A DNA stretch of 39,714 nucleotides from Nitrospinia bacterium (GTDB lineage: Bacteria > Nitrospinota > Nitrospinia > JACRGO01), in the NCBI GenBank assembly GCA_029261755.1, contig JAJDAS010000078.1:1-39714 (forward strand). The letters run 5' to 3'. The position numbers and the translations under genes are program-made. Of the stretch, positions 1 through 39,714 are shown piece after piece (positions within the stretch are counted from its first letter, which is position 1; each line of letters begins with the position of its first letter). A model generated the notes under the pieces. The model was given only the letters and a program-made list of their open reading frames with translations, was not told the DNA's origin and searched no databases.

Positions 1-2179
1 GTCCCCTATGAAAATCGATAAAAATAGAATAGAAAAACTTCATAGAAAAATCTTTCCATTTTGGATGGACAAAAATATTGAAGCAGTCTGGAAAACAAAA
101 GTTGAAGCTGACTCCCAAGCTGTAAAGGTAATTGACCGTAAATTCTTCTTAATTCCCTGGGGCTTGATATCGCTTAATCCGGGAAGTCCCGGATTTGCTA
201 CAGTGGTTCGCAAAGGATTAAAAGGATTAAGGCAGGAAATAAAAGATAAATTAGCTGGAATTAAGAAAAAAACAAATTCGGCTGATGATTCAAAACAGCA
301 GAGTATTAGTAATCTTGAAGCAATGGAAATTGCACTTGATGCAGTGTCAGTTTATACAAAAGAACTCGCAAAGGAGATGGGTCGGCAAGCGAAAGATCCG
401 AAGATCGATAATATTAGAAAAGAGGAACTGAAAAATCTTTCCGAAATTTTGAAAAAAGTCCCTGATAAACCGGCTGAGACCCTTCATGAAGCTTTGCAGT
501 CTATGTGGATTATGTTTATTGGGATCGGGATGGATAGTATGAATGATAATATGTCCGTTGGCAGGCTTGACCAGATATTACAGCCTTATTTTGAAAGTGA
601 TATGAGCAAGAAAACTACCGCTCAGGAAAGGGAAGACTATATAAAATACGTTATTGAATTGGTAGGATGTTTCTTTATGAGATTAAACAGTCACGGAATC
701 TTAATTAATTCCAGACTGGCATGGCACGCGTCAGGCGCTCCAACTGCTACGGCTATTTGTGTTGGCGGCGTAACACCTGAAGGGGAAGATGGTGTTAATG
801 ATATGTCATATATTATCTTAAAAGTAACAGAGATGATGTGTTTGAATAATCCTGATATAGATGTACGTCATATGCCCGGCGTCAATAGTAGAATTTTTTT
901 GGAAAGAGTGATTGAGGTAAATTACATTACAAGCGGCACACCAGCAATTCATAATGACAAAGAAGTAATAAAAGGGTGGGCTGAAAATAATCCCCATTGG
1001 GATATAAAAGATATTAGAAACTGGGTTGCATGTGGGTGCACGGAACCTGTGATGCATGGAAAACATTTTGCAACATCCGGAGATTTAGATAGCAGCCTCG
1101 TGGTTCCTCTTGATATGGCATTGAATAACGGGAATCACCCAAAGTGGGAATTGACGGAAAGCAAGCCGTTAGGTCCACAAAAACCAGGCTTTGATGAGCG
1201 CGCTGAAGATTTGGGTTTTAGTGATTTTAAAGATTTTTATGGTTTTTTTAAAAAACAGTTTGAATTTATATTCGGTCTTGTTATTGACGGTGGATCACAT
1301 AAAATTTTGGAGGCCCAAAAGGAGGCATTAGCGGCACCGCTTTATTCTGCGCTTTTAGATGGATGCATCGAAAGTGCAACCGGAATGCTTCACGGGGGCG
1401 CAAAGTATAATACAGCCGGAGCCGCAATAATCGGGCTCTCCGATGTAATTGATTCTTTGTTGGTGATAAAACAGCTGGTCTTTGAAAAAAAGAAATTTAC
1501 ATTTAAAGATTTAAAAACAGCAATAGACAAAGACTTTGCCCCTAAAGACAAGGATCCAAAAAAATGTCAAGTAGATGGCAGAAAAATCTATGCTCTAATA
1601 AAGCACTCTGTTCCAAAATTCGGTTCAGGTAATGAAGAAGGCAGGAAAATGGCAGACAGGGTTACCCGTATGGTAGGGGATTTTTTACATTCACAAAAGA
1701 CAGGCAGGGGTGGAAAATTTATTGCCGGTTATAAATCAGCAAGCAATCATGTGGTATATGGAAGTGTTTCAGGTGCAGATGCATCGGGCAGGAGGAAAAA
1801 TCGGCCTTATACTCCCGGACTTACTCCCAGCCCCACAGCTACTAAAAATCTGCTGGATAATTTGATAGATGTTGCCAGCCTTGATTCAACCACATGCGAA
1901 AATAACTTCGCATTTAATGTGCGATTTTCCTTTTCTAAATGCAATACCTATAAGCAAAATATCGAGAGGATTACAGATTACATGGAAACATATTTTAATA
2001 GAGGAGGGATGCAAGCTCAACTAAATATGGTTAACAGCGATACTCTCATGGATGCTATGGCAAATCCTCAAGACTACCCCGACCTGATTGTAAGAATTTC
2101 CGGATATACCGTCTACTACACAGATCTGACTAGAGAAGCACAATTGGAAGTTTTAGGAAGGACGGAATTTGGAATCTAA
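1..2179 (+). CDS. Glycyl radical enzyme (PFL-like family), 5' end truncated by window edge
   Basis: Frame is open to position 2 without a stop. Catalytic Cys motif 'VACGCTEP' and C-terminal glycyl loop 'VRISGYTVYYTDLTREAQLEVLGRTE'. The visible 723 aa starts at 'KIFPFWMDKNI', which normally lies about 100 aa into these enzymes. Confidence 0.92.
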   Translation, partial: SPMKIDKNRIEKLHRKIFPFWMDKNIEAVWKTKVEADSQAVKVIDRKFFLIPWGLISLNPGSPGFATVVRKGLKGLRQEIKDKLAGIKKKTNSADDSKQQSISNLEAMEIALDAVSVYTKELAKEMGRQAKDPKIDNIRKEELKNLSEILKKVPDKPAETLHEALQSMWIMFIGIGMDSMNDNMSVGRLDQILQPYFESDMSKKTTAQEREDYIKYVIELVGCFFMRLNSHGILINSRLAWHASGAPTATAICVGGVTPEGEDGVNDMSYIILKVTEMMCLNNPDIDVRHMPGVNSRIFLERVIEVNYITSGTPAIHNDKEVIKGWAENNPHWDIKDIRNWVACGCTEPVMHGKHFATSGDLDSSLVVPLDMALNNGNHPKWELTESKPLGPQKPGFDERAEDLGFSDFKDFYGFFKKQFEFIFGLVIDGGSHKILEAQKEALAAPLYSALLDGCIESATGMLHGGAKYNTAGAAIIGLSDVIDSLLVIKQLVFEKKKFTFKDLKTAIDKDFAPKDKDPKKCQVDGRKIYALIKHSVPKFGSGNEEGRKMADRVTRMVGDFLHSQKTGRGGKFIAGYKSASNHVVYGSVSGADASGRRKNRPYTPGLTPSPTATKNLLDNLIDVASLDSTTCENNFAFNVRFSFSKCNTYKQNIERITDYMETYFNRGGMQAQLNMVNSDTLMDAMANPQDYPDLIVRISGYTVYYTDLTREAQLEVLGRTEFGI

Positions 2180-3089
2180 TCCAATAGTTTTTGATATAAA
2201 AGGGAACTCCCTTGAGGATGGACCGGGTATTCGCTCTGTTATATTCCTCAAGGGGTGCTCCCTTGATTGCGTCTGGTGCCATAACCCGGAAAGTCATAAA
2301 ACAGGCGCAGAGTTGATGTGGCAAAAAGAAAACTGTATTGATTGTGGAGATTGTATAAAAGTATGTCGGCAACATGCTATTTCGAGGGTTTTTCCATTTT
2401 TTGTAAACAGGCATAATTGCAAACAATGCTTTAAGTGCGTTGAAATTTGTCCTTCCGAAGCATTAAAACGTGTTGGGCAAGAGATCGATATTGATAGTCT
2501 CATTAATGAAATCATACCTTATAAACCTTATTTTCAAACATCAGGTGGCGGGGTAACCATTTCAGGTGGTGAACCCGCCCTGTTTGCGGAGTTTGTTTCC
2601 GATCTATTGATTAGATTTAAAAATGAGGGAATTCATACACTCATAGAGACTGCCGGACAGTTTAATTATGAAAAGTTTGAATCTTTGATCTTACCTTATG
2701 TCAATTCTATATTTTTTGACATAAAGCTAATAAATTCAGACGAACATAAAAAATTCTGCGGTATCGATAATAAAGAGATTCTAAATAATTTCATATCACT
2801 TTACCAATTGTCGAAGTCCGAAAAATTTAAACTTCTGCCGCGGACACCATTAATCCCAGGAATAACTGATACTAAAGAGAATATTCTAAATATTGTTAAG
2901 TTTTATAATAAACTTGGAGTAAAAAAGACTGCTTTTTTGACTAACAATCCAGTGTGGTTTAACAAAAAAGACAGTTTGGGGCAAAAAGAAGATTTTGCGG
3001 ATATTGAGCAGTTAAAAAAGTTTTATGATGAGGAGAAAAAAAAGGAGATTATAGGCTGTTTTACAGGAAACGGCATTGAGGTCGTTTGA
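2169..3089 (+). CDS. Glycyl radical enzyme activating enzyme (radical SAM with two extra 4Fe-4S ferredoxin-type clusters)
   Basis: CxxxCxxC motif 'CSLDCVWC', two ferredoxin motifs 'CIDCGDCIKVC' and 'CKQCFKCVEIC', 'GGGVTISGGEP'. TTG start overlaps the GRE stop by 11 nt. Confidence 0.92.
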   Translation: MESNPIVFDIKGNSLEDGPGIRSVIFLKGCSLDCVWCHNPESHKTGAELMWQKENCIDCGDCIKVCRQHAISRVFPFFVNRHNCKQCFKCVEICPSEALKRVGQEIDIDSLINEIIPYKPYFQTSGGGVTISGGEPALFAEFVSDLLIRFKNEGIHTLIETAGQFNYEKFESLILPYVNSIFFDIKLINSDEHKKFCGIDNKEILNNFISLYQLSKSEKFKLLPRTPLIPGITDTKENILNIVKFYNKLGVKKTAFLTNNPVWFNKKDSLGQKEDFADIEQLKKFYDEEKKKEIIGCFTGNGIEVV

Positions 3090-3321
3090 AATCTACTCAG
3101 GTTAAGGGGGGCAATATTATTCAATACAAACGGAAATGGCCCTGAAATCTTTCCTAAACAAGATTGGGCAGTTCTTGAACCTAAACTAAGAAAAGAATAT
3201 AGTTTTCTCCTTTCGGAACATTGAGATACTCAGATAAAATGATGGAGAAGTATTTTAAGGTAATTTAAGGATGGAGATAAACTTTATACCGTTCTTTTTT
3301 TCTCTGAAGGTATGTTTTGAT

Positions 3322-3652
3322 ATGGATAATCTGACTATCGAGCAAACCAAATCCCCCCCCCCATCAACCTTGACGCCACCGCCCCCCGCCTGGAGATCAA
3401 GGGCGAATCCTACCCTGAGAACACCGCCAAATTCTATCATCCGGTTTTTTCTTGGCTTGACAATTTTATGAGGGAACTCGACGCGCAAGAGGTCACGGTG
3501 GAGGTGGAGGTAAGCTATTTTAATAGCAGCAGTTCAAAAATTTCATCAACTGGCGGCATCATGAAAATGATGGACTGGCCCAGGTGTATGGGGAAGAATT
3601 CGAAGAAGACCTGGAGAACGTAAATTTTAATTTGGTGGCGTTTTCGGATTAA
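3322..3652 (+). pseudogene. SiaC-family (DUF1987) regulatory protein remnant, frameshifted at a C10 tract and internally deleted
   Basis: Three-part conceptual translation: MDNLTIEQTKSPPP / INLDATAPRLEIKGESYPENTAKFYHPVFSWLDNFMRELDAQEVTVEVEVSYFNSSSSK / FINWRHHENDGLAQVYGEEFEEDLENVNFNLVAFSD*. The pieces match the start, the FYxPVxxWL and YFNSSSSK motifs, and the acidic C-terminus of DUF1987. Confidence 0.75.
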
Positions 3653-3860
3653 TAAAATCATTTTTGCCTTCTAAGATCCACAAGGCTGAATTCGGTGTTA
3701 TTGAGATGACACGAATGTCCAACGATTTTTCTTTCAACATCACATAAGTGGACGATAATCTCTCCTTCTTTTTCATTAAAGTATTCTTTTAGGCTGAGCG
3801 GGAAATTCCAGTTTACCCCAGCCCTTCCCATTAGTTTCTCAAACTATTTTCAGATTAACT

Positions 3861-4385
3861 ATGAACGAAGATAGCATTTTCACCAAAGAACGGAAAGTTG
3901 TTGACAAGGGCTCCAAAGTCATGGAATGCGAGCGCTTCTTGGCTCAAGTGATTGACAATCTTCTCACCAACGCCTCCAAATTTCCCCAACCAAACACCGC
4001 CATATTCGTTACCCTTGAAACTCAAAATCAAACGGTCCGGATTTCGGTGCGGGACGAGGAGCCGGGCATACCTCAGGAGGATTTAGGCAAACTCTTTGGC
4101 ACATTTCAGAGGCTCACCGCTCAACCAACAGGGGGAGAGAAAAGCACGGGCTTGGGGCTATCCATAGTGAAAAAAATCGTAGACGCCCACCAAGGCAAAA
4201 TTAAAGTGGACAGCGAGGTTGCAAAAGGAACCACTTTCACGGTGTTCATCCTTTATAGGCAAACGCTTAGAAATGCGGGGTATCTGTTGATTGGTTTGCT
4301 GTTTGTTATGCTATCCTTACTTCGCCTTCCAGCCAGCAATAGAATACGCTCATTGAGAAATCAGGCTACTATCGAGTGCCTATAA
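3861..4385 (+). pseudogene. Histidine kinase catalytic (HATPase_c) fragment without DHp or sensor domain
   Basis: N box 'LAQVIDNLLTNASKF', G1-like 'DEEPGIP', G2 'STGLGLSIVKKIVDAHQGKI'. No HisKA upstream in frame; the C-terminal ~40 aa tail is atypical. Confidence 0.65.
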
Positions 4386-4607
4386 TGATTACGCTTCTTT
4401 TGAACAGCAATTAGATGTTTTTGGCTTGCTCCTGGCTTTCTATTTTCTCTTTCTCATTACCGGGTGCTACTGAAATATTTAGTGGCTTCTTATGTTGTCC
4501 CTCCCGAAAAGCTTCTTCCACTTCAAAAGAAGAAAAATCATGGTCAATTACATTGAATTTTGATAGGATAAATATAGAATCAAAAAAAAATCCAAGGGTG
4601 GTTGAAA

Positions 4608-5264
4608 ATGCCGGGAACTGGGGACGCAAAAATATTGCTGGTGGATGATTCTATCGGCATGTCTGATATCGCCAAAAAGGTGTTTAAATTGGCGGGCCAC
4701 GAAATTGATACGGTGGATAACGGACGCGATGGCGTGGACATGATAGAAAAAGGTGATTACGACCTGGTGTTGCTCGATATCAGAATGCCGGGTATGGACG
4801 GCTTTGAAGTCTTCCAACGGCTGCGGTCCCAGGAAAAAACCAAGCTCTTACCGGAAATCATTTTTTTCAGCGATTATGAAAATATGGAGAAGGAAGGGCT
4901 CCAATATGGTCCAAGCGACTTCATTACCAAATCACATGTCACCGAACACCCCGATGAGTTTATGGCCAGAATAGAGGCTCATTTGAAGATAGCCGACCTC
5001 ATGCGCAAGTGTATCGACCTGGAAAAGTTGAAAATTTTGAAGGCCACGGTGATGTCGGTGGACCATGAAATTCGAAATCCTCTCCTCTCCATCGGGCTTA
5101 TTATGGAAAAGATGAAGGATTGTCCCAACTGCTCCACCTGGTATGACAGGGGAAAGCAGAGTGTTCAAAGGATCATTGACGCCCTGGAAAAGATGTCGAA
5201 AACGCAGGAGACGACCACCACGGACTTCAAGGGGCAGGAAATTATTGAACCAAATGATGAATAA
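4608..5264 (+). CDS. Response regulator receiver fused to DHp (HisKA-like) helix, lacking HATPase domain
   Basis: Receiver 'ILLVDDS...LVLLDIRMPGMDGFEVF', then H-box-like 'VMSVDHEIRNPLLSIGLIMEKMK'; protein ends shortly after. Confidence 0.8.
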   Translation: MPGTGDAKILLVDDSIGMSDIAKKVFKLAGHEIDTVDNGRDGVDMIEKGDYDLVLLDIRMPGMDGFEVFQRLRSQEKTKLLPEIIFFSDYENMEKEGLQYGPSDFITKSHVTEHPDEFMARIEAHLKIADLMRKCIDLEKLKILKATVMSVDHEIRNPLLSIGLIMEKMKDCPNCSTWYDRGKQSVQRIIDALEKMSKTQETTTTDFKGQEIIEPNDE

Positions 5265-6159
5265 AAGAGTTTTGCCCTTCCTGATCATTTTCCTGTTTTT
5301 CCCTGTTTCTTCCTCGTACGCTTCTTGGAACCATTATGGACAACATTGCGAAGATGCGGAAGAAGCAAGAAAACTTTCCGCCCTTGGTCCCATTCTTGGC
5401 CTGGGGGCTTCGGTGTCCCACGGACTCTTAGCCAAATCTTTTCCGGAGGTTGTGGCAAACCGCATGTGCCTGAAAAGCGGAGAGGGCTATTATTCTCATT
5501 ATAAATTTTTTTCACGAGACCACAAAGATACCTTCAAGTTTATGAAAAAAATCTATAAAGAGCATAAACCCAAACTGGTCATCGCTCTGGATTATCTCTA
5601 CCACCACTTCAAAAAATATAAGTTCGACGAGAAAAAAAGAAAATTCTTGGACGTGATGTTGGAGCACCTGGCTCTAGATTGCAAAAACAAAGATGTGGAT
5701 TGCTCCGAGGATGGAGAGTTCGCTTTTGTAGAGAAAGAATATTATCGGCCAGTGATCCTGTTGTCGGATGTCTACTATGACCGCCTGGTGGATTGCTCAA
5801 AGAAAAAACCGAGACCGGAAAAATATGAACAATGTATCAGTGAAAACATCAAGATGAACGCATATTTGAGAGAAAAGGTTAAGGAATATCCCAATATCTA
5901 CCTGATGCCGGGCAAAATAATTTTTCAATCCATCAACGAAGGGTCTCAAACCCTGGAGTACAATATCAACGGCATCAAAACTACATTCAGCAAAAGTACT
6001 CTAACCTGGGACGGGTTCCACCCCTGGACCAATCCGGGAGTATCCGTCTTTTCCAATTATGTGATACAGAAGTTGAATGAACTCATCGAAAGTGGAGTGA
6101 TTCAATCGGACACAAAAATCCCCTTCTTGGAAATTGATGAGGAGTACCTCACCCCATAG
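5254..6159 (+). CDS. Secreted SGNH/GDSL-like hydrolase family protein
   Basis: Signal peptide MMNKRVLPFLIIFLFFPVSSSYA; 'GLGASVSHG' resembles block I and 'WDGFHPW' resembles the D-x-x-H block V. Overlaps the upstream stop by 11 nt. Confidence 0.5.
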   Translation: MMNKRVLPFLIIFLFFPVSSSYASWNHYGQHCEDAEEARKLSALGPILGLGASVSHGLLAKSFPEVVANRMCLKSGEGYYSHYKFFSRDHKDTFKFMKKIYKEHKPKLVIALDYLYHHFKKYKFDEKKRKFLDVMLEHLALDCKNKDVDCSEDGEFAFVEKEYYRPVILLSDVYYDRLVDCSKKKPRPEKYEQCISENIKMNAYLREKVKEYPNIYLMPGKIIFQSINEGSQTLEYNINGIKTTFSKSTLTWDGFHPWTNPGVSVFSNYVIQKLNELIESGVIQSDTKIPFLEIDEEYLTP

Positions 6160-6250
6160 TGCGGTTTCTAAAAAGTTTGTAACTACTCAGGCACAGAGGC
6201 AGAAGGCAAAAAGACAAAAAAAAACTTTTTGAACCACTAATTTTTCGAAG

Positions 6251-6343
6251 TTGTTCACCTTCTTCACCGTGGGGATTGGAGTTTTCTTCGGTTTTTATCC
6301 CGCCCGCAAGGCGGCGGCGCTGAGCCCCACCAAAGCTCTGTGA
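6251..6343 (+). pseudogene. C-terminal scar of a MacB/FtsX-type ABC transporter permease
   Basis: 30-codon open stretch LFTFFTVGIGVFFGFYPARKAAALSPTKAL*, matching the typical 'GxxFGxYPARKAAxLxPxxAL' permease terminus; no upstream body. Confidence 0.65.
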
Positions 6344-6433
6344 TACGAATAGATGGACTTTCAACGATGTTGAAGTTAAAATAGCGTTTCCATTGCCCAA
6401 ACTTTTAATCCTCTATTAATCAAAAGGGAAAAA

Positions 6434-7186
6434 ATGCGAAAGATATTGATCATCCACGAATCCCGAACCCTTCGTATACTGTTAAAAAGATATATAGCGT
6501 CCGACCTGAGCGAATTTGAGGTTTGCGAAGCGGCCTCCGGAGAAGAAGGTATTCAGATGCTTCAACATGAAAAAGTGGAAGCAATCATTTCCGGAAACAA
6601 GATGCAGAGTATGGATGGACCGGCTATAAAAAGAATTGTTCATGAACTTCCAGCTCACCATGAGACTCCCTTCATCGTTGTCACCTCTTCCAAAAAAGAG
6701 GATGAGTTGGTGGAGTTGTTAAAGGAAGGTATTGAGCATTTCCTTATATCACCCTTTACCAGTAAGGAGCTTGGCACCAAGATCAATGCTGTTTGCGATC
6801 CAAGAAAGTGGAGGGCACAAGAAAGGATCAGCGTTCCCGGAACCAAGGCCATTCTCCATTTTGGCGAAAAAAGTGTCCCGGCACAGGTGGTGAATATCAG
6901 CCAGGGGGGTATCCTTTTTGATTTGGACTATTCGGAAGAGCACGGCAATCTTTTGAAAAACATTTTCATTTCGGTCCTGTTCCCGGCGGAGTATGCCAGC
7001 GTGGAGTTATTGAGCTTGCGGTGCAAATTCCACCGATTGAACATGTTGACCTGCGACAAAGAGCATAACCCTGAAAAAATCCGTATAGGTTTGCAGTTTG
7101 TAGATGTCTCCGAGATAAACCTTAAGGCCATCGCAGCAATTTTTGAACAGGCCCGTGGGGAGTTGGAAAAATTGGCTGTGGATTAA
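6434..7186 (+). CDS. Degenerate receiver domain fused to a PilZ domain
   Basis: Receiver-like fold sequence ILIIHESRTLR...AIISGNKMQSMDG...FLISPF; PilZ motifs RAQER (RxxxR) and NISQGG (NxSxxG). Confidence 0.8.
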   Translation: MRKILIIHESRTLRILLKRYIASDLSEFEVCEAASGEEGIQMLQHEKVEAIISGNKMQSMDGPAIKRIVHELPAHHETPFIVVTSSKKEDELVELLKEGIEHFLISPFTSKELGTKINAVCDPRKWRAQERISVPGTKAILHFGEKSVPAQVVNISQGGILFDLDYSEEHGNLLKNIFISVLFPAEYASVELLSLRCKFHRLNMLTCDKEHNPEKIRIGLQFVDVSEINLKAIAAIFEQARGELEKLAVD

Positions 7187-7272
7187 GAAAAGGGCAACTA
7201 CCTTTCAATTGAAATTTACTATTCTTGACAACCCTCCACCCCCATGATATTTTTATTCCAAGGAGATTAACC

Positions 7273-7524
7273 ATGGGGCAAGCAATAGCATTCGATACCC
7301 ACGCATATGTGAAGAAACTAATAGCTGTGGGCTTCACGGAAGAACAGGCCGAAGTCCAGGCAGAGACCCTGGCCAGTTTGATCGACGACCGCCTTGCCAC
7401 CAAACAAGACATAGCTGAGGTGAAGCGAGATATAAAAGAGATGGAACTTCGACTTACCGTCAAGCTTGGCGCTATTGGCGCCACCTGTATTATCATCGTT
7501 GCCGCCCTCGTTAAACTTTTGTAG
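7273..7524 (+). CDS. Small coiled-coil protein with C-terminal TM helix, DUF1640-like
   Basis: AFDTHAYVKKLIAVGFTEEQAEVQAETLASLIDDRLATKQDIAEVKRDIKEMELRLTVKLGAIGATCIIIVAALVKLL; AGGAG ribosome-binding site upstream of the ATG. Confidence 0.7.
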   Translation: MGQAIAFDTHAYVKKLIAVGFTEEQAEVQAETLASLIDDRLATKQDIAEVKRDIKEMELRLTVKLGAIGATCIIIVAALVKLL

Positions 7525-7692
7525 TTCGTCGTAAAGAACCATTATTCGCTCCGCTGTCATTTGCACTCGCCGTTTTTGTTATTAGCTTCACTTCACCCCT
7601 CGTCATTTTTCTTCCTACTGTCTTTCACCATCTGCCTTTTGCTTTACCCTTGTTACTCGTCACTATGGGCTTACTGTCTTCTGCTTTTTTTG

Positions 7693-7728
7693 TTGACATC
7701 CATGTTGTATATATTATAATATTATAAT
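7693..7728 (+). promoter_or_regulatory. Sigma-70-type promoter upstream of the RND exporter
   Basis: TTGACA (7693-7698), 16-nt spacer, TATAAT (7715-7720); a second TATAAT at 7723-7728. Confidence 0.65.
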
Positions 7729-7826
7729 ATATTTATCTGGGCAAGAGTTTGAGCCAAATATTTCATTGATAAATGCCCATCTTTAGTCGATAATAAAGCC
7801 GCCTCCACCCCTAACCACAAAAAGCC

Positions 7827-10679
7827 ATGCATAAACTCTTTTCCTTCAGTGTGGATCGACCCAAGCTTCTCACCGCCGTCATGGTGCTTCTCACCTTTTC
7901 CATGGCCCTGCTGGCGGCCCTGCCAAGTATCTGGCCTGACACTTTCCCTTCCCTCCATGGGGTGAAGGTGGATACCGACCCGGAAAATATGCTCCCCGAA
8001 GATGAGCCGGTGCGGGCCTTTCATAACGGGATGAAAAAGGAACTTTCCCTCCACGATATTCTGGTGGTGGGTATCGTAAATGAGGTCCACCCGGAAGGGG
8101 TTTTCAATCCCGATTCCCTCCGCAAGATATACGAACTCACCGAATTTGCCAAGACCCTGCATTGGACCCACGAAAAGGAATCCGGCAAGAAAGAGGGCGT
8201 CATCGAGGTGGATATGATCGCCCCGTCCCTGGTGGACAACATGGAGCAGGGCGGCGCCGGAGTGATCAAATTTGAATGGCTTATGCCCGCTCCCCCCGCT
8301 ACTCAGGAAGAAGCCATAGCGGTCCGGCACAAGGCGGAGCGGCTTCCTTTCCTAAAAGGAACGGTGCTCTCGGAAGACGGAAAGGCCATGGCCCTATACC
8401 TGCCCCTCACCTCCAAAGATGTAAGTTACGAGGTGGCTTCCAAGCTCCAGGAGAAGATCGATTCCTTTAAGGGTGACGAACACTACTACATAACAGGGTT
8501 ACCGGTGGCGGAGGATACCTTCGGGATGGAGATGTTCAAGCAAATGGCCATTTCTGCGCCCCTGGCCATGCTGGTGATCTTCCTCCTCATGCTCGTCTTT
8601 TTTCGCAAGCTGGTCCTCATCGTCTCGCCCCTCATTGTTGCCTTGGTCTCGGTGATTTGCACCATGGCCCTCCTGGTTGCCACGGGGAACACGGTACACA
8701 TCATGAGTTCCATGATCCCCATCTTCATTATGCCCATAGCGGTTTTGGACGCCATTCATATTCTTTCGGATTTTTTTGACCGTTACCAGGAGACCAGGGA
8801 CCGCAGGAAAACCATTCTCGCGGTTATGGACACCTTGTCCAAGCCCATGTTCTATACCACCTTAACCACGGCGGTTGCCTTCTCTTCCCTGGCCCTGGCC
8901 CCTATTCCGCCTGTGCAAATCTTCGGTCTCTTTGTGGCTTTCGGAGTGTTCATGGCCTGGTTCTGGACCGTCACTTTTATCCCGGCCTACATCATGCTCA
9001 TCCCACAAAAATCCCTGGAGGGTTTCGGCCTCGTCCACCATGGTGAAGAGGATCCGGACGCGGGCTCTTTCATGGCCCGAATGCTTGCCGTTCTCAGTCG
9101 CCTTACCTTTCACCGCGCCGGATGGATAATGGCCATCTCCCTGGTCCTTACCACCATTGCGGTTTATGGGATCAGCCTCATCCAAATCAACGACAACCCA
9201 GTGAAGTGGTTCGCGCCATCGCATCCCATCCGAGTGGCGGATAAGGCCCTGAACGAACATTTCGGTGGCACCTACATGGCTTATCTGGCCCTGGAGCCGG
9301 AGGGTAAAGCGTGGTCTCCCGAAACTTATCAAAAGGATTTTGCCCAAAGATTAGGGAAACGGGCCACGGAGTTGGAGGAAATGGTTCCTTCTGCTCCAAC
9401 GGTATTTAATGTAGTGAAAGAAGAAGCGGCCCAGGCTCACAAAACAGCTAATTCCAAAATAGAGATGCTGAATGGCCTGGAGGAGTGGACGGACGAGCAA
9501 AACCTATCCGCTCCCGATGACCAGTTGGACGCCTGGGAAGAGGTCTTCCTCTTCCTGGACGAAGAGAGGCAGAGGGACCAGATTTTCAAACAACCCGAGG
9601 CTTTGGAATATGTAGCTGCTCTCCAGAAAAGGCTGCTGGATACCGGGGTGGTGGGGAAATCCAATTCCCTGGCCGATATCGTGAAGACGGTGCACCGGGA
9701 GCTACGTTTAGGTGAAGAAAAAGAGTTTAGGATTCCCAAATCTTCCAACGCCGTGGCCCAAACACTGATCTCTTTTCAGAACAGCCACCGGCCGGACGAC
9801 CTCTGGCATTTTGTCACTCCCGATTATTCCAAGACCAGCCTTTGGGTGCAGCTTAAGAGCGGCGACAACATGGATATGGCCAGGGTGGCCAAAAGTATTG
9901 ACGAATTCGTCACCGACAATCCGCCTCCCTTCTCCCTGAAGCACCAGTGGTTCGGACTCACCTACATCAATGTGATCTGGCAGGATAAGATGGTGAGCGG
10001 GATGTTCCAGTCCTTCATCGGTAGCTTCCTGGTGGTGCTGCTTATGATGACCATTCTTTTCCGATCCTTTTTGTGGGGGCTCCTCTCCATGATTCCCCTC
10101 ACCGTCACCATCGTCTTGATTTACGGGGTCATCGGCTTGGTGGGTAAGGATTACGATATGCCCGTGGCGGTTCTTTCCTCTCTCTCCCTGGGATTGGCGG
10201 TGGACTATGCCATTCACTTCCTGGCTCGGAGCCGTGGACTTCAGGAGAAACACGGAGCCTGGTCGCAAACCATTATGCTTGTGTTCGGGGAGCCGGCAAG
10301 GGCCATCACCCGGAATGTGGTTGTGGTGGGCGTGGGGTTTCTTCCTCTGCTGGCCGCGCCTCTGCTCCCCTACAAGACGGTGGGAATTCTCATAGCTGCC
10401 ATCCTGCTTACAGCGGGGCTGGCTTCCCTCTTGATCCTTCCCGCCATGATCACCCTTATGGAAAAATGGCTCTTCACTTCTTCGGAAAAAATCCGCTTCA
10501 CCTGCCAATGCGGAACCTGTATTTTTTCGGGGATCATGGTGGTTGCGCTGGTGGTGATCAACGTCCACCAGTTTCTCTCCGTGGGCTGGACCACTCTCAC
10601 TTGGGTGAGTGCGGTTGCCATTCTGGTTTTGATGGGTATATGCTTCACAATGTCTAAACGGGCGGAGTGCAAAGCCTAA
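7827..10679 (+). CDS. MMPL/RND superfamily exporter
   Basis: 950 aa with two repeats of multi-TM bundle plus large periplasmic loop; 'DPENMLPEDEP', 'IPIFIMPIAVLDAIHILSDFFDRYQE', 'LSLGLAVDYAIHFLARSR'. Confidence 0.9.
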   Translation: MHKLFSFSVDRPKLLTAVMVLLTFSMALLAALPSIWPDTFPSLHGVKVDTDPENMLPEDEPVRAFHNGMKKELSLHDILVVGIVNEVHPEGVFNPDSLRKIYELTEFAKTLHWTHEKESGKKEGVIEVDMIAPSLVDNMEQGGAGVIKFEWLMPAPPATQEEAIAVRHKAERLPFLKGTVLSEDGKAMALYLPLTSKDVSYEVASKLQEKIDSFKGDEHYYITGLPVAEDTFGMEMFKQMAISAPLAMLVIFLLMLVFFRKLVLIVSPLIVALVSVICTMALLVATGNTVHIMSSMIPIFIMPIAVLDAIHILSDFFDRYQETRDRRKTILAVMDTLSKPMFYTTLTTAVAFSSLALAPIPPVQIFGLFVAFGVFMAWFWTVTFIPAYIMLIPQKSLEGFGLVHHGEEDPDAGSFMARMLAVLSRLTFHRAGWIMAISLVLTTIAVYGISLIQINDNPVKWFAPSHPIRVADKALNEHFGGTYMAYLALEPEGKAWSPETYQKDFAQRLGKRATELEEMVPSAPTVFNVVKEEAAQAHKTANSKIEMLNGLEEWTDEQNLSAPDDQLDAWEEVFLFLDEERQRDQIFKQPEALEYVAALQKRLLDTGVVGKSNSLADIVKTVHRELRLGEEKEFRIPKSSNAVAQTLISFQNSHRPDDLWHFVTPDYSKTSLWVQLKSGDNMDMARVAKSIDEFVTDNPPPFSLKHQWFGLTYINVIWQDKMVSGMFQSFIGSFLVVLLMMTILFRSFLWGLLSMIPLTVTIVLIYGVIGLVGKDYDMPVAVLSSLSLGLAVDYAIHFLARSRGLQEKHGAWSQTIMLVFGEPARAITRNVVVVGVGFLPLLAAPLLPYKTVGILIAAILLTAGLASLLILPAMITLMEKWLFTSSEKIRFTCQCGTCIFSGIMVVALVVINVHQFLSVGWTTLTWVSAVAILVLMGICFTMSKRAECKA

Positions 10680-10768
10680 GTGCTGGGTGAGGCTTTTTGC
10701 AAATGGTAAGACCGGGTTTCGTCCCGGTCCTCCGCTTTATAAACCTATTTTTTTTGAAAGGATCGGTT

Positions 10769-11653
10769 ATGGAAAATTTTAAAAAAAAATACCACCAATC
10801 TAAAGTCAAAAATCTAAAATCTAAAATATTTTTCCCTGTTTTTTCAGGATTGCTGTTTTTGATCTTTGCTTTAATCTTCACGTTCGCCAACAAAACGTCC
10901 GCCTCCGAGATCTCCGTGGATACCATCATCGAAAAGGCCAACCGGGCTTCCTACTATCAGGGGAAATCCGGTCGCGCCAAGGTTGCCATGAGCATCAAAG
11001 ACAGCCAGGGCCGTGAGCGAAAAAGGCAGTTCACCATCTTGCGCAAGGATGAGGAGCCGGAAGGGGATATATCGGATAAGGTCTGCGGTGAGCAGAAATT
11101 TTATGTCTTTTTTCAGCGTCCTGCCGATGTAAACAAGACAGCCTTCATGGTATGGAAGCATCTGGATAAGGACGACGACCGATGGCTGTACCTTCCCGCT
11201 CTGGACCTGGTGAAGCGCATTGCCGCCAGTGACGAGCGCACCAGCTTTGTGGGGTCACACTTTTTTTATGAGGACGTATCGGGTCGGGGCATCAACGAAG
11301 ATAAGCATGAACTGCTGGAGACCTCCAAGAATTATTACGTCATCAAAAGCGTTCCAAAGAAACCGGAGGCGGTGGAGTTTTCCTATTACAAGATGTGGGT
11401 TCACCGTACCACCTTCATCCCCATCAAGATTGAGTATTACAACAAGAAAGAAGAGAACTACCGCGTTTACGAGGCGCTTAAAGTGGACACCATCGACAGC
11501 TACCCCACCGTGACGCAATCCAGGATGAAGGACCTTGCCTCCAAGGGACAAACAATCCTTTCCTACCCCAAGGTCAAGTTCAACATCGGCCTTCCGCCGG
11601 ATATCTTTACAGAGCGTTACCTGCGAAATCCCCCGAAAAAATATTTGAGGTGA
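10769..11653 (+). CDS. Outer membrane lipoprotein-sorting (LolA-like) protein
   Basis: N-terminal signal anchor, 'KVAMSIKDSQGRERKRQFTILRKDE...FFQRPADVNKTAFMVWKHLDKDDDRWLYLPALDLVKRIAASDERTSFVGSHFFYEDVSGR'; directly follows the RND exporter. Confidence 0.85.
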   Translation: MENFKKKYHQSKVKNLKSKIFFPVFSGLLFLIFALIFTFANKTSASEISVDTIIEKANRASYYQGKSGRAKVAMSIKDSQGRERKRQFTILRKDEEPEGDISDKVCGEQKFYVFFQRPADVNKTAFMVWKHLDKDDDRWLYLPALDLVKRIAASDERTSFVGSHFFYEDVSGRGINEDKHELLETSKNYYVIKSVPKKPEAVEFSYYKMWVHRTTFIPIKIEYYNKKEENYRVYEALKVDTIDSYPTVTQSRMKDLASKGQTILSYPKVKFNIGLPPDIFTERYLRNPPKKYLR

Positions 11654-11722
11654 GGGGAGGAACTGGAAAGAAGTGAAAGACAGGGGGAGGGAAGCAGGGG
11701 GCAAACTCCATTGCTTCTAATA

Positions 11723-11923
11723 TTAGTTCTTTTTCATTATTAGCTTTGTAATGATCAACCCAGGACAAATTCCCGTAATGATTGCAAAGGTAAAAAATGC
11801 GGCAGGAAGATATAAAATCCAATGCGCAACTCCAAAACCTGTAAGCCAAATCCCGAGCCAAATCAATATGGCGGGAACGGTGAAAAATAATCTCATTGTT
11901 GCATCTATTTTGTAATTTTTCAT
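11723..11923 (-). CDS. Small membrane protein, DUF2892-like (YgaP TM-like)
   Basis: MKNYKIDATMRLFFTVPAILIWLGIWLTGFGVAHWILYLPAAFFTFAIITGICPGLIITKLIMKKN; AAGAGG before the ATG. Confidence 0.65.
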   Translation of the reverse strand: MKNYKIDATMRLFFTVPAILIWLGIWLTGFGVAHWILYLPAAFFTFAIITGICPGLIITKLIMKKN

Positions 11924-11977
11924 GTTCACCTCTTGTTTTAGAACATTGTTTTTATTGTCTAGCCGCATGGTTTGCTT

Positions 11978-12006
11978 ATACTAACCAGGCATTTTTCGCC
12001 TGTCAA
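11978..12006 (-). promoter_or_regulatory. Sigma-70-type promoter for the minus-strand DUF2892-like gene
   Basis: Minus strand TTGACA (12006-12001), 17-nt spacer, TAGTAT (11983-11978). Confidence 0.6.
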
Positions 12007-12051
12007 GCAAATTTTTCATTGAAAAATAGGAAAAAATCTTATTCCCAACTA

Positions 12052-12079
12052 TTGACTTTTCAGCAAATAGACTTATATT
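12052..12079 (+). promoter_or_regulatory. Sigma-70-type promoter of a short transcript
   Basis: TTGACT (12052-12057), 16-nt spacer, TATATT (12074-12079). Confidence 0.55.
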
Positions 12080-12107
12080 ACCATTGTAAACTTCATAAGG
12101 GAGGAAC

Positions 12108-12137
12108 ATGCCACCTATCCATTTGAATTACATTTAG
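12108..12137 (+). CDS. Candidate 9-aa leader peptide MPPIHLNYI
   Basis: AAGGGAGGAAC ribosome-binding site, ATG, nine codons, TAG; lies between a promoter and an intrinsic terminator. Confidence 0.35.
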   Translation: MPPIHLNYI

Positions 12138-12208
12138 TGTTTGTCACGGTGGGGGGAACTCGCTCCTACAATTTCCGCAACAATTGCGGAAAAACTCGTA
12201 TTTTCTAA

Positions 12209-12239
12209 AACGCGGCTAGTATAAGCCGCGTTTTTTTTT
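12209..12239 (+). terminator. Intrinsic terminator
   Basis: AACGCGGCT / loop AGTATA / AGCCGCGTT followed by a T run; 9-bp perfect stem. A second hairpin TTTCCGCAA-caa-TTGCGGAAA lies at 12172-12192. Confidence 0.85.
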
Positions 12240-12329
12240 GTCTTGTTCTGTGGTTTACCGCATACTTGATAAACTTCTCAAATTTAACTAAACTGGCTCT
12301 TTTACATTAAGCTTAGTGAGGAAGAAATA

Positions 12330-13103
12330 ATGAATGTTGGTATTTATGTAGATGCTGAGAATATTGTCCGCTGTGGCGGTTACGGTATGAAGTATGACGT
12401 GCTCAAGCGGTTTGCCTCCATGGGGGGAGGAGAGGTTTTAAGGGCCAATGCATATGTAGTGGTGGATGAGGATAAAATCAGGGATACCGCACCTTATCGA
12501 AAAAAGTTGTTTCACTACCATGATCTGCTCAGGAAATTCGGTTTTAAACTAATTAAGAAAAAAGTCCAAAAATATACTAACGAGGCTGGCGAGGTTTCTT
12601 TCAAGGCGAACGCGGATATGGATTTGGCCATTGATGCCATTTTGCAGGCCGCAAACCTCGACCGTATTATTTTGGTAACCGGGGATGGTGATTTTGTACG
12701 ATTGATCACCGCTTTGCAAAATAAGGGTTGCCGAGTTGAGGTTATCGGTTTTAAAAATGTGAACCGTGAATTGAAAGAAGCTGCAGACTTATACTATTCG
12801 GGTTTTTTGCTCCCGGATCTCCTTCCTACTTCCGACGCTAAAACCGTTCGAGGCTATCTAACCTCTTACAATGAAGATGGAGCATTCGGGTTCTTGCGAA
12901 CCTACCTGTTCAAAAACGGGAATATGGAGGAAAAGGACGCTTTTTTCCATCTCTCCAACGCTAATAATTGCGAATTCCATTCAGACGACGTATACAGGAA
13001 AGAACATTTTATTTATGAGTTCCAGCATCAACCCAGCAAAAAACGGGAGGGGATGCTGGAAGCATTGGACGTCAACCTGGTTTATAAAAATGTTCGGGTT
13101 TGA
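12330..13103 (+). CDS. NYN-domain (LabA/PIN-like) protein with cold-shock-like C-terminal domain
   Basis: 'MNVGIYVDAENI', 'DMDLAIDAILQA', 'RIILVTGDGDFVRLITALQNKGCRVEVIGF'; C-terminal 'VRGYLTSYNEDGAFGFLRTYLF...KDAFFHLSN'. Confidence 0.85.
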   Translation: MNVGIYVDAENIVRCGGYGMKYDVLKRFASMGGGEVLRANAYVVVDEDKIRDTAPYRKKLFHYHDLLRKFGFKLIKKKVQKYTNEAGEVSFKANADMDLAIDAILQAANLDRIILVTGDGDFVRLITALQNKGCRVEVIGFKNVNRELKEAADLYYSGFLLPDLLPTSDAKTVRGYLTSYNEDGAFGFLRTYLFKNGNMEEKDAFFHLSNANNCEFHSDDVYRKEHFIYEFQHQPSKKREGMLEALDVNLVYKNVRV

Positions 13104-13248
13104 GCAAAAAAATGCTTTTCCCGGTCCCAATTTTTTCTTAAAAATTGATTTTTTTTGCTTGACTTGTCCGACTAATTTCATTTAGAATTGTTCAGTTTAC
13201 TCAAATCTTTTTAATAGACTTTTTTAACCTTATTGTAGGAGACAAAGT

Positions 13249-13524
13249 ATGACCAAGGCAGAGTTGATTGAAGCAGTTATTAAGGCGGCTAAGGCCGACA
13301 CCAGCAAGGCAGCGGCTGAAGGCTTGATCGATGCAACCTTCGCCACCATCGGCAAGGCCATCAAAAAGGAGGGCAGGCTTTCCTACCCTGGTTTCGGAAC
13401 CTTCAATGTTAAGAAAAGAAAAGCTCGGAAGGGGAGAAACCCAAGGACCGGTGAGACGATCAAAATCAAAGCTTCCAAAACGGTTAGTTTCAAGCCTACT
13501 CCAAAATTGAAAGAGTCTTTATAA
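13249..13524 (+). CDS. HU family DNA-binding protein
   Basis: MTKAELIEAVIKAA...GRLSYPGFGTFNVKKRKARKGRNPRTGETIKIKASKTVSFKPTPKLKESL. Confidence 0.95.
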   Translation: MTKAELIEAVIKAAKADTSKAAAEGLIDATFATIGKAIKKEGRLSYPGFGTFNVKKRKARKGRNPRTGETIKIKASKTVSFKPTPKLKESL

Positions 13525-13587
13525 TATTTAGCCATGGCATCATCCCCATTTGATTAGTGGGCGAAAACAAATTCAAAATAGCACTAT

Positions 13588-13623
13588 ATACCCAAGCTGG
13601 TTTTCCGGCTTGGGTATTTTTTT
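13588..13623 (+). terminator. Intrinsic terminator downstream of HU gene
   Basis: ATACCCAAGC ... GCTTGGGTAT followed by a T run; 10-bp perfect stem. Confidence 0.85.
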
Positions 13624-13804
13624 GCCCTTTTTTGCTTTTTTATGCTTTTTGCCTTATTTCTCTTAGGAACCAACCTCCCCAGTATTGCAACGATTGTAAC
13701 GTGGGAAACAACCTTCAAACTGAATATTTCTCTTGACTATTTGTTGGAAATAGCGTCTAATGTCACCACTTTACCTGTTTTATTTATACTTATAGGAGAG
13801 AAAA

Positions 13805-15151
13805 ATGTTTAAAAAAATATTGCACATTTCCATGGCGGCATTTCTTTTGGGAGTATTACATTTATGTCAGGGGACCAGCGCTTCGGCCGAATCCATGGAG
13901 TCAATGCAAAAGCAAATTGCGGAACTTAAGGAAAATATTTCGGCTTTGAAGCAAACCAGAGGGGAAAACGATTCTTACCAGGCAGAAAACCAAGGGCGTT
14001 CTTATAGGGTTGCCCAAGCGGACTCTCCGCCGGTGGAAACCAGAACCATGGAAGTCCCTTCCTATATTCCCCCTTCCTCAAGCTCCGGCAGCATGTTGCA
14101 AATTTACGGAGGAACCACCACCTGGGCTCACCAAAGAACGAACAACAGCACGATTAGCAGTAACGGAAACAGTTTCGATGACGATGGTTTAGATGTCGGG
14201 TATACCGTAGATCTATTTCTGGAAGCGAATCTCGGCGGGAACCATAAATTCATCGTCTATTTAGAGGGTGGAGACGGCAACGGAGTCAATAATACTCTGG
14301 GCACTTTTGACCCGGCCACCAACACCTCTAGCGGCCTTTATTCCAGTCCCAACTATGACCCGAATAACACAGCCGGCAGCCTGATGATCAATTCAGCTTA
14401 TTACGAAGGACTGTTTTTCGATGAAAAGCTCTATATCGCTATAGGTAAAATGGATATTCACTCCCTGTATGACGAAAATGATGTGGCCGGTGATGAAACT
14501 ACTCAATTCATGAGTAACATGTTTGTCCGTTCCACCGGAGTTTCTTTTCAGGAGCTTAATAACTACTATGCTCCCGGACTGAAGGCCATGCTCATCCCCT
14601 TCCCCTGGCTGGAGTTCAGTGTAGTCCTGGCCAACTCCAACTTTGATAATGTGGATGAGGATGGTTTGGCAGTTTTACAAGTCAATTTCAAACCTGAGTT
14701 CTTGCACGGGGGGAATTACCGTTTTTTCTGTGTCTTTGATGATCGCGACTATGCCCGTATAGGTAGAATGGGCACCGAGGGCAATACCGGCTGGGGGTTA
14801 AGCTTTGACCAACGTTTTACGGAAACACTGGCCGGCTTTTTCAGGTTCACAATGCTGGAAGATGACCTCACAGCCAATGTGGTGGACGCCACCTGGGCGC
14901 TTGGGGCGGAAGTAAACGGCGTGTTATGGAATCGCCCTGATGACGCTCTCGGTTTGGCTTATGGAGCTGTTATGGTGAATAACAGGGTTGCGGGTCTACC
15001 CAACTATGACGACGAGGAACATTTTGAGGCCTACTATCGTTATTCCGTAAACGAATATATCGCTCTATCCCCAAATTTTCAGGTTATTGCTTATCAACCA
15101 AGCACCGTTTACATTTTTGGTTTGAGGGCTCAATTCGATTTCCGGCTGTAG
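13805..15151 (+). CDS. Outer-membrane porin, OprB/carbohydrate-selective-like
   Basis: Signal peptide, coiled-coil segment, beta-rich body 'AYYEGLFFDEKLYIAIGKMDIHSLYDENDVAGDETTQFMSNMFVRS', terminal 'RAQFDFRL'. Confidence 0.75.
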   Translation: MFKKILHISMAAFLLGVLHLCQGTSASAESMESMQKQIAELKENISALKQTRGENDSYQAENQGRSYRVAQADSPPVETRTMEVPSYIPPSSSSGSMLQIYGGTTTWAHQRTNNSTISSNGNSFDDDGLDVGYTVDLFLEANLGGNHKFIVYLEGGDGNGVNNTLGTFDPATNTSSGLYSSPNYDPNNTAGSLMINSAYYEGLFFDEKLYIAIGKMDIHSLYDENDVAGDETTQFMSNMFVRSTGVSFQELNNYYAPGLKAMLIPFPWLEFSVVLANSNFDNVDEDGLAVLQVNFKPEFLHGGNYRFFCVFDDRDYARIGRMGTEGNTGWGLSFDQRFTETLAGFFRFTMLEDDLTANVVDATWALGAEVNGVLWNRPDDALGLAYGAVMVNNRVAGLPNYDDEEHFEAYYRYSVNEYIALSPNFQVIAYQPSTVYIFGLRAQFDFRL

Positions 15152-15206
15152 CACCCTTAGCTGTGCCTTCCTCCCCTTGGACCTGATCCCGCGTAGTTGC
15201 CGTTCT

Positions 15207-16610
15207 TCACTCTCCGAACAGGCTTAGCTGTCTCATGTCCATCTTTGGGAACTTGATGGGATAGTCCCCACTGAAACAGGCGTCGCAAAAATGATCCCGG
15301 CCTCCCTCTTGGAAGGGTTTCTTGAGTCCCTCAATGGAAATATAAGCGAGGGAATCCGCTGTAATATAACTACAGATCTCATCCACGGTATGGGTGGCGG
15401 CTATGAGTTCCTTTCTGGTGGGAGTATCGATTCCATAAAAACACGGGTTCATGGTGGGAGGTGCGCTAACACGCATATGGACCTCTTTTGCCCCACTGGC
15501 ACGAATCATTTTAATGATTTTCCGGCTGGTGGTACCCCGCACAATGGAATCATCAACCACCACCACCCTCTTGCCTTCCAGAACGTTTTTCATGGCGTTC
15601 AGTTTGAGTTTGACCCCAAAATGGCGGATGGATGCCTGGGGTTCTATGAAGGTTCGTCCGATGTAGTGATTCCGAATCAACCCCATTTCAAAAGGGGTTT
15701 TCGACGCCTCCGAATATCCCATGGCAGCTGAAATCCCGGAATCGGGAACCGGGATTACGAGATCAGCTTCCACCGGGGACTCTTGGGCAAGGATCCTCCC
15801 GAATTCCTTCCGAACCTCGTGGACATTCCTGTCTCCAAAGATACTGCTGTCCGGCCTGGAAAAATAGATAAATTCAAAAATGCAGGCGGCCTCTTTCTGG
15901 GCTGGAAAGGGGAAATAAGAGTTAACTCCCGACTGGTCAAAGACCATCATTTCACCGGGTTTGAGATCGCGAATATATTCCGCCTCAATGAGGTCCATGG
16001 CGCAGCTTTCCGAAACTACTACATAGGAGTCTTTTAACTTCCCAAGGCTTAAGGGCCGGATACCCCTTGGATCACGAACAGCTATCATCTCTTTTTCACT
16101 CATAATCAAGAGGGAGTAGGCCCCCTGGACACGATGCAGAGCCTCTGATAACTGATCTTTCAGCTTGAACTCCTTGGACTGGGCTATCAGGTGGACAATG
16201 ACCTCGCTATCCATGGTGGAGGAAAATATAGATCCGTAGGCCTCCAATTCACTGCGAAGGAATGAGATGTTTACAAGGTTCCCGTTATGTGCCAGGGCCA
16301 ATGGACCTCGGGAGTACTCCACCGTGCAAGGTTGGGCGTTTTTTAAATGGCTTTCGCCGGTAGTGGAATAACGATTGTGGCCTATGGCGATCTTGCCAGG
16401 GAGTTTTTTTATAGTTCCCTCGCTAAAGATGTCGACAACAAGGCCCATCCCTTTTTCGAGATAAATAGAGCGGCCATCCGCCGAGGCGATCCCGGCACTC
16501 TCCTGCCCCCTATGCTGCAAGGCATGGAGCCCAAGATAAGCGAGATTGGACGCCTCCGGGTTACCGTAAATTCCTACAATCCCACACTCTTCGTTAAATT
16601 TATCAAACAT
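15207..16610 (-). CDS. purF: Amidophosphoribosyltransferase
   Basis: 'CGIVGIYG...[14 protein letters not shown]', '[17 protein letters not shown]'. Confidence 0.97.
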
Positions 16611-16636
16611 GGTTTTTATGTTTTAGCGGGTTCTGG

Positions 16637-18868
16637 CTAACTTTCCGCAATCCTGCCAATAGGCTCCTTCCAGGTTCTACAAAGGAGATCCAGTTCACAT
16701 GATAGAGAGGGCTTGGAGTCAATGCTAACCTGCAAGCACTCTCCTCCAACTGTTCCGATTTTATAAAGGGGAACTCCTTTTTTCAGGGCTCTAGCGCACA
16801 GATATTCCTCGTCTTTTCCTTCGGAAACCGAAACAACGACCCTGGATTGAGATTCTCCAAATAAATAGGCGTCCTGCCTAATATCCCTTTCGGGAAGCAC
16901 AATTTCAGCTCCCAGGGCTTTTTCAGGGGCCGATATGCAACATTCCGCAAGTGCTACGGCAAGCCCTCCTTCGGAGCAGTCGTGAGCTGACTTGCAGATT
17001 TGCTCTTTAGCCAAATCAATCAGTAACTCTTGGAGGGCCTTTTCCTTTTCCAGGTCCAAAGCCGGCGGGAGCCCCTGGACCTTTCCATGAACCACTGCCA
17101 GGTATTCGCTTCCTCCAATCTCCTCAAAGGTTTCCCCTAATAGATAAACTCTATCCTCGGAATTTTTGAACCATTGCGATAGATGTTTTTCAGCATCCTC
17201 AAGAATACCCACCGCGCCAACAGTGGGAGTAGGGTAAATCCCTTCCCCGTTGGTTTCGTTATAGAAGCTGACATTTCCCGCAACCACCGGAGTATTCAAC
17301 GCCGTACAGGCGTCGCTAAGGCCCCTGATGGATTCTACGAATTGCCACATGGTTTCCGGCTTTTCAGGATTTCCGAAATTAAGGCAGTCGGTGATGGCAA
17401 GAGGTTTCGCCCCGGAGCAGGCAAGGTTTCTGGCGCTCTCCGCTACGGTGATCTTTCCTCCAACATAGGGATCCAAAAAAACATAACGACTATTGCAGTC
17501 TACGGAAATGGCTATAGCTTTATCGGTTCCAGGGACCCGAATTATGGAGCTGTCCGACCCTGGCAAAAGTATGGTGTTGATCCTCACCATATGGTCGTAT
17601 TGCTGGTAAATCCATTCCTTAGAAGCGATGCTTGGTGTGGCAAGGAGTTTGAGAAGTGTTTCACCGGCATTCTCCGGTTCGGGAATATCCTTAAGATCCA
17701 AAGTTTGAATCTCTTTTAAGTTTTGCGGCGCTTGAGCTGGACGATCAAGAACCGGTGCCTCATCAGTCAACGATTCAACCGGGATATCCACTGCAAGCTT
17801 TTGGCTATCGAGAATTCGGAATTTTCCATCTTCCGTTACCTTGCCGATCTGAACCACATCCAGATCCCATTTTTGGAAAATTCTTTCCACATCTTTTTCC
17901 TTGCCCTTGTTTGCCACGATCAACATCCGCTCTTGGGATTCGGAAAGCAGAATTTCGTAAGGTGTCATGCCGGTTTCACGTCTGGGAACATGGGCCATCT
18001 CTATCTCAATTCCCATCCCCCCGCGGGCTGCCATTTCCACGGATGAAGATGTGAGGCCCGCAGCCCCCATATCCTGAATACCCACAATTAGATCTTTCTT
18101 CATCACTTCCAGGCAGGCCTCCACCAGGAGTTTCTCCGTAAAGGGATCTCCCACCTGTACCGTAGGCTTTTTTTCTTCCGAGTCCTCTTCAAAGGAATCC
18201 GATGCCATGGTGGCGCCGTGTATACCGTCCCTGCCGGTTTTGGAGCCCACGTAAAAGACCGGGTTTCCCACACCGGCGGCAATACCTTTGAATATCCCCT
18301 CTTTTTTAGCCAACCCCAGACAAAAGGCATTCACCAGGATATTGCCATTGTAACAGGGATCGAAATAAACCTCGCCGCCAATGGTGGGTACGCCTATGCA
18401 GTTCCCATATCCGGCAATGCCACTTACCACGCCGTTCAGAAGGAATTTTGTCTTAGGATGGCTGGGTGAGCCGAATCTAAGAGAATTGAGCAACGCCAGC
18501 GGCCTGGCGCCCATGGTAAACACATCTCGCAAGATTCCACCAACGCCTGTGGCGGCACCCTGGTATGGCTCTATAAAAGAGGGATGATTATGGCTTTCCA
18601 TCTTGAAGACCACAGCAAGGCCATCTCCAATGTCCACCACACCGGCGTTTTCACCCGGTCCCTGGATGACTTGAGGACCTTTGGTGGGGAATTTACTCAG
18701 GTGGCGGCGGGAGCTTTTATAACTGCAATGTTCACTCCACATAACGGAGAATACCCCAAGTTCGGTATAGTTGGGCTCTCTGCCGAGCATTTCCAGGATT
18801 TTTTGATACTCTGCCTGGCTAAGCCCGTGGCTCTCCACCAGTTCTTTTGTAATTTTGATCTCGCTCAT
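16637..18868 (-). CDS. purL: Phosphoribosylformylglycinamidine synthase subunit PurL
   Basis: '[12 protein letters not shown]', '[27 protein letters not shown]'; adjacent to purQ and purS. Confidence 0.97.
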
Positions 18869-18918
18869 TATCTAGAGGGTGGTGAAAAGTTAACCGCTCA
18901 ACTCCTTTTTATGGGAGA

Positions 18919-19599
18919 TCAACGGAGGATGGATTCGAAAATTAGCCTGCCGTCCGATTTTCCAAGGATGGGTTCCGAGCAACGTTCGGGATGAGGCATC
19001 ATTCCCAAAACATTTTTCTTTTGGTTTGTGATGCCAGCGATATTCAAAATAGACCCGTTTGGATTGGCTGCGTCAGTTACATCACCGGTTTCCGTGGAAT
19101 ATTGAAAAACAACCTGCCCGTTTTGTTCAAGTTCCCGCAAGGTTTGTTCATCCGCAAAATAGTTGCCTTCGGCATTGGCTATGGGGATCTTCAAAACATT
19201 TCCTTCCCGCATCTCTTGAGTAAAAGGGGAAGTGGGACTTTTGACCCTTATATGGACATTTTTGCAGATGAACCGGAGGTTTCGGTTATGCAGAAAGGCC
19301 CCCGGGAGAAGGCCGGATTCTACTAAAATTTGAAATCCGTTACAAATGCCAATTACCAGTCCTCCCGATTCCGCAAAGCCTTTAACCTCTTTCATAATGG
19401 GAGAGAATTTGGCTATGGAGCCGCACCGCAGGTAGTCGCCATAAGAAAAACCTCCTGGAAGGACCAAGCAGTCGAACCCTTTTACGGATGTGTTTTTATG
19501 CCAAATGAACTCGGTTTCCTGCTTCAGGACATGTTTCAGAACATGGTAACAATCGTGGTCGCAGTTAGAGCCGGGGAATACAACAATGCCGAATTTCAT
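18919..19599 (-). CDS. purQ: Phosphoribosylformylglycinamidine synthase subunit PurQ
   Basis: '[10 protein letters not shown]', '[14 protein letters not shown]', 'GICNGFQIL', 'GMMPHPER'. Confidence 0.97.
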
Positions 19600-19660
19600 A
19601 TGTCTTTAAGCCAATTGGTTGAAAAGAGAGTTGAGGGTTGTTTAGGGGCGAGTAAAAACT

Positions 19661-19909
19661 TTAATTAGGATCCAGCTCAAAGGTGTAATCTTCGATAACT
19701 GTATTGGCAAGAAGACTTTCACACATCTTGTTAACCTTTTCTGCGGCAATGGCCCGATCTTCCTGGTCAACTTTGATTTCGATAAACTTTCCGATTCTTA
19801 CATCGTCAACTTCTGTGAAGCCCAGGGTTTCAAGGGCATGATGCACTGCCTTCCCTTGGGGGTCAAGGACGCTCTTCTTCGGAGAAATGGAGATTTTTGC
19901 GGTATACAT
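19661..19909 (-). CDS. purS: Phosphoribosylformylglycinamidine synthase subunit PurS
   Basis: 'ISPKKSVLDPQGKAVHHALETLGFTEVDDVRIGKFIEI'. Confidence 0.95.
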   Translation of the reverse strand: MYTAKISISPKKSVLDPQGKAVHHALETLGFTEVDDVRIGKFIEIKVDQEDRAIAAEKVNKMCESLLANTVIEDYTFELDPN

Positions 19910-20076
19910 GGATGAAAAGGTTTAGAGGAATAAGGGAGTTTGGCGGCGGCTGGTTTTGGGTACTCTGCTTTGCCAAATAATTTTTTGAAAAAAAGCGTTA
20001 AATTGGCAAGCATACCACTTTGAAGGGGCTGTGCCAATGATGGAGTTATTGGTTAAAAGAACTATTAATCTTTGCA

Positions 20077-20463
20077 TTATCGCGAGAGAATGGACAATAC
20101 GCCCTGAAGTTCTTTTTTAGTTTCATCGCATGCCTTACAAAAATCTATTTTACCGAAATCCAGGCTTTGTTGCAGTTCTTTGTTTTGGGAAGAATCCGGA
20201 TCTTTTTTGTTTTCCTTCTTTTTATTTTTCCTGCTTAGCTCCTTTTTGGCCCCTTGGATGGTGTAACCATCCTCATAGAGGAGCTTTTTGATTTTTAATA
20301 CTAACTCAACGTCCCGTTTTACATAGAGCCGTTGCCCGGAATCATTTTTTCGGGGGCGCAGGGAAGGAAATTCGGTCTCCCAGTATCGAAGGATATGTGG
20401 TTCCAACTTCGTGATACTAGAGACTTCCCCGATCTTGAAAAAGAGTTTATCAGGGATTTCCAT
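20077..20463 (-). CDS. MerR family transcriptional regulator
   Basis: '[69 protein letters not shown]'. Confidence 0.93.
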
Positions 20464-20469
20464 GGTATA

Positions 20470-20742
20470 TTATTTTACAGCTTCCTTCAAATATCGACTT
20501 GGTTTAAAGGAAAGAACCTTTCTGGAAGAAATAACGATCTCTTCGCCTGTGGTTGGGTCACGCCCAATCCGCTCCTTTTTTTTCTTGACATTGAAACGGC
20601 CAAACCCGACGATTTGGACATTTTTTTCCGCTTCCAGTGTTTCCTTGATTACGTTAAGAATTTCTTCCACGGAAACAACGGCGAGTTTTCTTTGATAGCC
20701 GATTTTTTCATAAATATAGTTTACAATATCTGATTTAACCAC
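20470..20742 (-). CDS. ihfA: Integration host factor alpha subunit / HU-family protein
   Basis: 'GFGRFNVKKKKERIGRDPTTGEEIVISSRKVLSFKPSRYLKEAV'; immediately upstream of MerR as in many proteobacterial ihfA-merR pairs. Confidence 0.88.
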   Translation of the reverse strand: MVKSDIVNYIYEKIGYQRKLAVVSVEEILNVIKETLEAEKNVQIVGFGRFNVKKKKERIGRDPTTGEEIVISSRKVLSFKPSRYLKEAVK

Positions 20743-20803
20743 GGTTTCCTCCGCCAGGTTCGTAAAAAAATATTAATAAATCAGGACTTAAAAAATCGAT
20801 TTA

Positions 20804-22879
20804 CTACTCTTTTTTTCTTTCCTCGATTACTTTATCAGCGAAATGCCCCGGCACTTCCTCAAAATGGGAAAAGCTTGTTGTAAAGGTGCCTCGGCCACCC
20901 GTCATGGCCCTCAAATCAGGGGCATACTTCATGATTTCCGCCATGGGCACCTTTGCTTTTACAGTTTGATAGTCATCCGCAGGCTCCACTCCCAGAACCT
21001 TCCCTCTCTTGGAGTTCAAATCTCCAATAACATCTCCAACACTGTCCGTGGGTACAAACACCTCTATGTCTTTAATGGGTTCCAATAATACCGGTTTGCA
21101 CTCCAACACCCCTTTTTTGAATCCCATGGAACCTGCAACTTTGAAAGCCATCTCGGAAGAATCTACATCATGGTAAGAACCATCGTAAAGGCTCACTTTC
21201 AAGTCCACAGTGGGGTACCCGGCAAGGACTCCTCCTGCCATGGCCTCGACAATCCCCTTTTCAACGGCGGGAATATATTGTCTCGGAATAGCGCCCCCGA
21301 CAATTTTGTTTTCAAAAACAAATCCTTCTCCCCTGCCAAGAGGACTGATTTCAAGCCAGGTATCTCCATACTGCCCTCTTCCTCCACTCTGCTTCTTATA
21401 TTTCCCTTGGACTTTGGTAGTACCTCGGATCGTTTCTTTGTATGGGACTCTTGGGGTTTTGACATTCACCTCCACCCCGAACTTTCTTTTCAATCTTTCA
21501 ACAATAACTTCCAGGTGAACCACACCCATGCCGGAGATGATCAGTTCGTTGGTTTCCCTATCCCGTTCCACACGCAAAACAGGGTCTTCTTCCGTCAAAC
21601 GGTGTAACGAGGTGGAGACTTTCTCCTCATCCTCTTTGGATTTTGGAACCACAGCCATACCGATTACAGGGTTCGGGAATGTTATTTTCTCGAAGACCTT
21701 CGTGGTTTTATCGCTGCACAGGGTATCCCCCGTCTCTGTAGCTTTCAGCTTGCTGATACAACCAAAGTCACCTGGCTTCACACTGGATACCGGTATCTGC
21801 TTTTTGCCCTGGAGGAAGAAGACCTGGCCTATATGCTCCTGGGTTTCCTTGGAAGAATTGTAAACATTGCTGTCGGCCTTCAAACTTCCGGAGTACACCC
21901 GAAAAATGCTCAATTTGCCGGCGAAGGGGTCCGCCACCGTCTTAAAAACCAAGGCCGAAAGAGGACTTGACTCGGAAACCTTGCAAGCCTCCTCATTGCC
22001 GGATTTCGGCTCAATCATTTTTGGCTCAGGGATATCCAGTGGAGAGGGAAAAAACTCGGACAAACAATCCAATGCCAGGGATGCGCCCCAATTATTAACG
22101 GCAGACCCACAAAGAACCGGGACAAAGCTACCGCTTGAAATTCCCGCTTTTAGCCCCATAAATATTTCTTCCTCCGATAGCTCTCCCCCTTCAAGATACT
22201 TTTCCGTCAAGTCGTCGTCGGTTTCGGCGGCTACCTCAATGATTTTCTCACGGTGTTCTTCCGCCAGTTTCAAAAGCTCTTCAGGGATCTCTTTTATTTC
22301 GTTCTTCCCTTTGGAATCCTTGGAAAAATAAACGGCCTTCATGGCCAAAAGATCCACCACGCCTTTGAACTCGAGCCCCTTCCCGATGGGTAGTTGAAAA
22401 CTAACAGGATTTTGCTTGAATTTCTGCTGGATAGCATCAAAACACCGGATCATATCGGCTTCTTCGTGGTCCAGTTTATTGATGAAAACCAACCTCGGAA
22501 TGTTCCTGGCGTCCGCCCATTTCCAAACCTTTTCCGTTACCACTTCCACACCTGTCTGAGCGTTGACCACCACCACGGCGGAGTCCATTACCCGTATGCA
22601 TACCTCCGTTTCTGCAATAAAATTCGCGAAACCGGGAGTGTCCAATATGTTGATTTTTTTATTCTTCCACTCGCAAAACCCCAGGGAAACGTTGATGGAA
22701 ATTCCTCTCTTAATCTCGTCCGGGTCGAAGTCCATCACGCTGGAGTTATCGCCGACTTTCCCCAACCGGTCAGAATTTCCGGATGTAAAGAGCATTGCCT
22801 CGACTAAGGAAGTCTTTCCGGCATTTCCATGTCCGATAATTCCCACATTTCGGATATTTTCGGTTCCATATTCCTTCAT
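20804..22879 (-). CDS. Elongation factor G paralogue (EF-G-like GTPase)
   Basis: 'GHGNAGKTSLVEAML', 'NILDTPGFANF', 'FINKLDHEEAD'; full multi-domain EF-G length (691 aa). Confidence 0.92.
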   Translation of the reverse strand: MKEYGTENIRNVGIIGHGNAGKTSLVEAMLFTSGNSDRLGKVGDNSSVMDFDPDEIKRGISINVSLGFCEWKNKKINILDTPGFANFIAETEVCIRVMDSAVVVVNAQTGVEVVTEKVWKWADARNIPRLVFINKLDHEEADMIRCFDAIQQKFKQNPVSFQLPIGKGLEFKGVVDLLAMKAVYFSKDSKGKNEIKEIPEELLKLAEEHREKIIEVAAETDDDLTEKYLEGGELSEEEIFMGLKAGISSGSFVPVLCGSAVNNWGASLALDCLSEFFPSPLDIPEPKMIEPKSGNEEACKVSESSPLSALVFKTVADPFAGKLSIFRVYSGSLKADSNVYNSSKETQEHIGQVFFLQGKKQIPVSSVKPGDFGCISKLKATETGDTLCSDKTTKVFEKITFPNPVIGMAVVPKSKEDEEKVSTSLHRLTEEDPVLRVERDRETNELIISGMGVVHLEVIVERLKRKFGVEVNVKTPRVPYKETIRGTTKVQGKYKKQSGGRGQYGDTWLEISPLGRGEGFVFENKIVGGAIPRQYIPAVEKGIVEAMAGGVLAGYPTVDLKVSLYDGSYHDVDSSEMAFKVAGSMGFKKGVLECKPVLLEPIKDIEVFVPTDSVGDVIGDLNSKRGKVLGVEPADDYQTVKAKVPMAEIMKYAPDLRAMTGGRGTFTTSFSHFEEVPGHFADKVIEERKKE

Positions 22880-22967
22880 TGGAGAACTCCTGTTTGTTTT
22901 AAGGTTCGCTAACTAGGCTATTTTAATATCATTTTTGGCTATGGTTGTCAAGAATACCCAATATTTT

Positions 22968-23828
22968 CTACGCTTTAGTGTATATGGCAGGTTCCACATG
23001 CTTCAAACCAATGGTTGTTCGACCAAGGGATTCGGCATGGCCGGTGAAAACATACCCTGAACTGGAAAGATGAAGAATGAAATTTTGTAAAATTTTGTTT
23101 TTTGTCGCTTGGTCGAAATAGATCATCACATTTCGGCAAAAGATCAGGTCAAACTTTCTTTGAAAAGGATACTGAGGGTTTAAGAGGTTGAATCGACGAA
23201 AAGTAACCAATTTCCTCATTTCCGCATCTATCTGATATTCTTTTTCGAGGCCTTTTCCCGGCAATCTATTAAAGTAGCGGTTCAGGAAAGCTTTGGGAAT
23301 GGTTTGGACTTCCTTTTGGCTATAAATTCCTCTCTCTCCAACCTCCAGTACCTTGGTGGAGATGTCCGTGGCAAGAATTTTTAGGTCCCATCCTGCCAGT
23401 GACTCGAAAAACTCTTTGACCACCATGGCTATGGAATATGGTTCCGTACCTGTGGAACATGCCGCGCTCCATATACGAATGGTCTTGCTGCGCTCTTTTT
23501 TTTTATCTCCTACCAAGTTTGGCAAAAAAACCTCTTTCATGAATTTAAAATGATGGTCTTCGCGAAAAAAGTGGGTTACGTTGGTGCTCAGCGCATCGAT
23601 TAACTCCACCAGGACAGTTCCGGTTTTATCATTTTCAAGCTGTTGAATGATTGCCTTAGGGCCGGCTAGCTTCCTTTTCCTCACCATAGTGGCCAGACGG
23701 GCATTTACCAGGTCCCTTTTTTTTTGGAGGGTGATACCGGCCTCTTTGTAAACAATGTCTACAAGCCTTTGGAACTCCTGATCGGTTATCGGTTCTTTTC
23801 TGGAAGTTTCTGCCATATCTTTCTCCAA
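22968..23828 (-). CDS. CheR-type protein-glutamate methyltransferase
   Basis: 'STNVTHFFREDHHFKFM', 'RIWSAACSTGTEPYSIAM', 'ILATDISTKVLE', 'FDLIFCRNVMIYFD'. Confidence 0.95.
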   Translation of the reverse strand: MEKDMAETSRKEPITDQEFQRLVDIVYKEAGITLQKKRDLVNARLATMVRKRKLAGPKAIIQQLENDKTGTVLVELIDALSTNVTHFFREDHHFKFMKEVFLPNLVGDKKKERSKTIRIWSAACSTGTEPYSIAMVVKEFFESLAGWDLKILATDISTKVLEVGERGIYSQKEVQTIPKAFLNRYFNRLPGKGLEKEYQIDAEMRKLVTFRRFNLLNPQYPFQRKFDLIFCRNVMIYFDQATKNKILQNFILHLSSSGYVFTGHAESLGRTTIGLKHVEPAIYTKA

Positions 23829-24032
23829 CTTTATTTTTGCTTTGTATGATTATACCTAAACATACCGGCATTTGCAGTTAAAAGCGTTATTTTAGAGAAA
23901 CCCCAATCAGAACCGATTTTGAGGAGAAATGCTATAACAATTTTCTGATTTACCCTTATAGGCTCCGAACTCTATAATTGAATACCGAAACCTTTTATTT
24001 ATGATTTTAAAATATGTTATGATCCCTACGTT

Positions 24033-25721
24033 ATGAAAAAAAATCCCATCGTCTTTTTAGCTACTGACCACACCAGCATTAACGGCCGAATCGAGTCGAT
24101 GCTGAAAAAGAACAAATGGCTGGACCCGTTGGTGGTGGCAACCGTGGATTTGGATGCCGCCCTGGAAAAGTCCAGGCCCGCCTTGATTATTCTTACCGAG
24201 AACTTTGATATCTGTAAAAGACTCAAGACCAGTGAGTCTTCCAAGGATATTCCCATCCTTATTCTACTCTTCGACGCCGATTTAGAAAAAGAGGCTCGCC
24301 ATGCCCAAGCTGACAGATGCTGGGAATATGTTCCCACGGAGTTGGATGGTCTTTATAATCTGATTATTCAACTTCTACCCAAAGGTCGGAAAAAAATCCT
24401 GGTTGCCGATGATGAAGAGATAGTGCAAGACGTGATTTGCAGAGCCTTGGATACTGAAAAATATGACATCATCAAGGCCTGCAATGGAGTGGAGGCAGTG
24501 GAAAAAATATTGGAATACAAACCGGACCTCGTCCTCCTGGATATCAATATGCCGGAAAAAAATGGGATTGAGGTTTGCCAGGAAATAAAGCAAGATCCGG
24601 AAAATTCCGACATCCATATCATCTTTGTATCAGCCAGAACGGAGGAAAATGTCATTGAAAAGGGTTTTGACGTAGGCGCGGATGACTACCTTACCAAGCC
24701 CTTCCGGCTGGAAGAACTGGTTTCCAAAATCGACCTTGTTTTTAGCGGTATGATTTGGGAACGCAAGGAAAAGGTTTTGATCGTGGATGATAGTTCCATT
24801 GTAAGAAGCATGCTGTATAACGGCATCAGCCAGCAGGGCTTCAAAGTCATTACCGCATGTGACGGCGAAGAAGGGTTGAAGGAGGCCATAGAAGAAAAAC
24901 CCGATATCATCATATCCGATGTGGAGATGCCCAAGATGAATGGCTATGAATTCTGCAAAGCCGTCAGAGGCCGTGATGATCTGAAAGAAATTCCATTTCT
25001 CATGTTAACAAGCCGAGACACCAGGGGAGCAAGAGCCCTGGGTATCAGAGCAGGGGTCAATACCTACCTTTCCAAACCTTTCCAGGTGGACCGTATTGTG
25101 GTCATCATCGAAAGGTTTCTTTCGGAAAAAAGGAAAAAATTCGAGCAGGAAAGGGAGGTGATGATCGCCTCCATAGCGGCCCTCGCCAAGGCTTTGGATG
25201 AGCGCGACCGATACACCCGGTACCATTCCCAGAATGTTTCGGACTATTCAGTTGAAATAGCGAAAAAATTGAATTTGAGCAACAATGAAATTGAACAAAT
25301 CAGGCTCAGCGGCATTGTACACGATATAGGCAAAATAGGAATCTGCGATGCGATATTGCTGAAACCCGGCCCTTTGACCCAGGAAGAATTTCTTGTAATT
25401 CAGGAGCACCCGGTGAAGGGCGCCTCCATCTTAAGGCCCATTCCCAGTTTGAAGCCTATTATCCCTTTTATCCAATACCATCATGAACGAATAGATGGAC
25501 GAGGATATCCAAGCGGGTTGGCAGGCGACAATATACCCCTGGGGGCGAGGATCATCGGTGTGGCGGATACTTATGACGCCTTGACCACAGACCGGCCTTA
25601 TCGGAAAGGAAAAACCCCCGCCGAGGCGTTGGAGATCATGGTTAAATGTAAAGGAAGCCAGTTTTGTGAGGTCTGCTTGCCCCCCATGATCGAAGTATTG
25701 AAGGAACAGGGGAAGATCTAA
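24033..25721 (+). CDS. HD-GYP domain protein with three receiver domains (first degenerate)
   Basis: Receivers 2 and 3: 'VADDEEIV...LLDINMP...YLTKPF', 'IVDDSSIV...ISDVEMP...YLSKPF'; HD-GYP 'VHDIGKIGI...HHERIDGRGYPSGL'. Confidence 0.95.
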   Translation: MKKNPIVFLATDHTSINGRIESMLKKNKWLDPLVVATVDLDAALEKSRPALIILTENFDICKRLKTSESSKDIPILILLFDADLEKEARHAQADRCWEYVPTELDGLYNLIIQLLPKGRKKILVADDEEIVQDVICRALDTEKYDIIKACNGVEAVEKILEYKPDLVLLDINMPEKNGIEVCQEIKQDPENSDIHIIFVSARTEENVIEKGFDVGADDYLTKPFRLEELVSKIDLVFSGMIWERKEKVLIVDDSSIVRSMLYNGISQQGFKVITACDGEEGLKEAIEEKPDIIISDVEMPKMNGYEFCKAVRGRDDLKEIPFLMLTSRDTRGARALGIRAGVNTYLSKPFQVDRIVVIIERFLSEKRKKFEQEREVMIASIAALAKALDERDRYTRYHSQNVSDYSVEIAKKLNLSNNEIEQIRLSGIVHDIGKIGICDAILLKPGPLTQEEFLVIQEHPVKGASILRPIPSLKPIIPFIQYHHERIDGRGYPSGLAGDNIPLGARIIGVADTYDALTTDRPYRKGKTPAEALEIMVKCKGSQFCEVCLPPMIEVLKEQGKI

Positions 25722-25808
25722 AAAGAAAATTCTGCCTTACTTCCGACCGTATAGTTCATTTGCTATTCTGGATTAGCGCCCTTTGCCTCCTGCATCTCCT
25801 TTAAAAAA

Positions 25809-26483
25809 ATGACATTAAAAAAGGTTATTGCGAAATCCAACTGGGAACGTGTACGTCAAGTCTTTCTGCTCAATTACCCAAGCCAGAAAAAAACAATCAC
25901 CGGATATGAAAGCGTTTATAAAAAGTTGCGATCCAAGTCCCCCGCAAGCTCAAAAATGAAATTATATTGCGAGCAACAAGAGCCCACGATAAAAGGAGAC
26001 GAGCAATTTCACGAGCTATACGGCATAGACGGAACCAAAAGAGAAGACGGGGAATTGGAAAAATTTTCGTTGAGTCTCAGCCCATGGTCACTTTGGCTTG
26101 GTTCATCACTATCAAAAGAGATATTAAGCAACTATACAATAGAAGAAATTATTTCCCACTGCCTATATGAAATGACCTTTCATGGTTTTTCTGAGGCAGA
26201 AATTAAAAAGTTTAATAAAGAGTTGGTTGCTCAAAATGAAGACTACAAAGACCCGGTCAGATTTATTATCGTGTCAAAGTTGCTCCCCGGGTCCAAATGG
26301 CAGCTTTTTTTCAATCTTTCCGATGACACATGGTGTAGTGACATAGATTCCGCTACTATTTTTAAGCGCGAAAATTATGCCTCGGCTATGCTGAAAGCTT
26401 TAAGCAGAAAGAAAGACAAGTCAACGATATTAGCTAAAATCACTATTAAAGACAAAAAACGAAGGATTTTGCAATATTTATAA
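25809..26483 (+). CDS. DUF6557-like protein with extra C-terminal region
   Basis: 'LKKVIAKSNWERVRQVFLLNYPSQKKTITGYESVYKKL', 'LSPWSLWLGSSLSKE', 'EIISHCLYEMTFHGFSEAEI' resemble that family as I remember it. Confidence 0.55.
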   Translation: MTLKKVIAKSNWERVRQVFLLNYPSQKKTITGYESVYKKLRSKSPASSKMKLYCEQQEPTIKGDEQFHELYGIDGTKREDGELEKFSLSLSPWSLWLGSSLSKEILSNYTIEEIISHCLYEMTFHGFSEAEIKKFNKELVAQNEDYKDPVRFIIVSKLLPGSKWQLFFNLSDDTWCSDIDSATIFKRENYASAMLKALSRKKDKSTILAKITIKDKKRRILQYL

Positions 26484-26556
26484 CAGCCTGGAAAGTTCAC
26501 CTCTTTCATTGCACAATTCAGTTCACCATATCTACAGTTAAATACAGGATCGCGAA

Positions 26557-26715
26557 ACATTTAACGATGAAGCTTTTGCAAAAGAAGTAGATGTGTCTGT
26601 AAAGATGATCGCGAGGTATGAAGCTGAAGAATATACTAATATAAGCGATGAAACTTTTAAGAAGATATTACAAAGCTTGCCATTGAAATTGAATAAAACA
26701 CTTAAAGAAACTTAA
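26557..26715 (+). pseudogene. XRE-type helix-turn-helix fragment
   Basis: ETFNDEAFAKEVDVSVKMIARYEAEEYTNISDETFKKILQSLPLKLNKTLKET*; no start codon before the stop immediately upstream in frame. Confidence 0.45.
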
Positions 26716-26779
26716 AAACGGAAGTTCACTTTTTTCTAACCCAATGATTTGGTTGAGTTTATTTAGGTTTTTGATTGCC

Positions 26780-27832
26780 TTAGCCTCCGGCTCTGTCCAT
26801 TGCACTTCCTCCCAATTGCCCGCAAGCGGCACAGACATCCTCCCCCCTGCTCTTTCTGGTAAATACCGTTATATTAGAATCGATTAAGATTTTATGAAAT
26901 CGAGCCACTTGCTCCGATGCTTTGGACTGGAAAGGCGCTCCTTCCCAGGAGTTCAAAGGGATCAGGTTCACTTTGCTGCTTATTCCACGAAGAAGTTTTA
27001 CCAGCTTTAGCGCCTCTTCGTCGGAGTCATTCAATCCGGGAATCAGGACATATTCAAAGGTGATTCGCCTGCTGGGTTGGAGAGGGTAATCCCGGCAGAA
27101 TTTCAACAAATCTTTCATGGGATACTTTTTGTTAATGGGCATAATTTTATCCCTTGTTTCTCCATCTGCGGCATTCAGAGAGATAGCCAGATTTATTTTC
27201 ATCTTTTCTTCTTGAAAGCGCTTGAGAGCCGGGAGTAAGCCCACAGTGGAAAGAGTGATTTTTCTCGACCCTATTTTTAAGCCAAAAGGGGAAGAAAAAA
27301 CTTTTAACGCTTTCAGGACGCTATCGTAGTTATCCAAGGGTTCACCCATGCCCATTAACACCAAGTTGGTCACACTTTTTTCCGGCCCCAACCACTCCTG
27401 AACCATTAAAACCTGTTGGATGATTTCCGATGCGGAAAGGTTGCGGAGAAACCCCATTTTTCCGGTGAGGCAAAAAGCACAATTGAATTTGCACCCTACC
27501 TGTGTGGAAATGCAAAGGGACCTTTTGTTGTCATCCGGCATATAAACCCCTTCTACGGACAATCCATCATTTAAACCAAAAAGAAACTTAATCGTACCAT
27601 CACTGGATTCCACAAAACCCTTGATTTTTAAACTTCGAATGGAAAACTGCTGGTCCATTTTTTCTCTCAATGCCTTGGAAAGATTGCTCATTTTTTCAAA
27701 AGAATCTACTTTTTTGAGGTAAATCCACTCTATTACCTGCTTGCAGCGATATGACGACTCACTCCATTCTTTTAAAACCAGCTCCAGCTCTTCAAAGCTC
27801 AGATCCATAATATTTTCTTTTTGCATTAGCAA
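26780..27832 (-). CDS. rlmN: Dual-specificity 23S rRNA A2503 / tRNA A37 C2-methyltransferase
   Basis: 'CISTQVGCKFNCAFCLTG', 'NLVLMGMGEPLDNYD', 'ITLSTVGLLPAL', 'SRGEDVCAACGQL'. Confidence 0.96.
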   Translation of the reverse strand: MLMQKENIMDLSFEELELVLKEWSESSYRCKQVIEWIYLKKVDSFEKMSNLSKALREKMDQQFSIRSLKIKGFVESSDGTIKFLFGLNDGLSVEGVYMPDDNKRSLCISTQVGCKFNCAFCLTGKMGFLRNLSASEIIQQVLMVQEWLGPEKSVTNLVLMGMGEPLDNYDSVLKALKVFSSPFGLKIGSRKITLSTVGLLPALKRFQEEKMKINLAISLNAADGETRDKIMPINKKYPMKDLLKFCRDYPLQPSRRITFEYVLIPGLNDSDEEALKLVKLLRGISSKVNLIPLNSWEGAPFQSKASEQVARFHKILIDSNITVFTRKSRGEDVCAACGQLGGSAMDRAGG

Positions 27833-27932
27833 ATCCTTTAAGGTAAAATTAAATCATTTCTTTATTCTAATTAACTAAAAGGTAATCACGCAATTTTTTT
27901 GAGCTTTTGGTTTCTCCAAGGAGAGTTTATCT

Positions 27933-28136
27933 ATGGGTACATTTAGTTTAGGACACTGGATCGTTGTCCTTATTATTGTGATGATTGTTTTTGGAGCAAA
28001 AAGGCTTCCAGCTATCGGTTCAGGCATAGGACAAGGTATCCGTAATTTTAAGAAGTCGTTTAAAGATGATGACCAACCGGAAGCCAAAAGCGAAAACCAA
28101 GAGATAAAAGAAGAGAAAAAAGAAAATTCTGCTTAA
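27933..28136 (+). CDS. tatA: Sec-independent translocase TatA/E
   Basis: 'LGHWIVVLIIVMIVFGAKRLPAIGSGIGQGIRNFKKSF' with an acidic tail. Confidence 0.95.
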   Translation: MGTFSLGHWIVVLIIVMIVFGAKRLPAIGSGIGQGIRNFKKSFKDDDQPEAKSENQEIKEEKKENSA

Positions 28137-28201
28137 GTACCCAAACCGTCACCCAACAACTATCATTTTCCTTTCTCTTCTCTTTTTTAGTAGCCCAATG
28201 A

Positions 28202-29929
28202 ATGCTTGATGAAAGCCCACCTTATAAGAAAATAGCCCTATTTTTTTCCTTTTTCTCCTTCTTCATCTTTTCCTATCAACTGGAACAAATTTCCCTGTAT
28301 CATACGGATGAGCAGTATTACATCCAATCTTGCAGGAATATAGTTGAATCCGGAGATTGGCTCACCCCCGAGTTTAATGGGGAAAAGCGGTTTGCCAAAC
28401 CGATCCTTTTTTACTGGCTCGTATCCTCTTCTTATAAGATATTCGGAGCCACCCTTTCCTCTGCCAGGCTCATTTCAGCCCTCCTTGGCTCTCTCTGCCT
28501 CTGGTTGACCTTTCGCATGGGTTCAGTGCTTTTCGATCATCGGACCGGCCTTTATTCCACTTTCATCCTGGGATCTTCCTACCTCTATTTTCTATCCGCC
28601 CGCCTGGCTTACACGGATATGACGCTTTGTTTCTTTGTCACCCTTTCCCTCTTTTTCTTTTCTAAATCCATTACCAGGCATGGCAGGGAACTTGAAGTTG
28701 AAGCGGGAAGCCCAAGCGAAAAAAGAAATATTTTCCTCTTTTATCTTTTCGCAGGATTGGCTACAGCCACGAAAGGCCCACCGGGTTTTCTTATTCCAGG
28801 GCTTACAGCAGGTATTTTTTTGATTTTAACTCGGGATCGGGAAACCACCCAACGTTTCTTCCACCTGCCAGGCATCTTTCTTTTCCTTTTTCTTTCCCTC
28901 TTTTGGCCTATTGCCATGGTTTGGCTACACGGCTCATCCTTCACGAACCATCTTCTGCATGCGGAAGGGATAGACCGTGTTTTGCATTCGGAAAAGCTGG
29001 ATTTTTACTTCTTTTTTGTAATCATTCGGTATTTTGCTCCATGGTCTATTTTTCTCATTGCCGTAGTGATAATAACCTTTAGGAAAGGCAGAACATTGCT
29101 TGAGAGCCAGGAGAAACCTCGGCTTTTTCTTTGGATTTATTTCGTTGTTCCTGTGATCTTATTCGTATTATTACGCATCCAACATAGCCGCTATCCACTT
29201 CCGGTTTTTCCTGCTCTGGCAATTATTGTAGGAGATTATTTCAATCGAATAGTTTCCCGGAAGATAGACCCAGCCAGCAACAGCTTTCGATTTTCTTTTT
29301 TATGTACGGCCTTTTTGTATTTTGTCATATCCGCTACAATTTTAGCAGCCGGAGGCCTTCTTTATTATTTCAACTGGGAAGAGTTCTCATTCAGCATTTT
29401 TTTCTTGCCGGTGGTATTTATAGCGGGGCTGGCGTTAATGGTAATATCCTGGAGAAAAAAGGATTTTGCTTTTCTCCCCATCATTATTTCTTTCCCTCTC
29501 ATTGTTTCCTTCCCACTCCTTCCGGGAAAAATACTCCCTTCCCTGAACCCTGAACCATTAATGGGTTTTACGGAAAAAATCCATTCCCACTGGAAACCTG
29601 GAACGCAGTTGGCAACTTATCAACTTGGAAATGGGAACCAACGACTCCGGGTTCTCACAGGCTGGCCGGTGACATATTTGGAGAGACGGAAGGACCTCTT
29701 ATCGTTCCTCAATAACAAGAGCCCTTTTTTCCTGGTAATCCATAAGGATGCTTTCGAGGATATGAAAGAGAGTTTGGGGAAGGAACTACAGGTGATCAGC
29801 GAGGCAAAAAAATGGAAAAAGATAAAGTTGGATGAGCATACTATAGACCATATAAAAGAAGAATTTGGCCCAAAATTATTGGAAGAATTCAGAGAAAAGG
29901 TTTTATTGATTTACAAAGGCAAGGCGTAA
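28202..29929 (+). CDS. ArnT/PMT-like GT-C glycosyltransferase
   Basis: 'HTDEQYYIQSCRNIVESGDWLTPEFNGEKRFAKPILFYWL', multi-TM, 'ATKGPPGFLIPG'. Confidence 0.88.
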   Translation: MLDESPPYKKIALFFSFFSFFIFSYQLEQISLYHTDEQYYIQSCRNIVESGDWLTPEFNGEKRFAKPILFYWLVSSSYKIFGATLSSARLISALLGSLCLWLTFRMGSVLFDHRTGLYSTFILGSSYLYFLSARLAYTDMTLCFFVTLSLFFFSKSITRHGRELEVEAGSPSEKRNIFLFYLFAGLATATKGPPGFLIPGLTAGIFLILTRDRETTQRFFHLPGIFLFLFLSLFWPIAMVWLHGSSFTNHLLHAEGIDRVLHSEKLDFYFFFVIIRYFAPWSIFLIAVVIITFRKGRTLLESQEKPRLFLWIYFVVPVILFVLLRIQHSRYPLPVFPALAIIVGDYFNRIVSRKIDPASNSFRFSFLCTAFLYFVISATILAAGGLLYYFNWEEFSFSIFFLPVVFIAGLALMVISWRKKDFAFLPIIISFPLIVSFPLLPGKILPSLNPEPLMGFTEKIHSHWKPGTQLATYQLGNGNQRLRVLTGWPVTYLERRKDLLSFLNNKSPFFLVIHKDAFEDMKESLGKELQVISEAKKWKKIKLDEHTIDHIKEEFGPKLLEEFREKVLLIYKGKA

Positions 29930-30049
29930 CTATTCGAGCTGTTCTTGTGCTGATCACCCAATCTTTTGTTCTTAGGCCCCCTCATTTTTCCATTTGTGGT
30001 GATACTGCTTCTTGTGAAATATGTGGTAATTTTTTTATAGCGCCTAAAG

Positions 30050-32317
30050 ATGACTATGAACATTTTCTTCCTCCTTTCGGTCCTGATTTTTTGTTTGGTC
30101 CCTGGACCCGAAAGCCTCATTTTCTCAGGAATCCCCTTAAACAAGGAAATTCCTTTCTATGCCTTCCTCCTCCTTCTCGCATTTTCCTTTTGCGCGCTTA
30201 TAAAAGGCAAAATAAGCGTCAGGCTTTCCCCAAGGGGGCTTATTCCCTTAGCTTTGCTATGGTGCTTTATCCTGTTGAAATTGCTGGCATTCTCCTGGTT
30301 GCCCCCCACGGGCTTCAAAGCCTGCTATCGGGCTTTATTAAATGAACTTCCCGTGGGCCAGTGCGAGCAGAGTCCCGATTTTCTTTGGGCCAATGGCCAG
30401 TACACTCGGTATGACGAGGAAATCGATTTTACGGATTTCTTTTCCGCAGGCTTTTGGAATAATAGCCGTTTTAGTTACTACCAATGGGAAAAAGGACATC
30501 CGGTTTTCGGGAGGTATCCGTTTCAGGTGGAATGGGAAGGAAATTTAGTCATCCCCAAGGACGCAGCCTACATCGCCTTTGAATATACGGGTGAGTTGAA
30601 GGTGGTATTCCCTGAATCGGATATAAAATTCCCGGCCTCCTATAATGCAAAAATGAGCGGCAAACTGGAGCTGAAAAAACACTTTCCAGCCTTGGTGGAT
30701 GGAAGTAATCCCAATGACAAAAGCCTTTTACCCGTGTCTATGCACTACCGGTTCCAGGACCATTCCAAAACCGGGGCTCCTATAAAAGGTCTGGACGCCA
30801 TGGTTCGGGTAACCTTGGAAGATCAGGCGGGTAAAACTTTTCCCATCAACTCCGAACCCTTGAACTCTCCCTGGGCAGCCAATTTATTACCCATTATTGA
30901 TCTTTTCGCTTTTGTGGTTTTCGGAACGATACTGTTGTCTGTTGCTTTGCTTATAGCAGAAGAGAGCATCTTCCTGTTGTTTCTCTCCCCCTGTCTTGCT
31001 TGGTTTTACTGGTTTTATTCTGCATCGAGCCCTCTTTATCAATATCTGGTGCTCTTTCCCCTATCGATCTTATCAGGCATTGCCGTGGCTCAAATCAGAT
31101 TCAAAAAATCGGATTTTACGGCCTTTCTGATATTCGCTTCTTTTCTCTTTATTCTGTTTTCTCACTACGGATTAAAGGTCAGCACGGTCCATTTCTTTGT
31201 GCCCGGGCACGATAGCATGACCTACGAAACCTTTTTCCGCAATATGTTAAGCTCCGGCAATCTATTTGATTTTTTCCGGGGTACGGAGGACATCTTTCTC
31301 TATCAACCTGCTTATCGATACTACCTGGCCTTCATGCACCTTATTTTCGGAGACGGCAATTTAGGAATCACCATATTCAATAAATTTCTTTACCTGTTGA
31401 CCTTGCCATTGGTGATATCCATGTTTCTTCGCAAGCTTTCCTTTTTCCCTTCCGTGATCCTGGGGGTAGGGTTTTTGGTGCCCCTGGTTTCTTTTGTATT
31501 TGTAAACCTGGAAAGTAACCTGAGCGAGTATTCGGCTCTGCTCTTTTTCACCCTAGCTATTTACCTCTTTTTCCTGGGCAAAAAAGGGTCCCATTTTATT
31601 TTGGGCTGCGCTTTCCTGGCCCTGGGCAACACTGTTCGGACTCATTGGCTGCCCGGATGCGTCTATTTTCTCTTTGCCAATGTCCTGATTTTTTATTATA
31701 GGGGAGGATATTTAACGGGCGTGAAATATTCGGCCAGGACCCTGGCCATAGGGGTGGGTGTCTTTTGCTGCGTTTATGCTCTGGTACCTATCCACAATTT
31801 TGTTTACGGGGGGGAGATCTTTTTAACCACCTCCCGCATCAACCATGTTTCCACTTTGGTGGTCCCACCTGCTCAAATGCTGGAGATGCTTTATAACGGG
31901 CAACTGCCGGGTTATATCCTGGAACGGCTGGAGTATATGTTTTACATAGGAAAAAGTAATTACCATATCGGACTGACCTTTCATACACCCTATCAGGATC
32001 GGTATATGGTGTTCACTCAGAAACTTGTCCACCGCTACTATCTTGCTCTGTTCATGAATGTCTTTTCTTTTTGCTATATCGCAATCCTTCTCTTTAATCT
32101 AACCCAATTCATTAGGACAAAAAGCAGGGAATATTTTTATAATTTCCTTATCCTGCTGACTCCCTTTGCCTTTTTGAGCGTCCACTTTTTTTATCAGATT
32201 AAAAACTACTACCCCAGGCACATCATAGCCGGACAACTTATGGCTTATTTCTTTTCCGTAATTTACGGGCGCGAGGTGCTGAGCCATTTTAAAAACCGAA
32301 TTATGCCTGCTAAATAA
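30050..32317 (+). CDS. Large multi-TM membrane protein with periplasmic beta-rich insert (GT-C-like)
   Basis: N-terminal TM helices, ~200-aa soluble region 'YPFQVEWEGNLVIPKDAAYIAFEYTGELKVVF', then a ~12-TM C-terminal half. Confidence 0.7.
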   Translation: MTMNIFFLLSVLIFCLVPGPESLIFSGIPLNKEIPFYAFLLLLAFSFCALIKGKISVRLSPRGLIPLALLWCFILLKLLAFSWLPPTGFKACYRALLNELPVGQCEQSPDFLWANGQYTRYDEEIDFTDFFSAGFWNNSRFSYYQWEKGHPVFGRYPFQVEWEGNLVIPKDAAYIAFEYTGELKVVFPESDIKFPASYNAKMSGKLELKKHFPALVDGSNPNDKSLLPVSMHYRFQDHSKTGAPIKGLDAMVRVTLEDQAGKTFPINSEPLNSPWAANLLPIIDLFAFVVFGTILLSVALLIAEESIFLLFLSPCLAWFYWFYSASSPLYQYLVLFPLSILSGIAVAQIRFKKSDFTAFLIFASFLFILFSHYGLKVSTVHFFVPGHDSMTYETFFRNMLSSGNLFDFFRGTEDIFLYQPAYRYYLAFMHLIFGDGNLGITIFNKFLYLLTLPLVISMFLRKLSFFPSVILGVGFLVPLVSFVFVNLESNLSEYSALLFFTLAIYLFFLGKKGSHFILGCAFLALGNTVRTHWLPGCVYFLFANVLIFYYRGGYLTGVKYSARTLAIGVGVFCCVYALVPIHNFVYGGEIFLTTSRINHVSTLVVPPAQMLEMLYNGQLPGYILERLEYMFYIGKSNYHIGLTFHTPYQDRYMVFTQKLVHRYYLALFMNVFSFCYIAILLFNLTQFIRTKSREYFYNFLILLTPFAFLSVHFFYQIKNYYPRHIIAGQLMAYFFSVIYGREVLSHFKNRIMPAK

Positions 32318-32416
32318 GGGACCAACCGTAGGCCCTGTGGAGGGGACCCGTGTCGTTGGAAATAAAAAGGTCGCAACGGGAGATAATGGCCGCCGCTTCA
32401 AAAGTGTTCACCAGCC

Positions 32417-34378
32417 TTAATTTTCCATTGAACGGTATTCCTTAACCACTTTCCCACAACCGGGCATGGCGGAACCCATGTAAGAGTTCATGGTTACCTT
32501 CCCCTCCTGGATCCAACTGGCTCCTTTCCAACCAAAAGCCACGGGGCAACTAAGAAGATATAGACGAGAATTTCCCGAGAAGCCGAAGCTGTCCAGGATT
32601 TCGGAAATATTCTCGGAGACCTGGACAAAGGCAGTGCGCAATGCTTGAAGCTTTTTTGATTCGGACTGATTATTGATACCCTCCTTTAGTCCCCCGGAAA
32701 TTTTCATCCAGTCATCATGAAGGGAATCCTCCAGAAGTTTCATATCCACAGCGCCCAAAACACCCTTCATCTTTTTAGAGGCTTCCACGGCACCATCCAC
32801 ATCGTCCTTTGCCAAAAGCTCCTGTACTTTCAGGTAGGATTGAACCAGGTTGAATATCTGTTTTTTGAAAAGCTCGGGAACCTTGGCAGAGGAATCCTCT
32901 TTCGCACCGCTCATTCCTCCATGATGGGAATGCCCTGCCATTGGGACCCCACCCTCCGGGCTCATCATGCTGGGTTTTGCCAGGATCTGAAGGGCGCTGT
33001 CGATCTTGAAGTTCCCGTTGGTTACCACCCTTTCACCCTCTGAGAGGCCGGAATCTATAAGATAGTAATCGCCGGCCCTGGCTCCAAGGACAACCTCGCG
33101 TCCTTCGAAGGTGGGCTGCTCTCTACCCGGAACCTGCACATAGACCACGGCCCGCGTTCCCGTCTTTAAAACAGCGGATACCGGAACAACCAGCGGGGCC
33201 TGCTCCCCGGCATTCTCTTTTACATAGCCGAGGGACTCCGTCTTTCTGAGGGTCATCCCGCAGATGTCGCATTTTCCCGGATCGGAGGATAGAAAATCCG
33301 GGTGCATGGGACATATCCATTTCCCCGATAATTCGGTGTCCATAACACGGCCCCCTTCAGCCACATTTGCGTGGACCTCTGCCCGGACGAACATCCCCGG
33401 TTTTAGCTTTCCTTCAGGATTATCCACATTTACCCGGACCTTTACCGTGCGGGTCTTTTGGTTTAAAACCGGGTCGATGAAGGAAATTCGCCCCCTGAAA
33501 ATATCGCCGGGGTATGCCTCGGATGTGAACTCCACTTTCTGGCCGTAACGAATCCACATCAAGTCGGATTCGTACGCATCGAGCTTTATCCAGAGTCGGC
33601 TGAGGTCGGCAATGGTGTATATCTTCGTGCCCGTTTCCACGTACATTCCTTCGAAGGCAGCTTTATGCACCACAATGCCACTCATGGGAGCATAAATGGT
33701 CAGGTGATCGGAGGGTTTGCTCCGTTTTTCGATATCTTTTATCTGTTCGGGTGTAAGGCCCCACAAACGGAGTTTCTCTCGTGCCGACCGGAGGGTATTG
33801 TAGGCCATATTCGCTACATATTTATTTTTCCCGCCCCCCGACCTTCGAGCGGACTTCACCGCCTGAAGCAATTCCTCTTGAGCCGCGAGAAGCTCGGGGC
33901 TATACAGATAGACCATATGATCCCCTTTTTGCACGGGAACGCCGGTGTAATCCACATACAGCTTATCCAGGCGTCCGGGAATCCAGGCCGTGATGTAGCC
34001 CACGCGGGTTTCATCGTAATCCACCTTCCCCACCATGCGTATCTTTGCGTCTACATACTTTCGGACAACCGGTTCGGTTACGATTTCCGCTAGTTTCTTT
34101 GCGGATTCCGACATGCTGTATTCACGCGGGCCAGCTCCTTGGCCGGAAGTATCAGAGACAGGTATCAGGTCCATGCCGCATATGGGGCATTTTCCCGGTT
34201 TAGGCATTTTGATATGGGGGTGCATGGAGCAGGTCCATGTTTGTGCTTTGGATTCGGGTTTTATTGCTTGGGGAATGGTTTTTTCTAAAGGATCGGTGGA
34301 GGATATTTCAGCAACTGTGTTGCCCTGGAATATTACACAGAAAAAAAGAAGCGTAAATAAAACGATTCGCGAATTCAT
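32417..34378 (-). CDS. CusB-like efflux RND periplasmic adaptor with two heavy-metal-binding domains and a DUF3347-like C-terminus
   Basis: 'TCSMHPHIKMPKPGKCPICGMDLIP', 'ICPMHPDFLSSDPGKCDICGMTLRK', HlyD-type core, C-terminal 'LLSCPVAFGWKGASWIQ...SYMGSAMPGCGKVV'. Confidence 0.92.
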   Translation of the reverse strand: MNSRIVLFTLLFFCVIFQGNTVAEISSTDPLEKTIPQAIKPESKAQTWTCSMHPHIKMPKPGKCPICGMDLIPVSDTSGQGAGPREYSMSESAKKLAEIVTEPVVRKYVDAKIRMVGKVDYDETRVGYITAWIPGRLDKLYVDYTGVPVQKGDHMVYLYSPELLAAQEELLQAVKSARRSGGGKNKYVANMAYNTLRSAREKLRLWGLTPEQIKDIEKRSKPSDHLTIYAPMSGIVVHKAAFEGMYVETGTKIYTIADLSRLWIKLDAYESDLMWIRYGQKVEFTSEAYPGDIFRGRISFIDPVLNQKTRTVKVRVNVDNPEGKLKPGMFVRAEVHANVAEGGRVMDTELSGKWICPMHPDFLSSDPGKCDICGMTLRKTESLGYVKENAGEQAPLVVPVSAVLKTGTRAVVYVQVPGREQPTFEGREVVLGARAGDYYLIDSGLSEGERVVTNGNFKIDSALQILAKPSMMSPEGGVPMAGHSHHGGMSGAKEDSSAKVPELFKKQIFNLVQSYLKVQELLAKDDVDGAVEASKKMKGVLGAVDMKLLEDSLHDDWMKISGGLKEGINNQSESKKLQALRTAFVQVSENISEILDSFGFSGNSRLYLLSCPVAFGWKGASWIQEGKVTMNSYMGSAMPGCGKVVKEYRSMEN

Positions 34379-34418
34379 GGAAGATTCAACCTCCTTTAAA
34401 AAGATAAAAACCTTTTTT

Positions 34419-34489
34419 AACCACGAATTTCACAAATTACACGAATTATTTTGATTTTTTTATTCGTGAAATTAGTGTAATTCGTGGTT
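34419..34489. repeat. Imperfect inverted repeat (28-nt arms, 25/28 matching, 15-nt loop)
   Basis: AACCACGAATTTCACAAATTACACGAAT (34419-34446) and ATTCGTGAAATTAGTGTAATTCGTGGTT (34462-34489). Confidence 0.85.
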
Positions 34490-34594
34490 CCTGTCTTTGA
34501 TTTTAATTTTTTAGATTGTAAGAGACGGATTCTCAGAGTTAATGTGTAATGACCTAAATTGCTACAATAATAAATCGTTGGGCATTCTGTATTT

Positions 34595-36151
34595 TTATTT
34601 ACCTAACCTCGCTCCAATAGTCTTCTCCAAATTTGCCAAGGCTTGGTTCTGGTCTCTCGCATGTTGTTTGTAAAGAAGGTTGTAATCCAGCCAGGTTTTT
34701 TGTGCGTCCAGCACATCCAGAAAATCGGCCTTACCAGCTTGATAGTCCGTTTGGGCTACATAAAGATTGCTTTGGGCAAGCTGCAAAAGAGTTTCCTTGT
34801 ACAGGAGAACATCCCGTTTCGCGGTTTCCAACTGGAACAAGAGCTCCTTCACCTGAAAGCCGAGTTTGTCCTTTCCGGATTCCAGGTCACTTATCAGGGA
34901 CTGGTAGTTCTGTCTTGCCTCCCGGATGTAAGCATCATTTTTCCCAAACCAGAAAGGGGTTTTGTTGACAGGTTTCATGGCAAATGCTTCGCCATCTTTC
35001 CCAACCCCCACCAGATTTCCTTTCCCGTTTTCAAAATAACTATTTCCCAGGGTGAAATCGGGATAAAACTTTTTTTCCGCTAATTTGATGGCAAGATTGG
35101 TTTTCTCAATTTTAAGTTGGATGATTTTCAGCTCTTGTTGGCGTTTTACGCCTAAATCAATGAGTTCTTTTAGGGAAAGCTCTGTACTCCTCAACACAGT
35201 CTCCTTAGGAGGGCCAAGGGGAAAGGCGGTGGGAAGGTTTAGAAATTCATTCAGCTTGGCAACCACGGTATCCCTCTTTTCCAGCCAAGTGATGAGGTCA
35301 TCCGCCAACTTGGCTATTCGGGTTTGGACTTTGATCACATCGCTGTAACCCACTTGTCCGGCCTTATATTTGATATAGGCCACACCCTCCAACTGTTTGA
35401 GCAGCTCCAGGTTGTCCTTGGTAATACGGATGGCATAGTTGTTGTAAATCAACTCATCATAGGTAGTTCGGATGTCGGTGATGCAATCCCTCAAGACAAT
35501 GAGATATTTTTCCCTGGCAATCTCTACCTCTTTGGTAACGATGTCCCCCTTCAACGCCAGAGTGCCGGGAAAGGGAAATTTTTGAAATACGGCTTCTTTA
35601 TGAGCCATGGAACTTGTTTGAGTGTTTAGGTCTTTGATAAACGACTGATATTGCCTGAGAATATTATCGAGCCTGGTAGCCTGGGTGTATTTTTCCAGGG
35701 ACGCCTCCCATTTCTTTTTGGCGCTTGCCAGACCGGGATTTCTCCCAAAAGCTGCAGAGATGAGGGTGTTGGGATCAATTTCTTGTTTGAGAATTTCTTT
35801 AATTTCTTCATTTTTAGCGGTTTTTCGTATTTTTTGGCTGACCGGAGATTCAAAGTCGAAAAATTCTTGAGAGCTGGAAATCCTTGCAATGGCGGCCTCC
35901 CAATTTTGTTTTTGTTCTTCCAATTCTTTTTCTATTATTTTCAATTCCGATTCAGCGACGTCCCCCTCCGTTTCCCCTTTTTTCACGGGTTGAACCGGAG
36001 CTTCCGCAACGCTCTGTTCATAAAATACAGGGGCTTTATAGGACTCGATTTCTTCCCTCATTTCCCGGTAATCTTTATCCCCGGCGAATGTATTGGAAGG
36101 AAAAAAGATGAACAACCCTATTAGAGTTAGTATTGTTTTTAAAATGTTCAT
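34595..36151 (-). CDS. TolC family outer-membrane efflux protein (long N-terminal extension)
   Basis: Signal peptide, coiled-coil N-terminus, two TolC-like repeats 'LISAAFGRNPGLASAKKKWEA', 'QTDYQAGKADFLDVLDAQKTWLDYNLLY'. Confidence 0.88.
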   Translation of the reverse strand: MNILKTILTLIGLFIFFPSNTFAGDKDYREMREEIESYKAPVFYEQSVAEAPVQPVKKGETEGDVAESELKIIEKELEEQKQNWEAAIARISSSQEFFDFESPVSQKIRKTAKNEEIKEILKQEIDPNTLISAAFGRNPGLASAKKKWEASLEKYTQATRLDNILRQYQSFIKDLNTQTSSMAHKEAVFQKFPFPGTLALKGDIVTKEVEIAREKYLIVLRDCITDIRTTYDELIYNNYAIRITKDNLELLKQLEGVAYIKYKAGQVGYSDVIKVQTRIAKLADDLITWLEKRDTVVAKLNEFLNLPTAFPLGPPKETVLRSTELSLKELIDLGVKRQQELKIIQLKIEKTNLAIKLAEKKFYPDFTLGNSYFENGKGNLVGVGKDGEAFAMKPVNKTPFWFGKNDAYIREARQNYQSLISDLESGKDKLGFQVKELLFQLETAKRDVLLYKETLLQLAQSNLYVAQTDYQAGKADFLDVLDAQKTWLDYNLLYKQHARDQNQALANLEKTIGARLGK

Positions 36152-37495
36152 TTATTTGGCCTCCAAACTCACCCCAACCAGCTTTTCCAGCAGAGCCAGA
36201 CGCTGATGGTAATCGGCTAACGCCCGGTAGTAGGCCAGGTTAAAATTGAGCCACACCGCCTGGGTCTCCAGCAGCCCTGAAAAACTTCCCTTTTTTTCCT
36301 TGTACCAGGTTTCCGCCGTTTCCATGGATTGCTGTGCTTGAGGGATCAGGGACTCTTGATAAAGCCGTACCAAACGTTGAGAGTTCTGAAGTTTAAAATA
36401 AATTCTTTTTATGACGGAATAGGTTTGGTTCTCCAAATCCTCTTTTAGAAGAACCGCCTCCTCATGTCTTAATTTAGCTTCAGCCACCCGTGCTCTATTT
36501 TTTCCAAACCAAAGAGGAATGGTGACACCCACATTAACGCCATATGCGTCTTTCCCGCTGTCCTTGGGGCGGGTGCCGTTTGCACCGGGCACCGCCTCTC
36601 CCATCTCAAGAAAGTTAAACCCAATGCTAAAATCAGGAAGATACTCCTTTTTTGCCAGGTCCAGTTTCTTTAGGCGTTTATGGATTTCCACATCGGAAAT
36701 GGCAAGCTCCTGTTGGTTTGCCGTGGCTAATTCATAAAGTTCTTCAATGGTGTGCGCCAGAGTGGGGAAGGGCAATTTTTTGGGAGTCCCAAGAGGTTCC
36801 TCCGGTCGTCTGTTTAAGATGGCGTTGATCCGTGTCTTTTCCACCTCTAGGAATTCCGTGAGAAGAATCAGATCATAGGATATCTGTGCCAATTGAGATT
36901 GAGCCTTAAATACATCATTGAGGGTAGTTCCGTCCACCGAGTAGTCCGTGGTCCCGATTTTTGCCAGATGCTCCACCAGCTTTTTGTTTTCCTTGGTAAT
37001 ATCAATGGCCTGGATGATGTAGGCCAGCTCGTAATAGGCGTCTTTTAGCTCAACGATGAGGTCCCGCGTTTCCTTTTCAAAGTTCAGCCGGGCTTTTTGG
37101 GCCTCGCGGGAGACGATGTCTCCTTTTAAGGAGAGCTTTCCCGGGAAAGGAATCTTCTGGGAAAAGGCGATGCTCTGTTTTTGGGGTCCGATCCGTGTTT
37201 CCACAGGCTGGATGAAGCGGGTATATTGAAGGACGGGGTCTTCGTAAGCCGTTACCTGGGGATGTTTTTCAACCACTGCCTCCCACCTCAATTTGGCGGC
37301 TTTTAGCTTGGGGTTATTAAGAAAAGCTAAAGAAATCAGGGTTTTCAGGTCTACATGAGGAGTCAGCTTGTGATTGGTTTTTTTACTTTGCGGAGTCTTG
37401 ACCGGAGAATTGGCCCATGCAGTTTCATTGGGAACAATCAAGGCCATCAATAAGTAAAAAAGGGTTGGAATTTTTTTTATCAAGATTTTATTCAA
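36152..37495 (-). CDS. TolC family outer-membrane efflux protein
   Basis: 'LISLAFLNNPKLKAAKLRWEAV', 'QKIPFPGKLSLKGDIVSREAQ', 'WYKEKKGSFSGLLETQAVWLNFNLAYYRALADYHQRLALLEKLVG'. Confidence 0.9.
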   Translation of the reverse strand: MNKILIKKIPTLFYLLMALIVPNETAWANSPVKTPQSKKTNHKLTPHVDLKTLISLAFLNNPKLKAAKLRWEAVVEKHPQVTAYEDPVLQYTRFIQPVETRIGPQKQSIAFSQKIPFPGKLSLKGDIVSREAQKARLNFEKETRDLIVELKDAYYELAYIIQAIDITKENKKLVEHLAKIGTTDYSVDGTTLNDVFKAQSQLAQISYDLILLTEFLEVEKTRINAILNRRPEEPLGTPKKLPFPTLAHTIEELYELATANQQELAISDVEIHKRLKKLDLAKKEYLPDFSIGFNFLEMGEAVPGANGTRPKDSGKDAYGVNVGVTIPLWFGKNRARVAEAKLRHEEAVLLKEDLENQTYSVIKRIYFKLQNSQRLVRLYQESLIPQAQQSMETAETWYKEKKGSFSGLLETQAVWLNFNLAYYRALADYHQRLALLEKLVGVSLEAK

Positions 37496-37666
37496 AGTAA
37501 AGCCAAAGATATTTTAAATTTTTTAACCACTAAGTCTCAAAGACAAAAAAACAAAAGCTTTTTAACCACTAATTTTTTAAAAGATTTTATTAGCGTTAAT
37601 AATACAGGATATGGCTTTATTTTAAAATAATTCCGTCCTTGCTCCATATTTGCAAACCATTCTCAT

Positions 37667-37745
37667 CTTAGGAATTCAGGAAATGCAGGGAGGGGCTTAT
37701 AGTTTTTTGCTTTTCCGGTTTTTCCTGGTTTCCTGCATTCCTAAG
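37667..37745. repeat. Inverted repeat, 17-nt arms (16/17), 45-nt spacer
   Basis: CTTAGGAATTCAGGAAA (37667-37683) and TTTCCTGCATTCCTAAG (37729-37745). Confidence 0.75.
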
Positions 37746-37913
37746 CTATTTTTTTGCCTTTTTCTATGTTCTTCGCGTCTGTGGTAAAATTTGTTTTAGA
37801 TTTTAAGGAAAGCATAGCATCAGGATCAATGCTCAATACAGGCTCTGTTTCCGATTTTTTAATGGAAATTCAGAGGAAGTAATAATAATCGATTATCAGA
37901 AGTGAGGTGAAAA

Positions 37914-38210
37914 ATGGGACAAATAGGTTTTGAGGTGGAACATCCCGGGAAAGTGTTATGGGAGGAATATTTGCAACCCATGGATATTTCTCAATCTCAA
38001 TTAGCTCGAAACATTCATATCAGTTTCCAACGGGTCAATGAGCTAATTAATGGCAAGAGAGGAATAACCCCGGATACGACTTTGAGGCTTTCCCGCTATT
38101 TGGGTACAACTGCGGAATACTGGCTTAACTGGCAAGCGTGCTACGATCTGCAACAAATGGAGAAAAAGCGAAAAGACGAATATACGCAAATAGAACGTGT
38201 TGCGGCATAG
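37914..38210 (+). CDS. higA: HigA-family XRE antitoxin
   Basis: 'HPGKVLWEEYLQPMDISQSQLARNIHISFQRVNELINGKRGITPDTTLRLSRYLGTTAEYWLNWQACYDL'. Confidence 0.92.
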   Translation: MGQIGFEVEHPGKVLWEEYLQPMDISQSQLARNIHISFQRVNELINGKRGITPDTTLRLSRYLGTTAEYWLNWQACYDLQQMEKKRKDEYTQIERVAA

Positions 38211-38225
38211 AATTGACCACTAGAG

Positions 38226-38262
38226 CAATCAATGACGGCCCAGCCAAATGGCAATCAATGAC
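38226..38262. repeat. Short direct repeats CAATCAATGAC (x2)
   Basis: Copies at 38226-38236 and 38252-38262; a related ATCAATGTCACCG at 38554-38566. Confidence 0.7.
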
Positions 38263-38296
38263 ACCGAAGGTAGAGGAAGTTATTGGAGGGAATAAA

Positions 38297-38533
38297 ATGA
38301 GCGCTTTAAGTTTGAGACTACCTAATTCGATACACAGACACATTAAAGAGATAGCCAAAAGGGAAGGAGTATCAATAAACCACTTTATTTCGTCTGCGGT
38401 TTCGGAGAAAATTTCAGCGATCATGACGGAAGATTATTTAATAAACAGGGCTAAAAGAGCAAGAAAAGCAGACTTAAAAAAGATTCTGGATAAGGTCCCT
38501 GACCGGGAACCACTTCCCGGGGATGAGTTATAA
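38297..38533 (+). CDS. HicB-like (ribbon-helix-helix) antitoxin
   Basis: MSALSLRLPNSIHRHIKEIAKREGVSINHFISSAVSEKISAIMTEDYL; GGAGG before the ATG. Confidence 0.8.
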   Translation: MSALSLRLPNSIHRHIKEIAKREGVSINHFISSAVSEKISAIMTEDYLINRAKRARKADLKKILDKVPDREPLPGDEL

Positions 38534-38590
38534 GGCAAAGCTCACATATGCCCATCAATGTCACCGGAAAGTAAATGGCTGTTTTCTTTG

Positions 38591-38627
38591 AATTGATGGC
38601 TTCCGGGAAGACGGCGAGCTTTTAGGA
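38591..38627. repeat. Copy 1 of an imperfect direct repeat flanking brnTA
   Basis: AATTGATGGCTTCCGGGAAGACGGCGAGCTTTTAGGA aligns with 39243-39280 at about 29/38 positions. Confidence 0.6.
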
Positions 38628-38713
38628 CACAGTTCTATTTGTAGCTACATCTTTTATGTTTTATATTATTTCAACTCAACTTTCTTGTAATTTTGTACCC
38701 ACAATAATAGAAT

Positions 38714-38962
38714 ATGAAATGGAACGATTTTATTCCATCCGAATTTGAGTATGACTGGGAGCAGGATAAGCTTGGCGTCCATGGCGTTAATTTTGAAGAA
38801 GCTGTTGAAACCTTCTTTAATGATTGTCAGATCAGAAGGAATAAAAGGTTTAAGGACCGCTGGCAGTTAATTGGGCGGACAAATGGCGGCAGGAGGCTAA
38901 AAATAATTTTTCAACTTAAACCTGGCAAAATTGTCAGAATAATTACAGGATGGCCGATATGA
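38714..38962 (+). CDS. brnT: BrnT family toxin
   Basis: 'FEYDWEQDKLGVHGVNFEEAVETFFND...RWQLIGRTNGGRRLKIIFQLKPGKIVRIITGWP'. Confidence 0.9.
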   Translation: MKWNDFIPSEFEYDWEQDKLGVHGVNFEEAVETFFNDCQIRRNKRFKDRWQLIGRTNGGRRLKIIFQLKPGKIVRIITGWPI

Positions 38963-39231
38963 CAAAACGAAAAAACATGACCGAGGAAGAAATTGACAAA
39001 ATAGTTATTTCAGAGGCGGATGATATGAATAAGTGGGATAAGCCAGTCACCGTCAAACCTACCTCCATTCGCTTTTCACCGGCAATTATTGAAAAAGCTA
39101 AATATCTTGCGAAACTTCACAGGGCTCGCGGCTACCAGACATGGTTAAAACAGATCGTAGAAGAACGTATTAAGCAGGAGGAAAAACTTCTTTCTGATTT
39201 TAAGCGGGAATTAGAAGTAGTCAGCAAATGA
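38950..39231 (+). CDS. brnA: BrnA/CopG family antitoxin
   Basis: 'TKRKNMTEEEIDKIVISEADDMNKWDKPVTVKPTSIRFSPAIIEKAKYLAKLHRARGYQTWLKQIVEERI'; overlaps brnT. Confidence 0.85.
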   Translation: MADMTKRKNMTEEEIDKIVISEADDMNKWDKPVTVKPTSIRFSPAIIEKAKYLAKLHRARGYQTWLKQIVEERIKQEEKLLSDFKRELEVVSK

Positions 39232-39242
39232 CTGGTTTTTTT

Positions 39243-39280
39243 AATTGACGGTCACCAGGGAAGGCAGCGGGCTTTTGGGA
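39243..39280. repeat. Copy 2 of an imperfect direct repeat flanking brnTA
   Basis: AATTGACGGTCACCAGGGAAGGCAGCGGGCTTTTGGGA, see copy 1. Confidence 0.6.
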
Positions 39281-39321
39281 TTCAATTTGAAAAGGGGTTT
39301 AATTTAAAAAATTTCAGTCAG

Positions 39322-39714
39322 TTACCTTATGGCTTTTTGATCCTGTTTTAACTTTTCAGAAAGACCGTCGATGCTTAGGAACGAAACATCAGGAAACCGC
39401 TTTGCTATAAATTGCATCGCTACTGGTTTACTGAAGCAAACGACAGTATGGATATGAATATTTTGACTCCCCATTCTGGTTGTCTTGGCTACATCCTCAG
39501 TCCTTTTAGCCAAAAGGTTGCAACGATCCTGATGTTTAAGCAAATCATCGCGTTTCCCGTTCGGTAAAACCAGGCCGCTAAAGTTTTTAAGTTGCTCTGC
39601 CATTTCTCCAGAAGTCTTTGCGAATTTGAGATTTTTACATTCTATTGCTAACACTTCATCCCCTTCTGGCTTCCATGCGAGGACGTCCACATCGCCATAG
39701 TCTTTATCAAGTTT
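39322..39714 (-). CDS. PD-(D/E)xK nuclease-like protein, C-terminal part only (truncated by window edge)
   Basis: 'KLDKDYGDVDVLAWKPEGDEVLAIECKNLK' gives a D...ExK arrangement; frame open to the window end. Confidence 0.6.
   Translation of the reverse strand, partial: KLDKDYGDVDVLAWKPEGDEVLAIECKNLKFAKTSGEMAEQLKNFSGLVLPNGKRDDLLKHQDRCNLLAKRTEDVAKTTRMGSQNIHIHTVVCFSKPVAMQFIAKRFPDVSFLSIDGLSEKLKQDQKAIR

Follow-up and report, generated by a model that had tools for sequence, protein, structure and literature searches.

A truncated glycyl radical enzyme gene in a Nitrospinia bacterium falls within a clade linked to an SCP2-like domain

The window analysed here is the whole of contig C78 of genome G000 (39,714 bases; the genome comprises 5.6 Mb in 653 contigs). 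It begins inside a gene for a glycyl radical enzyme (GRE), and this enzyme belongs to a clade in which the GRE is linked throughout to an SCP2-like lipid-carrier domain, a link missed by an earlier note made from the sequence only. We consider it reasonably probable that the window GRE is a radical dehydratase or lyase whose lipid-like substrate is carried by the SCP2 domain. Literature searches found neither a description of this GRE clade nor, when GRE was combined with SCP2 or sterol carrier protein, such a pairing.

The GRE gene and its activase

The GRE gene lies at positions 2 to 2179 of the forward strand, in an open frame without a start codon upstream; its 5′ end has been lost because the contig begins inside the gene, and the C-terminal 725 residues are retained. 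These residues match the Pfam domains PFL-like (E=1.7e-110, 371 bits versus a cut-off of 24.3) and Gly_radical (E=6e-20, 72 bits versus 22.2). Positions 103 to 647 of the PFL-like model are covered and about the first 100 are absent, and by alignment to full-length relatives the GRE domain lacks about 130 residues. Both catalytic signatures claimed in the earlier note were found intact. The thiyl Cys and the Glu of the C-x-E motif, Cys346-Thr347-Glu348 in GCTEP (1037 to 1045), were located in the sequence and by alignment to CutC, HypD and GDH, and Gly701, the glycyl radical site in RISGYTVYY (2102 to 2104), falls in the Gly_radical domain.

The adjoining gene on the same strand (2169 to 3089) is intact and encodes a GRE activase of the radical-SAM type that contains two ferredoxin-type 4Fe-4S motifs, identified with Pfam and with the PFLE_PFLC model (268 bits, cut-off 174). 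Its TTG start overlaps the GRE stop codon. With its PFL-like and Gly_radical domains, the catalytic Cys, the Gly loop and an activase in the operon, the window protein is a member of the GRE superfamily. No other PFL-like match occurs in the genome, and a search of the same genome for the missing N-terminus, using the N-termini of two relatives and PF02036, returned nothing usable.

Origin of the GRE and activase genes

The two genes form an AT-rich block, as had been claimed. Their G + C contents are 0.393 (GRE) and 0.355 (activase) against 0.461±0.036 for the 19 other genes of the window, and at third codon positions 0.339 and 0.327 against 0.527±0.060; in codon-usage distance the GRE ranks first (0.228) and the activase second (0.219), with one 224-aa ORF close behind (0.217). 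The decayed sequence reported downstream is also real. At 3351 to 3652 of the forward strand, at the edge of the block, a gene for a SiaC-family regulatory phosphoprotein survives as a frameshifted remnant whose two frames each match Pfam (E=2e-20 and 5e-5). An orphan piece of a histidine-kinase ATPase (3861 to 4385) adjoins this remnant.

The nearest GRE relatives are from two Bacteroidetes metagenome-assembled genomes (MAGs; 49-50% identity) and from Fangia hongkongensis (48%), and the relatives in class-mates of the source genome reach only about 32-33%. No GRE match was found in the only same-genus genome, which matches other parts of the contig at 72-74%. The alien composition, the lack of a same-genus copy and the kinship with Bacteroidetes and Fangia support the earlier suggestion of horizontal acquisition, which is probable and the simplest reading. 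The block could instead be an assembly chimera or a contaminant foreign to this genome: it lies at a contig edge, its composition is alien, contamination of the bin stands at 5.3%, and close copies are missing from class-mates. However, it runs into the decayed SiaC gene and then into host-like genes, and the contig elsewhere matches the same-genus genome, and we regard a chimera as improbable. If it were one, the identity of the GRE gene would not change.

The statement that no transporter or microcompartment genes accompany the block holds for the downstream side only, because nothing lies upstream on the contig. Further along (7827 to 11653) lie the genes for an MMPL-family exporter, which has sterol-sensing/Patched-like matches, and then for a LolA-like lipoprotein-sorting protein. 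These two genes were considered as partners of the GRE but are probably unrelated to it, being 4.7 kb away and of host-like composition. Two short segments of the window (about 10770 to 10834, and 6170 to 6213) have matches of 76-94% in about twelve contigs of the same-genus genome, which suggests dispersed repeats.

An SCP2-linked clade of GREs

The first full-length relatives of the window GRE came from a nine-genome phylum (37-40% identity), and their roughly 150 extra N-terminal residues match Pfam SCP2. The same N-terminal domain is present in L080 from Spirochaetes (38%) and in L030, L031 and L032 (48-50%), the proteins of the two Bacteroidetes MAGs and F. hongkongensis, which are about 1000 residues long. 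Scanning contigs with the window protein alone as query returned nothing, and with an alignment including distant relatives it returned 54 loci. When a profile of these domains was searched against all ORFs of the loci collected by then, its hits were confined to one set of GRE loci. The domain is fused or adjacent to the GRE at some 42 distinct loci, drawn from six lineages (about 42 of 42 other clade members), and absent at about 47 GRE loci outside the clade, some of which have short flanks; both figures were counted by distinct contig and, the members being related, are counts rather than numbers of independent events.

The SCP2-linked GREs, the window protein among them, form one clade with a support of 0.99 in a maximum-likelihood tree and 99% ultrafast bootstrap support when more members were included. 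A separate SCP2-like gene stands beside the GRE in the basal members (G004, G008, G011, G013, G015, Bacteroidales genome G251 and two deltaproteobacterial MAGs). In all others the domain is fused to the GRE, and the fused proteins make up a single subclade with 100% support; the tree points to one fusion event in the history of the clade. Since the window protein sits deep inside the fused subclade, next to Bacteroidetes proteins, parsimony indicates that its lost N-terminus has an SCP2-like domain, and the lost part is predicted to comprise this domain together with the roughly 130 GRE-domain residues. For the window protein itself, then, we infer the domain from its position in the tree.

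In the Spirochaetes class of L080, 20 of 46 genomes have matches, with up to three copies per genome, and the fused domain was present in all 23 full ORFs examined; among 393 genomes of one Bacteroidales order only a handful have a clade member. The SCP2-GRE frame of genome G104 is split by one in-frame stop in the linker (L025:1063-1065; L087:9038-9040), and L025 was accordingly rejected as a two-gene version. At two loci a second small SCP2-like ORF lies beside the first (L084:7224-7640 in G013 and L022:11517-11924 in G008).

The SCP2-like domain

The domain of L025 scores 25.1 bits against Pfam SCP2 (PF02036; cut-off 21.3). Eight of 39 domain copies match this family at E<0.01 and most fall below the Pfam cut-off; two of the 39 match Alkyl_sulf_C, likewise of SCP2-like fold. 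When a profile of the 39 copies was searched against the PDB with E up to 10, three sequences were returned, all of them sterol carrier protein 2 (E about 0.1). An AlphaFold2 model of the domain (pLDDT 83) was compared with known structures by Foldseek, and ranks 1 to 44 were all SCP2 folds with probabilities of 0.99-1.00, including alkyl sulfatases, UbiJ, and human and rabbit SCP2. Profile search, model and structural comparison agree on a predicted SCP2 fold for the N-terminal domain of the clade. It shares the fold of the SCP2 family, that is, sterol carrier protein 2, UbiJ and the C-terminal domain of the alkyl sulfatases SdsA1/Pisa1 (Foldseek probability 1.00, weak profile matches), but its sequences mostly lie under the cut-off of that family. 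The full-length AlphaFold2 model (pLDDT 62) was too weak for pocket analysis.

Relationship to characterised GREs

The window GRE scored under every curated subfamily cut-off tested, in agreement with its earlier description as a GRE with activase of unassigned subfamily. Against TIGR01774 (PFL2/glycerol dehydratase; cut-off 678.2 bits) the partial window protein reached 329.6 bits, and the full-length relatives L030 and L032 reached 389 and 440. Against HypD, sulfopropanediol dehydratase and CutC, all with cut-offs of at least 1000 bits, it scored 314, 279 and 253, and the full-length relatives were likewise below these cut-offs.

The best-scoring characterised relatives were HypD by profile (NF043068; structure 6vxc) and N-methyl-cis-4-hydroxyproline dehydratase by sequence (8id1). 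They have in common with the window GRE the PFL-like fold family, C-x-E, the Gly loop and a paired radical-SAM activase. However, the window GRE lies on a branch separate from HypD, its score of about 314 bits compares with a cut-off of 1100, neither HypD nor the 8id1 enzyme has an SCP2 domain, and the window's subgroup has lost the His160 equivalent. The same eliminase machinery is used by glycerol/propanediol dehydratase (1r8w, 5i2g) and CutC (5fau), namely a thiyl Cys, a Glu two residues on and a glycyl radical, but these enzymes act on small soluble substrates without a lipid-carrier domain, and the window GRE misses the curated cut-offs tested for them.

Active-site residues and proposed reaction

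Cys-x-Glu, the pair used by eliminating GREs such as CutC, HypD and glycerol dehydratase, is present in all 38 aligned clade members. The unusual Thr pointed out in GCxEP is real and unique to the window, the other 37 members having CVE. In the alignment column that holds catalytic His164 in glycerol dehydratase, 29 of the 38 have His; the exceptions are Glu in three Spirochaetes SCP2-GREs (L106:6639-9779, L107:6770-9904 and L108:6476-9541), Pro in the window (Pro60, 179 to 181, placed by alignment) and four Bacteroidetes proteins, and Ala in Fangia. The two groups with a changed residue lie together in the tree (100%). In diol dehydratases this His assists the departure of the leaving group; its replacement by Pro, Ala or Glu therefore suggests that in the window's subgroup the group expelled is probably other than plain water. 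Elimination would thus be ancestral in the clade, with the leaving group or the geometry altered in this subgroup.

The reaction that we propose would begin with the activase placing a radical on Gly701, from where it would pass to Cys346. Cys346 would then abstract a hydrogen atom from the alcohol-bearing carbon in the polar head group of a lipid-like molecule, while Glu348 would deprotonate the alcohol and the neighbouring substituent would be expelled to leave an aldehyde or ketone. The SCP2 domain would bind the hydrophobic tail and hand the substrate to the barrel. The lipid-like substrate, the type of reaction and the handover are inferred.

Alternatively, the SCP2-like domain may be a structural or membrane-tethering module, or an aid to activation, with a small soluble polyol, amine or hydroxy acid as the GRE substrate, as in the known relatives. 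The best profiles and structures are indeed those of small-substrate enzymes (HypD, CutC, glycerol and propanediol dehydratase), and the clade keeps C-x-E and mostly the glycerol dehydratase His. Yet such a domain is absent from every structurally solved, characterised GRE that the searches returned, the SCP2 matches of known structure are all domains that bind lipids, quinone precursors or alkyl sulfates, and the domain has been kept through wide divergence, also as a separate gene. We judge this alternative rather unlikely, although it is the strongest competitor among those discussed here.

Two further possibilities would place the enzyme among other known GREs. An X-succinate synthase-like enzyme, adding a hydrocarbon chain to fumarate with the alkane carried by the SCP2 domain, would agree with PMC12222630, according to which the GREs known to take hydrophobic substrates are those that activate alkanes and toluene. 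MasD (9o8u) and BssA (4pkc) do match the window GRE, but with 127 and 115 bits against 264 for dehydratases; small-subunit genes are absent from the neighbourhoods read and the eliminase Glu is conserved, making this reading very improbable. The earlier note had also seen a resemblance to arylacetate decarboxylases, and this was not supported. The window GRE has the C-x-E that is present in these decarboxylases as well, and shows weak similarity to the models for indoleacetate decarboxylase (IAD, E=7e-64) and hydroxyphenylacetate decarboxylase (HPAD, E=4e-52). The scores of 216 and 177 bits, however, are far under the cut-offs (1100 and 1150), and HypD, sulfopropanediol dehydratase and CutC all score higher. 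Of the full-size matches in the PDB, HPAD (2y8n) ranks with the weakest, the GRE is not followed by a gene for a small subunit, and an arylacetate decarboxylase is scarcely credible.

Neighbour genes at the clade loci

Genes at the clade loci suit aldehyde and lipid chemistry and speak for the preferred reading, a radical dehydratase or lyase of lipid-like molecules. At 14 loci of the Spirochaetes class the GRE has next to it a TetR regulator, always of one family, as would suit an inducible function; the SCP2-GREs of L107 and L108 share an operon with genes for an aldehyde:ferredoxin oxidoreductase and an amidohydrolase. Further neighbours are an Fe-dependent alcohol dehydrogenase (L116, L119), a Zn alcohol dehydrogenase (L123), SDRs (L018, L035, L122), a Hydrolase_4 hydrolase (L033), and GlpD-like and FGGY kinase genes (L112, L114). 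One neighbour protein of L114 has alkyldihydroxyacetonephosphate synthases as its only PDB matches at E<1e-20; such ether-lipid neighbours occur in only one or two genomes, and those of L114 are on the opposite strand.

Recurrent neighbours were also found at the basal loci with standalone SCP2 genes (L094:8520-10876, L019:6810-9941, L084:10593-11966 and L085:9185-10329). They are a pair of small membrane proteins that carry a GWP[AG]WE motif and belong to no Pfam family (four loci), and DUF6765 (two loci, L094 and L019), which weakly matches Zn-dependent phospholipase C. Neighbour genes differ between lineages and none is universal; together they point to lipid or alcohol/aldehyde metabolism rather than one fixed pathway.

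Implications

To our knowledge, the characterised eliminating GREs act on small soluble substrates (choline, glycerol, hydroxyproline, isethionate), and the GREs with hydrophobic substrates add hydrocarbons to fumarate. The SCP2 link suggests that the GRE class also acts on lipid-like molecules without oxygen. A more far-reaching proposal, that the SCP2-linked GREs are dedicated anaerobic radical enzymes of lipids, some of them dismantling alkylglycerol or other ether lipids without oxygen, is speculative and on balance doubtful. With a lipid carrier tied to it across six or more bacterial lineages, the GRE clade would bring lipids within reach of anaerobic radical chemistry and offer a handle on the open question of how lipid head groups and ethers are broken down anaerobically without oxygenases; the cultured member F. 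hongkongensis makes the lipid reading testable.
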